From NCBI RefSeq assembly GCF_014696065.1, contig NZ_JACJPL010000001.1:1-64000 (forward strand): 64,000 bases of DNA. Reading direction: 5' to 3'. The notes under the pieces are model-generated. The model saw nothing but the letters and a program-made list of their open reading frames with translations. It was not told where the DNA came from and did not search any database. The DNA is from Leptolyngbya sp. FACHB-261 (GTDB lineage: Bacteria > Cyanobacteriota > Cyanobacteriia > FACHB-261). Below, piece after piece: positions 1-64,000 of this stretch. How positions within the stretch are numbered: the stretch's first letter is position 1; the number at the start of each line of letters is the position of its first letter. The position numbers and the translations under genes are program-made.

Positions 1-52
1 TAACGGCTTCGATCGCTTTGGTGCGTAGGTCATAACTGTAAGGCGCAGGCAT
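1..52 (-). mobile_element. IS630-type transposase, N-terminal fragment at window edge
   Basis: Read on the minus strand from the ATG at 52, the frame gives MPAPYSYDLRTKAIEAV and runs off the window. The PYSYDLR-K-I-A pattern is typical of the first helix of the helix-turn-helix domain of IS630/Tc1-mariner transposases, which are common in cyanobacteria. Only 17 codons are visible, so completeness and terminal inverted repeats cannot be judged. The element lies just beyond the small ORF at 77-256. Confidence 0.6.
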
Positions 53-76
53 GGGTGTATCTCAATGCTTCTCTCT

Positions 77-256
77 CTAGAATAGCGTCCTAACGTGCGT
101 GCGTAGGGCTATAATAATTAATAACGTCGCGAATTCCAGGCATGGCAAAGCCCCCATAAAAAACTCAATCTTTGAGCTGCTTTTGCTAGAGCCTATTACG
201 ACCAGCAGTACAACGAGCAGCACAAACCAGCGCCACAGGTAGGCATAGAAACCCAT
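77..256 (-). CDS. small putative membrane protein
   Basis: A 59-codon frame from the ATG at 256 (a TTG 11 codons upstream would give 70 residues). It has two hydrophobic stretches, one around WRWFVLLVVLLVVIG and one around FATLLIIIAL, separated by a Ser/Lys-rich loop, which suggests a two-helix membrane peptide. I do not recognise the family. It lies next to a transposase and has no clear ribosome binding site, so it may be a remnant rather than a working gene. Confidence 0.25.
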   Translation of the reverse strand: MGFYAYLWRWFVLLVVLLVVIGSSKSSSKIEFFMGALPCLEFATLLIIIALRTHVRTLF

Positions 257-289
257 GACTAAACCCTGCCCAGTAAACCTCCGTAGCAA

Positions 290-666
290 AGGTGATTCAG
301 CAGTTAGAAGTACGCTTAACGACTAAATTGCAGAATCACCGAGTTAGCAGCACTCAGTGAATAGAACTCAGTGAACAAACCAGGAATAATGCCGGTATAA
401 TACAAGATACTACACACGAATTATGATGTCGTCAAGCTCCACAAAACCATGCAAGAAGTCGTACACGGCTTGAAGCTCAGCAGCCATCAGCCACTGAGCA
501 GTTCTCGGTGCGATTCTCAATCGGTAATGCAAAGGGCTTCTACACCTCATGCTGAGTAGCAATGGGTGGACTGAAGCCAAAAAACAACGGGTCAAAACCG
601 ACCGATCAAAACTGACCGGTCAAGACCAATGATTCAAGCTGATATCAGAACCATCAAGCCCACAGT
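290..666. other. intergenic region with a short 14-bp tandem repeat
   Basis: No convincing gene. A minus-strand frame at 410-595 has no family-like features. At 590-631 three consecutive 14-bp units, GGTCAAAACCGACC, GATCAAAACTGACC and a degenerate GGTCAAGACCAATG, sit just downstream of the stop of the (p)ppGpp gene. No poly-T terminator is evident. Confidence 0.4.
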
Positions 667-2952
667 TCACGACTCATCATGACTAAGACGACGAATCAGA
701 ATGGTATCCGACATTCTGTCGATGCGGTCGAGCGTGCGTTGCAACTGTTCGCGGTCGGTCACCTCAATGCACATATTGATAAACGCCGTCTCGCCCGGAT
801 TGGTTTTGACCTCTGCATTGCGCACATTGATATTGCTATCGGCCAATCGAGTCAGAATGTCCTTCAGCACACCTACTCGGTCGATAACCTCAACCTGGAT
901 ATCAATGGGATAGGTAGGTGCACGACCTGTGTCTTCCATGCGATTCCAACTGACGGGCACTAAGCGATCCCCAGGAATACTGTCGGCATTTGTACAGCCC
1001 TGCCGGTGGATGGAGATACCTCGCGCGCTGCGCGTCACCACCCCGATAATGGCCTCACCCGGCACCGGTTTACAGCAGCCCGCTAAGTGATAGAGCAGCC
1101 CCTCAACGCCAATGATTGGCGACTTACGATTACCACCCGTGGACGCAGGCGCGGTTGGTGTGGGACGGATGCTGAGCAGAGCAGCAGCACTATCGCTCAG
1201 GCGGGCCGTTGGGTCGGGGGATACCTGAGACTTGACGTTCTCCCGTAGCTTATTGACAACAGCAGTAATCGTCACTTCGCCGTAGCCTAAACCCGCTAGG
1301 AGATCTTCTGAGCTGTGATAGTTGCATCGTTCGGCAACCAAGCGCATCTGGTCAGACTTCAGCAGGGATTCGAAGCCTTTTTTGCCGATTTCACGCTCTA
1401 GGAATTCACGGCCTCGGGCTAGATTCTCTTCACGGCGGGAGCGCTTGAACCACTGACGAATTCGGTTGCGAGCTGAGGCAGTCGCAACAAAGTTAATCCA
1501 ATCCAAGCTGGGATGGGCGTTCTTGTTGTTCAGAATATCGACAATGTCACCATTCTTGAGCCTGGTGTCTAGAGGCATCATGCGCTCGTTGACACGGGCA
1601 CCACAACAGCGATTGCCCACCTCTGTGTGAATGCGATAGGCAAAATCAACAGGGGTTGAGCCTTGAGCTAGCGCAATCACATCGCCCTTCGGCGTAAAGA
1701 CATAGACCTCGCTATCAAACAGATTTTCGCGGATCGAGTCTAGATATTCCTGAGCATCTTTGAGATCGCTTTGCCACTCGACTAATTGCCGTAGCCAGGT
1801 GAATTTTTCATCTTCAGGCTTGACGGCATTGCTGGTGCCAGATTCTTTGTATTTCCAGTGGGCAGCAATTCCATATTCGGCAACATGGTGCATCTCCCGC
1901 GTGCGAATCTGCACTTCTAAAGGCCGACCGCTGAGGCCAATGACGGCGGTGTGCAACGATTGGTAGCGATTGGGCTTGGGCAAGCCGATATAATCTTTGA
2001 AACGTCCAGGAATTGGACGAAAACAGTCGTGAACGACTGCCAGGGCACGGTAGCAATCGCCATTGTCACCATTGATAATGACCCGTACCGCAGCGACATC
2101 GTAGATCTCGTGGTACTCCTTGTTTTGGCGCTGCATCTTTTGGAAGATGCCGTAGAGATGCTTGGGGCGCCCAGTAATATCAGCATCGCGGAGGCCGGTT
2201 CCAAGCAGCCGTTCGCGCAGCAACTCTACCGCTCGATCAATATGCGCTTCCCGTTCGGTCCGCTTTTCGCTGACCAGTTCCTGCATGCGCCGGTAGTCTT
2301 CTGGCTCCAGATATTTGAACGCCAGATCCTCCAGTTCCCACTTAAAACGCCAAATCCCCAGGCGATTGGCCAGGGGAGCAAAAATCTCACGAGTTTCTCG
2401 AGCAATGCGACGCCGCTTGGCATCAGGCAGATGCTCTAAAGTTCGCATATTGTGCAGCCGGTCGGCTAGCTTCACCACGATGACGCGAATATCCTGGGCC
2501 ATTGCCAGAAACATGCGTCGAAAATTCTCAGCCTGACTCTCGGTTTTGCTTTCAAAGTTAAACTTTGAAAGTTTGGTAACGCCCTCTACCAGGCAACGCA
2601 CTTCTGCACCGAAATGCTGCTCTAATTGCTCAGCAGTGATCTCAGTGTCTTCAACTACATCGTGCAGGAAGCCTGCAGCGATCATGGCGCTACTCCCACC
2701 CAAATCGCGTAGCATACCAGCTACAGCAACAGGGTGAGCAATGTAGGGTTCACCGGACTTACGGTACTGGCCTTCATGCAGACGATAGGCGAAGTCAAAG
2801 GCTCGGCAGATCAGAGCAGTATCGCTGCTAGGGTCGTTAGCCCGTTGATTCTGGATCCAACAGGACTGAAGCCAGTCAGGAACGGCGAAATCTAGAGATG
2901 ACAGGACTAGCTCTGAGTCCTGTTCAGAGAGCGAGGCTACCGTCAGATTCAT
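667..2952 (-). CDS. relA: bifunctional (p)ppGpp synthetase/hydrolase (RelA/SpoT family)
   Basis: This 761-residue long RSH protein makes and degrades the alarmone (p)ppGpp in the cytosol during the stringent response. The order is canonical: HD hydrolase domain (about 50-200, intact HDVVED at 97-102), synthetase domain (about 250-370, with RFKDYI, YQSLHT and EVQIRT), TGS domain (about 410-470, VYVFTPKGDV), a helical middle region, and a C-terminal ACT domain (about 680-755, DRVGVLKDIL). Because the HD motif is intact, hydrolase activity is expected, as in most cyanobacteria with a single Rel. The ATG at 2952 gives a normal length. It is divergent from the PatD-like gene across about 280 bp. 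Confidence 0.95.
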   Translation of the reverse strand: MNLTVASLSEQDSELVLSSLDFAVPDWLQSCWIQNQRANDPSSDTALICRAFDFAYRLHEGQYRKSGEPYIAHPVAVAGMLRDLGGSSAMIAAGFLHDVVEDTEITAEQLEQHFGAEVRCLVEGVTKLSKFNFESKTESQAENFRRMFLAMAQDIRVIVVKLADRLHNMRTLEHLPDAKRRRIARETREIFAPLANRLGIWRFKWELEDLAFKYLEPEDYRRMQELVSEKRTEREAHIDRAVELLRERLLGTGLRDADITGRPKHLYGIFQKMQRQNKEYHEIYDVAAVRVIINGDNGDCYRALAVVHDCFRPIPGRFKDYIGLPKPNRYQSLHTAVIGLSGRPLEVQIRTREMHHVAEYGIAAHWKYKESGTSNAVKPEDEKFTWLRQLVEWQSDLKDAQEYLDSIRENLFDSEVYVFTPKGDVIALAQGSTPVDFAYRIHTEVGNRCCGARVNERMMPLDTRLKNGDIVDILNNKNAHPSLDWINFVATASARNRIRQWFKRSRREENLARGREFLEREIGKKGFESLLKSDQMRLVAERCNYHSSEDLLAGLGYGEVTITAVVNKLRENVKSQVSPDPTARLSDSAAALLSIRPTPTAPASTGGNRKSPIIGVEGLLYHLAGCCKPVPGEAIIGVVTRSARGISIHRQGCTNADSIPGDRLVPVSWNRMEDTGRAPTYPIDIQVEVIDRVGVLKDILTRLADSNINVRNAEVKTNPGETAFINMCIEVTDREQLQRTLDRIDRMSDTILIRRLSHDES

Positions 2953-3234
2953 ACTGCTGAGCCTATTCAGGTTGGTAGAAGATGGCTGTTGTTTTTATTG
3001 TAAAGAGTGTATCAGAACACACATGTAACAAAAGCAAAGATCATTGCCAGGGCAGTTACCTCTACCAATGGTTTACTCCTCTCTACAGCCTAAGAGAGAC
3101 CCAGAAGCGTTTTCAAGTGAGGTTTGTGTGGGGCAAAATGGCAGATTACCGAGCCCTGACTTAGTTTTCCCATACAGGTCAACTCTGCTTGCTCCGGCAA
3201 CTATATAGAGATTTGATCACAATTCTGGTTTGCC

Positions 3235-3615
3235 ATGTTGCCTGACCCACACCGCCAGTCCTATCTAGCCTTTCAAGAGCGTTTGGATCAACTCCAAACC
3301 TTAGTCGGAAAGGCGAATCCAGCTCCCGCCCAATTGCTCCAAGTGTTTCTGGAAGCTCAACAGTTTTTTCAGGTGCAGGTGCTGGGTCTGGACGCAGAGG
3401 TATTACCTTTAGAAACCGAGCAGCAGTTGCGAGCCTACCAAACCGAAATTCAGCGGGAGTTGCGTCTGCTAGGAACCGATCTGTCGTTTTTGCAGGCAGC
3501 TCGGAAGCCAGAAACGGTGCAGCAACGTCAGGGACAAATCCAACAGCGTCTAGCTACCCTAAGCCGTTACTGTAAGGCCATCTTAGGTGAAGGCGGTGAA
3601 GGCGCAGGGGCTTAA
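3235..3615 (+). CDS. patD: PatD-like heterocyst frequency control family protein
   Basis: A 126-residue, helix-rich, Gln/Leu-rich protein without signal peptide or membrane segment. The layout matches my recollection of the cyanobacterial PatD family: an N-terminal helix YLAFQERLDQLQTLV, then FFQVQVLGL, a central YQTEIQRELRLLGTDLSFLQ and a C-terminal LSRYCKAIL. PatD was linked to heterocyst frequency in Nostoc/Anabaena, but family members also occur in strains without heterocysts, so the name indicates homology, not a developmental role here. It stands alone between the divergent Rel gene and the convergent dihydrouridine synthase. Recognition is from memory of short motifs, hence moderate confidence. 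Confidence 0.6.
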   Translation: MLPDPHRQSYLAFQERLDQLQTLVGKANPAPAQLLQVFLEAQQFFQVQVLGLDAEVLPLETEQQLRAYQTEIQRELRLLGTDLSFLQAARKPETVQQRQGQIQQRLATLSRYCKAILGEGGEGAGA

Positions 3616-3673
3616 TTTCAGGGCTCAAATAGGTTCGAACAGGCCCAAACTAAGTCTAGGAACCAGCCTGGGA

Positions 3674-4729
3674 TCAGAGCATGACTGGCTCAGCGAGTTC
3701 TGACAGCTCTACGACACCCTCGCGCCGGATTCGCTCCATCGCTTCATCCAGCAGGTCTGACCCTTCCTGCACAGTTGCGATGCGGCACAGTTTACCGCGC
3801 AGGTCCCCGGCACCGTAAAACCCCTTGGCATACCAGGTCAAGTGCTTGCGAGCCTGACGCACGCCGCGCTCACCTTTGTACTCCCACAGCGCCCAGAGAT
3901 GATCACGTGCGCACTCTAGCCGTTCCAAAACTGTAGGTGGGACTTTATGCTCCCCAGTCTTCAGGAAATAATCAATTTCACCAGCCAGGAAGGGATAGCC
4001 GAGCGTGCCACGTGAGCACATCACGCCATCAGCGCCGGTTTCTTCCAGGCACTTCACCGCTGCTTCCACCGAGAACATATCGCCATTAGCGATCACGGGG
4101 ATCGAAAGCTTCTCCTTAACCTTGCCGATCCAGTGCCACTTAGCAGGGCCGTTGTAACCTTGAGCACGGGTGCGGCCATGGACTGTGATCAGCTGGGCTC
4201 CGGCATCCTGCATGCGTTGGGCAAATTCCAGAATATTGATCTCCGAGTCGCACCAGCCCAAGCGAGTTTTGACAGTTACAGGTACTTTCACAGCCTTGGA
4301 GACCGAGCGCACAATAGCTTCGGCAACTTCCGGCTGACGCAGGAGCGAGGAGCCGCCACCATTTTTGGTGATTTTATTGACTGGACAACCCATGTTGATA
4401 TCTACCAAGTCCGCGCCTTCCTCCACCGCTTTTTGGGCAGCTTCTGCTAAGAAATCAGGGCGGCAATCGAAGAGTTGAATACCAATGGGGGTTTCGTCCC
4501 GGTCTACCTCCATGATCTTGGGCAGTTGCTTGACGTAGTGCAGCCCAGTTGCATTGACCATCTCGGTATACATCAGCGACTCTGGCGAGTAACGTCGCAC
4601 CAGCCGACGAAACACTTTGTCAGTAACACCTGACAAAGGCGATTGCAAGACTCGGCTATGCACCGTGAAATCGCCAATGTTGAGCGGGGCCGCTAAGCGG
4701 GCTTTCAAGCTGGGAGGCAGGCTAACCAT
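3674..4729 (-). CDS. tRNA-dihydrouridine synthase
   Basis: This FMN-dependent enzyme reduces specific uridines in tRNA to dihydrouridine. The TIM-barrel signature motifs are visible: LQSPLSGVTD near the N-terminus, VDINMGCPVNKI with the catalytic Cys, GGGSSLLRQPE, VKTRLGW, VHGRTRAQGY and the phosphate-binding VIANGDMFS. I prefer the ATG at 4729 (MVSLPPSLKARL, about 351 residues). The frame opens at 4834, but the extra 35 residues are not family-like. The fully conserved Cys loop suggests it is active. Which tRNA position it modifies cannot be told from sequence alone. Confidence 0.92.
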   Translation of the reverse strand: MVSLPPSLKARLAAPLNIGDFTVHSRVLQSPLSGVTDKVFRRLVRRYSPESLMYTEMVNATGLHYVKQLPKIMEVDRDETPIGIQLFDCRPDFLAEAAQKAVEEGADLVDINMGCPVNKITKNGGGSSLLRQPEVAEAIVRSVSKAVKVPVTVKTRLGWCDSEINILEFAQRMQDAGAQLITVHGRTRAQGYNGPAKWHWIGKVKEKLSIPVIANGDMFSVEAAVKCLEETGADGVMCSRGTLGYPFLAGEIDYFLKTGEHKVPPTVLERLECARDHLWALWEYKGERGVRQARKHLTWYAKGFYGAGDLRGKLCRIATVQEGSDLLDEAMERIRREGVVELSELAEPVML

Positions 4730-4917
4730 AACGAAACACTGACGCAAAATGACTGGGACGGGACGGCACACTGGGCCCAACCCTAAACTCAACATCGAGC
4801 TGAGCCCTGTCTCCATCTTGCCTGTTAGTCGCATCCATTGGTGGGGAGAGTTCTAACCGCATCAGAATTCAATAGGATATTGAGTGATTTGCCTTTTGCT
4901 TTTGAGGTCTTCTCACC

Positions 4918-6441
4918 ATGCCCTTTCCTCGTTCCAGTGGCATTTTGTTGCACCCGACTTGTTTACCAGGCCGCTATGGAATTGGAGATTTGGGGCTAGA
5001 GGCGTACCAGTTTGTAGATTTTCTAGCTCGCAGTGCTCAGCAACTATGGCAAGTGTTGCCGCTGGGTCCAACTGGTTTTGGCAACTCGCCTTACATGTGT
5101 TTCTCTGCAATAGCAGGCAACCCATTGCTGATTAGCCCCGAAGTGTTGAGAGACAATGGCTTTCTGGGCGAGGATGACCTGCGCAACGTGCCTGACTTTC
5201 CCTTAGATCAGGTAGATTTTGAGCGAGTGGTCGCCTGGAAGCTGCCACTGCTACGCAAAGCCAGTCAAAACTTTGCCCAGCATGCTACTGCGATCCAGCA
5301 GATGGAATTTGATGGCTTCTGTCGTGGTAAGGCGAGCTGGCTCGATGACTACACGTTGTTTATGGCGTTGCTAAATACACGGGAGGAGGCAACCTGGAAC
5401 CAGTGGCCGCACGAGTTGCGCCATCGCAAGCCTGAAGCATTAGAGGCAGCGCGGCAGCAGCTAGCCGACGAAATTTTCTTCCACAAATACATGCAGTTCG
5501 AGTTCTTCCGGCAATGGTCTGAACTCAAGCGCTATGCCAATGATCAAAACATTCAAATTATTGGCGATATCCCAATTTATGTAGCGCACAACAGCGTTGA
5601 TGTTTGGGCTCACCCAGAAATTTTCCAGCTCAACCCAGAAACTGGCGAACCGCAAGAGATGGCTGGCGTTCCACCCGATTATTTCTCAGCGGATGGGCAG
5701 CTTTGGGGCAATCCAGTTTACAACTGGCCGTATTTAGAATCGACCCGCTTTAGTTGGTGGATCGAACGCATTCGCGCTTTGTTGACTTACGTAGACCTGA
5801 TTCGCATTGACCATTTCCGAGGGCTGGAGGCCTATTGGTCTGTGCCTGCCGGCGAGGAAACTGCGATGAATGGTCGCTGGATTAAGGCCCCCGGCTATGC
5901 GCTATTTGAGACGATTCGAGAAGAACTCGGTAGCCTGCCTATCCTGGCAGAAGACCTAGGGGATATTAGTCCAGAGGTGCTGCAACTGAGGGATCATTTC
6001 GAGTTTCCTGGCATGCGCATTCTGCAGTTTGCCTTCGGCAATGATGCCAAAAATCCGTTTTTACCGTTTAACTTCAGTGCCAATAGTGTCGTCTATACCG
6101 GCACTCACGACAACAACACGACCGTGGGTTGGTACAACCAAATCTCTGATTACGAGCGAGGTCGCTTGCACGAATACTTGGGCTGCACAGGCTCCTATGG
6201 CATCGCCTGGGACATGATTCGATTGGCCCTCAGCTCCGTGGCCAACCAAGCCCTAATTCCGCTTCAAGACATTTTCAGTTTAGGCTCGAATGCCCGTATG
6301 AACTTTCCCAGCAGTGCCGAGGGCAACTGGGCTTGGCGCTATCGCAGTGAAGCCCTAACCGAGGACTACAGCAATCGCCTCAAAGCCATGGTGAAGATCT
6401 ACGGTCGCTATGCTGAATTCCCTGGGGCCAGGCTGGAGTGA
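4918..6441 (+). CDS. malQ: 4-alpha-glucanotransferase (amylomaltase)
   Basis: A 507-residue GH77 disproportionating enzyme that moves maltodextrin segments between alpha-1,4-glucans during glycogen turnover. The N-terminal SSGILLHPTCLPGRYGIGDLG and the block LWQVLPLGPTGFGNSPY are hallmarks. The nucleophile Asp lies in IRIDHFRGLEAYW (about residue 299), the acid/base Glu in LAEDLGDIS (about 345) and the third carboxylate in THDNNT (about 398). Length is normal for a bacterial MalQ. The gene follows the divergent dihydrouridine synthase and is followed by an EcsC-like gene. Confidence 0.95.
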   Translation: MPFPRSSGILLHPTCLPGRYGIGDLGLEAYQFVDFLARSAQQLWQVLPLGPTGFGNSPYMCFSAIAGNPLLISPEVLRDNGFLGEDDLRNVPDFPLDQVDFERVVAWKLPLLRKASQNFAQHATAIQQMEFDGFCRGKASWLDDYTLFMALLNTREEATWNQWPHELRHRKPEALEAARQQLADEIFFHKYMQFEFFRQWSELKRYANDQNIQIIGDIPIYVAHNSVDVWAHPEIFQLNPETGEPQEMAGVPPDYFSADGQLWGNPVYNWPYLESTRFSWWIERIRALLTYVDLIRIDHFRGLEAYWSVPAGEETAMNGRWIKAPGYALFETIREELGSLPILAEDLGDISPEVLQLRDHFEFPGMRILQFAFGNDAKNPFLPFNFSANSVVYTGTHDNNTTVGWYNQISDYERGRLHEYLGCTGSYGIAWDMIRLALSSVANQALIPLQDIFSLGSNARMNFPSSAEGNWAWRYRSEALTEDYSNRLKAMVKIYGRYAEFPGARLE

Positions 6442-6576
6442 GAGGGAGCTGAGGCAGGAGAGCCAGACCATAGCTCAGCCAAAAGCGAGAGGTGCAGAAT
6501 CACTCTCTAGCTACAAGTTGCTCAGCGTATCCTGCGTAACTATCAGGATTAGGAGCTGTTGCCTTGATGAGCCGCT

Positions 6577-7809
6577 ATGGAAACCAAACCTGCCCAGCCC
6601 GCTACCCTGAAAGATGTGTCTGCCCCTGAAACTAAGCCGTTAAGCCAGTCACCAGTTCAATCATCGCGTGTGAAGTTTGCGCTGTTTAGGTCTATGGTGG
6701 GTGCCCTTGCTAATCTTGGCCAGGCTTTCAGAGAACGAGTGACGCAGGCGGGTGGTGCTGCTGCCCAAACTGGCAAAACAGTCCTGGGCACCGCAACTGG
6801 TCTCGGCACAACGACAGCTAAGCACAGCCACCGCCTGCTCAAGCAAGCAACTGAAAATACGGGGCAGGCGTTTACCTGGGTCAGTGAAAGCCCCTTGCTG
6901 CGTCGTGCCTCAAAAGCAGTACGTATGGATTGGCTACTCGGCATCCTAGACCGGGTCGACCTGGTCAAAGCCGAAAACCAGGTCAAAAAGCTCCAGCAAG
7001 AACATCCCGAGGATTCTCCTAGCCAAATTGCCCATCGCCTGATGCTGGAGAAGGCAGTCTACACCGGTGGTATTGGCCTTGCGACCAGTCTGGTTCCTGG
7101 TCAAGCAGCAGCGCTGCTGACCGTTGACCTAGCAACCACCACCCTGCTCCAGTCTGAAATGGTTTATCAAATCGCTGCTGCCTATGGGCTTAGCCTTCAG
7201 GATCCAGCCCGTAAAGGCGAAATCCTGGCAATTTTCGGGCTGGCCTTGGGTGGAGGAAGGGCCATCAAGGCTGGTTTAGCCCTGCTACGCAATACCCCAG
7301 TCGCTGGAGCAGTGATTGGCGCAGGTGCCAATGCAACCATGCTCTACTCATTAGGGTATGCAGCCTGCCGCTTCTACGAAGCGAGACTTGATACGTCAGT
7401 CCCTCAAGCGACGCTGGCCGACTCTAAAACAGTAAGCGATAACTATTTGGCAGCAGCGATTGCTCAAGAAACAGTGATGGATCAGATTCTGGTCCATGTG
7501 ATCCTGGCAGACCATCCTGATCAGTCTTGGCAAACTATTCTGCCGGAGCTTCAGGCTTTGCAGTTTAGCCCTACCTCTTTAGAAGCAATTGAGCAGCATA
7601 TCCGCTCGCCCCAGCCGCTCGACAGCTTATTGAATCAGCTCAATAAAGACTTCGCTGTGCCTTTACTAGCTCGTTGCTATAAGATTGCTCAGCTCAACCA
7701 GACAAGCTCGCCAGACGAAGACCGGGTGCTCAATCAGATCGCTAGCAAATTCGACATTAGCCTCGATTCAATTAGGAAGATGGCTCTACTGGAGCAGCGC
7801 TGGAATTAA
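6577..7809 (+). CDS. EcsC-family protein
   Basis: A 410-residue protein whose central part, from LMLEKAVYTGGIGLATSL to GYAACRFYEARL (about 160-270), matches the EcsC-like domain found in many cyanobacteria, including LVPGQAAALLTVDLATTT and FGLALGGGRAIKAGL. The Gly/Ala-rich segments look membrane-associated rather than like clean transmembrane helices. The first 100 residues are Ser/Thr/Gln-rich and poorly ordered. EcsC was named from the Bacillus Ecs exporter locus, but the biochemical role of this branch is unknown. It converges on the phosphatase gene with a 20-bp gap. Confidence 0.75.
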   Translation: METKPAQPATLKDVSAPETKPLSQSPVQSSRVKFALFRSMVGALANLGQAFRERVTQAGGAAAQTGKTVLGTATGLGTTTAKHSHRLLKQATENTGQAFTWVSESPLLRRASKAVRMDWLLGILDRVDLVKAENQVKKLQQEHPEDSPSQIAHRLMLEKAVYTGGIGLATSLVPGQAAALLTVDLATTTLLQSEMVYQIAAAYGLSLQDPARKGEILAIFGLALGGGRAIKAGLALLRNTPVAGAVIGAGANATMLYSLGYAACRFYEARLDTSVPQATLADSKTVSDNYLAAAIAQETVMDQILVHVILADHPDQSWQTILPELQALQFSPTSLEAIEQHIRSPQPLDSLLNQLNKDFAVPLLARCYKIAQLNQTSSPDEDRVLNQIASKFDISLDSIRKMALLEQRWN

Positions 7810-7829
7810 GGCGCTTAAGTCGGTGCTAA

Positions 7830-8561
7830 TCAAGTCAGCGCATCCAAAGCCACAATGACCACAGTGATATTGTCTCGTCCCCCCCGGTCCTTGGCAGCAT
7901 CAACCAGGGCAATTGCAGCTTTCTCGCAGGAGCGGATTTGCTTAAGCCGGTCGGCGATCAGGTGATCGGACAATTCCTCAGTCAAACCATCGCTACACAG
8001 CAAGAGCCGGTCCCCAGCCTGAAAATCAAACGCCTGGATTTCTATAGGGTCTAAGTCTTCTCGGCCCAGACATTGAGCCAAGACGTGCCGCCAGGGATGG
8101 CTGCGGGCTTGGTCAGGACTAACCTCTCCATGCTTCAGGGCTCGGGCAATCCAGGTGTGATCCTCTGTAATTTGCTCAAGCTTGGGACCCCGCAGACGGT
8201 AGAGCCGCGAGTCTCCAATGTGAGCACACCAGGGCTGATCACCCTCGAACAGCACGATCACAACTGTCGTGCCCATATCTGAGCGTTCTGGGTGCTCGTG
8301 TTGGTCTTTAAGGATCGCCCGGTTGGCCGCTTGCAATGCGCCCTCTAGAAGGCTTTTGGGTGGCTGACCACTACTCCAGTGGTCCTCTAAGTAATAGCGG
8401 ATCGTCTCTGTTGCCAGGCGGCTGGCCTCCTGCCCCCCGGCATGACCACCCATGCCATCAGCCACCACAAAGAAGCGTCCCTCACGGTCGATATGATAGG
8501 CGTCCTGATTGGCTGAACGCAGGAGGCCCCGATCCGTTACACCTGTGAACAGTCGTTTCAT
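7830..8561 (-). CDS. PP2C-type serine/threonine protein phosphatase
   Basis: A 243-residue PPM-family phosphatase that removes phosphate from Ser/Thr residues using two metal ions. All core motifs are present: [21 protein letters not shown] (metal-binding Asp/Gly), [34 protein letters not shown] and [13 protein letters not shown]. The frame opens at a TTG at 8573, but the ATG at 8561 ([12 protein letters not shown]) is the usual N-terminus. No membrane anchor or sensor domain is seen. Only 31 bp separates it from the AarF-type kinase upstream on the same strand, so the two are probably co-transcribed. Confidence 0.92.
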
Positions 8562-8592
8562 GGCGCAAAACAATCGAATCTAAATCCCGGTA

Positions 8593-10293
8593 CTAAAACA
8601 TTTGCTCCGTACGATTGATACGCAGAAGCACTCGAATAAATGCGCCCACTGCAACCGCAGCTAAAACTCCCATACCAAGTGCTAGCCAACCTTTTCCACT
8701 GATCAGTAGCAGCGTTGCCGAGAGGACAAAGGAACCCGCTAGAAGGACGTAGTTAGTGCCCATATTGACACTCCCAAGCCGTCGCAGCAACCGGTCTGTC
8801 TCTTGAGACCGCACCCGAATGCGAATGTCACCCCGTTCAAGCTTATCGATCGTGTCATCAATTCGCCGAGGCAGACCCAAGGCCGTGTTGCTGACTTGAG
8901 CCGCTTGCCGCCCAATCTGGCTGATAATATCGCCGCCCGTTTCGAGGGGAGAACCGTTGCCGCTCATCATTTCTGTCGCAAAAGGTTTTGCGACCTCCAT
9001 AAAGTTGAAGTCCGGATCCAACCCTTTCCCCAGACCCTCTAGAGTTGAGAATGCCCTCAAAACGAAGGTAAATGTCGCTGGGAAGCGAAAAGGTTGATCG
9101 TAGGCCAGCTCATACAGGTCGTCGCTGATGGATGCAATCGAAACATCAGTATGAGCATTGAAGGGCTGGTCCATGAAGTTGTCGAGCATGTACTGGACCG
9201 AACGCCGTACAGGCCCCATGTCGCCAGTGGGCACCAATGCGCCAAGATCAACCAGCGATTGCACAACTTCATCGGCATCCTTTTGGGCAACGCCAAAGAA
9301 GGTGCGCATCAGCTTAGACCGAGTAACCGGCTGGATCTGGCCCATCATGCCGAAATCGTAGAAGATTAGCCCCCCATCGGGACTAACCGCCAAGTTGCCG
9401 GGGTGAGGATCTGCGTGGAAGAAACCGTTCGTGAGGATCTGCTGCAGATAGGTGCGGGCCCCAATGTGAGCAATCTCCTTGCGATCTAACCCTGCAACCT
9501 CTAGGGCTTCGTAGTGATTGACCTTAATGCCAGGCGCGTATTCCAGAGTCAAGACCCGTGGTGACGTGTAGCGCCAGTAGATACGCGGCACGATGACCTG
9601 CGGATCGTCACGGAAGTTGCGACGAAAAGTATCTGCATTACGCCCTTCGTTGAGATAGTCAACCTCCTCGTAAAGGATGCGACGGCACTCGTCGTAGATC
9701 CCTATCCAGTCTCGGCCCTTGCCCCATTTCGGGTGGTTTTGGTAGCGATTGGCTATCTGGCGCAGAATCGCCAAATCGATTTCGAATAGTTTGCGCAAGC
9801 CGGGTCGCTGGATCTTGACTACGACCTCTTCGCCGGTTTTAAGCTGAGCCCGATGCACCTGTCCCAAACTAGCGGCAGCTAAGGGCGTTGGGTCAAAGAA
9901 CTGATACAGCTCTGGAATGGTTTTGCCAAACTCTGCTTCGATGATCGCCTCAACCCTGTCGTAGCTGAAGGCAGGCACCTTGTCTTGAAGTTTGGAGAGC
10001 TCCTCGACATACTCAGCAGGAAACAGGTCAGCCCGAGTCGAAAACAGCTGGCCAACCTTGATGAAGGTAGGACCGAGATTGAGCAGAGTTTCACGTAGCC
10101 AGATAGCACGAGATCGACGACGCCTTGAGCGAGCTTCGTCAGTTTTGCCACCGGGGTAGCTCCACTTCTTCCCATCCAGCCAGAGATAAAGCAGCAGGGT
10201 TAAAACCGCCTGCCAAATATCCACCTGGCGACGGGTGGTGGAATAGTTCTCCCGGCTCCAGCGGTAAGCAGAATCAGAGGGCAGGACGGACAA
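8593..10293 (-). CDS. AarF/UbiB (ABC1) family atypical kinase
   Basis: A 566-residue ABC1 protein. The family has a kinase-like fold and is linked to prenylquinone metabolism in bacteria, mitochondria and plastids. Visible motifs are the KxGQ block (FIKVGQLFSTRADLFP), the Ala-rich nucleotide loop AAASLGQVHRAQL, VVVKIQRPG, the catalytic-like NGFFHADPHPGNL and the DFG-like FYDFGMMGQI. Two hydrophobic C-terminal segments (about 505-555) suggest a membrane anchor. The start appears to be TTG at 10293 because no ATG precedes the conserved RWSRENYS region. A second paralogue lies at 17048-19141. Quinone-related function is inferred from the family. Confidence 0.88.
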   Translation of the reverse strand: MSVLPSDSAYRWSRENYSTTRRQVDIWQAVLTLLLYLWLDGKKWSYPGGKTDEARSRRRRSRAIWLRETLLNLGPTFIKVGQLFSTRADLFPAEYVEELSKLQDKVPAFSYDRVEAIIEAEFGKTIPELYQFFDPTPLAAASLGQVHRAQLKTGEEVVVKIQRPGLRKLFEIDLAILRQIANRYQNHPKWGKGRDWIGIYDECRRILYEEVDYLNEGRNADTFRRNFRDDPQVIVPRIYWRYTSPRVLTLEYAPGIKVNHYEALEVAGLDRKEIAHIGARTYLQQILTNGFFHADPHPGNLAVSPDGGLIFYDFGMMGQIQPVTRSKLMRTFFGVAQKDADEVVQSLVDLGALVPTGDMGPVRRSVQYMLDNFMDQPFNAHTDVSIASISDDLYELAYDQPFRFPATFTFVLRAFSTLEGLGKGLDPDFNFMEVAKPFATEMMSGNGSPLETGGDIISQIGRQAAQVSNTALGLPRRIDDTIDKLERGDIRIRVRSQETDRLLRRLGSVNMGTNYVLLAGSFVLSATLLLISGKGWLALGMGVLAAVAVGAFIRVLLRINRTEQMF

Positions 10294-10401
10294 GGCGGTT
10301 TTCTCTCGGTTCTTTGATGCAGTGCCTTTGGGGCAGGGTGGAATAGGGGAATGAGCCTCTACTACCTACATACAGAGTAGGACCGGGAGGTTAAAAAGAA
10401 A

Positions 10402-10722
10402 TCAGCCTTGACGGCTACTCCGGTAGCGCTGGAGTTCTGAGCGTAATTGCGCAACCTCAGCCCGTAGCTCGTCAATTGTGGCTTGGAGGTCATCGCTTCC
10501 AGTTTTGACCAAGGCTGAGCGGCTACCTAGCATGGCACCTTGCTCATCCGCCAGGGCTCTATCCTGCGCTTGATTGACAAAGCTACGCATCTTTTCACGT
10601 TGCTCGGCGTCGAACTTGCCGAGTTCGCTTAAAGCATCAGTGAAAGCATCTTCAAGTTGCTCCAGCAGCATGTTTGCCACCGCTCGACCGAAGAAGAAAG
10701 CACGGACTTGGGGACTACTCAT
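10402..10722 (-). CDS. conserved cyanobacterial protein (DUF6825-like)
   Basis: A 106-residue protein beginning SSPQVRAFFFGRAVANML, then an acidic helical middle (LEDAFTDALSELGKFDAEQ) and a C-terminal heptad-like helix (DDLQATIDELRAEVAQLRSE) likely to form a coiled coil. The pattern resembles a conserved family of cyanobacteria and plastids that I recall as DUF6825; its function is unknown. There is no signal peptide. It lies between the kinase gene and pdxA on the same strand. Confidence 0.6.
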   Translation of the reverse strand: MSSPQVRAFFFGRAVANMLLEQLEDAFTDALSELGKFDAEQREKMRSFVNQAQDRALADEQGAMLGSRSALVKTGSDDLQATIDELRAEVAQLRSELQRYRSSRQG

Positions 10723-10775
10723 GAACAGCTTGGAGGTCTATAATGCGTCGTCTGAGGAAATTATAACCCGACTGC

Positions 10776-11807
10776 CTAGACCAGAGACCTCTGTCGCAGT
10801 GCTGTCAAGCTGGCAGCAAGAGCAATAGCCTCCAGAAGACTGGTTGGATCAGCAATGCCGCGTCCGACAATATCAAAAGCGGTGCCGTGGTCTGGAGAGG
10901 TGCGCACAAAGGGCAAACCGATGGTTGTGTTGACAGCTCGGTCAAAGGCCATGAGCTTGACCGGAATCAGACCTTGGTCATGGTAGAGCGCTAGGTAGGC
11001 GTCGTGAGCACTGCAACCCGGCTGGAACCAAGCCTGACCGGGTTTGACCCAAAGGGTATCTGGCGGGACTGGACCGCTGAGGTTGACAGCCGGATTTTGG
11101 GCTTGCCAATCGGTCAGAGCACTGCGCAACCAGTCGCGCTCCTCGCTGCCGAGTTGCCCGTCCTCACCGCTGTGGGGATTGAGGCCAGCGACCGCAATTT
11201 GAGCCTGACTCAAACCGAAATCGGTTTGCAAACAATGCCACAACAAGTCGAGCTTACGGTGGATCAGGTCAGGGTTTAGGGTACTGGGCACTTGGGCGAG
11301 GGGAATGTGCGTGGTTACCAGCAGGGTGCGCAGTAGCCAACCGGTATGGGGTGAGCGAGCCACAAACAGCATGCCAAAGCGCTCAGCACCGCTGAGCTGG
11401 GCCAGCAACTCAGTCTGGCCTGGATAGTGGTGGCCTGCTGCTTTCCAGGCAGACTTGGCAATGGGAGCTGTGACCACACCATCGAACTCTCCGGCCATGG
11501 TGCGCAAAATAGCTTCTTTTAAATAGTCGAAGCTGGCTCTGCCACTCTGGGCATTGCCCGAGCCGGGTGTGATTTGAGTTCCAGTGTCCAGTTCCAGCAA
11601 CTCGATAGCATCAGGCTCAGCCAACGGCGTTTCAGTCTGCCGCCGCAGTTGAGTGTAAGCCTGCTCCAGCACGTGACGCTCACCCACCACGGTCAAGCGG
11701 CAATTACTAGGCAGATGGGCTAAGGCTTTGAGCACGACCTCCGGTCCAATACCGGCAGGATCTCCTAAGGTCAGTGCCAACTTGGGTAGATGAGACGTTG
11801 ACAGCAT
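10776..11807 (-). CDS. pdxA: 4-hydroxythreonine-4-phosphate dehydrogenase
   Basis: A 343-residue NAD-dependent, metal-requiring dehydrogenase of pyridoxal 5'-phosphate synthesis in the DXP-dependent route. Family motifs in order are [18 protein letters not shown] at the N-terminus, [23 protein letters not shown] (metal-binding His), [21 protein letters not shown] (metal-binding His) and [16 protein letters not shown]. Length and order are canonical. The ATG at 11807 is supported by the start of the conserved GDPAG block about 10 residues in. Confidence 0.95.
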
Positions 11808-12014
11808 GAAGGGACGGAGTTCTCTTACAAGTTCTCTAGAGCAAAGTTCTCTAGGGCGAAGCTCTTTAGGGACTTCTCTAGGGCTTTTCTAGGTTAGCTG
11901 AGCCTGTAGTTCTGCCTACAGAATACTGATTTCAGCCCAAGGCGGGAGCCAAGCAGCTATCTGCTTGTGCGAAGACTGAAGAAGCCATTGAAGAGCTCAT
12001 AGAGAACTACAACC

Positions 12015-12197
12015 ATGAATATTTTGAGAATCATCTTTGCTATCTTGTTGCCGCCCCTCGGCGTGTTTCTAACCACGGGTGTTAGCAGCGCGTTGCTAGT
12101 CAACATCTTGCTCACCCTACTAGGTTATGTGCCCGGCATTATTCATGCTGTGTGGATTATTGCCAAGCAAAACGAAGCTTATGGAGACCGGGCCTAG
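12015..12197 (+). CDS. Pmp3/YqaE family small membrane protein
   Basis: A 60-residue protein almost wholly made of two transmembrane helices: ILRIIFAILLPPLGVFLTTG and LLVNILLTLLGYVPGIIHAV. The ILLPPLGVF motif and the LGYVPGIIHA-W turn are diagnostic of the Pmp3/YqaE family, which is associated with membrane potential and with salt or cold stress in yeast, plants and bacteria. It is a single-gene unit ending in a strong hairpin at 12207-12240. Confidence 0.92.
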   Translation: MNILRIIFAILLPPLGVFLTTGVSSALLVNILLTLLGYVPGIIHAVWIIAKQNEAYGDRA

Positions 12198-12206
12198 ATT
12201 TGAGCT

Positions 12207-12240
12207 CTAGAGTTTAAAACTCTTGATTTTTAAACTCTAG
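12207..12240. terminator. bidirectional hairpin between convergent genes
   Basis: A perfect 13-bp stem, CTAGAGTTTAAAA pairing with TTTTAAACTCTAG around a short loop. It lies 10 bp after the Pmp3 stop and between it and the convergent cyclase gene. The A/T-rich base gives U-rich tracts on both transcripts, so it can serve either direction. Confidence 0.6.
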
Positions 12241-12301
12241 GTTCAATCTCTAGCTCAAGCCCAGACAACGCCTTTTAACAACGCAACTCCGGCCCCAGCT
12301 T

Positions 12302-14851
12302 CTATTTTTCGACGATGTTCCAAACTCCGTCCCAAGCTGGGCCCGGGGGATTGCGGATCAAACTTTGACAACGCTCAATGTGTAGCAGGGTAGCTCGGTC
12401 ATTAGGGCGCATCGTGAAGGCGTCACGAAAGTGATTGATCGCAATCCGGAACTCTCGACAGTCGTAAGCTTGCCGCCCCCTCTCATACACCTCTAGAAAC
12501 CGGCTGAGTTCTGAGTCTAATTGTTCACCGTGAGAGCCGATTAACTCGTATAGGGTAATCGGCTCATTACGGTTACGCACTCGAATCGTATCTAGCTCGC
12601 GCGCTCGGATGTGATCCTTGCACAAGGCATAGGTGTGCTGGCTGAGGATGATGTCGCACTTGTACTGCTTGGTGGCATCCTCTAGCCGAGAGCTGACATT
12701 TACACCATCGCCGATCACGGTGTAGTCCATACGCTTACGGGAGCCGATGTTGCCCGAGACAACCTCGCCGGAGCTGATACCAATGCCCACCCGTACTGGG
12801 GTTAGGTTATCGGCAATTCTAGCCCGATTGAACTCCTTGAGCAGTTCGCGCATTTCTAAGGCTGACTGAGTAGCGCGGTGAGCATGGTCGGCAAGAGTCA
12901 TCGGCGCACCGAAGACTGCCATGAGCGCGTCCCCAATGAACTTGTCGAGGGTGCCTTCGTACTTGAGTACGGCCTCGACCATCTTGTCAAAATAGCTATT
13001 GAGCAGCGAAACGACCTCGCTAGCGCCCAGATCCTCGGTCAGGGCGGTGTAGCCGCGGATGTCGGAAAACAGGATAGTTACATCCCGCCGTTCGCCTTCC
13101 ATCAGGGAGTCGTCAGCAGTCGCCAGAACCCGCTCAGCAACGTCTTTGGTCACGTAGCGATAGAGCATGGATTTCATGCGTTTTTCTTGGCTGATGTTTT
13201 CCATCACTACCAAGCCGCCACAAACACCGCCTTCAGGGTCAGAAAGTGGATTGACCGAGAGGTTCACACTCAGTTCGCCCTGCTTGCCATCTGGCCCCAT
13301 CAGCCTTAAATCTTGACCGGGGAAGTCTAGCTTGCTCTGGTTACGGAGGCTCTCGTGCAGATTGTGTTCTAGCTCGTCAAGCGGCACAATGTCCCAGACA
13401 AAGCAGCCTTCAATGCTCTGGGCCTCTGTCAGGTTGAGCAGTTTGTAAGCCGCTTCGTTAATCGTGACGATCCGCCCTTCCAGATCGGTGGAAATCACGG
13501 CATTGGACAAGCTGCGCAGTACGTCTTCCTGGTAACGCTTTTCCCGCGAGATTTGCAGGTTCTGCTCGGTGATGCGGCGGTTTTGCTCGGTGATGCGCTG
13601 GTTTTGATCCAGCACACTCTCGAACAGCTGGGCATTCTCCAGAGCGACCCCAGCCTGGATATTGAAAGCCCGCATGAATTCTTCATCGGAGCTGGTGAAG
13701 CTGCCCTGGTGCTTGTTGATCAGCTGGGTGACGCCAATCAAATCTCCCATTGAGTTAAACACCGGCATGCACAGCATGTTGCGAGTGCGATAACCGCTTT
13801 TGCGATCGGTAGAAGGATCAAAGCGGGGATCGGCATAGGCATCGGGGATGTTCAGGGTGCGGCCCGTGGAGGCGACAAAACCAGCGATGCCTTTGTTGGC
13901 TGGAATGCGGATCTCCAGAAGTGCGCCGTTTTTGCCTTGAGCCACCTTAGACCACAGCTCATTATGTTCGCGGTCCAGTAAAAACAAGGTACTGCGGTCA
14001 GCCTGCATCAGTTCGCGAGCCTCGTCCATCACCGCCTTGAGTGTGCGGTCGAGGTCCAAACTTTGGGAAAGAAATGTCGTCGCCTTGAGTAGAGCAGCAA
14101 CTCCCCGTTGGTTGCGAGCAGCGACATAGAAACGCTGACAGCTTTCCAGGATGATGCCGATTGAGTTGGAGAACTCACGGAAGCGCTCCTCATCTTCATG
14201 GCTAAAGGGCTGCTCGCCGTTCTTGTTCAGCAACTCCACAACGGCAACCACCTCGCCCTCGGAGCTGTGAATTGGCATGCACAGGATCGTATGGGTTTGG
14301 TAGTTAGTTTTGCGGTCAATGTCTGGGTTGAACAAATCGCAGAGCGAGACATCCGGGATGTTCAAGCACTCGCCAGTGGTAGCTACATAGCCCGCAATAC
14401 CCGTGTGCATGGGCAGCCGGATCTCGAGAGACTTCTGGCCCTCCCCTTGCGCAATTTTGGACCAGAGTTCCTCGCGTTCTGGATCTAGCAGAAAAATAGT
14501 GGTGCGATCTGCCTGAAGAATTTGACCAATCTTGAGGGTAAAAGCCTCAAGAATCTGGTCGAGCAGCGCTTCTAAATTGTCGTTATGAGTTAAATCAATC
14601 GCTCTTAAGGAATAGGTAAATTCCGTGGTGAAGCGATCCAACAAGTTTTTAAAACGATCTAGCGTTAAGCCCTCGACTCGCTTCGAAAAACCCCGATAGC
14701 CCTTATGCTCAACCAGAGCTGTCAGTAAGCCAATCGAGGGTGCAACCGGCATCTCTAGGCTGATGGCATTGGGTTCGGAGGAAAGCGGCGGTAGTGGGCT
14801 CAGGCTACGGTTAGAATCGTCGGACTCAGCGGAGGCAGAGGGGCTCGGCAT
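12302..14851 (-). CDS. GAF-GAF-PAS adenylate/guanylate cyclase
   Basis: An 849-residue class III nucleotide cyclase. After a low-complexity start it shows two GAF domains (about 105-245 and 275-425, each with an FLLDxExxELWSK motif and a CMPI/CMPV core), a short coiled coil (NQRITEQNRRITEQN), a PAS domain (about 455-560) and a catalytic domain (about 590-770: VTILFSDIRGYTAL, DKFIGDALMAVFGAP, YTVIGDGVNVSSRLE). The Lys in DKFIGD is the usual adenine-selecting residue, so cAMP production is likely. The last 70 residues are helical and TPR-like. The architecture resembles cyanobacterial CyaB-type sensors. The GAF ligand is unknown; a cyclic nucleotide is possible. Confidence 0.9.
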   Translation of the reverse strand: MPSPSASAESDDSNRSLSPLPPLSSEPNAISLEMPVAPSIGLLTALVEHKGYRGFSKRVEGLTLDRFKNLLDRFTTEFTYSLRAIDLTHNDNLEALLDQILEAFTLKIGQILQADRTTIFLLDPEREELWSKIAQGEGQKSLEIRLPMHTGIAGYVATTGECLNIPDVSLCDLFNPDIDRKTNYQTHTILCMPIHSSEGEVVAVVELLNKNGEQPFSHEDEERFREFSNSIGIILESCQRFYVAARNQRGVAALLKATTFLSQSLDLDRTLKAVMDEARELMQADRSTLFLLDREHNELWSKVAQGKNGALLEIRIPANKGIAGFVASTGRTLNIPDAYADPRFDPSTDRKSGYRTRNMLCMPVFNSMGDLIGVTQLINKHQGSFTSSDEEFMRAFNIQAGVALENAQLFESVLDQNQRITEQNRRITEQNLQISREKRYQEDVLRSLSNAVISTDLEGRIVTINEAAYKLLNLTEAQSIEGCFVWDIVPLDELEHNLHESLRNQSKLDFPGQDLRLMGPDGKQGELSVNLSVNPLSDPEGGVCGGLVVMENISQEKRMKSMLYRYVTKDVAERVLATADDSLMEGERRDVTILFSDIRGYTALTEDLGASEVVSLLNSYFDKMVEAVLKYEGTLDKFIGDALMAVFGAPMTLADHAHRATQSALEMRELLKEFNRARIADNLTPVRVGIGISSGEVVSGNIGSRKRMDYTVIGDGVNVSSRLEDATKQYKCDIILSQHTYALCKDHIRARELDTIRVRNRNEPITLYELIGSHGEQLDSELSRFLEVYERGRQAYDCREFRIAINHFRDAFTMRPNDRATLLHIERCQSLIRNPPGPAWDGVWNIVEK

Positions 14852-15117
14852 ATTTGTTATCGGATCCAGCAGTAACCTGGCAGACGGAGCACTCTATAAG
14901 AAAATTGTGACAAAAGTGACAAAGGATGTGTGATAAATTGCTCCCTGATTGCTTCAATCCTACCCAGGCTGCATCGACCTTTTTCATCCCTTTCACGAGC
15001 TACCAGCCTGCATCCGGACAGTCGCCTCAACCATGCTGACTCTCCGCCCTATAGGCGCGGTTTAGCTCTGCTCTAGCCCTGTTCTTCAACCTCGGCTTGC
15101 TACTGCCTTGTTGAGCC

Positions 15118-16881
15118 TTACTGAGCCTTGGCTGTTGCCTGACGGTTGTGGTGCGACTGAGACAGCAGCGCATCCGCCAAGGCCAAAGCTTCTTGAGCAG
15201 AAGTTCCGCCAGCAAGCTGAGCTAGTTCTTCGCGTCGCTGCTCCGGCTCAAGCTGACCTACGCGAACAACCGTGCGCTCAGAGGTCTTAACCGCTTTGGT
15301 TTTGCGACCTTTCTCACCTTTTTCTTTAATAGGCGAAATTTCTGGGATCTGCCGTTTATCGACGCGGAAGTGAGTATCGGCCATCGCTGCCACGATTGGC
15401 TGGTGAGTCACGCAGAGCACCTGATGGTGCTGGCCGAGCTGGTGCAGTTTCTCAGCAATTGCTTGCGCCACCCGCCCAGAAACCCCCACGTCGATTTCAT
15501 CGAAGATCAAGGTGTCTACGGGATCTACCTGAGAAAAACAAGCTTTCAGCGCCAGCAAGAAACGGCTCATTTCCCCACCTGATGCGGTTTCACTCAAGGG
15601 TTGTAGAGGTTCACCGGGGTTGGGACTGAATAGAAATTGCACGCGCTCAGCCCCATAGGCGGTGGGCGTAACTGGCGTCAGCTCCACCTGGAATTGCACC
15701 TTATCCATGGCTAGAGGCTTGAGTTCCTGGATCAGACGGCCTTCCAGATTACGCGCTGCCAGTTTGCGCAGTTGCGTGAGCTTAGTACAGGCGGCGGTGA
15801 GGGTACTTTGCTGCTGCTGTACTGCTTCCTCTAGCGCTTCTAGAGAGGCACCGGCATCGTTGAGCTGGGACAGCTCGGCACAGATGCGCTGCTCGTATTC
15901 GATTACCTCCGCGAGAGTGGAGCCATATTTGCGACACAGGACCTTGAGTTCGCTGACCCGCTGTTCCACTTGCTCTAGACGGCGAGGGTCAGTTTCCAAG
16001 TCTTCGCCGTAAGCATTGATCAAGCGCCCCGCTTCTTCTACCTGAGCCAGAGCACTGCTGACTAGCTCCAGAATCGGTCCTAGCCCCGGGTCGTAGCTCA
16101 GCAGCTGGCTGAGGGTCGCTTCAGCATTGCCTAAGAGGTCAGCACAGGCCAGCGTGGTGCTGTCCTCGTTTTGGTAGAGCGCCTGATAGATGGTGTAGCT
16201 CTGCTGCTGGAGTTCGACGCTGTGGCTGAGGCGATGACGCTCTTGCTCCAAATCTTCCAGTTCTTTGGGGTCTTTGAGGTGCGCTTGGGCTAGTTCTTTG
16301 ACCTGATACTCCAGGATGTCCAACTGCTGAATACGCTGACGCTCGCTGGTCAGGCGTTGTTCTAAAGCCTGTTGAGCTTTGACTAGGGCAGCGTGGGCCT
16401 CGGCTACTTTGGTGCGTTGCTTCAACAGTGGGGCACCGCCAAAGTCGTCGAGCCAATCGCGGACGCGAGCGCCTTGGAGCAACTGTACTGTCTGACCCTG
16501 AGCCGTGATTTCGACCAGCAGGTTGTGTAACTCCTGCATTTGCTGGCGATTCACCAAGATGCCGTTGATCCGAGAGCGGGAACTGCGCTCAGAAATTTCC
16601 CGCGAACAAACTAACTCTCCGTCTAGGGAGTCGATCTCTTGGCTAGCGAGCCAATCCTTGAGTCGGCTATTCAAATCAAAACTAGCCTCAATCAAGGCCC
16701 GCTCAGATCCGGTGCGGACGGATTTGCTACTCATGCGTCCGCCCAAAGCTGCCGAGATGGCATCTAGAATGATCGATTTGCCAGCACCAGTCTCACCGGT
16801 CAACACGTTCAAGCCCGAGCCAAAGGTTAGCTCCAGCCGGTCGATCAGCGCAAAATTCTCGATGTGAAGCGTCAGGAGCAT
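15118..16881 (-). CDS. recN: DNA repair protein RecN
   Basis: A 587-residue SMC-like ATPase acting early in double-strand break repair. Walker A is GETGAGKSIILDAI (about 30-43). A long coiled-coil centre follows, then the ABC signature SGGEMSRFLLAL (about 455) and Walker B DTLIFDEIDVGVSG. The N-terminal ENFALIDRLELTFG is typical. A basic linker (KEKGEKGRKTKAVK) precedes the C-terminus. The ATG at 16881 is well placed. About 265 bp between this gene and the upstream cyclase gene shows no other gene. Confidence 0.95.
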   Translation of the reverse strand: MLLTLHIENFALIDRLELTFGSGLNVLTGETGAGKSIILDAISAALGGRMSSKSVRTGSERALIEASFDLNSRLKDWLASQEIDSLDGELVCSREISERSSRSRINGILVNRQQMQELHNLLVEITAQGQTVQLLQGARVRDWLDDFGGAPLLKQRTKVAEAHAALVKAQQALEQRLTSERQRIQQLDILEYQVKELAQAHLKDPKELEDLEQERHRLSHSVELQQQSYTIYQALYQNEDSTTLACADLLGNAEATLSQLLSYDPGLGPILELVSSALAQVEEAGRLINAYGEDLETDPRRLEQVEQRVSELKVLCRKYGSTLAEVIEYEQRICAELSQLNDAGASLEALEEAVQQQQSTLTAACTKLTQLRKLAARNLEGRLIQELKPLAMDKVQFQVELTPVTPTAYGAERVQFLFSPNPGEPLQPLSETASGGEMSRFLLALKACFSQVDPVDTLIFDEIDVGVSGRVAQAIAEKLHQLGQHHQVLCVTHQPIVAAMADTHFRVDKRQIPEISPIKEKGEKGRKTKAVKTSERTVVRVGQLEPEQRREELAQLAGGTSAQEALALADALLSQSHHNRQATAKAQ

Positions 16882-17047
16882 GGGGAAATTAACAAACCGA
16901 CCGGTAGAGGAATCCTGACGTCGTCAGGGCTATCAATAACTAATGATGAAGCGGTAAGGAAATCCGGAAACTCATTTTACGGTGGCCCTCCTAGTGGGAC
17001 GGGCTGCACTTGTTACAATACGTTACGAGATCTTTTGTCTTAACCCC

Positions 17048-19141
17048 ATGGCTATATCCCCAACGGTAGTTGATTCGCGGCGGTCGGCAGTTCGACCCAC
17101 TGACCCTGAGGTTGTCCTGAACGAAGTGGTCTTGCAACGGCTGACTCAGCAGGAGCGCGTCTTGGCGACTGGGGAACTCGCGTTGGAGTCCTACGATCCG
17201 CAACTCGTCGCCTTGCACTATAGTCGCCAGCCCTGGACGGTGTTGCGCCGTTGTGTTGCGGCTCTGTGGCCCATTCTGACGCTGGCCTTTAGCTTGTGGT
17301 GGGACAAAAGAACTGGAGCGGAGCTGCGCAACGAACGGCGTCGGGCTATCCAACTGCGCGAACTCCTGACCCGACTGGGACCGGCCTATATCAAGATTGG
17401 TCAGGCTCTCTCCACCCGGCCCGATTTGGTGACATCTACCTATCTGGAGGAACTCGCACAGCTTCAGGATCAGTTGCCTCCGTTTGCCAATGCCCTCGCT
17501 TTCCAGTTTATCCGGGAAGAACTGGGAGGATCGCCCCAAGATATTTACGCTGAAATTTCTGCCGATCCAATCGCGGCTGCCAGTCTCGGGCAAGTTTACA
17601 AGGGGAAGCTCAAGACTGGTGAAGTCGTGGCGATCAAAGTGCAGCGCCCTGACCTGGCGGGTCAAATCACGCTAGACATGTATATCCTGCGCGGTCTAGC
17701 CGGTTGGATTCAGCGTCGATTCTCCTTCATTAAAAGCGATTTGCAAAGCATTCTTGATGAGTTTGCTTATCGCATTTTCGAGGAGATGGACTACGAGCAC
17801 GAGGGCGCTAATGCCGAGCGTTTCTCTCAGCTCTACGGGCATATTGAAGGCATTTATGTGCCTAAAATTTACTGGCAATACACAGCCCGTCGTGTCCTAA
17901 CCATGGAGTGGATTGACGGCGTTAAACTCACACAATTGGATACGATTCGCAGCAAAGGACTAGACCCCAGAGAGATCATCGGGGTTGGTGTGCAGTGCTC
18001 CTTGCAACAGTTGCTAGAGCATGGTTTCTTCCACGCGGATCCTCATCCTGGCAACCTATTCGCCATGAACGATGGCAAGCTAGCTTACCTTGACTTTGGC
18101 ATGATGAGCGAGGTCAAGCCGGAGCAGCGCTACAACTTAATCGAAGCGATTGTGCACATAGTCAATCGCGATTTTGAAGAGCTAGCCCAAGACTACGTCA
18201 AGCTCGATTTCTTGACTCCCGATGTAGACTTAAGGCCGATTGTGCCCGCCCTAGCTAGCGTGTTCAGTCAAGCGTTGGGCGCGAGTGTCTCTGAACTCAA
18301 CATTAAGAGCATCACCGACGAACTCTCGCAGATGATGTATGACTACCCGTTCCGGGTACCGGCTTACTATGCGTTGATCATTCGTTCGTTGGTGACCTTA
18401 GAAGGCATTGCGATTAATGTCGATCCAGACTTCAAAGTTCTCAACGAAGCTTATCCCTATGTCGCCAAGCGCTTGCTCAGCGATCCGGCACCCCAATTGC
18501 GTTCTGCTTTGCGCGATGTCTTGTTTAAAGATGGTTCTTTTCGTTGGAATCGCTTAGAGAACCTGCTGCGCAACGCAACTAAGGGCAGCAAAGATTATGA
18601 CTTGAGCAAAGCAGTGGATCAAGCGCTCGACTTTCTGATGTCAGAGAGAGGTGAATTTATTCGTGAGCGCCTGATTGACGAGATTGTCAAAGGCATTGAC
18701 CCGGTGTACGTCATTCAGGGAACACCGAATCCAGCTAGCGAACATTTGCAGCGAATCTGGGCAATTTTGCAGCAAAACGGCAACTTTGATCCACTCAAAG
18801 TTTTACCCGTTGCAGGTCAAATTCTATTTAAGCCAGAAACTCAGCAATTGGGCCGTCGCGTCGTCTCTCGTCTAGCCCAGCGCACGCTAGCACGGCTGAT
18901 CCGAGAGTTTCTCCTGCGTGAAGAAACGACCCAGCCTGGGGCCAATCGGCCAACAACTAGGTCAACAACTGGGCCAATAACCGCGGTAAGGCCTGCCCCT
19001 GCATTGCCTGCACCGTCCTCACGCCCAGTTCAGTTCCCTCGTCTACCGGTGCCTGCCTTCACCAACCTGACGGCTAGTCTGAACCCTGAAACCCAACCCA
19101 GCAAAAAATCCAACAACCGATCCAACAACTGGGAGTGGTAG
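17048..19141 (+). CDS. AarF/UbiB (ABC1) family atypical kinase, second paralogue
   Basis: A 697-residue ABC1 protein, longer than the first paralogue. Core motifs are YIKIGQALSTRPDL, AAASLGQVYKGKL, VAIKVQRPDLAG, EHGFFHADPHPGNLF and YLDFGMMSEV. A C-terminal extension of about 120 residues is rich in Pro/Thr/Ser and looks disordered. I prefer the ATG at 17048 (MAISPTVVDSRRS); a GTG at 16982 would add 22 residues. The first hydrophobic patch (LRRCVAALWPILTLAFSLWW) precedes the kinase core. Cyanobacteria usually carry several such kinases, so a role in plastoquinone or tocopherol homeostasis is a family-based guess. Confidence 0.88.
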   Translation: MAISPTVVDSRRSAVRPTDPEVVLNEVVLQRLTQQERVLATGELALESYDPQLVALHYSRQPWTVLRRCVAALWPILTLAFSLWWDKRTGAELRNERRRAIQLRELLTRLGPAYIKIGQALSTRPDLVTSTYLEELAQLQDQLPPFANALAFQFIREELGGSPQDIYAEISADPIAAASLGQVYKGKLKTGEVVAIKVQRPDLAGQITLDMYILRGLAGWIQRRFSFIKSDLQSILDEFAYRIFEEMDYEHEGANAERFSQLYGHIEGIYVPKIYWQYTARRVLTMEWIDGVKLTQLDTIRSKGLDPREIIGVGVQCSLQQLLEHGFFHADPHPGNLFAMNDGKLAYLDFGMMSEVKPEQRYNLIEAIVHIVNRDFEELAQDYVKLDFLTPDVDLRPIVPALASVFSQALGASVSELNIKSITDELSQMMYDYPFRVPAYYALIIRSLVTLEGIAINVDPDFKVLNEAYPYVAKRLLSDPAPQLRSALRDVLFKDGSFRWNRLENLLRNATKGSKDYDLSKAVDQALDFLMSERGEFIRERLIDEIVKGIDPVYVIQGTPNPASEHLQRIWAILQQNGNFDPLKVLPVAGQILFKPETQQLGRRVVSRLAQRTLARLIREFLLREETTQPGANRPTTRSTTGPITAVRPAPALPAPSSRPVQFPRLPVPAFTNLTASLNPETQPSKKSNNRSNNWEW

Positions 19142-19210
19142 CACTCTAAGTTTATTAATCTAATAGGGATCCGGGCCACTGCTCCCGTTGCGCTTTCCCC
19201 CTTCAGGCTC

Positions 19211-19969
19211 ATGGCTTCCTTCAACGAACTCCCTTATCCCAGGCGCCAACGTCAGCTTGTGCGCCTGGTTCAACGCCTCGGCTTACCGAAGAATGCAGCC
19301 GTAAACTGGCAGCTTCTAGATCTGGCGCTCACCCACCCCACTGCCAACCCACACCACAACAATGACCGGTTGGAATTTCTAGGGGATTCGGTGTTGCTGC
19401 TGGTGGCCTCGCAGTTTCTGTATGAGCGCTATCCCAAGGCCAAGGTGGGGACGTTGACTGAGTTGTGCTCGGTCCTGGTTAGTAACCTGCGGCTGGCAGA
19501 CTTGGCTCAGGGCTATGAGCTGGGCGACGATCTCGAAGCTGCCGACTACTACCGGCACAACACTTCAGAGCTAGCCGATGCCTTCGAAGCGATGCTGGCT
19601 GCGCTCTATCTCAGCACTGGTGACCTCAGCCTCATTCAGCCCTGGTTACTGCCTCAGCTAGAAGCACAGGCTGAAGCTCTGCTAGCGGACCCAACTCCAA
19701 CCAACTACAAGGCAGCCCTGCAAGAGTGGACCCAAAAACATCATCAGCGCTTACCGGAGTATCGGCTGACCTCTGAACTCGGCCCTCCCTCCCCACATTA
19801 CGTGACAGAGGTTTGGTTTGATGGCCATTGTATTGGCCAAGGCGAAGGACGTTCCAAAAAATCGGCAGAACAGGCTGCAGCTCGCGTCGCCTTCCATAGC
19901 CTAAATCCTAAGTTAACAACCCAGCTTAGTTTAGGTACAGATGTTACTAGTGAACCTACTAGCACTTAA
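19211..19969 (+). CDS. rnc: ribonuclease III
   Basis: A 252-residue dsRNA endonuclease. The catalytic signature DRLEFLGDSVLLLV lies at about residue 55, and the second acidic patch DAFEAMLAALYLSTG at about 120. The C-terminal dsRNA-binding domain (about 160-230) ends with GRSKKSAEQAAARVAF. It follows the kinase gene by 69 bp on the same strand. Length is normal. Confidence 0.95.
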   Translation: MASFNELPYPRRQRQLVRLVQRLGLPKNAAVNWQLLDLALTHPTANPHHNNDRLEFLGDSVLLLVASQFLYERYPKAKVGTLTELCSVLVSNLRLADLAQGYELGDDLEAADYYRHNTSELADAFEAMLAALYLSTGDLSLIQPWLLPQLEAQAEALLADPTPTNYKAALQEWTQKHHQRLPEYRLTSELGPPSPHYVTEVWFDGHCIGQGEGRSKKSAEQAAARVAFHSLNPKLTTQLSLGTDVTSEPTST

Positions 19970-20087
19970 GCACTGAGGCTAGGCACTAGCCGTGAGAAAG
20001 ATTGACTGCCTTGAAAAGCGATGTTACTCTGCAAAGTGAAAATTAAGTCGGCCTAATTCGGGGTTCTTGACAAAAGGTATCGGTACC

Positions 20088-20235
20088 AAAAGGAACTCGG
20101 AAGCGGAGGAACCAAATTGTGGGGCTTATCTCTAACCTCCTTCACCAGAAGCGAGGATAAACACGAGAGGGACATCTCTCAGTCCTAGCCCGTCAGCTAA
20201 CTCCGTCGGCGTTGGGAGGAGACTGAAGAGTCAAA
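20088..20235 (+). promoter_or_regulatory. c-di-AMP riboswitch (ydaO/yuaA leader)
   Basis: The leader carries the conserved blocks of the ydaO/yuaA class in the expected order: GGAGGAACC (ending at 20113), a TGTGGGGCTTATC block, a variable arm, then CCCGTCAGCTAAC (20189-20201) followed at once by a CCGTCGGCG block and GGGAGGAGACTGAAG. The class senses cyclic di-AMP and usually turns expression off when bound. The permease start is about 80 nt downstream. No strong U-tract terminator is obvious between them. A CCTA/TAGG pairing (20290-20293 with 20301-20304) overlaps the ribosome binding site and could be a translational expression platform. Recognition is by motif; a covariance search was not possible. 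Confidence 0.82.
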
Positions 20236-20313
20236 ATTATTTGATTCGTCAGGATCCCATCTGGTATTGGTACGGTTCAGTTCCTTGTACCTACCTTCGA
20301 TAGGGAGATATTG

Positions 20314-21168
20314 ATGACATTTCAACTGAATCTTGCTGTGTTTGCCGTAGCTGGGCAAGCGGCTTGGAAGCGGGCTAAACCCATCGTGCTTCGCGATGTT
20401 GTTGTGCTACCGGCACTGGGATTTCTGGGCGTTATTCTGCTGTGGTGGTTTATCTCGACCTTTAATGCAGAGTTGATGCCGACCCCAGCTCAAGCTCTGG
20501 TCGCCAATTTAGATTACATTTTGAACCCATTTTATCGGCGGGGACCGGGAGACTTAGGCATCGGTTGGCTATTGCTAGCCAGTCTTCGCCGCGTTCTATT
20601 AGGTTTCTTATTAGGTGCGGTCGTTGCTATTCCTTTAGGTTTTCTTGTTGGCATGTCTAGACCGGCCATGCTGATCCTCAACCCCCTCATTCAAATTTTT
20701 AAGCCGGTCTCACCGCTGGCTTGGCTGCCGATTGCTTTAGCAATTTTCAATCTGGCTGATCCCTCAGCTATTTTTGTAATTTTCATTACCTCATTGTGGC
20801 CAACGATTATTAATACAGCCTTGGGAGTTTCGAGCGTCTCCAAAGACTACATTGATGTGGCCCGAGTTCTAGAAATGCCTCGTTGGCGGCGCATTACCAA
20901 GATTATTTGGCCAGCTAGTTTGCCCTATATTTTCACGGGTTTACGGATTAGCTTAGGTATTGCCTGGCTCGTAATTGTCGCCGTAGAAATGCTAACGGGT
21001 GGTATTGGTATTGGTTTCTTTGTCTGGGATGAATGGAGCCGTCTTAACCTAAGTTCTGTGTTTCTAGCCATTCTGGTGATTGGTGTGACGGGGTTAATTC
21101 TGGACTACGCAGTTGGCAAACTTCAAGAATTAGTCACCCACCGTCCTGTGCGTCAGAGCAATTTCTAG
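20314..21168 (+). CDS. ABC transporter permease (NrtB/CmpB/SsuC type)
   Basis: A 284-residue inner-membrane permease with about six transmembrane helices and the binding-protein-dependent EAA loop (YIDVARVLEMPRWRRITKII). The region KPVSPLAWLPIALAIFN and the C-terminal half closely resemble nitrate (NrtB) and bicarbonate (CmpB) permeases. The ATG at 20314 has an AGGGAG ribosome binding site six bases upstream; a TTG at 20311 is less likely. It is first in a run led by a c-di-AMP riboswitch. Substrate cannot be read from sequence: the Nrt/Cmp/Ssu/Tau group covers nitrate, bicarbonate, sulfonates and thiamine precursors. Confidence 0.9.
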   Translation: MTFQLNLAVFAVAGQAAWKRAKPIVLRDVVVLPALGFLGVILLWWFISTFNAELMPTPAQALVANLDYILNPFYRRGPGDLGIGWLLLASLRRVLLGFLLGAVVAIPLGFLVGMSRPAMLILNPLIQIFKPVSPLAWLPIALAIFNLADPSAIFVIFITSLWPTIINTALGVSSVSKDYIDVARVLEMPRWRRITKIIWPASLPYIFTGLRISLGIAWLVIVAVEMLTGGIGIGFFVWDEWSRLNLSSVFLAILVIGVTGLILDYAVGKLQELVTHRPVRQSNF

Positions 21169-21321
21169 ACCTTCTCCAACCGCGTGCTTGACGGCTAGTA
21201 ACTGACATTGGGCTAACTGGTGATGGGCGGCTATGAGATGTCCAACTCCCAGTCCTAGTTTGCCTAGTCAGGTAGCTATTCGCTGACCCTGCAAAGGCTC
21301 AGCTGCTTTGTAAAAGCTTTG

Positions 21322-22755
21322 ATGGGACTAACGATGAGTGACACACACTGGAGCCGTCGCGACTTCTTGCTTGGAATGGGTGCTTCTGCGGCGGGTACGG
21401 CTCTATCCTCCTGCGCCATCAATGCCAACCGTGCCCCTCAGGGTTTATCTGCTGAGGCTTCGGAGATTAAAGCCGTTGTTGATCCCAGCACTCTAGAAAA
21501 ACCGAATCTCACGATCGGTTATGTGCCGGTCAACGACTGTGCACCCTTTGCGATTGCTTGGCAGAAAGGTTTCTTTCGCAAGTACGGTCTGAACGTCAAA
21601 CTCAGCCGGGAGGCAAGTTGGGCCACCTCGCGTGATGGGATTATTTTCGGCCGTCTTGATGCTTCACCAGTCGTATCTGGAGCCGTAACCAACGCCCGCA
21701 TCGGTGCTGAAGGCGCACGCCATGCCCCTTTGTGCGCCGCTATGACGCTTCACCGGCATGGTAATGCCATGACCATGAACCGGGCAATGTGGGAAGCGGG
21801 GCTGCGTCCTTGGTACGAATACAACGGCGACTTAGAAGCCTTCGGACGAGACTTCAGAGCCTACTTTCAGAGCCAACCCCCAGAACGTAAAGTCTGGGCC
21901 GTGGTGTTAAGTTCAGCGATCTACGAATATTTCGTTCGCTATCTATCAGCAGCAGCCGGAGTTGATCCCATGAGGGAATTCCGGATCATCATCGTTCCAC
22001 CGCCGCAGATGGTGACAAATGTGCGCATCGGCGCCATGCAGGCCTACATGGTGGCTGAGCCCTGGAATACCCGCGCGATCACCGGCAACCTAGGGGTCGG
22101 CTTCACCTTTGCCCAGGGCAAAGAAATTTGGTTGGGACACCCTGACCGACTGCTGGGGGTGATGGAATCCTTCATTGAGCAAAACCCCAAAACCTATCGC
22201 TCCCTGGTCAAAGCGATGATCGAGGCTTGCCAGTATTGCAGCAAGCCAGAGAACCGCGAAGAAGTGGCACTGCTGATCACTGAGCGCTCCTATACAGGCG
22301 CAAAACCCAAACAAGGTCCAGCAGACAAATTTACCCGACCGGCAATTGTTGGTGACTATAACTACGGTGGATTTGATGGCAAAGACCGTACAGTCAAGGC
22401 AGAAGATACTACCATTTTCTTTGATATTCCTGACAATATTCCCAAACAACCTCACGAGCACTCGACCTTTTTGTGGCGCTCCCGCAGCATATGGTTAATG
22501 ACTCAGGCAGCCCGTTGGGGACAAATTAAGGAATTTCCCAAAAATGCAGAAGAATTAGCAGCTAAGGGGTGGAGAGCTGACCTTTATCGCGAGATTGCTT
22601 TGGAGTTAGGCATCGAGAGCCCCAAGGAGGATTACAAAGTTGAAGCTCCAGAAGTATTTATAGATAAAAAAGGTTTTGATCCCAGCGACCCGGTTGGCTA
22701 TCTCAACAGCTTTGAGATTCGAGCCAATCGTCCCAGTCGCTTTTATTTGTCTTAG
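21322..22755 (+). CDS. ABC transporter substrate-binding lipoprotein (NrtA/CmpA type)
   Basis: A periplasmic binding protein of about 477 residues. The N-terminus has a twin-arginine signal (WSRRDFLLGMG) followed by a lipobox-like ALSSCA, so it is probably exported folded and lipidated. The body starts LTIGYVPVNDCAPFAIAWQKG, the NrtA/CmpA/SsuA fold; conserved patches include SREASWATSRDGIIFGRLDA and VAEPWNTRAI. The C-terminal third (IKEFPKNAEELAAKGWR) is also NrtA-like. ATGs at 21322 and 21334 are both possible. It sits between permease and ATPase, completing a transporter. The ligand could be nitrate, bicarbonate or something else. Confidence 0.88.
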   Translation: MGLTMSDTHWSRRDFLLGMGASAAGTALSSCAINANRAPQGLSAEASEIKAVVDPSTLEKPNLTIGYVPVNDCAPFAIAWQKGFFRKYGLNVKLSREASWATSRDGIIFGRLDASPVVSGAVTNARIGAEGARHAPLCAAMTLHRHGNAMTMNRAMWEAGLRPWYEYNGDLEAFGRDFRAYFQSQPPERKVWAVVLSSAIYEYFVRYLSAAAGVDPMREFRIIIVPPPQMVTNVRIGAMQAYMVAEPWNTRAITGNLGVGFTFAQGKEIWLGHPDRLLGVMESFIEQNPKTYRSLVKAMIEACQYCSKPENREEVALLITERSYTGAKPKQGPADKFTRPAIVGDYNYGGFDGKDRTVKAEDTTIFFDIPDNIPKQPHEHSTFLWRSRSIWLMTQAARWGQIKEFPKNAEELAAKGWRADLYREIALELGIESPKEDYKVEAPEVFIDKKGFDPSDPVGYLNSFEIRANRPSRFYLS

Positions 22756-22820
22756 ATCTGGCCTCTCCTCTGGATGGTCTTTTGGTCCCACCCTTATTTC
22801 AAATCGTTTAGGAGTCGCTC

Positions 22821-23660
22821 ATGGCCCAATCTACTCCCTACCCTGCCAACGCTGCTGACAGCAGAGCCGGTGCCCTCACCTTCTTAGAAGTTGAGAACTT
22901 AGTGAAGGCATATCCCACCGCTGATGGCAGTGACTTTGTCGTCTTAGATGGCATTAACTTGAGTGTGAGCGAGAACGAATATGTTTCTGTGATTGGCCAC
23001 TCAGGATGCGGCAAATCGACCTTACTGAAAATCGTAGCGGGCTTAGATCGGGCAACATCAGGTTCTGTGCGCTTGCAGGGCAGCGAGATTCGCAAACCCG
23101 GATCGGAACGCATGATGGTGTTTCAGCACTACTCCCTATTGCCCTGGCTCACCGTGCGCGAAAATATTCGCCTGGCTGTAGACGAAGTTCTAGAAAAGGC
23201 TTCTCGCGCCGAGAAAAATGAAATCGTCACTCAGCATTTGGCGATGGTCAATCTCAATGCTGCCGCTGATAAATATCCAGATGAGATTTCGGGTGGGATG
23301 AAACAGCGCGTAGGCATTGCTCGGGCTCTGGCAATTCGTCCCAAAATGCTACTGATGGACGAACCTTTTGGGGCGCTGGATGCTCTCACCCGAGGCAAGT
23401 TGCAAAAACAAGTGCTCGATATTTGGGAAAGCCAGCGTCAGGCTGTGATGATGATTACGCACGATGTGGATGAAGCCATCTATATGTCCGACCGCATTGT
23501 GTTAATGACCAATGGCCCTGCCGCTAACATTGGTGAGATTCTGCAGGTGCCCTTCCCCCATCCTCGCAATCGTCAAGCTATGCGTAGCTCTCCTGAATAT
23601 TTTGAACTGCGGAACCACATCTTGAACTTCTTAGACCGCTATTTCACCCAAGACGAGTAA
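22821..23660 (+). CDS. ABC transporter ATP-binding protein (NrtD/CmpD/SsuB type)
   Basis: A 279-residue ATPase with Walker A GHSGCGKSTLLK, Q-loop VFQHYSLLPWLTVREN, signature EISGGMKQRVGIARALA, Walker B LLMDEPFGALD and H-loop MITHDVDEAIYM. The C-terminal PHPRNRQAMR is typical of NrtD/SsuB relatives. No fused binding-protein domain is present, unlike NrtC/CmpC, so this appears to be the sole ATPase and would work as a homodimer with the permease. The ATG at 22821 follows GGAGTCGCTC by a short gap. Confidence 0.92.
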   Translation: MAQSTPYPANAADSRAGALTFLEVENLVKAYPTADGSDFVVLDGINLSVSENEYVSVIGHSGCGKSTLLKIVAGLDRATSGSVRLQGSEIRKPGSERMMVFQHYSLLPWLTVRENIRLAVDEVLEKASRAEKNEIVTQHLAMVNLNAAADKYPDEISGGMKQRVGIARALAIRPKMLLMDEPFGALDALTRGKLQKQVLDIWESQRQAVMMITHDVDEAIYMSDRIVLMTNGPAANIGEILQVPFPHPRNRQAMRSSPEYFELRNHILNFLDRYFTQDE

Positions 23661-23782
23661 CTTCGCTCCTGAGATTTCAGTTCCAAAAGCTCCATCCAAA
23701 ATCTCTATTTGGTAAAGGTTGCCCTTGGGCACGAAGGATCATCCGCGCTGTTCCGCTCTAGATAGCTTATTGATGGTTCTTC

Positions 23783-24976
23783 ATGGCTGACTTTCATCTC
23801 AACCGCATTCCAACCTTTACCCTTTTACAAGACCAATCTCTAAATGAAATGGAGCAACGCCTGCTTCAGGTTTCCACTCGGATTCCGATTGGCGTTATCA
23901 TCCCAGCTCTCTACTCTGACTTGTGCAGCCCGGCGATGGGCCGGATCATTCAAGAGCTGCGTCAGATGGAATTTGTCAAGCGAGTTTACATTGGTCTCGA
24001 TCGAGCCGACGAGGACGAATTTCGTAAGGCCAAGGAGATCATTGCACCGCTTGAAGACAAGGGCATTCTGCTGTGGAGCGATAACCCTCAACTCCAGGCA
24101 GTTTTGCAGACTATTGAAAACGTTTTACCCATCGGACCCCGCGGCAAAGGTAGGGTGGTTTGGACCGTCTTGGGGTATGTTTTAGCTAAAGCCGAGGTAT
24201 CGGTTCTGGCCTTTCATGACGCCGATATCATCACCTATGATCGCGACTTTTTAGTGCGCTTACTCTACCCAGTGGTGCGGCTGCGCTATCAGTTTGCCAA
24301 GGGTTTTTACGCTCGCTATGCCGATCGCCTTTATGGTCGAGTCGTTCGCCTTTTTTACTTTCCTTTTGTCCGCTCCCTGCGCGAGATTCTCGGCCATCTC
24401 GACTTTCTGGAATATATGGCGGACTTCCGTTATCCCCTCTCGGGAGAATTTGCCACTTTTGCCACGATTGCTCAAGAAATTCGTTTTCCCTCAGATTGGG
24501 GTATTGAAGTCGGTATTCTATCTGAGATTTACGATCTAGTCACAGTGCCTCGCATTTGCCAAGTGGAGCTAACGGGCCGTTACGATCACAAACACCAGAA
24601 GGTTGGAGCCGAGGCGCATCTGGGACTGATGAGAATGGTTTCAGACATTGCTCGAACTTTTTTCACCCATATTGCCTCGCAGGGTTTAGTCCTGAGCAGT
24701 GAGTTCTCGCAGACTCTCAAACTGACTTACCTCTCCCATGCTCGTAACTCGGTGCGAGTCTATGAAGGTTTTGCTGACATGCACGGCTTGCAAAAGTACG
24801 ACTTGCACGAAGAACTCACAGCCGTCGAAGCCTTTGCTCAAGCCCTGAATCTTGCTTTTGAGGACTTCCGTCAGCATCCCTTCGGTTCCCCCCTGATTCC
24901 ACGATGGCAACGGATTGAAGTTGCCCTAGAAGGTATCACCCAAAAGCTGATGGAAGTGTTAGAGGACCCTCTGTAA
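23783..24976 (+). CDS. GT81-like glycosyltransferase, probable glucosyl-3-phosphoglycerate synthase
   Basis: A 397-residue GT-A fold enzyme. RIPIGVIIPALYSDL opens the nucleotide-sugar domain, AFHDADIITYDRDF carries the metal-binding DxD, and FPSDWGIEVGILSEIYDL plus RYDHKHQKV resemble the acceptor and catalytic region of GpgS/MpgS enzymes. Those enzymes join a nucleotide sugar to 3-phosphoglycerate, the first step to glucosylglycerate or mannosylglycerate, which are compatible solutes or carbon stores. No phosphatase for the second step is visible nearby. Its place behind a c-di-AMP riboswitch and a transporter supports an osmotic role. The exact sugar donor and acceptor are inferred. Confidence 0.75.
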   Translation: MADFHLNRIPTFTLLQDQSLNEMEQRLLQVSTRIPIGVIIPALYSDLCSPAMGRIIQELRQMEFVKRVYIGLDRADEDEFRKAKEIIAPLEDKGILLWSDNPQLQAVLQTIENVLPIGPRGKGRVVWTVLGYVLAKAEVSVLAFHDADIITYDRDFLVRLLYPVVRLRYQFAKGFYARYADRLYGRVVRLFYFPFVRSLREILGHLDFLEYMADFRYPLSGEFATFATIAQEIRFPSDWGIEVGILSEIYDLVTVPRICQVELTGRYDHKHQKVGAEAHLGLMRMVSDIARTFFTHIASQGLVLSSEFSQTLKLTYLSHARNSVRVYEGFADMHGLQKYDLHEELTAVEAFAQALNLAFEDFRQHPFGSPLIPRWQRIEVALEGITQKLMEVLEDPL

Positions 24977-25056
24977 GCTATCTCTACAGGCTGAAAAACA
25001 AGCTAGAACTTTCCATCCAGACTATTTAAGCCATTTAAACCTCTTTGAGAATTCTA

Positions 25057-25638
25057 ATGACTACCACCATCACCGTTGAGAATCTTGACAGAGTGCTAGC
25101 CTTTTTGCCCTTATTTGAAGACCAAAACCTCAAACTTTATAAGTTTGAGCCAGAAGCAAGCCTCTTTGATCCCTACTGCTACTCATTCGAATTTTTAAAC
25201 TTTCTAAATAGCCTAGAACAAGAAGGCCTAACCCTCTCGTTCAACTGGGCAGCTTGGAGAGCCGAAGCCAAACACTTTGTTGAAGATCCAAGCCTTCTCA
25301 ATGCCGCCCCTCTACCAACGCTCCAACAACTACTGACCACTCATATTTGTACTGAGCAATTTTTAGCAGACGGATATCTGGCGCATCTGATCGACAACGG
25401 GCATTTCTTGGCCATTCTGAAACGCCTGACCAGTATCCGTGCAGGCATGATTCTAGACCAGGCATGGCAATCCAGTCAGCCTGAAACAACACCAGTTGCC
25501 GAGCTAGCGACGGGCCCAGCCATTTCAGCCATTTCGGATCACGCTGCTAGGCCGAAGGATTCCAAGTTGAGCAAAGCAAACCAAAATAGACTGCGCGAAC
25601 GCTTCGAGCAGTTGATCACCCGCTCAGGTGAGTCTTAA
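25057..25638 (+). CDS. DUF6508-like protein
   Basis: About 193 residues from the ATG at 25057 (a TTG four codons upstream is also open). The pattern, with FVEDPSLLNAAPLPTLQQLL, then GYLAHLIDNGHFLAILKRL, matches a family I recall as DUF6508, whose function is unknown. The last 60 residues are low-complexity and basic, so the conserved domain is about 135 residues. It follows the glycosyltransferase by 80 bp on the same strand and may be the last gene of the riboswitch-led run. Confidence 0.6.
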   Translation: MTTTITVENLDRVLAFLPLFEDQNLKLYKFEPEASLFDPYCYSFEFLNFLNSLEQEGLTLSFNWAAWRAEAKHFVEDPSLLNAAPLPTLQQLLTTHICTEQFLADGYLAHLIDNGHFLAILKRLTSIRAGMILDQAWQSSQPETTPVAELATGPAISAISDHAARPKDSKLSKANQNRLRERFEQLITRSGES

Positions 25639-25773
25639 TCACCCAGACAGGTGAGTTGACTTGCAGCAGTGGGGCAGTAACTTTGAACCTGTCGGTGCAC
25701 AGTTCAAGTGCCTCAGTTCAAATGCCTCAGTCCAGGGCACAGTCTCAGGTGCACGAGTTCAAAGGGGTTTGCC

Positions 25774-26262
25774 ATGAGATCTCTAAATCCTCCAGCCACG
25801 GTTTCACCGGGCAGAACTTATACAAATAAGCCACTGCTCTATCGGGGTTCCCGCAGTGCGGAAGTGATGGAAGTTCAGAAACTTCTGGCTCACTGGCAGA
25901 TTTATTCAGGTCCTTTTGATGGTGTTTTCAATGCCACGGTCGAGAATACGATCAAGGCCTTTCAGCACCGAGTCTTCTTACCGGAGGATGGCGTCGTTGG
26001 CTCTCAGACTTGGCAGGCCCTTTACACTGGCTCTCCTGTCGATTTACCAACACTAAGTCTGGGTAGCCAGGGAGATGAAGTTAGGCTCCTGCAAAGTGTT
26101 CTGCGCCTGACCCGAGACTATCTCGAACCCAACTGGGTAGACGGCGACTTTGGGGCAGCGACCCAACAAGCAGTGGTTACTTTTCAGCGTCGTTATGGCC
26201 TAGTCGCTGATGGTACTGTTGGCCCATCAACCTGGTATATGCTGAGCAAGTTTCCCCACTAG
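25774..26262 (+). CDS. two-domain peptidoglycan-binding protein
   Basis: A protein of about 162 residues from the ATG at 25774 with two PG_binding_1 repeats: SRSAEVMEVQKLLAHW through VFLPEDGVVGSQTWQAL, and SQGDEVRLLQSVLRL through YGLVADGTVGPSTWYML. Such modules bind murein and often accompany hydrolases, but no catalytic domain is present here. No signal peptide is seen, so export may be unconventional or the start may lie upstream (the frame is open from 25708). A canonical terminator follows. Confidence 0.85.
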   Translation: MRSLNPPATVSPGRTYTNKPLLYRGSRSAEVMEVQKLLAHWQIYSGPFDGVFNATVENTIKAFQHRVFLPEDGVVGSQTWQALYTGSPVDLPTLSLGSQGDEVRLLQSVLRLTRDYLEPNWVDGDFGAATQQAVVTFQRRYGLVADGTVGPSTWYMLSKFPH

Positions 26263-26311
26263 CGTTCGCTCTGGTTTTATTCTGATTTTCTAAGTTTGTT
26301 CTGGTGCTCTA

Positions 26312-26347
26312 GACCCTTCCCTGGCTGTGTGGAAGGGTCCTTTTTTT
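26312..26347 (+). terminator. rho-independent terminator
   Basis: GACCCTTCC pairs perfectly with GGAAGGGTC across a 10-nt loop, followed by a run of seven T. It lies 50 bp after the peptidoglycan-binding gene and also upstream of the convergent mnmG end. Confidence 0.9.
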
Positions 26348-26388
26348 GGTTCTGAACACTGGTAAACACTCTTTGGTGCTAGACGTTT

Positions 26389-28305
26389 CTAGGCAATTAC
26401 AGCTGCAGCCGCTAGCCGGTCTCGCACTTCTAAATGCACCAGCAAGGCATTAATATCTGCCGGATTGACTCCGCCAATACGCGACGCCTGCCCAACTGTC
26501 AACGGCTTGATCTTCGTGAGCTTTTCTCGCGCCTCCATTGACAGCGTCTCGATGGCAAAGTAATCGAGATTTTGGGGCAGCTTCCGATGTTCCTGGCGAG
26601 CAACATGGTCAATTTGATGCTGCTGGCGTTGGATGTAACCCGAGTATTTAATCTCGATTTCTGTCCCCTCTTTTTCCGCTAATTCCAAACTGGAATCACC
26701 TAGGCCGTACCGTTCTAAATCCGCGTAATGAAAGCCTGGGCGACGCAGCAATTCCGCCAGCGTAATCGAGCCTCTAATCGACTCACCACTTTCAGCCTGG
26801 ATCGCCAAACCTACCGGATCATGGGCCTTGACCCGCTCACGATTCAAGCGTTCCTGCTCAGCCTGAATGCGCTGGTACTTGTCGGTGAATAACTGCCAGC
26901 GACGGTCATCAATCAGCCCCACTTCTCGTCCCAGAGGCGTCAAACGAGCATCGGCATTATCCGAACGTAGAATCAGCCGGTACTCGGAGCGGCTGGTCAG
27001 CATTCGATAGGGTTCGCGCAGTTCTTTGGTGCAGAGGTCGTCAATCAGCGTGCCAATGTAGCTCTGCTCCCGTGGGAAAATTACCATCTCCCGCTCCCTC
27101 ACCAATTGTGCCGCATTGATGCCCGCAACCAAGCCCTGCGCTGCGGCTTCCTCATAGCCCGTGGTGCCGTTGATTTGACCAGCGCAAAACAAGCCTTCGA
27201 TTTTCTGGGTCATCAAGGTGGGGAAGCACTGCGTAGTGGGGATGTAGTCATACTCCACCGCATAGGCAGGACGCAGCATGGCACAATGCTCCAGACCCGG
27301 TAGAGTCCGCAACATCGACAGCTGAATGGTCTCCGGCAAGCCGGTCGAAAACCCTTGAATATAGAGTTCGGGGGTATCTCGCCCTTCTGGCTCGATGAAA
27401 ATCTGGTGGCTTTCCTTATCGGCAAAGCGCACAATTTTGTCTTCGATACTGGGACAGTAGCGCGGTCCCTTGGCATCGATAAAGCCCCCGTAGACCGGCG
27501 ACAGGTGCAGATTCTCCCGAATAATGCGGTGGGTTTCAGCAGTCGTGCGGGTCAAATAGCAGGGTAACTGTTCCCGTTCAACCCACGCCTCTGGATCAAA
27601 GCTAAACCAACGCACGTCGGTGTCTCCGGGTTGCGGCTCCAAGCGGCTGAAATCAACTGAACGCCGATCCACACGCGCTGGCGTCCCCGTCTTCAGCCGT
27701 CCTGTCTCAAAACCCAGCTGATTCAAGGTGTCGGTGAGTCCCTCAACCGCGAACTCTCCAGCCCGGCCCGCACTCATCGACTTGCTGCCGACCCAAATCC
27801 GGCCACCCAAAAACGTGCCCGTGGTGAGAATGACAGCCCGGCACTTGAAGCCAACGCCAAAATAAGTCTCAACGCCAACAACCTCTTGATTCGGTCCTAA
27901 GACCAAATCTGTAACCATGCCCTCGCGTAGACTGAGGTTCTCGGTGTTCTCCACAACCGTTTTCATTACGCGGGCGTACTCGCGCTTGTCAGTCTGGGCC
28001 CGCAATGCCCACACAGCTGGTCCGCGTGAGCTGTTGAGTACGCGCTTTTGCAAATAGGTACGGTCAGCTATTTTGCCAATCTCGCCACCTAGAGCATCTA
28101 CTTCGTGCGTGAGCTGAGACTTCGCCGGTCCTCCCACAGCTGGGTTGCAAGGTTGCCAGGCGATCCGGTCTAAATTCAGCGTCAACAGCAGCGTTCGGCA
28201 ACCCGAGCGGGCTGAAGCGAGGGCCGCCTCACAACCGGCGTGACCGGCACCAACCACGACTACATCGAATTCATCAAGGAACTGAACGTCCTGGAGGGAG
28301 CGCAT
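26389..28305 (-). CDS. mnmG: tRNA uridine-5-carboxymethylaminomethyl modification enzyme MnmG
   Basis: A 638-residue FAD protein that acts with MnmE to modify U34 of certain tRNAs. The N-terminal dinucleotide-binding motif [17 protein letters not shown] (about 17-33), the [21 protein letters not shown] block and [21 protein letters not shown] are diagnostic. The C-terminal helical domain includes [20 protein letters not shown]. Length is as expected. The ATG at 28305 is supported by the flavin motif about 15 residues in. Confidence 0.96.
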
Positions 28306-28659
28306 GGAAAACCTAATCTGCCTGAGCTAACACTTTAAATTCTATTGGATCGCCTGGTAGCAGCGTAGACTCACTCACTGCTCAGCCCCCTGCACTCGAT
28401 TTCGTCTGCCTTTGCTGCGTCTGGCTAAGCTGTGCTGATTTGCTTACTGCTTACAAACGATTACTATTGCTCGCAACTTTAATAGCTTGCTTTTTAAGCT
28501 TTGATTTGAGAGTTATTGATTGATTCGATTCCCTTAAAACTTCAATTTTGAAGTAGCTTAAAAAACCTGAAAAACCATAAGCCAGTAAGCCTGGATACAA
28601 TCTCTATTTTCAAACTTGTTTAGGGTATAGGCTGCTCTCACATCGCTGTTGAAGCTCTT
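28306..28659. other. AT-rich divergent intergenic region
   Basis: 354 bp between the divergent mnmG and PreA-like genes. It is A/T-rich, especially 28480-28620, as expected for two promoters. I see no tRNA, no long inverted repeat and no credible small ORF. Confidence 0.4.
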
Positions 28660-29796
28660 ATGACTGACAAAAATTTAAGTATTACCGTCAATGGTCTAGA
28701 GTTTGATAATCCCTTTGTGATTGCCTCCGGTCCCCCTGGCACCAATGGCCATGTGATTGCCAAAGCATTTGATGCGGGTTGGGGAGGCGTAATTGCCAAA
28801 ACGATTGCCCTAGAAAGCGACAAAGTTGTTAATGTCATTCCTCGCTATGGCAAATTACGAGCTGCCGAGAGCGGCGAAATCATCGGTTTTGAAAACATTG
28901 AACTCATTTCTGATCGTTCATTTGAGGTCTGGCTAGAGGAGTTTCGGGACCTCAAACGGCAGTACCCCAACAAGATTTTAATCGCCTCGATTATGGAGGA
29001 ATATCGCAAAGAAGCCTGGCAGGAAATTGTCACTCGGGTGCAGGCAACCGGAGTCGATGCTTTAGAACTAAATCTCTCCTGCCCTCACGGGATGCCAGAG
29101 CGCAAAATGGGGGCGGCCGTTGGTCAAGATTGCAGCATCACCGAGGAAGTGTGCAGTTGGGTCAAGGAAGTCGCAACCATTCCTACCTGGGCCAAGATGA
29201 CCCCCAACATTACCGACATTACCCAACCGGCCCGCGTTGCTATCGACCAAGGCATCGACGGCATCTCAGCAATCAACACCATCCTCAGCATCATCAGTAT
29301 TAACCTTAAAACTCTACGTCCTGAACCCTGTGTCAAAGGCTGGACGGTTCCCGGTGGCTATTCCTCCCAGGCAGTGCGCCCCATTGCTTTGCGTATGGTT
29401 ATGGAATTGGCGCGGAGTCTACCAAACATTCCAATCTCGGCCATTGGCGGCATTCACCAGGGCGCAGACGCCATTCAATTCATGCTGTTAGGCGCATCAA
29501 CGGTGCAGGTTTGTACTGGTGTTATGCTCAAGAACTACGACATGGTGGCAGAACTCCAGGAAACTCTGGCTGCCTTTATGAGCGAGCACCAGTTTGAGTC
29601 AGTGCGCGACTTCATCGGCCTATCGCTGCCCTACTTCAGTACCCACGCCGATCTCGTAGACCGCATGCTCAGCTCCCGTTCTCGCACCACCGCTCAGAGC
29701 CGCGATGATGATTGGGCAGCCCAGCCGATCACAAGCCTGACCCATGAACTGACAACTACAGAATCCGAGCAGCCCACCGCAGTTGCACCCCTTTAG
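28660..29796 (+). CDS. preA: PreA-like dihydropyrimidine/dihydroorotate dehydrogenase family protein
   Basis: A 378-residue FMN TIM-barrel flavoprotein. FVIASGPPGTNG, GWGGVIAKTI, LELNLSCPHGMPER (catalytic Cys and substrate loop), WAKMTPNITDI and SAIGGIHQGADAIQFMLLGA match the PreA subunit of NAD-dependent dihydropyrimidine dehydrogenase. The C-terminal iron-sulfur extension of classical PreA is absent: no CxxC cluster follows the barrel, and the last 50 residues are Thr/Ser/Gln-rich. No PreT partner is adjacent. Electron delivery is therefore unclear, and the substrate may differ from uracil or thymine. Confidence 0.82.
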   Translation: MTDKNLSITVNGLEFDNPFVIASGPPGTNGHVIAKAFDAGWGGVIAKTIALESDKVVNVIPRYGKLRAAESGEIIGFENIELISDRSFEVWLEEFRDLKRQYPNKILIASIMEEYRKEAWQEIVTRVQATGVDALELNLSCPHGMPERKMGAAVGQDCSITEEVCSWVKEVATIPTWAKMTPNITDITQPARVAIDQGIDGISAINTILSIISINLKTLRPEPCVKGWTVPGGYSSQAVRPIALRMVMELARSLPNIPISAIGGIHQGADAIQFMLLGASTVQVCTGVMLKNYDMVAELQETLAAFMSEHQFESVRDFIGLSLPYFSTHADLVDRMLSSRSRTTAQSRDDDWAAQPITSLTHELTTTESEQPTAVAPL

Positions 29797-29853
29797 TCAA
29801 TAGCCTGCTAAAAGCTGCGAATTCTACTTACAGTCGTCACTCAGACTCTTAAA

Positions 29854-29884
29854 GCCCCCATCCAAGCCTTGGGGGCTAGTTTTT
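29854..29884 (+). terminator. rho-independent terminator
   Basis: GCCCCCA pairs with TGGGGGC around a short loop (TCCAAGCCT) and is followed by TAGTTTTT. It lies about 60 bp after the PreA-like stop. The remaining 240 bp to sdaA holds no gene; a TTGACA hexamer at about 30033 may be part of the sdaA promoter. Confidence 0.85.
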
Positions 29885-30124
29885 GGGCTAAAAACTCGTG
29901 TCAATTCTAGGTTCAGTGCTGCGTCAATCTAAAGAATTCTCAAGTCTAAGGTGCAACCAATGACTTGCCAAACTAGGCTGCACAAGGGGCTCAGACCTTC
30001 TAAGCTTCAGGCCATCGACTGATAGGTATTGGTTGACAAAGATAGCATAGAGGCAAGCAAAAACAGATTCAAACCTTAATCGTGCTTAATCATAAAACTC
30101 AATTAAAAGTTCAGGGTCCTAAAA

Positions 30125-31498
30125 ATGGTGATCAGTGTTTTCGAACTTTTCAAAATTGGTATCGGTCCTTCTAGTTCTCACACCGTAGGCCCCATGCGCG
30201 CCGCCCGGCAATTTGTGGTCGAGTTGCAAGATAAAGGGCTCTTGAGTCAAACCCAGACCGTCAAAGTAGAACTCTTCGGCTCACTGGGAGCGACAGGCAA
30301 AGGTCACGGCAGTGACAAAGCTGTACTATTGGGCTTAGAAGGTGAAATTCCAGACCAAATCGACCCAGCCATCATCGACGCCTGCTTAACGCGAATTCGC
30401 ACCCAAGGCCAGCTATTTTTACTCGGCCAGCACCCAATTCACTTCTCTGAGTCAGAACATCTCCATTTTTACTGGAAGGCTCTTCCTTTTCACCCCAATG
30501 GCATTCGTTTTTACGCTTTCAATACGGCTAATGAGGAACTCCAGAGCGCAACTTATTATTCAATTGGTGGCGGCTTTATTGTCCAAGAAGAGACTAGAAG
30601 TCAGCCAGCCCCAACAAAGCTGATCTCTGTCCCTTATCCCTTTTGCAGTGCCGCTCAACTGCTCGAATTTTGTCAAACTCATCACTTATCCATCAGCCAA
30701 TTAATCTGGGCTAATGAAACCTGTTGGCGCTCTGAAACAGACATCCGCCAAGGGCTATTGCACATCTGGGATGTGATGCAAGCCTGTGTTCACAATGGCT
30801 GTCACCACGAGGGCATTTTACCGGGCAGCCTGAAAGTCAAACGCCGTGCCCCTGAGCTCTACCGCCAGTTAGTTAGCCAGGTAGAATCTAGCCCCACCGA
30901 CTCCCTCAGCATTCTCGATTGGGTGAATCTCTACGCGATTGCGGTCAATGAGGAAAACGCAGCCGGTGGACGGGTTGTGACGGCACCCACCAATGGCGCA
31001 GCAGGCATTATCCCTGCCGTTCTGCACTACTTTGCCCGCTTTTGTCCCCATTCAAACCCCGAACAAATTATCAAGTTCTTCCTGACTGCTGGCGCGATTG
31101 GCACGCTGTACAAAGAAAATGCTTCGATTTCAGGTGCCGATGTCGGTTGCCAGGGAGAAGTTGGCGTGGCCTGTTCTATGGCAGCGGGAGCTTTGGCCGA
31201 GGTTCTAGGCGGCACGCCGCAGCAAGTTGAAAATGCCGCTGAAATCGCTATGGAGCACCACTTGGGCATGACCTGCGATCCCGTGGGTGGCCTAGTGCAG
31301 ATTCCTTGCATTGAACGCAACGCTATGGGCGCAGTTAAAGCAATTAACGCCGCTCGTATTGCGCTACGGGGCGATGGCCGTCACTTTGTTTCTCTCGATA
31401 AAGTCATCAAAACTATGCGCATGACCGGCGCTGATATGCACAGCAAATACAAAGAAACGGCGCGGGGAGGGCTGGCCGTTAATGTCATCGAATGTTAG
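30125..31498 (+). CDS. sdaA: L-serine ammonia-lyase (serine dehydratase), iron-sulfur type
   Basis: A 457-residue single-chain enzyme converting L-serine to pyruvate and ammonia with a [4Fe-4S] cluster. The beta-domain start [21 protein letters not shown] and [20 protein letters not shown] are characteristic. The alpha domain carries [22 protein letters not shown] and, toward the C-terminus, cluster-region cysteines in [37 protein letters not shown]. Length and fused alpha/beta order match the common type. The ATG at 30125 is supported by the conserved N-terminus. Confidence 0.95.
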
Positions 31499-31632
31499 TC
31501 AGAGCAACGCGTTATACATAGGGCAACGCCTGCCTTGCCCCTACCGTGGGTGCGGGCTATTGCCCAGCCTAAATTTGAAATTTAATCCTGACCCACTTGC
31601 CAGATAAAGCCAGCTTCGGTATTCTTTGTTTT

Positions 31633-31785
31633 CAGCCACCCACGGCTAACGTCTAGGTAGGGCGCTTGGAACACCCTGCCTAGACTGACCCCTAGACCAT
31701 GTCAACGGTCTAGGAGCTAAAGGTAGTCTATCTGACTATCTGACCCCCTGGGCCGTGGTCGAAGGGGCTGTGGGTGGCTAACAGA
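31633..31785. other. multi-branched folded element bounded by an inverted repeat
   Basis: An imperfect outer inverted repeat (AGCCACCCACGGC near 31634, GCTGTGGGTGGCT near 31768) encloses two further stems: GTCTAGGTAGGG with CCCTGCCTAGAC (31651-31685) and the perfect CCTAGACC/GGTCTAGG (31690-31713), plus a CCCCCTGGGC...GAAGGGGC pairing at the right. The layout looks like a structured RNA or a short non-autonomous mobile element. It ends about 80 bp before the small ORF at 31868. No known RNA family was recognised. Confidence 0.45.
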
Positions 31786-31867
31786 CAGTCTTTTGCTTGA
31801 AAGCTTTTACACAAGCTTTGGCGGGCTGGTCTGTTCTTTTCACCCACCCATATTTCCAGGAATTCCC

Positions 31868-32083
31868 ATGCGTACGACCACGTTCGGCACGCTCCCCATT
31901 GGAGCAACCTTTTACTATTTGGGCCATGCAGCAATCAAACTCGTCAGCGGTGGCCTGAACACCCCTGGCAAATTTAAAGGGCTCCACGAATCCGACCACC
32001 CAGGTTGGAACATCTACAACGGCGATGCTGTAATTGCCGCTCAACTACCAGATCCCAACCGAGAGCCATCCTCCCCAAATTGA
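31868..32083 (+). CDS. small conserved-looking protein of unknown function
   Basis: 71 residues from the ATG at 31868: MRTTTFGTLPIGATFYYLG, then HAAIKLVSGGLNTPGKFKGL and a Pro-rich tail. The TFGTLPIGATF start resembles short proteins seen in cyanobacteria and phages whose N-terminus reads as a beta-rich module; I cannot name the family. No signal peptide. The folded element at 31633-31785 is immediately upstream and may be its leader. Confidence 0.5.
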   Translation: MRTTTFGTLPIGATFYYLGHAAIKLVSGGLNTPGKFKGLHESDHPGWNIYNGDAVIAAQLPDPNREPSSPN

Positions 32084-32149
32084 AACCCTAGACAAGGCAA
32101 AGCCTGCCTTTAGAAACTACAAAGGCGGGCTCAACTGTGCTTCTAAAAT

Positions 32150-32548
32150 TCAAGCTTTGGCACTCGGCTTCGTGCTCTGGCCCTCTGGCGTCTCAGCTTT
32201 GGTTCTGGGTTTAGAGCGACGGCGGATATGCTCACTCTTACGCACACCTCCAGCCATTTCGTATTGAACGCTATCTTTGCCGTATGTGAAAGCAACCCCA
32301 ATCAGCATCTTCTCTGACATATCACCCAGAGTTTTCTCTAACTCAGCCATCTCTGTTTTGACCGAGTCAATGATCGCGATTGTGGTGTTGTAAATTTCAA
32401 TTTTTTCGCGCAAATCTGCAATCGTGCCGCTGAAGTTGCTGAGGCTCAGCGAGCCGCCAAAATCCAGCGCAGGACTAATTGCCTTAAGCCCAGAAGCCCG
32501 TTTCATCGCATTTTCCAAAACCCTCGTCGTCGATTTCTTGCGTCCCAT
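32150..32548 (-). CDS. conserved cyanobacterial protein of unknown function
   Basis: A 132-residue basic protein. Conserved-looking parts are the start GRKKSTTRVLENAMKRASGL, the central coiled-coil-like IADLREKIEIYNTTIAIID and the patch MLIGVAFTYGKDSVQYEMAG, followed by GGVRKSEHIRR and a Lys/Arg/Pro-rich tail. I recall similar proteins in many filamentous cyanobacteria, without a function. The tail could contact nucleic acid. It converges on the small ORF at 31868 with a 66-bp gap. Confidence 0.65.
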   Translation of the reverse strand: MGRKKSTTRVLENAMKRASGLKAISPALDFGGSLSLSNFSGTIADLREKIEIYNTTIAIIDSVKTEMAELEKTLGDMSEKMLIGVAFTYGKDSVQYEMAGGVRKSEHIRRRSKPRTKAETPEGQSTKPSAKA

Positions 32549-32738
32549 CTCTCGGTACCTAACTCATTCAAGAACTAGTCCAGGATGAACTATTTCCCTA
32601 GCACAACACCTCAGAAAAACTCAGGAAAATTTTCCCGCTTCCCTCCGTAATCCCCGAAGCCTCCTCCGTGTGTTTGCCAGGTTCCACTGCAAATTTTCTT
32701 AATACAAACTTGCACAGCTACCCTCCAGCAAGCAGTCT

Positions 32739-32927
32739 CAGTCACCCAGTTCAGATCATCAGTCACCAAACTCAGATCATCTGTTACCCAGTCCAGATCA
32801 TCTGTCACCACAAACCTGGTGACTTATACCGCCAACCGGGTGACAGTCACCACCAATCCTGTGACAGCTACACAGTTCAGGGTGACAGTCACCACACATT
32901 GCGCAACAGTCACTCAATCACTTCTGG
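32739..32927. repeat. nine tandem degenerate 21-bp repeats
   Basis: Nine consecutive units of exactly 21 bp, typified by CAGTCACCCAGTTCAGATCAT, CAGTCACCAAACTCAGATCAT and CTGTTACCCAGTCCAGATCAT. The later units share CAGTCACC and end in GTGA, making GGTGACAGTCACC palindromes at their junctions. The array ends 67 bp before the Uma2 start. Because 21 is divisible by three, several frames read as heptapeptides (SHxxQII on plus, VTDDLxW on minus), but no frame has a good start or family match. The rest of 32549-32994 shows nothing else. Confidence 0.75.
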
Positions 32928-32994
32928 CGCAGGAAACCACAATTGAACCCGGATAATAGAGGAGTGCTTACTTGCAAGCGAGAGGCGGGTGAAG

Positions 32995-33555
32995 ATGACG
33001 CTGCAATTACTCAGGCGAAAATTCACAGTCGAGCAATATCACCGCATCGCCGAAGCAGGAGTCTTAACCGAGGACGAACGGGTAGAACTGATTCGGGGAG
33101 AAATTCTGGAAATGTCGCCAATTGGCAGACGACATGCCGCTTGCGTGAATCGACTAGTCAGCCTATTTGCCCAACGCCTAGCCGACCAGGCAGTTCTTTC
33201 TCCCCAAAATCCAGTTGAACTTAACAATACTTCCGAGCCTCAGCCAGACCTAGCTCTGCTACAACCTCGCCCAGATTTCTACGAATCAGGACATCCAAAA
33301 CCAGCAGATATCTTCCTGCTCACAGAAGTAGCAGACACCACAGCCAAAGCCGACCGAGAGCTAAAAATTCCTCTCTACGTTGAAGCTAGTATTGCTGAAG
33401 TCTGGCTAATAGATATTACTGGGCAGTGTATCGAGGTCTATCGCCAACCATCACCCACTGGCTACCAGAGCGTAGAGAAATTTCAACGAGGCCAGACCCT
33501 TTTGGTTCAAGCGTTTCCTGACGTCAGGATGCTAGTGGATGAAGTGCTGGGATAA
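32995..33555 (+). CDS. Uma2 family endonuclease-like protein (DUF820)
   Basis: A 186-residue PD-(D/E)xK-fold protein of the Uma2/DUF820 family, greatly expanded in cyanobacteria. The family start FTVEQYHRIAEAGVLTEDERVEL and LIRGEILEMSPIGRRHA are clear. Nuclease-like residues appear in PQPDLALLQPR (Asp), LLTEVADTT (Glu) and DRELKIPLY (Lys), and the C-terminal EVWLIDITGQCIEVYR is typical. The ATG at 32995 follows AGAGGCGGGTGAAG; GTG at 32989 is the alternative. Function is unproven; many copies are thought to be mobile or regulatory. Confidence 0.9.
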   Translation: MTLQLLRRKFTVEQYHRIAEAGVLTEDERVELIRGEILEMSPIGRRHAACVNRLVSLFAQRLADQAVLSPQNPVELNNTSEPQPDLALLQPRPDFYESGHPKPADIFLLTEVADTTAKADRELKIPLYVEASIAEVWLIDITGQCIEVYRQPSPTGYQSVEKFQRGQTLLVQAFPDVRMLVDEVLG

Positions 33556-33617
33556 ATGCACTCTTCAGGAGCAGCTTGTGCTTATCTCATGGTTCTTGAG
33601 TTCAGCTCTATTGGGCT

Positions 33618-33649
33618 GCACCCTGATCTAACGGTGTAAATCAGGGTGC
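33618..33649. other. perfect 10-bp stem-loop after Uma2
   Basis: GCACCCTGAT pairs perfectly with ATCAGGGTGC around a 12-nt loop. It lies about 60 bp after the Uma2 stop and could terminate transcription or protect the 3' end, but no T-run follows. Confidence 0.5.
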
Positions 33650-33787
33650 CTGCGTCTTCACAACCCTACTCGGAGATCCCGTGAGGCTGCTGCATCTGAT
33701 TTGTTAGCCTAAAAATGAACTTCATAGTGGCGCCTCCTCACAGAAGCCTGTTATAACTGGGAGAACGTACTCAGGGCTACCTCACTC

Positions 33788-34147
33788 ATGCTGGAAACTG
33801 AACTAGCTGTGGCGACGGTCAAGATTGTACTAGATGTTCTAGACAAAGTCACAGGGGGAGCTTTAGAGGAAGTTGGCACACAACTCCTCCAATATTTGAA
33901 AACCAAACTTCAAGGAACCTTGAAGCTAGATAAGGTCAGAGAAGATCCAGCACTACTAAGAGCAACCGTTTTAGACAGAGCCTTAGAAGACAAAAGATTT
34001 AAAAGTGATCTGGAACAGCTCGTATTAAAATTTCAAAAACTAGAAAGCAATACCGCAAAAACTATTCAGAATAATCAGTCTGGAGTTAACATCAATGCTG
34101 AAAACAGCAATGTTGTAGGACAACAGTTTTTTCGTAACCAACAATAA
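33788..34147 (+). CDS. N-terminal part of an apparently frameshifted effector-like protein
   Basis: 119 residues: an N-terminal helical domain (LAVATVKIVLDVLDKV, LLQYLKTKLQGTLKLD, LVLKFQKLESNT) followed by the Asn/Gln-rich NNQSGVNINAENSNVVGQQFF. Such short helical domains ending in an NNxxGxN...VVGQ motif are common in front of effector or membrane modules in cyanobacterial NLR-like proteins. The frame ends at 34147, but a T6 run at 34127-34132 would, with one T fewer, join it to the frame running on to 35513. I think the two parts belong to one gene, about 575 residues long when joined. Start: ATG at 33788. Confidence 0.6.
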   Translation: MLETELAVATVKIVLDVLDKVTGGALEEVGTQLLQYLKTKLQGTLKLDKVREDPALLRATVLDRALEDKRFKSDLEQLVLKFQKLESNTAKTIQNNQSGVNINAENSNVVGQQFFRNQQ

Positions 34148-34313
34148 CTACCACACTCTGCGCAATGAAGATTTAGAACCTCTTAGTTTAGCGGGCAAAC
34201 TTCTTAGCTACTTCAAGGTTCTAATCTTTTTAATATCAGCACTTACTTTCTGGTTCCTCTTTGGCTGGTTTGCCGATTACTCATTTCCTTACGGTGAAGC
34301 AATTCAACTGATT

Positions 34314-35513
34314 TTGTGTTGCTTTAAAGGAACTGTTGCAGCCAGAGTCAATAGTCTACAGAAACAACTACAGGACGCCGAACTCCTATTAAAGGCAAAG
34401 AATTCAAAACAGCAAGTAGAAAGGTTAAATAATCTTGATTCCAAAGCATGGTTGTATTTGGAGATTTTGGGGGGTCTAGGCAATCAAAAGGCTACTAGTC
34501 ATGAGCGGATTGCAAAGACAATAGAAGCTTTGAGGCAAAAAAGGCTTGACATCAAAGATGAGTTAGAACCACGAAAACCAGAAAAATATCGTACATTAGA
34601 GAAATTACAGACTAAAGCAAAGGAGTTCTTTGCATTTCTACCTTTGCTGCAAGCTCAGAGGGATTTTGAACGAATTGAGAAAATCTTAAGCGAATTGATT
34701 TTGTATACCAAGAGTGGCCAGCCTTCAGAGACAATCATTGAAAATATGCTTGAAGAATTATCCTTTAAAGTCGCCAGGAACTCTAATAAAATTAGTCCTA
34801 CTAGGCTAAGTCTCGTCTATAGAATTCAGGAATTGCTGTATTCGATATCTCAAAAAGAAGTTTCCAATCTTAGCAAGTCTGAGTTGAACAAGCTTAATGA
34901 AGATATACTCAATGAAATAATATCTCAAAGAGACATTTTATCTAAGGAATTCAATAAATTATTAAGAGAGAAGCATGCAAAACAACAAGAGTTAGAAGAA
35001 TACTCTGAAAACCTAAAAGGATTGAATCAAGCCATTGCTGAACTCGAAGCAGAGATACTAGAGCTTCGTGAAGGAATCAAACAACGTGCCCAATCAGATC
35101 GAGTTAAACAAGGTCAAATCAATAGTCTAAATAGCAGCTTGAATGAGTCAAATAGAAAATTACTTGAATTGCAGGACCAGAAGAAATCTTGGATTAATAA
35201 AGAGAACAACTTGCTTCAGAAGATTGATCAGCAGAACAATGAAATCTCCCAACTGACTAGTCAACTTAAAAAGTATTCTCGAATAAGAGTCCTAGAAGGG
35301 GAATATATTGGAAATTTAAGCAACAAAAATAGCAAATATCACTTCAATGGAAGATGTCCAGATTGGAAGATGCTGGTGGGGGAGTATGTATTGAAGCTAG
35401 ATGATTCACGAGAAATCCTAAGCAGTAGTAACCCTACTATTTTCTTGAGAGAAGGGCTAGGAGAATGCGAAGTATGCTCAGGAAAAAGAAACTCGAGAAG
35501 ACGAATACCATGA
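34314..35513 (+). CDS. coiled-coil membrane protein with C-terminal zinc-ribbon-like domain (frame open from 34119)
   Basis: The first standard start codon is a TTG at 34314, giving 399 residues, but the same frame is open back to 34119. The extra part encodes a transmembrane helix (FKVLIFLISALTFWFLFGWF) that clearly belongs to the protein, so the true N-terminus is probably the gene at 33788 read through a +1 shift at T6. After the membrane helix come about 300 residues of charged coiled coil. The last 70 residues, GEYIGNLSNKNSKYHFNGRC ... GECEVCSGKR, resemble the Ada-type metal-binding module seen at the ends of nuclease and competence proteins. Function unknown; A/T-rich codons suggest acquired DNA. 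Confidence 0.65.
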   Translation: MCCFKGTVAARVNSLQKQLQDAELLLKAKNSKQQVERLNNLDSKAWLYLEILGGLGNQKATSHERIAKTIEALRQKRLDIKDELEPRKPEKYRTLEKLQTKAKEFFAFLPLLQAQRDFERIEKILSELILYTKSGQPSETIIENMLEELSFKVARNSNKISPTRLSLVYRIQELLYSISQKEVSNLSKSELNKLNEDILNEIISQRDILSKEFNKLLREKHAKQQELEEYSENLKGLNQAIAELEAEILELREGIKQRAQSDRVKQGQINSLNSSLNESNRKLLELQDQKKSWINKENNLLQKIDQQNNEISQLTSQLKKYSRIRVLEGEYIGNLSNKNSKYHFNGRCPDWKMLVGEYVLKLDDSREILSSSNPTIFLREGLGECEVCSGKRNSRRRIP

Positions 35514-35616
35514 AGCGAGCAGTTTTTAAAGTTTGCTTTCCCTAAAATAGTCTCTAATTCAACCTCAAATACTGACAAACAGGCTGAGCGCAATGTCTCA
35601 ACTGAGGAGTAAAGTA

Positions 35617-35719
35617 GGCTAACGGCACAGTTAAGCGGTAGCAGATAACCTTGAACTAAATATCAAGACCTGTCAGATGTCCCCTCTAGCGAGTTTATGG
35701 GCAGACAGAACTGTTAGGC
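35617..35719 (-). repeat. attC-like integron recombination site C (degenerate)
   Basis: On the minus strand the site starts with GCCTAAC (R'') and ends with CCGCTTAACTGTGCCGTTAGCC-type sequence (L' plus R' GTTAGCC), 103 bp overall. The R boxes match the attC consensus; the right arm is close to the classic form, while the left L box pairs only partly. It lies 94 bp after the stop of the minus-strand ORF ending at 35813, the position expected for its cassette attC. A palindromic AGCTAGGTAGGC/GCCCACCTAGCT stem (35755-35782) lies between them. Confidence 0.55.
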
Positions 35720-35812
35720 TGCGACTAGCGCATTGAAGCAAAAGCCTAAATTTTAGCTAGGTGGGCAATGCCTACCTAGCTATTCAAAAGCAGAACAAGT
35801 TATTCGAAATAT

Positions 35813-36100
35813 TTAGTCAAGAACAGGTGAGAGTTGTCCCTCGTCGGTACAAAGGCAGTAATGAACACTTACTGTAACTTCCCTGTCTCCTTGTGGAACA
35901 CGGCATGTACCTGTATTGAAGCCATCAATCTGATACCCAGGACGATTGCCTTCTCCACCAGAACAAACCATGTATGGATTTCCATTCCCGGACCAAGTGC
36001 CTATTTGCACAGGCTTGAGAGGCGGAAGACCGGAACGCGACTTTCTGTAAGTTTCTGTACATCCATCACCCGGTGCAGCTTTAATCCAGTAAGTTGCCAT
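35813..36100 (-). CDS. cassette-encoded ORFan, Cys/Gly-rich
   Basis: 95 residues with a GGAG ribosome binding site six bases before the ATG (ATGGCAACTTACTGG...). The protein is rich in Gly, Pro and Cys (five Cys: GDGCTETY, MVCSGGEG, GTCRVPQG, YCLCTDEG), aromatic and without helices obvious by eye, suggesting a small beta-rich, possibly metal- or disulfide-stabilised fold. No signal peptide. It matches no family I know. Its setting between attC-like sites suggests a gene cassette. Confidence 0.55.
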   Translation of the reverse strand: MATYWIKAAPGDGCTETYRKSRSGLPPLKPVQIGTWSGNGNPYMVCSGGEGNRPGYQIDGFNTGTCRVPQGDREVTVSVHYCLCTDEGQLSPVLD

Positions 36101-36161
36101 GTTTAGCTCCGTATCATAAATTTGTGAACTCGAAGTCTAGCTTGACGCTAAACACTTGTAG

Positions 36162-36225
36162 ACACGATCCATAACGCCACCAAATGAGACAGCAACATTG
36201 CAGCCGCTTAGGATTGGCGTCACCC
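36162..36225 (-). repeat. possible decayed attC-like hairpin
   Basis: Just after the ORF ending at 36250, TGACGCCA pairs with TGGCGTTA around AATCCTAAGCGGCTGC...CATTTGG. It has an AAGCGG L-type core and ends GTTATGG, which only loosely fits an R' box, and no R'' box is found. It could be a decayed attC or an unrelated hairpin. Confidence 0.25.
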
Positions 36226-36249
36226 ACCTTAACATCAACCAAGAATAAA

Positions 36250-36555
36250 TCACGAATAATTTAGTGATCCAGACCACGGCAAATTGCCATTATAGTCTGC
36301 CGCTACGTGTATTCCCTCTACAGTGCTTCCAGTATCAGAGATGACCCCGTGATAGAAAATCTTTGCACCGTTTGATGCTTTGGTTCTCTCAACAAACATT
36401 CTGTTTTCGGTAAAAACAATTAACATGTCATCGCCATAGTAATGCTCCCACCTTTGCTCATCTTGCCCTATGCTATTGTCGCTTCGAGTCCAAGTACCTC
36501 TATGGACCGCACCTTCTACAGTTTGAATGTTTGTACAAGTTCTCGGATCTGTCAT
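36250..36555 (-). CDS. cassette-encoded ORFan, lipocalin-like strand pattern
   Basis: 101 residues from the ATG at 36555, which has an excellent GGAGG ribosome binding site six bases upstream. An in-frame ATG at 36609, 14 bp inside the cassette boundary, lacks one. The sequence (VEGAVHRGTWTRSDN, QRWEHYYGDDMLIVFTENRMF, VERTKASNGAKIFYHGVI) alternates short strands and turns, consistent with a small beta-barrel, but I know no family. No signal peptide or membrane segment. Confidence 0.55.
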   Translation of the reverse strand: MTDPRTCTNIQTVEGAVHRGTWTRSDNSIGQDEQRWEHYYGDDMLIVFTENRMFVERTKASNGAKIFYHGVISDTGSTVEGIHVAADYNGNLPWSGSLNYS

Positions 36556-36622
36556 TTTGCCTCCAAACGGACAATAGTTTTTAGGTGAATAGTACTGGCT
36601 CAAAGACATTGAAGTATAATCA

Positions 36623-36709
36623 GGCTAACAACTGCGTTTAGCGGATGCAAGTAACATTAAACTAATCATTAAAAATTTTCTTCATTCCGCTGCAACGCAC
36701 TTGTTAGGC
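36623..36709 (-). repeat. attC integron recombination site A
   Basis: Best of the three sites. On the minus strand the left arm is GCCTAACAAGTGCGTTGCAG plus CGGA; the right arm is TCCGCTAAACGCAGTTG plus TTAGCC. Folded, the arms match in about 20 of 23 positions with one extra unpaired base, just as attC sites fold on the bottom strand: R'' GCCTAAC, L'' TGCAGCGGA, a variable A/T-rich terminal loop, L' TCCGCTAAA and R' GTTAGCC. Total 87 bp. The next cassette ORF begins just downstream. Confidence 0.75.
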
Positions 36710-36884
36710 TTCTAGTATAAGAACCAGATTCAGCCTTCTTTATCAAGATAATTCTATATTGTTCTTCCACCACTCTTCGTCTGGATACTAGTACAAAACT
36801 GACAACATATAGAGTAGCTCTTATCTCGTCTAGCCAATAGTAGACTTGCCGTCCCTGGACGTAAAAACTTATAAAACTACACAA
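36669..36884 (-). CDS. doubtful small ORF overlapping attC site A
   Basis: 71 codons from a TTG at 36884, with no ribosome binding site. The reading SFYVQGRQVYYWLDEIRATL, then ...RRRVVEEQYRIILIKKAES, is protein-like, and its last 14 codons run into attC A, as cassette genes often do. The lack of an ATG and SD keeps this low. Confidence 0.3.
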   Translation of the reverse strand: MCSFISFYVQGRQVYYWLDEIRATLYVVSFVLVSRRRVVEEQYRIILIKKAESGSYTRSLTSALQRNEENF

Positions 36885-36902
36885 CTTTTACATATAGGTT
36901 AG

Positions 36903-36949
36903 CCTTCTGTTCCTGTAGTGCTACAACACCGCACTACAGGAACAGAAGG
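36903..36949 (-). other. perfect 19-bp stem-loop after cassette ORF
   Basis: CCTTCTGTTCCTGTAGTGC pairs without mismatch with GCACTACAGGAACAGAAGG around a 9-nt loop, starting 12 bp after the stop codon at 36962 on the minus strand. A GTTAGCC heptamer overlaps its far edge (36898-36904). No T-run follows, so it may be a 3'-end stabilising hairpin or an unusual recombination site rather than a simple terminator. Confidence 0.7.
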
Positions 36950-36961
36950 AAACTTCTTCAA

Positions 36962-37375
36962 TCAATCCAACATAGTCGCAGTTGCAACAGCGTTCCCAAA
37001 AACTTGATGTCCAGAGTCGTCAAACCCAACGACAGTAGATCGACCATCCGAGCTTTCATCCCGAACTTTCATTGGACTCTGAACCCAAGGCTTTGTGCCA
37101 TTGGGTGGAGACTCCTTGTGATACCCCACGATGGCTAGATATGCATCTTGTCCCGCATTGTTATTATCGGAAACCCAGTCAATGGTATCGAGGTAGTTTC
37201 CTTTCTTCACCAAAATATTGCCTGTGTCTACAGAGCAAATCCATATCTGATGTTCGTACCACGCCGCGAAACTGAACCGAAACAACATACGTTTTGATGG
37301 AGGAACTTTAAGGCGATGAGTCCATCCTTGTTGGGGAATAATCCCGTCAGGACCAATATTCAAACTTTCAGACAT
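36962..37375 (-). CDS. cassette-encoded ORFan, beta-rich
   Basis: 137 residues with GGAG eight bases before the ATG. MSESLNIGPDGIIPQQGWTH begins a protein with strand-rich segments (MLFRFSFAAWYEHQIWICSV, YLAIVGYHKESPPNGTKPW) and a C-terminal GFDDSGHQVFGNAVATAT. No signal peptide, membrane helix or known motif. Its leader carries two copies of the 40-bp-period palindrome (37444-37507). Confidence 0.55.
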   Translation of the reverse strand: MSESLNIGPDGIIPQQGWTHRLKVPPSKRMLFRFSFAAWYEHQIWICSVDTGNILVKKGNYLDTIDWVSDNNNAGQDAYLAIVGYHKESPPNGTKPWVQSPMKVRDESSDGRSTVVGFDDSGHQVFGNAVATATMLD

Positions 37376-37443
37376 CTTTTAATCTCCTGGCAGTACTTGT
37401 AACAGGCATTAGAGTAGTGAGATTCGTGGAAGCTTAACTATTA

Positions 37444-37507
37444 TTAGGCAGAATCATTCTGTCTAAAATCCCATAGAGGACGGATAGGCAGAACGATTCG
37501 GCATAAC
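37444..37507. repeat. two copies of a palindromic repeat, 40-bp period
   Basis: TTAGGCAGAATCATTCTGTC (37444) and ATAGGCAGAACGATTCGGCA (37484) are imperfect 24-bp palindromes whose starts are exactly 40 bp apart. The same family recurs four times at 38329-38472. On the minus strand both clusters are followed by TAATAATAGTTA. Confidence 0.7.
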
Positions 37508-37544
37508 ACCTGAAATTGAATTCACCCTAACCTTCACAGATTTG

Positions 37545-37643
37545 CTTTGCCATCCGTGCAAAGTCAGCAAAAGGTCAGAGAAAAGTCAGATACACTCATT
37601 ACAATCCTGCTTGAATCACTGCCTTAACCAGGAACCTTAAACA
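37545..37643 (-). promoter_or_regulatory. repeated cassette leader A1
   Basis: Directly beside attC B. On the minus strand it runs from the R' box into GTGTATCTGACTTTTCTC, then TGACCTTTTGCTGACTTTGC, giving three short CTGACYTTT direct repeats, and ends in GGCAAAGCA. A close copy is at 38222-38316 and a partial one at 38572-38620. The role is unknown; it may be a promoter or a recombination-associated leader. Confidence 0.5.
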
Positions 37644-37728
37644 GGCTAACGTTCCTAGTCAGCGGTTGCCAATACCTTTGCAACACTACAAGTGGCTTCG
37701 GTCAATCCGCTGCACCCGAATGTTAGGC
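37644..37728 (-). repeat. attC integron recombination site B
   Basis: 85 bp. On the minus strand: R'' GCCTAAC, L'' TGCAGCGGATTG, terminal loop, L' CAACCGCTG, R' GTTAGCC. The arms pair at both ends with an unpaired central stretch of about five bases, as in attC sites. It shares the L'' core TGCAGCGGA with site A. It lies 70 bp after the stop of the ORF at 37798-38124, in the correct orientation to be its cassette site. Confidence 0.7.
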
Positions 37729-37797
37729 GGTCGCTAATGATAACTGTGCCCTTAGCCTAGGAGATCACTATTGATTGACAGTCAATCATAGCTTGCC

Positions 37798-38124
37798 TTA
37801 GATTCCATAATAAGCACATGCGACCTCTTCGCCAGCAACGTATACACACAAATTGACGCCTACTGGGACTCTCCACTTTCTCTTGACACTTACGCACGCC
37901 CTGGCCGCTTCACCATTGGGAACCCAGTCAGGAAGGTCAATACACTTCTTTCCAAGGTCCAAAGGAAGCTCTAGACATACCTTATTATCTTTAACAGTCA
38001 CTGAAACGCAATCGGCTAATATGTAGCTTTCTGGTGCAGTTTCCTGAGAGCTAATTGAATCTGCAATAGCTTTTACCTGATCGGCGGTAAAGGTGTCTTG
38101 AAGCTTTGGAAATAATTCAGACAT
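37798..38124 (-). CDS. cassette-encoded ORFan
   Basis: 108 residues from the ATG at 38124 with GGAG nine bases upstream; a longer frame from 38217 is not supported. The N-terminal SELFPKLQDTFTADQVKAIADSI pattern and DCVSVTVKDNKVCLELPLDL suggest a helix followed by strands; four or more Cys are present. The start is reminiscent of leader regions of nitrile-hydratase-like natural-product precursors, but that resemblance is weak. No known family. The attC B site follows. Confidence 0.6.
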   Translation of the reverse strand: MSELFPKLQDTFTADQVKAIADSISSQETAPESYILADCVSVTVKDNKVCLELPLDLGKKCIDLPDWVPNGEAARACVSVKRKWRVPVGVNLCVYVAGEEVACAYYGI

Positions 38125-38221
38125 TTGTAACGACTCCAAAAATAAAATGAAGGGCTGACCGCACTTAGCGCACCAACTCAATTGTGTCCATAAGACTGAA
38201 CCCACTCTAAGCTCCACACAC

Positions 38222-38323
38222 CTGCTTTGTCAGTAGTGGAAAGTTAGGAAAAGGTCAGGGAAAAGTTAGATACACCCACACATGCTTTGAAGAACCGCCT
38301 CAATCGAGGTTGAGTAGGCTAAC
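38222..38323 (-). promoter_or_regulatory. repeated cassette leader A2 with an R'-type half site
   Basis: Begins (minus strand) at GTTAGCC (38317-38323), the R' heptamer, and continues as a diverged copy of leader A1: GGGTGTATCTAACTTTTC, CCTGACCTTTTCC, then TGACAAAGCAGG. No complete attC is found on its other side; instead the 40-bp-period palindromes abut it. Confidence 0.5.
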
Positions 38324-38328
38324 TATTA

Positions 38329-38472
38329 TTAGGCTGAAACTTTCTGTAGAACACTCCAAAACAGATGGATAGGCAGACAGTTTCTGCATAAAGCCCCAAA
38401 TCGGGTCAATAGACAGAATCTTTCAGCAGAACGCGCTCAGTCTAGGTAACAGGCAGAACTCTCGACATATTT
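38329..38472. repeat. four copies of a palindromic repeat, exact 40-bp period
   Basis: Starts at 38329, 38369, 38409 and 38449: TTAGGCTGAAACTTTCTGTA, ATAGGCAGACAGTTTCTGCA, ATAGACAGAATCTTTCAGCA, ACAGGCAGAACTCTCGACAT. Each is an imperfect 24-bp palindrome followed by a 16-bp spacer. The period is not a multiple of three, so it is not a coding repeat. Confidence 0.75.
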
Positions 38473-38484
38473 GCAGACTTAATT

Positions 38485-38502
38485 ACGGTTGCTAGCAACC
38501 GT
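38485..38502. other. 18-bp perfect palindrome followed by a second small hairpin
   Basis: ACGGTTGCTAGCAACCGT is its own reverse complement, and it is followed at once by GTACCATTCGGTAC. Such a dyad could be an operator or a protein-binding site. It lies at the edge of the repeat cluster. Confidence 0.55.
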
Positions 38503-39323
38503 ACCATTCGGTACCTGCCTCACTAATCAACTGCGAGCTATCTCGCATAAGACATTGATAAGCTCTCGCCGCCTGCTTTGCCAGTAGGAAAAAGTCATGA
38601 AAAGGTATGTTCCCTTTAAAGGAATCATGAAGACTGGGGGGGGAAGTGGGAGAAGGTTGGTAAAAAGTGGGGTATGCTTCGGGAGCAGACACACTGACTT
38701 AGTTGTGTCAACAGTGAGAGGGTGCTGAGCGATACATATTGATGTTTGGCTAATTACTTCTGTGGTTCGTTTGATATGACGATCAAAGAATCTCTTCGGT
38801 TTGTGAAAGCTGATGTGGCTCTGAGTAGTGAGCTGTGTCTTAGCTTGGGTTTAATTCATGGCAGGCACAGTAGTCCCAAAAGTTGCACCACAACAATTGG
38901 TACGGATTCAAGCATTAACTCCTGCGACCTCTCATCTAGGTTGCCGATTGCAGACGTGAGTTCTGTACGGTGGGCAACATCAGAACATGTCACCGCACAA
39001 ACTGATGCAGCTGAGCCTAGAAAAGAATCTTGACACTAAGCAGAATCAAGCCTTGCAGAAAACTGCAAGCATAAAAGATTGATGGCCGATATTATGTACC
39101 TAGCCTTTTAGATAGAGGCAGGGCGTAAATCAGCTAGGGATAAATAGGGGAAAGACTGGGTGAGTTCACGACCAAGCCCGTGAACAGGTCACCAATCAAA
39201 TCTCAGGGTGTACTGCGATACAAGGCAGAGAATCCAGGAACACAAGCCTCTTTGCTGAAGCGTTTGTTGTCCCTCGTGACGACCGCCTAGCCATACTGAT
39301 GACCTTCATAGATTTCGCCGTCC
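38503..39323. other. gene-poor stretch before the NB-ARC gene
   Basis: About 820 bp. 38572-38620 is a partial third copy of the cassette leader (CTGCTTTGCCAGTAGG, AAAGTCATGAAAAGG). An eight-G run lies near 38636. Plus frame 38746-39033 and minus frame 38492-38692 lack ribosome binding sites or family-like sequence, so I do not call them. The last 200 bp probably contains the promoter of the NB-ARC gene. Confidence 0.4.
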
Positions 39324-42300
39324 ATGACAACTGAAGAAGCCCTCAAGATCGTAGATTCTGCGCTTGGCAAGAAGCGATTGAATCGAGTCCAGGAATTGGT
39401 GTTTAAGCATGCTTGGGAAGGGCAAGCTTATTCCGAGATCGCAGCCAGCTCTAGTTACGATATTCACTACATCAAAGAAGTCGGCTCCAATTTGTGGAAG
39501 CTGCTTTCGGAGGCTTTGGGAGAGAAAGTTACCAAGCATAATCTCCAGGCGGTTCTGAGGCAATACGCAGCGAGTCAGGCTGAGCGAATTCTCTCTGTAC
39601 AGACTGCCACTCACTCCACTACACAGGCCGCTAGTCCCAGCACTCCAGTTGCTTACACTCCCAGGCCAGCCCTCAGCCGAAAATGCCAAGACTGGGGAGA
39701 AGCCATTGATGTTTCAGTGTTCTACAGCCGCACTCAAGAACTGACTACTCTGGAGCGATGGCTGATTCAAGATCGCTGTCGCCTAGTGACAGTGCTGGGC
39801 ATGGGAGGCATTGGGAAAACGGCCCTGGCAGCAAAGCTAGCCGAGCGAGTTCAGGATGAGTTTGAGTATCTGATTTGGCGCTCTCTGCGCAATGCTCCCT
39901 CGATTCAAGAGATGCTGGCAGATTTGATCAAATTTCTGTCACTGCAGCAGGCTATTGAACCGCCTGAAAGCGTTGACGGCAAAATCTTGCAATTGATGGG
40001 CTATTTGCGCAAGCACCGCTGTCTTTTGATTCTCGATAATGCCGAGACTATTCTGTGCAGCGGTGAGCGCACTGGGCGCTATCGAGAAGGCTATGAAGGC
40101 TATGGGCAACTGCTCCGCTGTCTTGCTGAAACTCAGCACCAAAGTTGCCTGTTATTAACTAGTCGAGAAAAGCCTAAAGGATTAGCAGCCAGAGAAGGCG
40201 AAACGCTGCCAGCTCGTTCTCTGAAACTGACCGGGTTAAGCGAAGTAGCAGGCCAACAATTGTTTAAAGCCAAAGGAGAATTTTCGGGCTCTGCAAAAGA
40301 TTGGCAGACTTTGATTGAGCACTATGCAGGCAATCCCCTAGCATTGAAGATTGTTGCGACCAATATTCAGGAGATGTTTGATGGGGATGTATCGCAGTTT
40401 CTAGCGCAGGGCACCACTGTTTTCGGTGACGTTTGGGAGCTATTAGACCAACAATTTGAACGGCTCTCGGCATTAGAACAACAGGCCATGTATTGGCTAG
40501 CAATTAATCGGGAGCCAGTTTCTCCTTCAGACTTGCGCAACGATTTAGCAACGCTGCCAAGTCAGCGCGAGCTGTTTGAAGTGCTGGAGTCTTTGCAACA
40601 GCGCTCGTTAATCGAAAAAGCTGCGGCCAGTTTCACGCAACAGCCTGCGGTGATGGAATACATGACCGAACGGTTGAGCCGTGAGGTTAGTGAAGAAGTG
40701 ATCCGAGGTTCGCCGTCACTCCTAACCCGTTGTGCTCTGATTAAAGCTCAGGCCAAGGACTATATCCGAGAGACGCAAATCCGCCTCATCCTCAAACCCG
40801 TTCAAGACAGGCTTCTAGCTGCACTGAAGAACCGGCAGAAGGTTGAGGAGCAACTCACTCGGATTCTGAATAATCTACGCGGTCAGCCGAAACAGCAAAC
40901 TGGTTATGCTGCGGGTAATGTTCTGAATTTGCTTTGGCAACTGCAGAGCGATCTCAGCGGTTGGGATTTCTGTAATCTGAGCGTTTGGCAGGCTTATTTA
41001 CCGCATGCGGCTTTGCGTGGTGTTAGCTTTGCTCACGCCGATCTTAAAAGCTCAGTGTTCGCAGAAACTTTCGGTGGTGTTGTCTCGGTTGCGTTTAGTC
41101 CCGATGGGCAACTACTCGCCAGCAGCGATACCAGCGGTGAGATTCATATTTGGCAGGCTAGTAACGGTCAGCAACTCGTTGCTTGCAAAGGGCATTCTCA
41201 CTGGGCCTGGGCCATTGCCTTTAGCCCCGATGGGCAATGGCTAGCAAGCGCAGCAGATGATTACTCCGTCAAATTGTGGGATGTCAGAACAGGGGAGTGC
41301 TTACGAACTTACGAGGGACACACTTACTCGGTTAATACAATTGTCTTTAGTCCAGACGGCCAAATGCTGGCAAGTAGCAGCCAGGATGCAACCATTCGCT
41401 TGTGGAATGTTAGCGCGGCTGAACCTGCTTGTATTCGTACTTTGCAAGGACATGAGGGTCGAGTTTGGTCACTTGCGTTTAGCCCCGATGGTCGAACTTT
41501 AGCCAGTGGATCTGAAGATCTAACTATTAAGCTCTGGGATATTGCAACTGGTGATTGCTGCCAAACTTGGGAAGGACATAGCAAGTGGGTTCGTTCAGTT
41601 GCCTTTAGCCCCGATGGACAACGGCTGGTCAGTGGCAGCTATGACTGTACGGTGAAGCTTTGGCAGGTTAATAGTGGCGAATGTCGCCAAACCTGGCAGG
41701 GACATAGCAATGCAGTCACCAGTGTTGCCTTTAACCCCGTTGGCGATTGGGTCACAAGCAGCAGCTTCGATCAAACGCTGCGCGTATGGGACCTGCAAAC
41801 GGGTCAGTGCTTCCGAACCTTGCAAGGACATAGCAATCGTATTTGGTCGGTTGCAGTTAGTCCCAATGGACAGCAGTTAGCCAGCGGCGGTGATGATCAT
41901 GCAGTCAAATTGTGGGATATCCGAACAGGACAATGTACCAAAACCCTGAAAGGCCACACGAATTCAGTATTGTCGATTGCCTTGCATGCCGAGGGTCAAA
42001 CTCTGGCGAGTGGGCATGAAGATCAGACGGTTCGATTATGGGATACCGAAACCGGCGAGTGCTTACGAACCCTATACGGGCATACCAATCGGGTTTGGGC
42101 TGTAGCCTTTGCGCCGCAATCTGAAATGATCGCCAGCGGCAGCGCCGATCGCACAATCAAACTGTGGAATTGGCAAACAGGCGAATGCCTTAAAACGCTG
42201 CGGGGCCACAACAGTTGGGTTTGGGCAATCGCGTTCAGTCCTGATGGCCGACATTTGGCCAGTGGCAGCTATGACCACACGATTAAGCTTTGGGATGTGG

Positions 42301-42947
42301 AAAGCGGCGAGTATCTGCAAACCTATGAGGGACATAGTAGTTCAGTCGTCACAGTTGCGTTTAGTGCCGATGGTCAACAGTTGGTCAGTGGTAGTTTTGA
42401 CCAGATGATTAAGCTTTGGGATTTGGGTACAGGTGATTGTATTCAAACCCTAAAAGGACATACCAATAGTGTTTGGTCAGTCGTTTTTCATGCCAATGGT
42501 CAACAGTTAATCACTGGCAGTCTTGACCACACGATCAAGCTTTGGGATCTGCGCACTGGGCAATGCATTCAAACCTTGCAAGGGCATACAGCACCCGTGA
42601 TGGCCGTTGCCTGTAGCCCCGATGGTGAGCAGTTAGTTAGCGGTGGTTTTGACCAAAAGCTCAAGTTTTGGGATTTGCGCACGGGTGAATGTACAAAAAC
42701 ACTGCACGGGCATACCGGTTTAATCTCAGCACTCCGCTTCAAACCGGCCTGTGCTCAAAGTGAGGAAGCTCCCATTTTGCTCAGCGGTAGCTTTGATCAG
42801 ACCATTCGGTTCTGGGACATTAAAACTGGAGAATGCCTGCAAGCGCTAAGAGCACCTAGACCTTATGAGGGTATGAATATTACTGGTGTAACCGGCTTAA
42901 CCGAAGCGCAAAAAGTCACACTGATTGCCTTGGGAGCAGTGGAGTAG
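39324..42947 (+). CDS. NB-ARC protein with vMAP-like N-terminus and 14 WD40 repeats
   Basis: A 1,207-residue STAND/NLR-like ATPase. Residues 1-82 (LNRVQELVFKHAWEGQAYSEIA) are the winged-helix-like vWA-MoxR-associated N-terminal domain. The NB-ARC domain has Walker A GMGGIGKT at 159-166, Walker B CLLILDNAE and a GNPLALK-type motif. A helical segment leads to WD40 repeats from about residue 585. Fourteen blades can be counted (VWSVAFSPDG...LASGS.D.TIKLWD.. .TGECLKTLQGHT), enough for two seven-bladed propellers, plus a short conserved tail (GVTGLTEAQKVTLIALGAVE). Such proteins are thought to oligomerise on sensing a ligand through the propellers; the effector and ligand are unknown. Confidence 0.93.
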   Translation: MTTEEALKIVDSALGKKRLNRVQELVFKHAWEGQAYSEIAASSSYDIHYIKEVGSNLWKLLSEALGEKVTKHNLQAVLRQYAASQAERILSVQTATHSTTQAASPSTPVAYTPRPALSRKCQDWGEAIDVSVFYSRTQELTTLERWLIQDRCRLVTVLGMGGIGKTALAAKLAERVQDEFEYLIWRSLRNAPSIQEMLADLIKFLSLQQAIEPPESVDGKILQLMGYLRKHRCLLILDNAETILCSGERTGRYREGYEGYGQLLRCLAETQHQSCLLLTSREKPKGLAAREGETLPARSLKLTGLSEVAGQQLFKAKGEFSGSAKDWQTLIEHYAGNPLALKIVATNIQEMFDGDVSQFLAQGTTVFGDVWELLDQQFERLSALEQQAMYWLAINREPVSPSDLRNDLATLPSQRELFEVLESLQQRSLIEKAAASFTQQPAVMEYMTERLSREVSEEVIRGSPSLLTRCALIKAQAKDYIRETQIRLILKPVQDRLLAALKNRQKVEEQLTRILNNLRGQPKQQTGYAAGNVLNLLWQLQSDLSGWDFCNLSVWQAYLPHAALRGVSFAHADLKSSVFAETFGGVVSVAFSPDGQLLASSDTSGEIHIWQASNGQQLVACKGHSHWAWAIAFSPDGQWLASAADDYSVKLWDVRTGECLRTYEGHTYSVNTIVFSPDGQMLASSSQDATIRLWNVSAAEPACIRTLQGHEGRVWSLAFSPDGRTLASGSEDLTIKLWDIATGDCCQTWEGHSKWVRSVAFSPDGQRLVSGSYDCTVKLWQVNSGECRQTWQGHSNAVTSVAFNPVGDWVTSSSFDQTLRVWDLQTGQCFRTLQGHSNRIWSVAVSPNGQQLASGGDDHAVKLWDIRTGQCTKTLKGHTNSVLSIALHAEGQTLASGHEDQTVRLWDTETGECLRTLYGHTNRVWAVAFAPQSEMIASGSADRTIKLWNWQTGECLKTLRGHNSWVWAIAFSPDGRHLASGSYDHTIKLWDVESGEYLQTYEGHSSSVVTVAFSADGQQLVSGSFDQMIKLWDLGTGDCIQTLKGHTNSVWSVVFHANGQQLITGSLDHTIKLWDLRTGQCIQTLQGHTAPVMAVACSPDGEQLVSGGFDQKLKFWDLRTGECTKTLHGHTGLISALRFKPACAQSEEAPILLSGSFDQTIRFWDIKTGECLQALRAPRPYEGMNITGVTGLTEAQKVTLIALGAVE

Positions 42948-42961
42948 CCCGATTTTTGTAT

Positions 42962-43000
42962 GGGTTTTATATAAGGCAGGCTAGGCTTTTTATAAAACCC
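42962..43000. terminator. bidirectional terminator between convergent genes
   Basis: GGGTTTTATA pairs with TATAAAACCC around a loop containing AAGGCAGGCTAGGCTTTT. It sits between the NB-ARC stop and the convergent response-regulator stop, with T-rich or A-rich flanks serving both directions. Confidence 0.75.
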
Positions 43001-43035
43001 ACACAAATATAGAACTGAATATATTAGGCTTGTCC

Positions 43036-43704
43036 TTAAGCTTGAAAGCGATAGCCGACGCCTCGGATCGTCTTGATGCGGTCTTCGCCCAATTTCTTGC
43101 GCAGATAACCGACGTACACTTCAACCACATTTGAACCAGGGTCGTAATCGTAACCCCAAACTCGATTGAGCAGCTGTTCTCGGCTGAGCACTTGTCCGGG
43201 ATGACGCAAGAAAAATTCCGCTAGGGTGAACTCTCGGGCGGATAGCTCGACTTGCCGCTCCCCAACCCAGACTTCGCGAGTTCGGAAATCCAGGAGAATA
43301 TCGCTAACACTCAGATTTAGAGGTCCAGTAGCTTGCGGTAAGCGGCTGTCACGTAAGCGGGCACGCACTCGTGCCAGTAGCTCCTCAAAAATGAATGGCT
43401 TGGTGACATAGTCATTGGCTCCCCCTTCTAGACCCGTCACCGTATCATCGACGCCATCTCGCGCGGTAAGAATAATCACGGGCAAGCGATCGCCCCGGCC
43501 TCGTAACTCTTCGAGCACTGTTAAGCCGTCCTGCCCGGGCAAGCCTAAGTCCAGAATCAGCAGGTCAAAGTCCTCACTGTTAGCCAGTTGAGCGGCTTCA
43601 GGACCATCCTTAGCAATCGTTGTCGTGAACCCTTGAGCTTTGAGAGCTTTAGCTAGAAAAGTCGCAATGCGGGGTTCATCTTCGGCGATGAGAATACGAT
43701 TCAT
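43036..43704 (-). CDS. OmpR-family response regulator
   Basis: 222 residues. The receiver domain carries the acidic pair EDE near the N-terminus, phospho-acceptor Asp in LLILDLGLPGQDGL (about 51), LTARD and VTKPF. The C-terminal winged helix includes ELSAREFTLAEFFLRHPGQVLSR and ends EDRIKTIRGVGYRF. Its ATG overlaps the stop of the histidine kinase by 4 bp (ATGA type), so they are translationally coupled. It probably binds the 34-bp sites upstream of the cytochrome b561 gene and the 93-residue gene (inference). Confidence 0.94.
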   Translation of the reverse strand: MNRILIAEDEPRIATFLAKALKAQGFTTTIAKDGPEAAQLANSEDFDLLILDLGLPGQDGLTVLEELRGRGDRLPVIILTARDGVDDTVTGLEGGANDYVTKPFIFEELLARVRARLRDSRLPQATGPLNLSVSDILLDFRTREVWVGERQVELSAREFTLAEFFLRHPGQVLSREQLLNRVWGYDYDPGSNVVEVYVGYLRKKLGEDRIKTIRGVGYRFQA

Positions 43705-45203
43705 CGCAGTAGCGGCGTTCCTTGGTCAGATGTGTAATGGGGCGTGTGATGAGGCCGAGCCGTTTCAGCTGAACGCACTAGAGGAATCAGCACCGTAAAG
43801 GTTGCTCCTTCACCGACTCGACTAAACAATTCCACTCGGCCACCATGCGCTTTGATCAGGGCTTGAACAATCGATAAGCCTAAGCCTGCCCCTTCAGAGC
43901 GCCGCTGTCCCTTGGCAGCTCGGGCAAAACGTTCAAAAATTCGTTCCTGGTCTTCTGGGGCAATGCCTTCGCCGGTGTCGCGTACCCAGAAGCGAACCTG
44001 GTCATCAGTGACCGCTGAACCTAAGGCAATAGTGTCACCATCGCTGGTGTACTGAGCAGCATTTTGAGCCAGGTTCATCATGGCTTGGGTGATGCGTTGA
44101 CGGTCCACGACAATGTGACCCGTTCCTTTCATTTCTAATTGCCAGTTTCGCGGTGCGAGAACGATGGCCTTCGCATAGAGTTCTTCGGTTAGAGTGCTGA
44201 GATCTACAGTTTGCAGTTTCAAGAAGTTGGGTCGCTCGGCTTTAGCGAGCAGCAGCAAATCATTCACGAATCGGCTCATGCGGTCCAACTCATCGGTGAC
44301 CAAGGCAATTGTTTCCCGCCGCTCTTGGGGATCCTCTGGCAACAACTCTAAGTGACAGCGAATAATCGTGATCGGGGTGCGTAGCTCGTGGCTAGCGTCC
44401 TTAATAAAATCTCGCTGGCTGGTAAAGGCAGCTTCAAGTCGGTCAAGCATTTCATTAAAAGTAATGCCGAGCTCTGCGATTTCGTCCGCTCCCTCGACTG
44501 GGATGCGTTGAGTTAAATCAGACTCATTGATCGAGCGGGCGGTTGCAGTAAGGGTGCGCAGGGGAGCCAGGACTTGTGCAGCAGTTGCCCAAGCCAAAGC
44601 TGCGGCTACGGCTAGCACTGCTAGCGCTACCTTAATCACGATCACAACGGCTTGGTCCAGACCTTGCCGCTCATCATCGGTGCAGTAAACCACCACCAAG
44701 ACACCACGTGTTTGACCGGCGATTTGCAGCGGCTCAGCCCAGTAGAAGATCCTGCCAGTTGAGGTCTTCGCTTGCGCGTGCTCGGATTGGGTGAGTTGCA
44801 TCCAGTACTGAACTAGAGCCGGGTCGAGACTAGCCAGGTCGAGGGGAGCCTTAGAACTAGAGCGGTAGATTTGACCATCTAGCAGCGCGAGCGCAAAATC
44901 ATCCTGTTCGGGTGGAGCGTAGCGAGACAAAAACGCATCAAAGACCGCAGCACCATCTGAGCCAAAGGGTTTTCCGGTTACTGGATTACGCTGTTGGGCA
45001 AGCTGGCGAAATTCGGCGACTTCCTGAGCAGCCAGGCGCTCAGCCTGAACATTAATCCGGTTCGAAAAGATCCGATAGGTGACCAGAATTGACGTCACTG
45101 TGGAAAAAGCTGTAAGCAGGAAGTACCAGGCCAGTATGCGGGTCTGGGCTCCACTAAAACATTGGCGCCACTTGTACCATCGTTGGGTCCGGGTCATATT
45201 CAT
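43701..45203 (-). CDS. sensor histidine kinase
   Basis: 500 residues: a transmembrane helix at about 20-45, a periplasmic sensor region to about 175 (FRQLAQQRNPVTG, FALALLDGQIYRSSS), a second membrane helix (VVIVIKVALAVLAVAAALA), HAMP domain, phospho-acceptor His in FIKDASHELRTPITII, and HATPase with LAQNAAQYTSDG, DTGEGIAPEDQERIFERF and GAGLGLSIVQALI. No PAS or GAF domain. The signal is unknown; linkage to a cytochrome b561 suggests a redox, metal or envelope cue. Confidence 0.94.
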   Translation of the reverse strand: MNMTRTQRWYKWRQCFSGAQTRILAWYFLLTAFSTVTSILVTYRIFSNRINVQAERLAAQEVAEFRQLAQQRNPVTGKPFGSDGAAVFDAFLSRYAPPEQDDFALALLDGQIYRSSSKAPLDLASLDPALVQYWMQLTQSEHAQAKTSTGRIFYWAEPLQIAGQTRGVLVVVYCTDDERQGLDQAVVIVIKVALAVLAVAAALAWATAAQVLAPLRTLTATARSINESDLTQRIPVEGADEIAELGITFNEMLDRLEAAFTSQRDFIKDASHELRTPITIIRCHLELLPEDPQERRETIALVTDELDRMSRFVNDLLLLAKAERPNFLKLQTVDLSTLTEELYAKAIVLAPRNWQLEMKGTGHIVVDRQRITQAMMNLAQNAAQYTSDGDTIALGSAVTDDQVRFWVRDTGEGIAPEDQERIFERFARAAKGQRRSEGAGLGLSIVQALIKAHGGRVELFSRVGEGATFTVLIPLVRSAETARPHHTPHYTSDQGTPLLR

Positions 45204-45214
45204 CGTTTTACTGC

Positions 45215-45796
45215 CTATCGGGCTAGAAGGGTAGATTTAACGGCACCCCAAGCCCGACGCCAGGTTGCGCGTACAACTTGCCACTGGTTGGCCACATGCA
45301 GAACGATGAAGGCTAAAAACGTGTAGGTTAGCCAAAAGTGCAGACTCCTAGCCAGTTCAACTACTGCTTCATTGACCGGAAAGATGTCTGGAAACTTCAG
45401 ACCAAAGAAGGGCACGTTATTGCTTTCGTAGGAGTTGGAGAGAAAGAGGCCACTGAGCGGGGCTACCAGCATCAGGAGATACAGAATGCTGTGCAAGACA
45501 AAGACTCGAAGCCAAGCAGGGGTCGCTTTGGGGAGACGACGCGTATATTTGCTCCATGACACCCGCAGTAGAACCAAAATTCTGGCAAGCAGTAACCCTA
45601 AGAGCAGCACACCGACAGATTTATGCAAGCCGTAGAGCGGTTCTCTAAAGAAGAGATCTTCGGGTAGCCGTGGCATCACGATACCGGTAACGAACATGAG
45701 CAAGAAGCAATTTGCCATTGCCCAATGCAAGGACATTAGCTGCTTAAAGAATGAGGTTTTTCGCTTGGTTTTGACGACTGTTGCGACTTGACTCAC
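45215..45796 (-). CDS. cytochrome b561-like membrane protein
   Basis: 193 residues with four transmembrane helices and conserved histidines for two b-type haems: LHWAMANCFLLMFVTGIV (helix 1), GLHKSVGVLLLGLLLARI (helix 2), FVLHSILYLLMLVAPLSGLF (helix 3) and LARSLHFWLTYTFLAF with IVLHVANQW (helix 4). The family moves electrons between membrane quinols and periplasmic acceptors. It lies 11 bp upstream of the kinase gene on the same strand, so the cytochrome, kinase and regulator are probably one operon. Confidence 0.88.
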   Translation of the reverse strand: MSQVATVVKTKRKTSFFKQLMSLHWAMANCFLLMFVTGIVMPRLPEDLFFREPLYGLHKSVGVLLLGLLLARILVLLRVSWSKYTRRLPKATPAWLRVFVLHSILYLLMLVAPLSGLFLSNSYESNNVPFFGLKFPDIFPVNEAVVELARSLHFWLTYTFLAFIVLHVANQWQVVRATWRRAWGAVKSTLLAR

Positions 45797-45867
45797 GTGG
45801 ATTGACCTCCTAAGTTTTCAGATTTAGCAGGCGGTGTGACTTTAGTATCAGCAGTGGGTGTAAGTTA

Positions 45868-45901
45868 GCCCTGAAGCTTGAATGAGATAGCTCTTAAGTT
45901 G
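45868..45901 (-). promoter_or_regulatory. shared promoter element, copy 1
   Basis: The 34 bp 72-105 bp upstream of the cytochrome b561 start match a segment upstream of the 93-residue gene in about 24 positions, including CCTGAAGCTTG, TGAG and GTTG. On the minus strand it reads CAACTTAAGAGC...TTCAAGCTTCAGG, with CTTAAG-like half-sites of the type bound by OmpR-family regulators. Confidence 0.6.
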
Positions 45902-45930
45902 CCAATCTAAGAGTTTTCTTAGATTGGCAA
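45899..45930. other. perfect 14-bp stem-loop upstream of the cytochrome operon
   Basis: TTGCCAATCTAAGA pairs with TCTTAGATTGGCAA around a 4-nt loop. It abuts the promoter element. It is not T-tailed on either strand, so it could be a second regulator site or a weak terminator of upstream transcription. Confidence 0.55.
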
Positions 45931-46063
45931 AGCGAGAACTGGCATAAAGGGTGCGCCCTGACAGTAGGCACTTGATTTAGCGCTTGATTTAGCAATTAGT
46001 TTGCTGTCAGGACGCAGCGTTCAGAAGTAATCGGCCAATTACCTTAGCCAAGATTATTGAAGG

Positions 46064-46345
46064 TTATCGATTAAACTGGGGCCACTGGGCTCGCTGCTCT
46101 GTCTGCGCTTGAGACCCACTAGTTTGGCTGGTCGTTTGGCTGGTAGCTTCATTGGTTAAGCCTTTCTCCAGCACTTGTGTTCGCTCAACAGCTTGAGTCG
46201 TAACTGTTGCGTTGTGGGATCTCTGCGCTGCTTCCAGATTGCGTACACTATGCTGAGCGTCAGAAGGTCCAATTTCAGCTTGGGCAGTGGGCACCAAAGC
46301 TAGGCTAAATACAGTCGCGAGGGTAAGCTTCTTCAGTAAATCCAT
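46064..46345 (-). CDS. small periplasmic protein
   Basis: 93 residues with a classical signal peptide (MDLLKKLTLATVFSLALV...AQAE, cleavage after about residue 23). The mature part is polar, Gln/Thr/Ser-rich and Cys-free (QTTSQTSGSQAQTEQ), probably disordered or helical. It shares a promoter element with the cytochrome b561-kinase-regulator operon and is likely part of that regulon. It may be a periplasmic accessory or signal-modulating peptide; I do not recognise the family. Confidence 0.65.
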   Translation of the reverse strand: MDLLKKLTLATVFSLALVPTAQAEIGPSDAQHSVRNLEAAQRSHNATVTTQAVERTQVLEKGLTNEATSQTTSQTSGSQAQTEQRAQWPQFNR

Positions 46346-46423
46346 GATGTTGCCTCCTGTTTTTGAGCAGTTGAGTAAGCTTGATTGGCTTACATCTTCA
46401 TCATGAAAAACCTTGCTAAATTC

Positions 46424-46457
46424 AGCCTGAAGCTTGTGTGAGCCCTTTCTTAGGTTG
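46424..46457 (-). promoter_or_regulatory. shared promoter element, copy 2
   Basis: GCCTGAAGCTTGTGTGAG followed by CCCTTTCTTAGGTTG, 79-112 bp upstream of the 93-residue gene. It is the same distance from its start codon as copy 1 is from the cytochrome gene, which argues for a regulator site rather than chance. Confidence 0.6.
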
Positions 46458-46636
46458 AGGCTTTTATGTGCTTTTTCTTATTTTGTTCAGGTTATTTTGT
46501 TGAGGCTACTGAAGACACTACTTTTTAGGTGTCTTGGATTGAGGCACAGGCGCAATAGCCAGCGAAGCGATGTGTCCTTTCCAGGCTTAGGCTAGGATCA
46601 GTTTGCTGCTGGCTTGGAAGTGGGAAAGGATTGGGC

Positions 46637-47140
46637 ATGACAGACCGAAGCAGGCGAAGGATTTTAGCAGGGCTGTCGGGCTTTCTGCTGATGGGTTGTG
46701 CAACTTCGGCTCCAGCGGCATCACCGACGCTCCAGGCGCAGAAGCCTGCTGAGATGCGTCAAATGCTGCCGATTAGCGCTCGCGCTCAGATTGGGCGAGA
46801 GGTAATTGAACTGGAAGTGGCGCAAACTCCCGAGCAGCAGGAGATTGGGTTGATGAACCGCACCTCGTTGCCTGCCAATCGCGGTATGTTGTTTCCGTTT
46901 GATCCGCCCAAGACGGTGAGTTTCTGGATGAAGAACACCAAGATTGCCTTGGATATGGTGTTCCTGCGCGAGGGTCGGGTGCAGAAGATTACTCGCAACG
47001 TGCCACCTTGCACGGCGGATCCCTGTCCGCTCTATCCCTCTGATGTGGTGATCGATCACGTGCTGGAGTTGCGGGGGGGGCGGGCAGCTGAGTTGGGCTT
47101 GCGCGTGGGTGATTCGGTGCGAATTGAGTTCCCGAACTAG
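46637..47140 (+). CDS. DUF192 family lipoprotein
   Basis: 167 residues from the ATG at 46637, after GGAAAGGATTGG. SRRRILAGLSGFLLMGCATS gives a membrane segment with a lipobox-like Cys. The DUF192 domain shows VAQTPEQQEIGLMNRTSLP, NRGMLFPFDPPKTVSFWMKN and RNVPPCTADPCPLYPSD. The family (UPF0127) is widespread and its function is unknown. Confidence 0.88.
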   Translation: MTDRSRRRILAGLSGFLLMGCATSAPAASPTLQAQKPAEMRQMLPISARAQIGREVIELEVAQTPEQQEIGLMNRTSLPANRGMLFPFDPPKTVSFWMKNTKIALDMVFLREGRVQKITRNVPPCTADPCPLYPSDVVIDHVLELRGGRAAELGLRVGDSVRIEFPN

Positions 47141-47498
47141 ATTTTGAACTGGATTTTCACAGTTTGGTTCTCAGATCTGACTCTTTCATCCGGTTGCTGA
47201 AATAGACCGGGTGGAAGGAAGGACAAGACTGACAGAGAGCGGGTACTAACCGGCCCTTTGAAGAACAGATGTGCAGCAAATTGCAGTTTTCGGTCAGGTG
47301 GATCGCAGGATTCGGTCTGCGCTGGTTCTGTTCTTGGCAATCGATTTGGCATTAAGGAACGATGCTTTCTTAATGGTCTTTCTTTAGCGTGGGACGCAGA
47401 TAACTGGGGCCTGTTTAGAAGCGAATTTGAGCGAAAAACTGGCTTGATCAACTGAGTTTGGCTAGATCGTTGCAAATTTAGTAATCGAGAATACAGGC
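47141..47498. other. intergenic region, nothing distinctive
   Basis: 358 bp of promoter-like DNA. Small frames on both strands here are not gene-like. No repeats or hairpins stand out. Confidence 0.4.
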
Positions 47499-48590
47499 AT
47501 GGCAACCGATTACATTGTGTTTGTTCACGGGGTTAATACTCGTGAGCAGCGCGAACAGTCTTCTTACGCTGATGATTTGTTTGAGCGGATTCAGGATTGC
47601 CTGGTGCAGGATAGTTGTCAGCGTGGCGGACTTTCAGTGAAGGTTAAATCGGTGCCGCTCTATTGGGGTGATGTGAATAAGCAAGCGGAGGATGAACTGC
47701 TCGCTAAGCTAAGAGACCCACAAGGTTGTTGCTGGGATAAGCTCTGGTTTAAGGAGTTTCGCGCTAAGCAGTTGTTGCAGTTTGCGGGGGATGCAGCTCT
47801 ATTTATTAGCCGCAAAGTTGGTTCCAAGATTGTTGATGAGCTGAAGCAGCAGGCGCTTGCGCACTTAGAGGGCTATCAACCAGAGGACCGGCTGCATCTA
47901 GTGACTCACAGTTGGGGCACGGTGATCTTGTTTGACATTCTGTTTGCGGCGCGTTGGGACCAGAAGGGCATGCCGGGATACCAGAGTGCGCAGGCGATAA
48001 GGCAAGGCATGTTTGGTATGGGACCGAACCCCGAGCAGGGCATTCGTCTGGCCAGTATTCACACGATGGGTTCGCCGATTGCGCTGTTTAGTCTGATTGA
48101 TGTGGTGCAGGGCAAGGATATTGAGCGTGGCCAACGGGAACTGACGCAGGGTGAGAGCGTTCAGATGAGTTCGCACGACATTACGCCGCAGTTGCAGGAG
48201 TTGCTTAAGAATATGCACCAGATGTTGGGGCTGAAGAAGCTGCCCTGGCACAACTTTATCCATCCTGGGGATCCGGTGGCCTATCCTCTGGCTTGTCTGA
48301 TGTCGGACCTAGTAGATGGCAAGAAGCGATACCTCGATATTCGAGACCGGGTGCTGCGCAATTCCACCCTGCTGGACTATCTGAACCAGCCGGTGAGCCA
48401 GTGCTTTTTGTCGCTGTTGCATGGGGGCAGTGCCCACAGCAGCTACTGGAAAAACCAGGAAGTGGCTGAGACAATTGCGCAAACGATTCGAGATTCAGCG
48501 AAACAATCACTGACGGCGCTGCCCTGCTGTTCGTTGCCAGATGGACAGGGGATCTCACCCGCTTTGGTCTCAGGGCGGCGAGGGGTCTGA
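47499..48590 (+). CDS. alpha/beta-hydrolase-like protein of unknown function
   Basis: A 363-residue protein beginning MATDYIVFVHGVNTREQREQ, the oxyanion HG motif of alpha/beta hydrolases. The nucleophile elbow is in HLVTHSWGTVILFDIL (HSWG), and later candidate triad residues include the His in HNFIHPGDPVAYPLA. The long insert between these and the lack of a signal peptide fit a cytosolic lipase- or esterase-like protein conserved in cyanobacteria. The substrate is unknown. Confidence 0.72.
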   Translation: MATDYIVFVHGVNTREQREQSSYADDLFERIQDCLVQDSCQRGGLSVKVKSVPLYWGDVNKQAEDELLAKLRDPQGCCWDKLWFKEFRAKQLLQFAGDAALFISRKVGSKIVDELKQQALAHLEGYQPEDRLHLVTHSWGTVILFDILFAARWDQKGMPGYQSAQAIRQGMFGMGPNPEQGIRLASIHTMGSPIALFSLIDVVQGKDIERGQRELTQGESVQMSSHDITPQLQELLKNMHQMLGLKKLPWHNFIHPGDPVAYPLACLMSDLVDGKKRYLDIRDRVLRNSTLLDYLNQPVSQCFLSLLHGGSAHSSYWKNQEVAETIAQTIRDSAKQSLTALPCCSLPDGQGISPALVSGRRGV

Positions 48591-48637
48591 GCCTAGATGC
48601 AAACTCTAAGCTCAAACCTTAGATTCAAACTCTGGAC

Positions 48638-49627
48638 TCAAACGGTCACAACAATTTTGCCGTTTTGCTGGTTGGATTCCATGTAGCGATGGGCTTCAAC
48701 GATGTCGTTAAGGGCAAAGCTGCGGTCGAGGATAGGTTTGAGCTTGCCAGATTGCAGACCGTCATAGACATAGCGTTTGCCCCGTGCCAGTCTCTCAGGG
48801 TTCTGGGTAATTTCAAAGAGGATATAGCCTCGGATAGTCAAGGTTTTGGCGAGGGCGGCAAACAGTGGAAAGGGGGTGGGCTCTGGGCTGAGCGCGCCGT
48901 ACTCGAAAATGGTTGCGCCAGGAGCGGCGGCTTGGGCGAGGGTTTCGAGGAAAGGACCGGCGACAGGGTCGAAGATCAAGTCGGCTCCGTGTCCGGCGCT
49001 GAGTTCCATGACGCGGCTGGGTAGGTCTTCCTCTTCAGTGACGATCACCTGGTCAGCACCCATGTCGAGCAGAGCTTGTTTCTTGGCAGCAGTGCGCGTG
49101 CTGGCGATGGCTACGGCTCCAGCGGCTTTGGTGATTTGAATGGCGGCGAGGCCAACGCTACTGCTGGCCGCGGGAATCAGAACGTAGTGGTTGGACTGGA
49201 GTTGGCCGTATTCGATTAGGGCACCGTAGGCGGTGAGGTATTGCATCCAGATCGCAGCGCCTTCCTGGGCGGAGAGGGTTTCAGGATAGGTCGCGACGGC
49301 GTAGGCGGGGACGACGGCGCTTTCGCCGTAGACGCCATACTTTTGCATGGAAAAGGCGGGAATGCTGCTGACTCGATCGCCCACCTGGAAGTCGCTAACG
49401 CCGGGTCCAATGGCATCAATGGTGCCTGCTGCTTCGTAGCCTAAGCGTGAGGGCAGTTGGGGGTCTTCTAGATACTGCCCTTGGCGAAACATGACTTCAG
49501 CTCGGTTGAGGCCAATGGCTTCGACTTTGAGCCTCACCTCGCCTTCGCCGGGTTCTTGCAAAGGCAATTCTTCTAGCTTGAGAACGTCTGCGTCGCCGGT
49601 TTGGTGAAAGCGAACGATTTTTGCCAT
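48638..49627 (-). CDS. zinc-type alcohol dehydrogenase-like / quinone oxidoreductase family protein
   Basis: A 329-residue MDR-superfamily enzyme. EGEVRLKVEAIGLNRAEVMF and RLGYEAAGTIDAIGPGVSDF are the N-terminal signatures. YVLIPAASSSVGLAAIQIT contains a modified nucleotide-binding loop, and the C-terminus ends QNGKIVVTV. No structural zinc lobe (four Cys) is present, so it belongs to the zinc-independent quinone-oxidoreductase branch, NADPH-dependent in relatives. The ATG at 49627 is the usual start. Confidence 0.9.
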   Translation of the reverse strand: MAKIVRFHQTGDADVLKLEELPLQEPGEGEVRLKVEAIGLNRAEVMFRQGQYLEDPQLPSRLGYEAAGTIDAIGPGVSDFQVGDRVSSIPAFSMQKYGVYGESAVVPAYAVATYPETLSAQEGAAIWMQYLTAYGALIEYGQLQSNHYVLIPAASSSVGLAAIQITKAAGAVAIASTRTAAKKQALLDMGADQVIVTEEEDLPSRVMELSAGHGADLIFDPVAGPFLETLAQAAAPGATIFEYGALSPEPTPFPLFAALAKTLTIRGYILFEITQNPERLARGKRYVYDGLQSGKLKPILDRSFALNDIVEAHRYMESNQQNGKIVVTV

Positions 49628-49715
49628 TGTGAAGCTCCTGAGCGGTTAGCACTAGGGGTTTCTACCCAAGCGCTTTGCTCTTGCACTCTAGCAAGGAAGT
49701 CTTGACCTGGCTGAG

Positions 49716-49964
49716 ATGCTTGCCTGCTGGGTAGCAGCAGATGTACACCAACTGGGGGGAGGGTATCTCCAATTAGGGCGCTTTGCGCTCAGGTTGGGAA
49801 GGCAGTATCTCCAAGTGGGGAGCTTTGCGCTCCAGGTGGGAAAGCAGTATCTCCAGGTGGAGGTTTTTGCTCTCCAGTTGCCGAGAAGCTATCTCAACCT
49901 AAAAAGCTTTGCGCTCAGTCTGGGGAAAACCTATCTAGAGTTGACAGCATTAGGCGCTAGTTAG
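49716..49964 (+). CDS. possible heptad-repeat protein encoded by the left 42-bp array
   Basis: 82 codons open across the repeat array. The protein is a string of heptads: RQYLQVG, SFALQVG, KQYLQVE, VFALQLP, RSYLNLK. This would be an amphipathic repeat protein, but the start (TTG at 49716) has no ribosome binding site, and the equivalent frame of the right-hand array contains stops, so the repeat seems conserved as nucleic acid rather than protein. Confidence 0.25.
   Translation: MLACWVAADVHQLGGGYLQLGRFALRLGRQYLQVGSFALQVGKQYLQVEVFALQLPRSYLNLKSFALSLGKTYLELTALGAS
49743..49945. repeat. left array of 42-bp hairpin repeats
   Basis: Five units with TATCT cores at 49764, 49806, 49848, 49890 and 49932, an exact 42-bp period. 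Each unit is a dimer of 21-bp halves: one like GGGAAGGCAGTATCTCCA, one like GGGGAGCTTTGCGCTCCA. Each half can form a small hairpin (for example GGAGC/GCTCC). The same repeat occurs at 52079-52266. Confidence 0.85.
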
Positions 49965-50347
49965 ACAGATGTTATCTCTAGCGAAATGCGGTTACTCGCA
50001 TTAACCTAAAAAGCTCAAGTCAGTCAGGCCAGCCGTGAGTCCCTGAAACAACAGGCTCCCTTTAAGGCGCGCGGCGTATATCTTTACCCAGGGAAAGGCT
50101 GACAGGACCACCGGCTTTTTGCCAGGGAAGGCTAAACAGGATCCCAAGTCAGAAAAGCAGCGAACGCTCCTGGTTGGCAATCTCTTGCGAACGGCAAGTT
50201 TTGCGTAATTTTACAGACTATGCAGAGTTGTCATGATTTCGTTATTTCTAGTTCCAAACGGTTAGATTCGTTACACTTTTCGCTGTTCCAAACTACACCC
50301 AATCAACAGCGGATTTTTAATGACGATTTAATCCAAGGAGAATGAAT
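49965..50347. other. leader region of the peroxidase gene
   Basis: No gene. Two direct repeats, CCAGGGAAAGGCTGACAGGA and CCAGGGAAGGCTAAACAGGA (50089-50152), lie about 200 bp upstream of the peroxidase. A/T-rich DNA at 50200-50330 may hold its promoter, and AGGAG at 50336-50340 is its ribosome binding site. Confidence 0.45.
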
Positions 50348-51856
50348 ATGACTCGGCATGGCTATATGCCCCTAGGCGGTGACAACCCGCCCAGATCCAT
50401 CTATTACGACCAAGGTAAATTCGGGCGGCTTTTTCCATCACTCCCTGCTTTCGCAATGGATAGCCCGAAGCTGCGAGAGGCGCTTAAGGAGATTGGTAAG
50501 CAGGGCGGCATCATGGACCCTAAAGATGATCTAGATGATCCTATTGGTCTGATCACCAACCCCGCAAAGAACGTTGACAATCCCAACAACCCAAATTTGA
50601 CTGCTGGCAATACGTTCCTGGGTCAATTTCTCGATCATGACATGACCTTCGACCCCACCTCCAGCCTAGAACGTCAGCAAGATCCTGAAACGATTGCTAA
50701 CTTCCGTACCCCTGTTTTAGAACTAGATAACTTATACGGTTCTGGACCAAACGTCTCACCGTATCTATACGACCAATCAAGCGAGGGTGGGGGCATAAAA
50801 TTCCTGGTGGAATTGATTCCTGGATCGGATGCCGTATCTCGTGACGGAAAGTTACGCTTTGACCTGCCGCGCAATAGCCAGAACGTTGCTTTGATTGGCG
50901 ATCCACGCAACGATGAGAACTTGATTGTCTCGCAGCTGCATCTTGCCTTTTTGAAGTTTCACAATGCAGTCGTGGACCATGTGAAATCGAAAACGGGTTG
51001 GACTCATCCAGGGGAAGTGTTTGCCGAGGCACAGCGCTTGGTTCGGTGGCACTATCAGTGGATTATCGTCCACGAATTTCTACCCGCCATAGTGGGCAAC
51101 AAGACACTAGAGAGGGTGCTGACGAAGGGGCGCAAGTTCTACAATTGGCGCAATCTGCCGTTTATTCCAGTCGAGTTTTCGGTGGCCGCCTATCGGTTTG
51201 GGCATTCTCAAGTGCGCCCCAGCTACCGCGCTAACTTTGGGCCAAAGCCAGATAATAGTGGGGAATTTATTGCCTTAATCTTTGACGATGGCAAACACAC
51301 TTCCCCCAATCCAGATGCCGCGGATCCTAACGATCTGCGAGGCGGCAAGCGAGCGGCTCGTCGTTTTATAGACTGGCAGACCTTCTTTGATTTCGGCGAT
51401 AAGCGAGTCCGGCCAAATAAGAAGATTGATACGAAGCTTTCCTCGGTGTTGTTTGACTTACCTGGCATTCCGGGTGCAGAGCCGCAATCACTGGCGCAGC
51501 GTAATTTGCTACGTCATCTCACGTTCAGCGTTCCATCAGGGCAACGCGTCGCCAAAGCGATGAGTGAGGACATACTTTCGCCTGAGGATTTAGCAGATCT
51601 CAAACCATACCAATTGGAGACTCGTACGCCTCTCTGGTTTTACATTCTGCGCGAAGCGGATGTACTCGGTAAAGACGGAAGGCACTTGGGACCAGTCGGT
51701 GGACGCATTGTTGCAGAGGTCTTTATTGGTCTGCTAGAGGGAGACCGTTTATCCTACTTGCGGCAGGATCCAGAATGGAAACCCACCCTAAGTAATACCG
51801 GAACCTTCACGATGGTTGATCTGCTCAAGTTCGCAGGTGTGGTGACTAATTTGTAG
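50348..51856 (+). CDS. animal-type haem peroxidase
   Basis: About 502 residues from the ATG at 50348 (seven bases after AGGAG; the ATG at 50342 is too close). The family core is clear: GNTFLGQFLDHDMTFDPTS contains the distal His (about 96), ELDNLYGSG the Ca-region, DLPRNSQNVALIGDPRNDEN, and AAYRFGHSQVRPSY the proximal His (about 283). ILREADVLGKDGRHLGPVGG and FIGLLEGDR close the domain. No signal peptide or Hox-type extensions. Members oxidise halides or organic substrates with peroxide. It stands alone between two arrays of the same 42-bp repeat. Confidence 0.92.
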   Translation: MTRHGYMPLGGDNPPRSIYYDQGKFGRLFPSLPAFAMDSPKLREALKEIGKQGGIMDPKDDLDDPIGLITNPAKNVDNPNNPNLTAGNTFLGQFLDHDMTFDPTSSLERQQDPETIANFRTPVLELDNLYGSGPNVSPYLYDQSSEGGGIKFLVELIPGSDAVSRDGKLRFDLPRNSQNVALIGDPRNDENLIVSQLHLAFLKFHNAVVDHVKSKTGWTHPGEVFAEAQRLVRWHYQWIIVHEFLPAIVGNKTLERVLTKGRKFYNWRNLPFIPVEFSVAAYRFGHSQVRPSYRANFGPKPDNSGEFIALIFDDGKHTSPNPDAADPNDLRGGKRAARRFIDWQTFFDFGDKRVRPNKKIDTKLSSVLFDLPGIPGAEPQSLAQRNLLRHLTFSVPSGQRVAKAMSEDILSPEDLADLKPYQLETRTPLWFYILREADVLGKDGRHLGPVGGRIVAEVFIGLLEGDRLSYLRQDPEWKPTLSNTGTFTMVDLLKFAGVVTNL

Positions 51857-52078
51857 GAACCCAATTGGGTAAGGGTGCAATCTAGGGTGAGGGCGATCGC
51901 TAAGTTTCCACGCGATTGCCCTCACTTAAAACTAATGCGAAGCTCGTAAGCTGTTGACGCTAAGAGATTCTGCCCAGGGCTTTACTCTTGCCCTCTAGCA
52001 AGGAGGCTTTTGATTACCCTCTGTGCAGGATTGGCCTGGCTGAGGTGCTCGTCTGGGGAGGGGCGGCGGATGCGCACG

Positions 52079-52266
52079 ATTTGGGGAGATAGCATCTCCA
52101 TGCGGGGAGCTTTGCGCTCCGGTTGGGGAGGTAGTATCTCCAGGTAGGGAACTTTGCGCTCCGGTTGGACGACTTGCTCCGCTAAGTGGGCAGCTTTGCG
52201 CTCTGGTTGGGGAGATAGCATCTCTAGTTGGGGAGATTTGCGCTCTGGTTAGGAAAATGCATCTCA
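52079..52266. repeat. right array of 42-bp hairpin repeats
   Basis: Units at 52093, 52135, about 52177 (degenerate), 52219 and 52260 keep a 42-bp period. The two 21-bp halves are GGGGAGATAGCATCTCCA (a near-perfect palindrome) and GGGGAGCTTTGCGCTCCG. It is in direct orientation with the left array and closely similar, with in-frame stops in the frame that is open on the left. The rest of 51857-52400 holds only short T-rich leader DNA. Confidence 0.85.
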
Positions 52267-52400
52267 AGGCTGTGCGAGACACTCTTCAACTAGGCAAGCA
52301 ACTTTAGAATTAGCCGAGGAGACCCTGCTTAAAATGTTTTGGCTGTCTCTAACAGGATCGCCTAGACTTGTAGGCATCAAATTTTAGCAGCGGTGTCTTC

Positions 52401-55241
52401 ATGACAGACGACAAGCAGGGGCAAGATCCGCTCAGTCTAGAAAAGCTCAAGGAACAAATTGCACAGATTTTGACAGGCTGGGGACCGCCTGGTATTGGGA
52501 TTGGGTTAGCTGCTCATTTTGCTAAAGAGAAGCAATGGCAGGAGGCTCTACTATCCTTGTTTTTGGCAGCAGTCATATGGTTTTCAACCAAGCTATTTAA
52601 AAAACTAGATCCGCGAACAGATTCTCTTTTAGAAGCAATTCTCACTTGGCTAGAAAGAGCTATACCAAAGCTTTGGTGGAGTCTAACTTCCAACTTTCAA
52701 GGCAAGTATTACCAAAACCTAATTTATACCCATCAAGACTTTAAGATGGAAGGCTTTAAACTTGGAACATCAGTTCTGACTCTAGAGAAAGTATTTGTGC
52801 CGTTGCGAGTTGCGGCAGGAGATCCAGAGCAAATCTCGGCAGCAATGGTTCAAGAAAAGCAGGCAACTGGCGAGCTAGGTATTTGGGATTTTCTGATTCC
52901 TAAGAAACTACCCGGTCAACGCAAAAAAGAACTGACCCGCTGCTGTATTGCTGTGATTGGTCCACCGGGTTCAGGTAAGACTACGGTGCTGAAGCATCTA
53001 ACTTTAACCTATGCCAATAATGCTCAGCGCCGACAACACCAGGAAGCTCGAAATCTACTCCCAATCTTGTTGTACTTGCGAGATATCAAAGAGGTAATTA
53101 CACAGCAGAATGCACCTAGCTTGTCGCAGGTGATCACGGAGCAATTGAAAAACCGGCTGCCTGCACTGAGGCTCGAACCACCCTCTAATTGGTTTGAAAC
53201 TCGGCTGAGGCGCGGCAAATGTTTGGTGATGCTGGATGGGCTAGATGAAGTAGCTGATGCCAAGCAGCGCCAGCAAGTTAGCGCATGGGTTAATCAACAA
53301 GTAGAGGCTTATCCTGAGACCGCATTTATCTTAACCTCAAGACCTTTTGGTTACCGCAGTGCGCCTGTCGAGCAAGCAAACACCATTCTGGAGGTGCAGC
53401 CATTCAATCTCAAGCAGATAGAGCAGTTCATTGAGAGTTGGTATCTGCAAACTGAAATCAAGGAGCGAGCGGGAGAGGATAACCCAGGAGTTCAAGCTGA
53501 GGCTCAAACTCAGGCAAATGATCTAATCGAGCGAATCAAACAGAACCCACCGTTGGCAGCAATGGCACTCAATCCGTTGCTGCTCACGATGATTGCAACT
53601 GTTCACCGCTATCGAGGGGCGCTACCAGGTCGCAGAATACAGCTTTATGCTGAAATTTGTAATGTGTTACTAGGAAGACGACAGGAGGCCAAGAAGATCC
53701 CTGATCGGCTTACGGTTGAGCAGAAGAAATCTGTCTTACAGGTCTTAGCCTTAGCACTAATGCAACAGAAAACTCGCCAATTCACACCAAGCAGGGATGA
53801 GCACCTAATTCAGGATGCATTGGCAACTGTAGCAGGCACCCAAGAGAAACCTATTGAGTTCCTCAAGCAAATCAGAGATGTGAGCGGCTTGCTAGTTGAG
53901 AAAGAATTGGACCTTTACGAGTTTGCCCACAAGAGTTTCCAAGAATACCTAGCAGCAGTTCAGATTAAAGAAGCACAACAGGAACAGCTTTTAATTGAGA
54001 ATGTCAATAACCCATGGTGGGACGAAACTATCCGCCTTTACGCTGCTCAGAGCGATGCCACTAATCTGATTCGTGCTGCCCTTAAAAACCCAACTGTCAT
54101 ATCTTTGACACTTGCTTATGAATGTTTAGAAGAAGGAGCACGAATCCAACCTGAGGTGCGGAGGCAACTGGAAGACAAACTAGAAGCAGGCTTGGAGTCT
54201 ACAGATTTAGAGATTGCCAAACTAGCAGCAGAAGTGAAGTTGTCACGACGATTGAATAAATTACTTCGAGTGGATGACTGTGTAGAGATTGACGTGGGTT
54301 ACATCACTTGTGCAGAGTATCAGCTCTTTATTGATGAAAAGCTGAACGCAGGTGAGCACCGTCAGCCCGATCACTGGAAAGCTCGAAGATTTTCACTTGG
54401 GGATGCAACTAAGCCGATTACTGGTGTGCGCGCTAGCGATGCTAAAGAATTCTGCGACTGGCTAACTCAGAAACATGCCATACCAAGTACCCGATATAGG
54501 TTGCCTACTGTAAATGAAGATAAGAATCATCCAGATACCGAAAAACAAATTGGCTGCTGGTGCGAAGTTGAAGGAGGCACTGTTATCAGAGGGATCGAGC
54601 CTATTCAGTGGCAGGCTTGGAAGGGAAATCTAATTAGTGCCCTCGACCGCGACCTCGACCGCGTCCTTGTCCGCGACCTCGACCGCGACCGCGACCTCGT
54701 CCGCGACCTCGTCCGCGTCCTTGTCCGCGACCTCGACCTCGTCCGCGACCTCGTCCTCGACCGCGACCTCATCCGCGTCCGCGTCCTCGACCGCGTCCGC
54801 GACCTCATCCGCGACCTCGACCGCAACCTCGACCGCGTCCGCGTCCGCGACCTCGTCCGCGACCGCGACCTCGACCGCAACCTCGACCGCGTCCGCGACC
54901 TCGTCCGCGACCTCGTCCGCGACCTCGTCCGCGTCCTCGACCTCGACCGCGACCGCGACCTCGACGGTAATTACAGCTTTGCCCGCTCCTACCTACTATC
55001 GACCTCTATTTCTTGGCACCTACTATCAGATGTTTATAAGAGAGCATCTAGCAATAAAAAATTGTCACAAGTTACGAACGTAAGTCGTCAAGAGCTCGAA
55101 ATGCAGAGCCAGAGCTACCCAGAAAAGGGAGATGAAGCCCTCAGGCTCTACGCTTTTTTTGTCCTACTAGAAGAACGACGCGAAGGTCGTATGCCTGCCT
55201 GGGAAGGAATTCGAATCGTGCGAGAGCGAGTACGGGAGTAA
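52401..55241 (+). CDS. NACHT NTPase with hexanucleotide-encoded repeat and FGE-sulfatase-like C-terminus
   Basis: A 946-residue receptor-like STAND protein. An N-terminal region with a hydrophobic helix (LLSLFLAAVIWFSTKLF, 50-66) is followed by the NACHT domain: Walker A GPPGSGKTT at 187-195, Walker B CLVMLDGLDEVADA, LTSRPFGY sensor and an LAAMALNPLLLTMIATVHR winged part. From about residue 625 it reads as a formylglycine-generating-enzyme-like domain (CVEIDVGYITCAEYQLFIDE, RYRLPTVNE), interrupted at 746-855 by an (L/R)(D/V) dipeptide repeat, then finishes RQELEMQSQSYPEKGDEALR and AWEGIRIVRE. The N-terminal module would be the effector. The repeat region is probably a variable solenoid or linker. 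Function inferred as defence or signalling. Confidence 0.88.
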   Translation: MTDDKQGQDPLSLEKLKEQIAQILTGWGPPGIGIGLAAHFAKEKQWQEALLSLFLAAVIWFSTKLFKKLDPRTDSLLEAILTWLERAIPKLWWSLTSNFQGKYYQNLIYTHQDFKMEGFKLGTSVLTLEKVFVPLRVAAGDPEQISAAMVQEKQATGELGIWDFLIPKKLPGQRKKELTRCCIAVIGPPGSGKTTVLKHLTLTYANNAQRRQHQEARNLLPILLYLRDIKEVITQQNAPSLSQVITEQLKNRLPALRLEPPSNWFETRLRRGKCLVMLDGLDEVADAKQRQQVSAWVNQQVEAYPETAFILTSRPFGYRSAPVEQANTILEVQPFNLKQIEQFIESWYLQTEIKERAGEDNPGVQAEAQTQANDLIERIKQNPPLAAMALNPLLLTMIATVHRYRGALPGRRIQLYAEICNVLLGRRQEAKKIPDRLTVEQKKSVLQVLALALMQQKTRQFTPSRDEHLIQDALATVAGTQEKPIEFLKQIRDVSGLLVEKELDLYEFAHKSFQEYLAAVQIKEAQQEQLLIENVNNPWWDETIRLYAAQSDATNLIRAALKNPTVISLTLAYECLEEGARIQPEVRRQLEDKLEAGLESTDLEIAKLAAEVKLSRRLNKLLRVDDCVEIDVGYITCAEYQLFIDEKLNAGEHRQPDHWKARRFSLGDATKPITGVRASDAKEFCDWLTQKHAIPSTRYRLPTVNEDKNHPDTEKQIGCWCEVEGGTVIRGIEPIQWQAWKGNLISALDRDLDRVLVRDLDRDRDLVRDLVRVLVRDLDLVRDLVLDRDLIRVRVLDRVRDLIRDLDRNLDRVRVRDLVRDRDLDRNLDRVRDLVRDLVRDLVRVLDLDRDRDLDGNYSFARSYLLSTSISWHLLSDVYKRASSNKKLSQVTNVSRQELEMQSQSYPEKGDEALRLYAFFVLLEERREGRMPAWEGIRIVRERVRE
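54639..54966. repeat. hexanucleotide repeat region inside the NACHT gene
   Basis: About 330 bp made almost wholly of codons CTC or CGC alternating with GAC or GTC (for example CTCGACCGCGACCTCGTCCG). Each hexamer encodes one of LD, LV, RD, RV, so the protein is a two-letter alphabet at alternating positions. All three plus frames and at least one minus frame remain open through it, a direct result of the repeat. Confidence 0.95.
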
Positions 55242-55250
55242 ACCCATTTA

Positions 55251-56111
55251 TCAATAGGAAGCAGAACGCTCGATTGATAGGTCAGGTTTTCTCCTGCCCA
55301 CATAGAGAAAATGATCTGACATCCCAAGTCCTTCCAAGGTATTACCCGTTTCCTCAATTAAATCTAACCAGGCTTCTACTTCCGTTGATGCAAGATTAGC
55401 CATCACCTCTTGGCAAGAATTTGCAAAAGACTCAGTACCAATCAGAGCGATTCCATCGAAACCAGCTTCAAACAACTCTCGAAATTCCTGAGAGGTTGTC
55501 AAGTGAGCATAGCCAATGGGAGCCGCATGTTCTGGGTCAAGATTTCCATCTTGCAAAAACTGCCGGTGAAAATCCTGACGAGGCAGAACCGAATGAGGAT
55601 TATTTTGTAGCAGATCTCGAAGATAGGCCAGACGATTAATGCCTGCGGCAAACAGCAAACCATTGGGCTTGAGCACTCTAGCTGCCTCCTGAATCGCGCG
55701 TTGCCGTTGCTCAAGCGAACAGAGATGGTAGAGCGGTCCCAGAAAAAGAACTGCATCCAGTACACCAGCATCGCAACAATCAAGTTCTGTCGCTGAAGCT
55801 CGATGGACCCCAGCCACTCGTTCATGCAAATCAAAGCCTTGAAGCCTAAGGTAGGCAGCATCCAGCAATCGTTGCGAGATATCCACCAGGTAAACCGAAC
55901 AACCCCACCTTGCTAGCAATTCTGCATAGTGACCAACGCCAACACCAATGTCAGCAACTGTCGCTCCCTCCGGTATCCATTGCTTCAAGTAGCGAGCAGT
56001 AATCGCAAACTCAACTGGAGAATACTGAGACAAACGCACCGACTCAAAATCAAAAATCGAGTTGTCGTAATACCGAGCCACCCTTGCTTGCATCTCATCA
56101 AGATCGCTCAT
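55251..56111 (-). CDS. class I SAM-dependent methyltransferase
   Basis: 286 residues. Motif I ATVADIGVGVGHYAELLARW (glycine-rich), motif II YLVDISQRLLDAA, a DAVLFLGPLYHL post-motif and KPNGLLFAAGINR are those of Methyltransf_11/25-type enzymes. DNSIFDFESVRLSQYSPVEFAI near the N-terminus is typical of a family found in many bacteria. The substrate is unknown. It converges on the NACHT gene with a 9-bp gap. Confidence 0.88.
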   Translation of the reverse strand: MSDLDEMQARVARYYDNSIFDFESVRLSQYSPVEFAITARYLKQWIPEGATVADIGVGVGHYAELLARWGCSVYLVDISQRLLDAAYLRLQGFDLHERVAGVHRASATELDCCDAGVLDAVLFLGPLYHLCSLEQRQRAIQEAARVLKPNGLLFAAGINRLAYLRDLLQNNPHSVLPRQDFHRQFLQDGNLDPEHAAPIGYAHLTTSQEFRELFEAGFDGIALIGTESFANSCQEVMANLASTEVEAWLDLIEETGNTLEGLGMSDHFLYVGRRKPDLSIERSASY

Positions 56112-56230
56112 CTCGTTCTCCTAGAACACTTCACGCCCCATAGATAGTCAGAGAGCTATAGATTTTCGCGCTAGCTACTTTACAAGCTCCGACAACTCCG
56201 CTAAATTCTTGAATTAATCCGGTCATCGAC

Positions 56231-56330
56231 GCCGCCTAAGAGTCGCGAAGTGGCTCTTAGACGGCTGACCCCCAAGCTGATTAGTCCAGCCCGAGGGCTA
56301 GAGGGAGTTTAACACTCCCAAAGATCTCTC
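56231..56330 (+). other. two stem-loops in the leader of the 56385 gene
   Basis: CCGCCTAAGAGTC pairs with GGCTCTTAGACGG (56231-56265), and further on GGGAGT pairs with ACTCCC (56309-56326). They precede the ORF at 56385 by about 60 bp and look like a structured 5' leader. No riboswitch class was recognised. Confidence 0.4.
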
Positions 56331-56384
56331 ACCTTATGTGGCTCCAGCGCGGGGTGGCGTGATTGGACCGGGGGCAGTTTCTTA

Positions 56385-56816
56385 ATGGAATTGCCCCCTC
56401 AAAAACCATCACTAAAGGAGAATTTCCGCGTGCAATTCAGCCATCCCCTCACCTCATTTGGGGTGACAATTCCACTTGCCCAACAACTGACTCGACACCT
56501 TACCCAACAACTCCAATTGTTGAATCTCAGGCAGCGACTCATTCGTCACCTGCAACACTGGCAAGCTCAATTTCTCAGCCACGCATTTGTCGCCCACGCC
56601 GACAAAACCACAGCAAATCAGCCCATCGCCATCACGGAGCAAACCGCAGACAAACAGGCTCTCAAAGTCTTGGTCATGGGTCCACCCAAAGCCGTAGACG
56701 ACTGCATCCGCAATCTCTACCGTCTCGGCTTCGCCCAAATCTGGGAATGGAGCAGCGCCCAACCCAGCAGCAAACCCGGCGAAGTCATGCGAATTTTGAC
56801 CCGCAGAGTTCTCTAA
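56385..56816 (+). CDS. hypothetical protein
   Basis: 143 residues: MELPPQKPSLKENFRVQFSH, then a Gln/Leu-rich helical middle (QLTRHLTQQLQLLNLRQRL, HLQHWQAQFLSHAF) and a C-terminal VLVMGPPKAVDDCIRNLYRLGFAQIWEWS that looks like a compact fold. No signal or membrane segment. An overlapping frame (56363) is less protein-like. I do not recognise the family. The start ATG at 56385 is the first codon after the leader hairpins. Confidence 0.55.
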   Translation: MELPPQKPSLKENFRVQFSHPLTSFGVTIPLAQQLTRHLTQQLQLLNLRQRLIRHLQHWQAQFLSHAFVAHADKTTANQPIAITEQTADKQALKVLVMGPPKAVDDCIRNLYRLGFAQIWEWSSAQPSSKPGEVMRILTRRVL

Positions 56817-56842
56817 ACAGAATTCGCTCTGAGCAGAACTAG

Positions 56843-58246
56843 CTAAAACGCGTCAGTCTGAGGCCTAATCTTGGGGAACGCGCGAGGCGCAGTTAGCTTG
56901 CGCAACTCCTCATCCGTCATTGGGCACTCAGTCTGAGCAAAAATGCGCTCCCGCTCCCCCGTCCCCAGAGGGGTAGGCTGGCTCACTTCCACCAAATTGA
57001 ACTGCGTCTTACTATCCGTGTGGATCACCGCAGCAATCTGAAATGTTTCCAGAAACTGAATCAGCCAGTGACAATCCTTCTCCGGAAGATGCCGATAGTG
57101 CTCCACCAGACGAGCAATTTGAGCATCCAAATGCGCTCGGCTCTGGGGGCTAATCAGCAGCAGCTTCAGCAACATAAAAATCAGCGTCAGAGCCGCATCC
57201 TCAGACACAAACTTCAGAAACATTTCAGTCGGTTTGCCATCCCGACTCGCCGTCAGCAACTCAATCACGTGATTGCAGGTGCGCAAGCGTAACGCCCCGT
57301 CCACCACTCGGCTCCCATACTCCGGGTAAGTCTGTTGCAAGCAACGCTCCAACCGCTTCGCCAACACCGTTGGCAGCGCCGGCAACACCGGCCCACCAGG
57401 ACTGACATGCAACAGATAGCGATACAGACTGACCTTGAAATCCTTGAGAGTGAGATCCTGCGTCTGCTTCAGAAACAAGCTCGCCAAATCACGGTAGTCG
57501 AAGAGCGTGCGCTGGCAGATCACCCGCTTCATCAAGTCCACCGCCGCCGGTCCCAACGCCGTCGGGTTACGCGATTCAGCCGCATTGGGGCAACCCGCCC
57601 GTGCCGAATAATGCGTCAGCTCCAGACGAAAGCGAGATTTCCAAGCATCTGCCAATTCCTTAGCAATGCGGCGTTCTTCCTGAGAGTTGCCTGGATTCGT
57701 GTATTGAGAAGCTAGAAAGTAAGGCGTGTAGCGGTGCGTCCAATGGCCTTGGTCAGCCTCAAGGTAACGAGCCGCATACAGCTTGAGATTCTGGTACTGC
57801 GTGCTGCTAAGAAAGCGACGCAGATAGCCCCGTAAGCGCTCTAGAGAGTGAGAAAGCGTGGAATGCTGAATGGCTGGATCTTCAAAAATCCGAACCAGGT
57901 CAGTAATCGAGTCAGGATTATTGGCTGCCAGCCAATTGTTGATCAGAATGTAACAAGCGCGCGTTAAGGTGTGTTGAAACTCCTCCGGGTTATTCGCCCA
58001 GATCAGCTCCTCTACTGCCCGGAACACCGTCGGGTTCTCGTTGTCGATGTGCTGAATCAGCACACTGCGAAACTTTTGGATTGCGGCCTCAGGACTGAGG
58101 GTTTTGACAATCCCCAAACAGTAGCGGTAGATGGTCTTCTGAGCCCGGTGCAAAGAACGGCTAGCTGCCATTCTAGGCATGGCATCAGAGGAAGGGTTCA
58201 ACGGTTCCAGAGGCCCAGATTGAGAGCGAGCAGGGTAGATCAACAC
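56843..58246 (-). CDS. conserved helical protein of unknown function
   Basis: A 467-residue alpha-helical protein with no signal peptide or known domain. Typical segments are ASRSLHRAQKTIYRYCLGIV, FQHTLTRACYILINNWL, LKDFKVSLYRYLLHVSPG and ALTLIFMLLKLLLISPQSR; the pattern suggests a HEAT- or ARM-like solenoid. It resembles a conserved cyanobacterial hypothetical I recall but cannot name. The frame opens at GTG 58246; ATGs at 58180 or 58171 are equally plausible starts. Confidence 0.65.
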   Translation of the reverse strand: MLIYPARSQSGPLEPLNPSSDAMPRMAASRSLHRAQKTIYRYCLGIVKTLSPEAAIQKFRSVLIQHIDNENPTVFRAVEELIWANNPEEFQHTLTRACYILINNWLAANNPDSITDLVRIFEDPAIQHSTLSHSLERLRGYLRRFLSSTQYQNLKLYAARYLEADQGHWTHRYTPYFLASQYTNPGNSQEERRIAKELADAWKSRFRLELTHYSARAGCPNAAESRNPTALGPAAVDLMKRVICQRTLFDYRDLASLFLKQTQDLTLKDFKVSLYRYLLHVSPGGPVLPALPTVLAKRLERCLQQTYPEYGSRVVDGALRLRTCNHVIELLTASRDGKPTEMFLKFVSEDAALTLIFMLLKLLLISPQSRAHLDAQIARLVEHYRHLPEKDCHWLIQFLETFQIAAVIHTDSKTQFNLVEVSQPTPLGTGERERIFAQTECPMTDEELRKLTAPRAFPKIRPQTDAF

Positions 58247-58510
58247 AGCAACTTGTACTAGATCAGGTAGAGGCAGAGACGAACGCAGTTGCCAAGGGGC
58301 AATGGGCCTGAGGGGTAGAACACCCCTTCTTAGCTCAACTGTCTTGTATTAAAGGCCGTTCGTCTAGGTTTGTGGTTGACTAGCTTCACGCTCCGGGCAT
58401 GATTGTGAACACATTCGACCAGTGACACAAATCACGCGGGGGCAAGCAGTGTTTCCAGTTTTGAGCTAGGTCGAAGGCTTTACTCTTGCTAGTTTCTCGT
58501 GGCTCTAGCC

Positions 58511-58963
58511 CTAGCGGATGTACTGCTGTACCACTTCCCAACCTGTCCAACTGACCCAGGCTAAGCCGATCAAGATCACGGCATTAGTTCCTAGGTGTAG
58601 AGGACGTAGCCATAGCCGAATCGCAGTGGGCGTCTCCCGGTTGTTCATCTGCTGGGCACTCCAAACTGAAAGTAAAGTCAGCGCAAGCATGACATTGCCA
58701 GCCCAGAAGTGACCCGAATATTGCAGTGAACCATGCCGCCAGATCGTGCCCACCACCCCAAAGAGCCATAGAAACACCATCAAGGCGAGAAAAGCCATGC
58801 CCAGCCACCAGTGCGAGTTAGATAGCCACTGGGGTCGGAGCTTCTGGCGCTGCCACTGCTCTAAGCGGTACTGACGGATGTAATAGCCCGTGAGCCCCAA
58901 CGCTGGAAAGATCACCAGGCAAAAACCCATTGACCAGGCAGGAAATTGGAAGACCCAAAGCAT
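58511..58963 (-). CDS. DUF4079 family membrane protein
   Basis: A 150-residue integral membrane protein with four helices: WSMGFCLVIFPALGLTGYYI, WWLGMAFLALMVFLWLFGVV, GHFWAGNVMLALTLLSVWS and LGTNAVILIGLAWVSWTGWEV. Conserved His residues sit in NSHWWLG and YSGHFWAG, suggesting a haem- or quinone-related membrane protein. DUF4079 members are mainly cyanobacterial and of unknown role. Confidence 0.75.
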   Translation of the reverse strand: MLWVFQFPAWSMGFCLVIFPALGLTGYYIRQYRLEQWQRQKLRPQWLSNSHWWLGMAFLALMVFLWLFGVVGTIWRHGSLQYSGHFWAGNVMLALTLLSVWSAQQMNNRETPTAIRLWLRPLHLGTNAVILIGLAWVSWTGWEVVQQYIR

Positions 58964-59144
58964 GAACGGTTACCGTTGCGACAGCTAATCTTAAGTCATC
59001 TCCTTTCAGTTTCTCTTCCGTCTTCCTTGGCACTTCTTTCGCAAAGGTTTCCGGTTGGTCGGTTTGAAACGCGCTAAAAAGGCATATTAGTTTTAGTTCT
59101 TAGTTCTCCGCATTCTTTCCTGGCTTTCGTAAAAGCACACCACT

Positions 59145-60389
59145 ATGCCTGAGTTCTGGCACGATGACGAGTCTTCCCTGCCGCCTCCCTCATCCCGCCC
59201 CGAATGGGAGGCGTACCGGATGGCGGTCTGGCACTCAGGCAATCTACTAGACCGACTACGTGTCGCCCCTCGCCAACCTCGTCAGGTTGACCCCGATCCC
59301 GCTCCAGCGATGCAGCAAGCTGTCAGCCCACCGTCTGGTGTGCAGGCTGGTGTACAGACTGGTGTACAGAGGGGACGAGCTGCCGTTGCGCCCCCGCCCG
59401 CTCCTCAAGTTGCCCCCCAAGTTGCCTCTCGGATGGCTCCGCGAGTTGCGCCCCGCTTCAGCGTTCAGTCACAACGCCCGCAACCGGTTCCAGGCAGATA
59501 CCAAGCCGTCAAGCCAGTAGCCCAAAATGGCAAGGTCGCAACCTACGCCCAGTACCTAACGCTGCTACGCGACCCGGATCCGACTATCCGCGAGGTAGCC
59601 ATTGAACACCTGGAGCGGGTGGACGATCCCGGTTGCATTGACTCGCTGATCGAGGTGATTCGAACTGACGAGATACCCGCTATCCAATACCGTGCCTTTC
59701 GGGCTGTAGAAGCGTTGGGCCATGCTTGGGGCGAAGCAGATTGGCTCGATTTCCTCACCAGTTCTTCTAGCCTGGTGCGCAAGCACGCCATTATCCATCT
59801 GCAAGACAGTGGCGATACGGCCTGGGTTCCTGCCCTAGAAAGGGTTGCCCAAACTGATCCGATTCCCCTGCTCCGCGATCAAGCGGCTCGGGCCGTGGTT
59901 GCCCTTCAGCAGCGTCCAGCCCCAGCAGTTCCATCCAGAGAACCAGGTCCGAACCCGAACAGCCAAACCCAAAGTCCTAGCCGTCAGTCCGTAGAGCAAG
60001 CTTGCCGTTGTCAAAACATCGGTTTTATCAGTTGTGGCGGTTGCGGTTTTAGCTTTAACTGGCAAGATGCCCGCTACTGCAACCACTGTGGGCAGTCTCT
60101 GACGATTGAACTCAGTAGAGCCCCTCTTACAGAAAGCGGTTCTGCTCCACCCATTACTGCTTCTCGTTGGCCGGACGCAATCTTGGCACGGGGTTCTGAA
60201 GTTGTGAGAGCGCTAGAAATGCTGGTTCAACATCGCCGCATTACTGAGCAGCAGTTGATCAGTGCCATTGGCAACCGTCGCATTGCCCGTCATCTCAGCA
60301 GTGTCTTGTTTGAATTGCGCGACTTGCTGGGCTTTGACGTGGTAGTGGAAACGCATGAGCACGAGGGTAAGCTCTTCCGCATTCCCTAG
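59145..60389 (+). CDS. HEAT-repeat protein with zinc ribbon
   Basis: 414 residues in four parts: a Pro/Gln/Arg-rich disordered N-terminus (1-110), HEAT-like repeats (about 125-260: LLRDPDPTIREVAIEHLERV, DSLIEVIRTDEIPAIQYRAF, LTSSSSLVRKHAIIHLQ), a zinc ribbon with CRCQNIGFISCGGCG and CNHCG (about 285-325), and a C-terminal helical winged domain (EVVRALEMLVQHRRITEQQL ... LLGFDVVVETHEHEG). The domain mix suggests a scaffold or RNA/protein-binding adaptor. No known gene name. Confidence 0.75.
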   Translation: MPEFWHDDESSLPPPSSRPEWEAYRMAVWHSGNLLDRLRVAPRQPRQVDPDPAPAMQQAVSPPSGVQAGVQTGVQRGRAAVAPPPAPQVAPQVASRMAPRVAPRFSVQSQRPQPVPGRYQAVKPVAQNGKVATYAQYLTLLRDPDPTIREVAIEHLERVDDPGCIDSLIEVIRTDEIPAIQYRAFRAVEALGHAWGEADWLDFLTSSSSLVRKHAIIHLQDSGDTAWVPALERVAQTDPIPLLRDQAARAVVALQQRPAPAVPSREPGPNPNSQTQSPSRQSVEQACRCQNIGFISCGGCGFSFNWQDARYCNHCGQSLTIELSRAPLTESGSAPPITASRWPDAILARGSEVVRALEMLVQHRRITEQQLISAIGNRRIARHLSSVLFELRDLLGFDVVVETHEHEGKLFRIP

Positions 60390-60592
60390 CACCAGCCCGT
60401 AAAGCAATTCTTGGACCCTCTTGTTTGACGCCTATAGGTTACTAGTAGGCCAGCGCTGGTATCATCACTTCCTCACTTAAGCTGCGATTTCTGAATCGTT
60501 TCGATACGGTTTGTGCATCTGTCAGCCTTTCACGATTGATCTTCCTTGACACTTAGGCCAGCGTGGGGAAGCCACACCTTGAGGAAGTGACC

Positions 60593-61111
60593 GTGAGACT
60601 TGTCAATGTTGTGATTCCGCCCCAGTTGCGTCAATTAGTTTTGCCGAATAGCCAGGAGCGCTACTTCGGTTTGCACTGGAAAATGGAGCGTGATGAGTTG
60701 CAAGTCATAACGGCTCAGGGAGCTTGTACAGGCAGCCATCGCGCCTACTTAGCCTTCCATAACCATCCCCGGAATTTTCCAGCCTTGCGGGATTGCAATC
60801 TAGGCTCCTCCGATGCAGCTGCGCGGGAAATGCTACTGATTGACTGGCAAGAGCGTAGAGCTTACATTGCTGCTTTGGCAGAAGGACGCACCTTTTTGGC
60901 TCAGCAAAACAGTCGGGTGCCAGCCAGCAGCCGTTCTTCCAACCCAGCCCAGAGTCTAGCTGCCGCTCTAATCCAGTTAGACCGCGAGGTCCGTGGCATT
61001 GATGAGATCTCGCGTTGGCTTGATAGTCAAATGCACAGTCTGCCCCACGAAGACCATCACCGCGCTGAGGTTGCTCTGCTCCTGCGACGGTTACAGGGCG
61101 GTGCCGTCTAA
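60593..61111 (+). CDS. hypothetical cyanobacterial protein
   Basis: 172 residues from GTG 60593, which follows AGGAAG at a good distance; a GTG at 60563 is the longer option. VNVVIPPQLRQLVLPNSQ opens a fold with strand-helix alternation, YIAALAEGRTFLAQQNSR follows, and the C-terminus (IDEISRWLDSQMHSL, AEVALLLRRLQGG) is helical. No signal or membrane segment. Family not recognised. Confidence 0.6.
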   Translation: MRLVNVVIPPQLRQLVLPNSQERYFGLHWKMERDELQVITAQGACTGSHRAYLAFHNHPRNFPALRDCNLGSSDAAAREMLLIDWQERRAYIAALAEGRTFLAQQNSRVPASSRSSNPAQSLAAALIQLDREVRGIDEISRWLDSQMHSLPHEDHHRAEVALLLRRLQGGAV

Positions 61112-61175
61112 ATCTAGGGCTTAGAATGGGGATGAATACTGATTAGTTGTCTATAAACCCCGCTTAAACCTCGCA

Positions 61176-61463
61176 ATGAACTATCCATGGCTACGGCGTT
61201 GGCGCTCTGCCTACCGTCGTGAACCCCTCCCCACCTTCGTGCTGACTGTTGGTTTAGTCGATCTGGGTTTAGGAGGGCTGAGCCAACACGGATCTCTAGC
61301 AGCGGTAGGCTTAGGCACGGTTGTAGTGGCGGTGGCTTTGCGTCAGTGGCAACAACGTCCACGCAAGAGCAAAGTGGTCTCGCGTCCCCCTGAAGCGCTG
61401 CCTCACCGCCCGGCGCACCGGGTCTTGCCTCCTTTAGACCTTAACCGCCGCTCCCCATCCTGA
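61176..61463 (+). CDS. small membrane protein
   Basis: 95 residues: a basic start (MNYPWLRRWRSAYRRE), two hydrophobic helices (LPTFVLTVGLVDLGLGGL and LAAVGLGTVVVAVALR) and a Pro/Arg-rich cytoplasmic-looking tail. It is followed 70 bp later by the CNNM gene on the same strand. No family recognised. Confidence 0.5.
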   Translation: MNYPWLRRWRSAYRREPLPTFVLTVGLVDLGLGGLSQHGSLAAVGLGTVVVAVALRQWQQRPRKSKVVSRPPEALPHRPAHRVLPPLDLNRRSPS

Positions 61464-61521
61464 AGGCTCACGCTAGCTTGGTAATCCCGTTTAGACTGGC
61501 GATATGCATTCTGGGATGTGA

Positions 61522-62631
<1,110 letters not shown>

Positions 62632-62661
62632 GCTGAGATTCAGCAACTAACGGGAACGGCT

Positions 62662-63555
62662 ATGGGTGAAGGGCGGGCGATTGGCATTGACTTAGGTGGG
62701 ACCAACCTCAAGCTGGGCCTTTACTCAGAGACTGGAAGCTGTCTCGGTAAGCTTATGGTGCCTACGCCTCAACCCGCCAGCCCTGAAGCTGTTACCTCTG
62801 CCATGGTTGCGGCCATTGAGCAATTGGATCCTGATCGGCAAGCCACTGTCTTAGGTGTCGGCACGCCCGGTCCCACTGACGTCAGTGGACGCGTTGCCCT
62901 GGTCGCCATCAATCTAGCTGGCTGGCAGGATGTGACACTCGCCGATTGGCTGGAAGCTCGCACTGGAAGGCGGGTCGTGCTGGCTAACGATGCCAATTGC
63001 GCTGGCCTAGGCGAGGCTTGGCTAGGGGCAGGCCGAGAATTTCAGGATTTAATTGTGCTCACCCTAGGTACGGGGGTAGGTGGCGCCATTATTCTGAACG
63101 GTCAGTTGTTTTCGGGGCACCGAGGCGCAGCAGGCGAACTGGGCCTGATTGCGCTCTACCCCCAAGGTCACCCTTGCAACAGCGGCAACCAGGGCTCACT
63201 GGAACAGTATTGCTCAATAGGAGCAATCCGCCGTCGCACAGGCTCAGATCCCAAGGATCTTTCAGTTTTGGCCAGGCAGGGCGATGCAACGGCCCTGGCA
63301 CACTGGCAGGCCATCGGCAGTGACTTGGGCATTGGCCTCAGCAGTCTGATCTATGTGCTAACTCCCCAGGCGGTGCTCTTAGGCGGTGGGGTCAGTGCAG
63401 GCTTTGAGTTTTTTCAGGCAGCGATGCAAGCTGAAATCGAGCGACGAGTGCTGCCAAGCTCTAGGACAGGGCTTGTGATTCGGCCAGCGGCTCTAGGCAA
63501 CGAAGCAGGTACTATCGGGGCGGCAAGGCTAGCCTTTCAGCACTTAGTCAGGTGA
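62662..63555 (+). CDS. ROK family sugar kinase (glucokinase-like)
   Basis: A 297-residue ASKHA kinase: GIDLGGTNLKLGLYSE (phosphate loop), GVGTPGPTDVSGRVALVAIN, VVLANDANCAGLGEAWLGAG (catalytic Asp in NDAN), LTLGTGVGGAIILNGQLFSG and the ROK signature region GHPCNSGNQGSLEQYCS, which has only part of the usual zinc-binding CxCGxxGC cysteines. The product is probably glucose-6-phosphate (inference). It lies 30 bp after the CNNM gene. Confidence 0.9.
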   Translation: MGEGRAIGIDLGGTNLKLGLYSETGSCLGKLMVPTPQPASPEAVTSAMVAAIEQLDPDRQATVLGVGTPGPTDVSGRVALVAINLAGWQDVTLADWLEARTGRRVVLANDANCAGLGEAWLGAGREFQDLIVLTLGTGVGGAIILNGQLFSGHRGAAGELGLIALYPQGHPCNSGNQGSLEQYCSIGAIRRRTGSDPKDLSVLARQGDATALAHWQAIGSDLGIGLSSLIYVLTPQAVLLGGGVSAGFEFFQAAMQAEIERRVLPSSRTGLVIRPAALGNEAGTIGAARLAFQHLVR

Positions 63556-63852
63556 ACGCTCAGGGGTCAGTTGTGCCGCTTCTTCGCGAACCCACAATGC
63601 CCAACCCTTAGCAGTCGTGGTTGCCAGCACATGCTCGCCTTTAGTGGTGAGCCGTTGAGCGGCTGTTCGCAATTTGAGCTCGTCAGTGAAGTGCTTGAGA
63701 AAGCTGTAGAGATAGCCCCGCCAATAGACTCCAGGCAAGGGACGCTCTTGGTCAGAAACGAGTAGGTGACAGCGCCGCAGCCCTCTTAAGGGCTGTATAT
63801 CAAGATTGTGAGGTCTGTCCGCCTCCTGTTGATTGGATTTCACGCCGAACAT
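63544..63852 (-). CDS. hypothetical protein
   Basis: 102 residues from the ATG at 63852, 3' end overlapping the kinase gene by 12 bp on the opposite strand. GVYWRGYLYSFLKHFTDELK and TTKGEHVLATTTAKGWALWV read like a compact domain; the tail EEAAQLTPERSPD is charged. No family recognised and no membrane or signal segment. Confidence 0.5.
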   Translation of the reverse strand: MFGVKSNQQEADRPHNLDIQPLRGLRRCHLLVSDQERPLPGVYWRGYLYSFLKHFTDELKLRTAAQRLTTKGEHVLATTTAKGWALWVREEAAQLTPERSPD

Positions 63853-63875
63853 TTTCTCCTAACTCCTAGTTCCCT

Positions 63876-63992
63876 ATGCTGCGGTTCAGGACTCCGGGCA
63901 GACAATGCTGGTATCAGGCTAGCGAGTCGCAACGACTAGAACTGCTCCTTGCACCCGATCGTCTGCGCAAGCTGCGCGGTGTCACGACTTAA
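63876..63992 (+). CDS. possible 38-residue ORF near the right edge
   Basis: MLRFRTPGRQCWYQASESQR ... LRKLRGVTT, ending in TAA at 63990-63992. It is short and unsupported apart from protein-like composition, and has no convincing ribosome binding site. Confidence 0.2.
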   Translation: MLRFRTPGRQCWYQASESQRLELLLAPDRLRKLRGVTT

Positions 63993-64000
63993 CAGCGCTT

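Follow-up and report, generated by a model that had tools for sequence, protein, structure and literature searches.

The array described here, on the minus strand of a window of 64,000 nucleotides from Leptolyngbya sp. FACHB-261 (the whole stretch of DNA that was analysed; NZ_JACJPL010000001.1:1-64000), is probably an integron that lost its integrase and kept its capture site, and whose platform units were later multiplied via IntI. The window contains attC sites and an attI, and these stand in the canonical relative orientation (Table 1). We file the feature as an attI-headed, integrase-less integron, a CALIN by its attC sites and new by its attI and its multiplication. In the textbook picture there is one integrase, one attI and one array, and CALINs are loose attC debris.

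Table 1. Features of the array; positions are counted from the first nucleotide of the window.
Feature	Position	Strand	Evidence
attI	38317-38480	+	leave-out HMM E=1.4e-34; model R2 80.6 bits; upstream of intact intI in relatives
Expected intI position, no demonstrable relic	38481-39320	+	frameshift-tolerant alignment; nhmmer
Cassette 1 ORF, 108 aa from ATG 38124, ORFan	37798-38124	-	own genome only among 390
attC B	37644-37728	-	R3 69.1 bits, E=2.6e-14
Short stretch between attC B and partial attI, leader and 11-bp repeats	37519-37643	-	position; weak leader score
Second attI, partial, with the core and two repeats (the first two)	37433-37518	+	leave-out HMM E=4.7e-16; R2 52.7 bits
Cassette 2 ORF, 137 aa, ORFan	36962-37375	-	own genome only among 390
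attC A	36623-36709	-	R3 82.4 bits, E=1.6e-17; fold z=-5.5
Cassette 3 ORF a, 119 aa, no known family	36250-36609	-	no plasmid match
Cassette 3 ORF b, 95 aa, no known family	35813-36100	-	no plasmid match
attC C, weak, decayed	35617-35702	-	R3 23 bits, E=0.003; fold z=+0.8
Candidate attC D, weak	33626-33709	-	R3 27.6 bits, E=2.5e-4; fold z=-1.8

The sites A and B were detected by the covariance model R3, both on the minus strand. An earlier attC covariance model, R1, had the window sites in its training set, and R3 was therefore built from 18 sites outside the window, 10 from the own genome and 8 from other cyanobacteria (L120 and L121 among them). The two sites have the identical sequence TGCAGCGGA in common, as the preliminary description had noticed, and in both the R''/R' and L''/L' arms pair, with an extrahelical base on the L'' side, a 2-versus-1 asymmetry at L'' and unpaired central spacers. 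The attC hairpin proposed for site A was also found, with -19.0 kcal/mol on the minus strand (z=-5.5), and the hairpin of B is weaker, -14.0 kcal/mol (z=-1.8). The stems of the R3 alignment covary, with 38 compensatory cells as compared to 13.4 in shuffles, and in a larger alignment of 91 sites, which leans toward structure, there are 231 such cells against 88 expected. From the R3 matches, the folds and the compensatory changes in the stems, it is clear that A and B are true attC sites.

The heptamer GCCTAAC is seen 7 times in the window and expected 7.08 times, which is the chance level. This would suit an explanation of the sites as heptamers that arose by chance, or as conserved repeats of an ordinary kind in the spacers of normal genes. 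Bare heptamers at this frequency prove nothing by themselves, the structure does. Against such an explanation stand the R3 E-values of 1e-17 and 1e-14, the covariation, and the ORFan genes that are not conserved in other genomes, and its probability is negligible.

Three attC sites on the same strand had been proposed, and the lack of any attC model match among them would have spoken against the proposal. R3 matches all of them, A and B strongly, but site C is weak; its right half matches the family, the arms no longer pair and the hairpin is lost. C is a genuine but weak and decayed attC. It had been drawn too long, to 35719, with its R'' misplaced. Including the weak candidate D, the window thus has the cluster of at least two attC sites that defines a CALIN. 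A scan of the window against Rfam at the gathering thresholds gave no integron match, and the sole match was a c-di-AMP riboswitch (RF00379) at 20074-20226 on the plus strand, 55.3 bits.

The array starts exactly at the R' box of the attI, GGCTAAC at 38317-38323 (GTTAGCC on the minus strand), which is not the end of an attC, and the cassettes lie to the left of it on the minus strand. The preliminary description had overlooked this attI, the key element. It consists of an inverted R/L pair as the core and of dyad repeats that follow at a spacing of about 45 nt. The partial attI sits within the array, between attC B and the cassette 2 ORF. An attI HMM built without either window copy finds the same element just upstream of intact intI at nine loci of other cyanobacteria. 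The element hence behaves as an attI should, with its R' box at a cassette boundary and, in complete integrons, a place adjacent to and divergent from intI. The short stretch 37519-37643 may be a much-deleted platform unit, to judge from its position and a weak leader score.

There is no intI on contig C1, and no demonstrable relic at 38480-39320, where a frameshift-tolerant alignment was not above shuffles and nhmmer gave no match. An apparent resemblance to the C-terminal part of intI near 38985-39126 was discarded, as it was not above shuffles and was absent from the nhmmer results. The lack of a nearby intI could also be explained by a plain CALIN, formed when an IntI elsewhere inserted cassettes off target at genomic attG sites, and both attG insertion and such an origin of CALINs have been described (PMC8618304, PMC12444791). 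Off-target insertion would not create a bona fide attI, and this array begins at one, which makes that origin highly improbable. The first label of the feature, CALIN-like, therefore fits the attC cluster without intI, but not an array that still begins at attI.

None of the four cassette ORFs matched a Pfam or NCBIfam family, in agreement with the first impression that they belong to no recognised family. It had been pointed out that the same genes, if conserved in synteny across many strains, would be ordinary genes; the ORFs of cassettes 1 and 2, the two tested, are absent from the 389 other cyanobacterial genomes searched (390 including the own). The cassette 2 ORF had no relative in the named-genome contigs searched, and the two ORFs of cassette 3 no match among plasmids. 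Each site had been described as lying shortly downstream of an ORF, which holds for B, 70 nt from the ORF end, but less so for A (253 nt) and C (about 110 nt). By analogy with most cassettes, these ORFs are expected to be accessory genes. The attC matches, the ORFans and the missing intact intI together agree with the suggestion of a formerly mobile ORFan cassette array without a visible integrase.

The same elements recur through the own genome, and the counts of attC and attI copies, which come from the models, are rough. For the whole genome, model R1 gave 57 attC at E<=0.001, and 78 when the limit was relaxed to E<=1; within the regions extracted there were 87 at E<=0.05, in 33 groups if gaps exceeding 4 kb are taken as borders. 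About 26 copies of attI were found, and 21 of these 26 are accompanied on the cassette side by an attC no more than 5 kb away, in the canonical orientation in all 21 cases and in the opposite in none. A look for intI elsewhere in the genome, as had been proposed, gave fragments only, mostly from the first 100 codons and all below the TIGR02249 cut-off, so that the intact intI of a complete integron is absent from the genome as assembled. The assembly is a draft of 36 contigs, 97.66% complete, and an intact intI may be missing from it. The earlier CALIN label did not extend to these roughly 26 attI copies, the some 30 further attC groups and the several intI fragments.

Several attI copies have in common the same internal intI deletion and the sequence beyond it, while the sequences beyond the attI R' box diverge between copies. 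Segment X, which lies at the far, 3', end of the intI relics, is present in 17 copies in the own genome. Reading the flanks by eye, we counted 14 of the 17 as beginning at the end of an attC, whether whole or a remnant, and for 12 of these 14 the R' box at that point is intact; the R' box is damaged before X at C13:143591 and C26:205473. The attC sites preceding X are 58.6% alike, as compared to 56.8% for random attC pairs, and between the copies of X the likeness over the first 70 nt is 79%, which means that the conservation switches at the recombination point. At these other loci of the own genome both ends of the unit lie at R' boxes in most copies and the flanks are unrelated between copies, as in an attI-type cassette. 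In mobile integrons, IntI1 can both excise and insert cassettes of the form attC-ORF-deltaattI (PMC12901181). It appears that the integron platform itself moved like a cassette, and the simplest reading would be that [X-(deleted) intI-attI] was inserted by IntI like a cassette whose site is attI. The relatives searched gave no match to segment X, also not as the 3' flank of intI, so the mobility of the platform rests on one genome.

Internally deleted derivatives in many copies look MITE-like, and it is conceivable that a transposase spread the attI-bearing units, which would then lie beside attC by coincidence. The units have the attI R' box at one end and, in most copies, adjoin an attC R' box at the other, and their orientation to attC is always canonical, which makes a transposase improbable.

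If the array is an integron that lost its integrase, it would read, in cassette direction along the minus strand, from attI (38480-38317) into cassette 1, ending in attC B, then through the partial attI and cassette 2, ending in attC A, and into cassette 3, which carries two ORFs and ends in the decayed attC C; a further cassette possibly reaches 33626. An IntI acting at the window attI would have inserted the ORFan cassettes by the recombination of attI with folded attC that is usual for integrons, and intI would have been deleted after that. The platform would then have multiplied in the lineage to about 26 attI copies, in that an intact IntI, acting in trans, once mobilised [X-(deleted) intI-attI] units as cassettes of the attI type, and this movement in trans may have produced the many satellite arrays headed by attI. 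Now that no intact intI is left, the array should be static, unless an integrase enters the cell.

The attC family of the window is present in 31 of 39 genomes, the own included, and several small-genome species among the 39 had no attC at E<=0.001. Among 390 cyanobacterial genomes the attI family was found in 183 and a near-complete intI in 124; both were found in 92 (Fisher p=1e-13 for the association) and attI without a near-complete intI in 91. Each genome contributed at most nine scored candidates to the survey, some of which may be echoes from the reverse strand, and its copy numbers are rough; in part of the 91 attI-only genomes the missing intI may be an assembly gap. Four finished genomes (G023, G018, G024, G021) have scattered attI copies near attC, and several of these attI adjoin short intI starts or ends. 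In G033, G006 and G015 orphan attI head canonical attC arrays and intact intI is found elsewhere in the same genomes, and in many genomes orphan attI and intact IntI occur together. Three near-identical (about 95%) intact intI-attI platforms were seen in G006 (L110, L111, L112), with 3' flanks common to all and cassette-side flanks common to two.

It is possible, and we say so tentatively, that Cyanobacteria have a distributed integron, in which one or a few intact IntI act in trans on many satellite arrays headed by attI, and in which an intI-attI platform, its far end conserved, spreads in the manner of an attI-type cassette and leaves multi-copy deleted derivatives. Each attI-headed locus could instead have been a complete integron, from segmental duplication or separate arrival, that decayed by deletion of intI, with no unit moved in trans. 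The intI fragments beside attI differ in length in several genomes, and the flank common to two of the G006 platforms is as in segmental duplication, both of which favour separate decay. Against it, several copies have the same internal intI deletion, and the attC sites that X adjoins at the R' point are diverse, which argues that already-deleted units moved, and we consider separate decay rather unlikely.

The own and many other cyanobacterial genomes have from several to dozens of capture sites without an integrase, and this suggests a far wider scattering and multiplication of cyanobacterial integrons than in the picture of one integrase and one site. The repeat-rich attI family reveals that cyanobacterial arrays without an integrase have kept capture sites, and often there are several of these in one genome. 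Should orphan attI function in trans, one would have to rethink how many insertion points there are, how cassettes are expressed and how CALINs arise. The attI model is also a means to annotate loci that attC-only searches would label as CALIN.

Integrons in Cyanobacteria have been reported before (PMC2426708, PMC8618304, PMC9668308), and a cyanobacterial attC model is already published (PMC8352920). CALINs are common, have been proposed to be degraded integrons, and consist, like the window array, of attC sites and small unknown genes without intI (PMC9024848); they are defined by attC alone, whereas the window array has an attI at its head. The sedentary chromosomal integron of Nodosilinea sp. 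FACHB-131 (L121), with the complete order of attC, attI and intI, has the same 87-nt attC family, attI family, order and orientation, but its intI is intact and the window has none. The deltaattI-type cassettes of class 1 and 2 integrons (PMC12901181) are likewise units that have an attI at one end and either attC or attI at the opposite end, and IntI1 mobilises them; they carry a resistance gene and a truncated attI, whereas the units here have a deleted integrase gene and their own attI, are chromosomal, and would have been mobile by inference. The scattered CALINs of Xanthomonas are also attC clusters away from the main integron; seven different loci of this kind, adjacent to conserved genes, are reported across species, and the sections consulted do not mention multiplied attI, whereas here about 33 attC groups lie in one genome (PMC12444791). 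In the main text of the open-access papers searched, we found nothing on orphan or multiplied attI in cyanobacteria, and both a multi-copy attI family heading integrase-less arrays and a platform that behaves as a cassette appear to be undescribed.

Beside the orphan attI of several families, no more of intI is retained than about its first 50-60 codons (L207, L209, L213, L200 and many fragments). In class 1 integrons the Pc promoter reads into the cassettes, and by analogy the retained intI starts may have persisted because they hold a promoter reading into the cassettes. Weak matches to the attI model were also seen directly upstream of intI in Acidobacteria (L151:5871-5952) and Anaerolineales (L122:5873-5956), and by these matches the repeat-rich attI type may extend beyond Cyanobacteria.

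A diverged but conserved cassette leader (about TGCTTNAGTTNTNGGTGAGGACAGTANTTTGAAGCTTATCTGTT) occupies the first 60-70 nt directly after the attC R' box in roughly a quarter of the own-genome cassettes, and also in L219, L224, L106 and L221. In cross-validation it was found in 10-16 of 61 other cassettes and in 1 of 68 controls, and a profile made from the own genome alone matched 9 of 38 cassettes in other families. Direct repeats of 11 bp (on the minus strand about CTGACTTTTCC) form three tracts in the window, at 37552-37598, 38231-38280 and 38559-38606, adjoining both attI elements and occupying the leader of cassette 1; their spacing presumably resembles that of Pho-box-like operators. Between candidate attC D and attC C there are two plus-strand ORFs (33788-35513), of 119 aa and of 399 aa, the latter coiled-coil-like, which run opposite to the other cassette genes and could form a single antisense cassette if attC D is real. 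Directly beyond the attI side of the array, at 39324-42947 on the plus strand, lies the gene of a 1207-aa protein, which by eye we take to be an NB-ARC-type ATPase with WD40 repeats.

Follow-up and report, generated by a model that had tools for sequence, protein, structure and literature searches.

An orphan pair of cyanobacterial arrays with a 21-bp period on either side of a haem peroxidase gene

Two stretches of repeated DNA beside a peroxidase gene of the cyanobacterium Leptolyngbya sp. FACHB-261 were found to belong to a class of cyanobacterial repeat arrays, built in exact steps of 21 bp, that are often attached to genes for small helical proteins of unknown function, whereas the peroxidase itself seems to have nothing to do with them. 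The window analyzed is a stretch of 64,000 nucleotides (contig NZ_JACJPL010000001.1, positions 1 to 64,000) from a genome of 6.95 Mb in 36 contigs (designated G000). The observation made in a preliminary description of the sequence, namely two arrays of the same 42-bp repeat flanking a haem peroxidase, is confirmed, while the interpretation offered there is only partly supported: the view that the conserved entity is nucleic acid and not a peptide is supported, but the proposal that the arrays make the peroxidase a unit of recombination is not supported.

The left array (49754-49963, plus strand) is composed of about five 42-bp units, the last one decayed, and the right array (52083-52266, plus strand) of 4.5 copies of period 42 as given by TRF, thus the five units each side claimed previously are slightly generous. 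Each unit is made of two related 21-bp halves, and both arrays keep the 42-bp register outside genes without an indel when wrapped. The units are head-to-tail and diverged and no spacers are present, unlike in a CRISPR array. A local alignment of left against right scored 246, compared with at most 66 in 200 mononucleotide shuffles, and revealed that the homology is longer than first described: both arrays are parts of two copies (about 330 bp, leader plus array) of one element, running from about 49631 to 49937 and from about 51934 to 52265, with a 22-bp indel. The non-repetitive leader of the left element (49631-49753, plus strand) begins about 4 bp from the start codon of a zinc-binding dehydrogenase/quinone-oxidoreductase-like gene (48638-49627, minus strand), a weak homology further out to 49603 not being trusted, while the leader of the right element (51934-52082, plus strand) is 22 bp longer. 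Between both elements lies the 504-codon gene (50342-51856, plus strand) of an animal-type haem peroxidase, confirmed by Pfam (An_peroxidase, E 1.9e-25); a second haem peroxidase, 45% identical, is present elsewhere in the genome (G000:C31:718342-719808). Downstream of the right array we found a NACHT NTPase gene (52401-55241, plus strand), whose C-terminal part includes a 12-bp-based coding repeat (54641-54965, RDLDRDRDLV...) near a weak FGE-sulfatase-like match.

The palindromic cores claimed for the half-units are only partly supported. Over 18 half-units the GGAG..CTCC arms form 62 of 108 possible Watson-Crick pairs against a shuffle mean of 54.4 (reached by 27 of 2000 shuffles), and the A halves alone show no excess. 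When fold energies were compared with those of column-permuted arrays, which keep period and composition, the left array was more structured than expected on both strands (z -2.75 and -2.23), the right one not clearly so (-0.65 and -1.71). No array matched an Rfam model, either in positions 46000-56000 up to E 5 or in the window and 15 further loci at the gathering score; the window does contain a c-di-AMP riboswitch at 20074-20226 (RF00379, 55.3 bits, gathering 38). A promoter and terminator scan was uninformative, with one promoter-like site against 2.0 expected and seven terminator-like sites against 3.7.

As 21 bp is also seven codons, we asked whether the arrays are decayed coding repeats, since the left array has an open frame of 82 codons that would encode heptads (SFALQVG/KQYLQVG). 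As previously described, the right array carries stops, five of them, in that frame; moreover, a second plus frame is open on the left up to its last codon and another one on the right, so openness is not special, and the differences between left and right fall 13:8:13 over codon positions 1:2:3, which is not the pattern of a coding sequence. Several arrays elsewhere also carry stops in the matched frame, and we consider a former heptad-repeat protein very unlikely.

The preliminary description had also proposed that the arrays, being direct repeats about 2.3 kb apart, would allow the peroxidase to be lost, duplicated or acquired by recombination. Although the orientation and spacing are as stated, the two copies are 76% identical over their best ungapped block of 138 bp and the longest exact run they share is 17 bp. 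The five cyanobacterial loci having the nearest peroxidases (L044-L048, 72-80% identity) show no 21/42/63-bp array anywhere in the DNA examined. Of 75 non-cyanobacterial peroxidase loci, 6 show such a lag somewhere when coding DNA is included and none outside long ORFs; in seven of Sphingopyxis type (L099-L105) an oxidoreductase 28-31% identical to the window's dehydrogenase lies close to the peroxidase, which may reflect the common superfamily only. The finding of arrays all over the genome had been set beforehand as the result that would refute the cassette, and it was obtained for the class, as 21/42-bp arrays with other units recur throughout the sampled genome and lie beside many other genes. 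We regard the cassette as highly unlikely.

The 42-bp unit itself was detected by blastn only at this pair. The right element found no other copy in its own genome and no match in a plasmid collection; in 95 other cyanobacteria, 8 gave a single short hit each (22-50 bp, E 7e-4 to 0.01) that we took for chance, and a consensus of three units found nothing in 387 other genomes. However, a translated search with the left frame hit 19 of 388 genomes, this one included, and the hits retrieved were nearly all arrays of period 21 with quite different units: 28 of 29 loci, two of them from this genome, have a period-21 row, while the other one (L149) gave no row at that score. A lag scan outside ORFs of 130 aa or more gave, at lags 21/42/63, 8/10/3 in 864 kb of the own genome (no other lag above 3), and 4/4/4 and 9/7/6 in 200 kb each of two other cyanobacteria, G257 and G333, but 0/0/0 in 400 kb from 20 further cyanobacteria and 0/0/0 in 883 kb of the non-cyanobacterial loci. 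The class is therefore real but limited to some lineages, bearing in mind that G257 and G333 were chosen because the search had hit them and the 20 others because their genomes are single contigs. Unit sequences differ from array to array. The orientation of neighbouring genes shows no promoter bias, with 4 divergent, 14 tandem and 7 convergent contexts among 25 arrays of the own genome, G257 and G333, against a background of 97, 170 and 46; three arrays at the end of a stretch were left out, and the 25 include doubtful ones such as a lysine-rich coding stretch (locus L174) and 7-bp arrays.

Examination of the neighbours of the arrays in the own genome led us to three gene families, termed here A, B and C, for which profile comparison gave only 1-5% probability of belonging to one superfamily and which had no Pfam match above cut-off. 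Family A (222-236 aa, with the NCBIfam PQLLE family as a below-cut-off match) has five copies in this genome and was absent from 193 and 144 other genomes searched; at a fixed threshold (84-bp window, lag identity 0.58) 3 of 5 have an array within 450 bp upstream, the other two show the register only by eye, and one passes downstream. Family B (132 aa, motif YGKDSxEYExAGGxRKSER) has 12 copies in this genome, of which 8 have an array upstream and 0 downstream, and occurs in 81 of 388 genomes. In 30 loci, which are the best match of each genome rather than a random sample and one of which (L276) is from this genome, an array was present upstream in 25 of the 29 with at least 300 bp of upstream sequence, and downstream in 0 of 30; the lags reaching the threshold upstream were 21 (24 loci), 42 (15), 63 (14), 62 (7), 41 (2) and 61 (1), and none did so downstream. 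Family C (158 aa) occurs in 77 of 368 genomes and displays the opposite side: among 30 loci, one of them (L306) from this genome, the array is downstream in 22 of the 28 with enough sequence and upstream in 2 of 30, although among the 11 copies of this genome it is upstream in 4 and downstream in 3. By comparison, ordinary genes score about 2-8%, the baseline for ORFs of 120 aa or more in the same stretches being 10 upstream and 9 downstream of 581 in the own genome, 5 and 4 of 148 in G257, and 7 and 10 of 120 in G333. At the genome level, 15 of 18 other genomes hit by the array search carry B, against 80 of 387 overall (Fisher 8e-9). A named case is plasmid pA of Kovacikia minuta, with a B gene and a 42-bp-period array upstream, and with a second array, of period 41, downstream of that gene (L341 3915-4163).

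The same window holds one complete module of this class, made of a family B gene (32153-32548, minus strand) and a 21-bp-period array upstream of it (32703-32931, minus strand). A single-sequence structure model of this B protein gives a short helix, a long helix and a disordered basic tail, although at low confidence (pLDDT 67, pTM 0.31). Comparison with solved structures returned nothing for A, only matches with E above 0.18 for C, and for B one 29-residue match to an engineered DARPin extension (6mol, E 1.2e-6), corresponding to the conserved YGKDS..EYE..AGG.RKSE stretch at positions 82-110 of the family B profile, all others having E above 0.08.

In contrast, the pair flanking the peroxidase has no A, B or C gene or recognisable remnant next to it, no match better than E 0.36 being found in the two flanks searched (49560-50345 and 51850-52405), and we call these arrays orphan duplicates. 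The left array lies about 125 bp from the start of the dehydrogenase gene, the same kind of place in which array-linked genes sit elsewhere, but one case proves nothing. Their nearest relative is an array beside the C26 family A gene, only weakly similar (nhmmer E 0.09, tblastn E 0.006); both the C26 array and the right array lie upstream of, and in the orientation of, a NACHT gene (L183 6633-9731 and window 52401-55241), two cases that may be due to chance. Other arrays lacking an A, B or C neighbour also occur in the 864 kb sampled (L173, L178, L211 and L220).

To explore how array and protein go together, we compared both within the families. B arrays are directional, with TGTCG present at least twice on the gene strand in 15 of 32 and on the other strand in 2 of 32. 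Array similarity follows protein identity (rho 0.48 for B, n=32, and 0.53 for C, n=23; 0 of 1000 permutations as high). Both facts are also expected of joint inheritance; more telling, B proteins about 0.9 identical have arrays that share only 0.5-0.58 in unit profile, so the period outlasts the sequence.

Our favoured explanation, which remains tentative, is that the two arrays are old duplicate, orphan copies of this class of intergenic DNA arrays and that each array is a row of binding sites spaced by two turns of the DNA helix (21 bp) and bound by its cognate basic coiled-coil protein, for self-regulation or as an anchoring site on the chromosome; orphan arrays such as this pair would be left-over or secondary sites, the peroxidase merely lying between them. 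The analysis establishes the exact period, the linkage to genes, its family-specific side and the joint inheritance of array and protein, whereas binding, helical phasing and any regulatory or anchoring role are inferred from sequence alone, without binding or expression data. The 3' position of C arrays in other genomes, and their presence on either side in this one, does not suit a simple operator and speaks for a docking site or an RNA role.

An RNA role would imply that the arrays are transcribed and that the repeated hairpins bind or restrain the linked small protein, as repeat-RNA antitoxins do in type III toxin-antitoxin systems, orphan arrays being solitary antitoxin-like RNAs. In favour of this view, C arrays are more structured than column-permuted arrays on the gene strand (mean z -2.51, 15 of 23 below -2) than on the other (-1.68, 9 of 23), the left array of the window is structured as well, each copy has its own unit sequence and B arrays are directional. 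However, B arrays are barely structured (mean z -0.83, opposite strand -1.17), and the right array of the window is not clearly structured (z -0.65). In type III systems such as ToxIN tandem repeats lie directly upstream of a small protein gene, a position seen for B (25 of 29) while C has them downstream (upstream in 2 of 30), and the window pair has no such gene. No Pfam, NCBIfam or PADLOC toxin match and no ToxN-type ribonuclease was found for A, B or C, the best match in the defence library being a partial one of one B protein to LmuB (E 0.0037), and the B protein is predicted, at low confidence, to be helical. We consider this reading unlikely.

Only slightly less doubtful is that gene-plus-array modules are selfish or mobile units, with arrays that are by-products of slippage or unequal recombination without function in the host, the window pair being a decayed local duplicate. 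The many dispersed paralogues in some lineages (12 B, 11 C and 5 A copies here), the fast unit turnover, the orphan arrays and the 7-bp tandem arrays beside or near 21-bp arrays in other cyanobacterial genomes (L140, L143, L150-L153, L155, L162, L163 and L191) would agree with it. Nevertheless, no transposase-like match was found for A, B or C, and no terminal inverted repeats on the window elements, the only local inverted repeat (51887-51925) being outside the right leader. Slippage alone does not explain one exact period or the family-specific side, and the arrays of this genome show no 7-bp sub-period (lag-7 excess -0.03, against +0.076 in other genomes).

No description of gene-linked 21-bp arrays in cyanobacteria was found in the literature (among others PMC4666352 and PMC5987646), a weak negative as only open full text was covered. 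The closest described element is the BrickBuilt minisatellite/MITE of Porphyromonas gingivalis (PMC4596501), also an intergenic, multi-copy element with a leader and a head-to-tail array of fixed period (23 bp) and variable unit number; it has, however, terminal inverted repeats, one shared unit sequence in the genome and no linked protein family in the text consulted, whereas here the period is 21 bp, terminal inverted repeats are absent, each locus has a different unit and genes are linked. The heptameric tandem repeats of cyanobacteria (GGGGA(C/T)T in Nostoc, PMC4692102) are also mostly intergenic and in multiples of 7 bp, but the present unit is three times longer, diverged and linked to specific genes; related work on STRR sequences is reported from Mazel. 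TAACTGA heptamer repeats (PMC4679880) are dispersed upstream of genes and also found in cyanobacteria, although they consist of one fixed 7-bp sequence, mostly directly at start codons in the main genome studied. Centromere or iteron arrays such as parC/ParR share tandem sites in register next to the gene of a small binding protein; here there are many copies per genome, binding is only inferred and an ATPase partner was neither sought nor seen. REP/RAYT modules likewise link dispersed repeats to a gene family, but no transposase of the IS200/IS605 kind was detected for A, B or C, and the arrays are tandem with a fixed period rather than paired palindromes.

Taken further, the evidence leaves possible, though again only tentatively, that some large-genome cyanobacteria carry an undescribed protein-array system, with at least three unrelated families of small helical proteins, each encoded beside its own array with a helix-locked 21-bp period, from one to dozens of modules per genome; each protein would recognise its own fast-evolving array, and orphan arrays such as the window pair would extend its reach over the chromosome. 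Tandem repeats between cyanobacterial genes are easily set aside as junk or slippage products, yet here a single exact period recurs with unrelated sequences and the arrays sit on a fixed side of particular gene families that no Pfam model covers, which makes a testable protein-array pairing out of two kinds of unexplained sequence at once and gives a marker (period 21, family B or C) with which to look for it in any genome.
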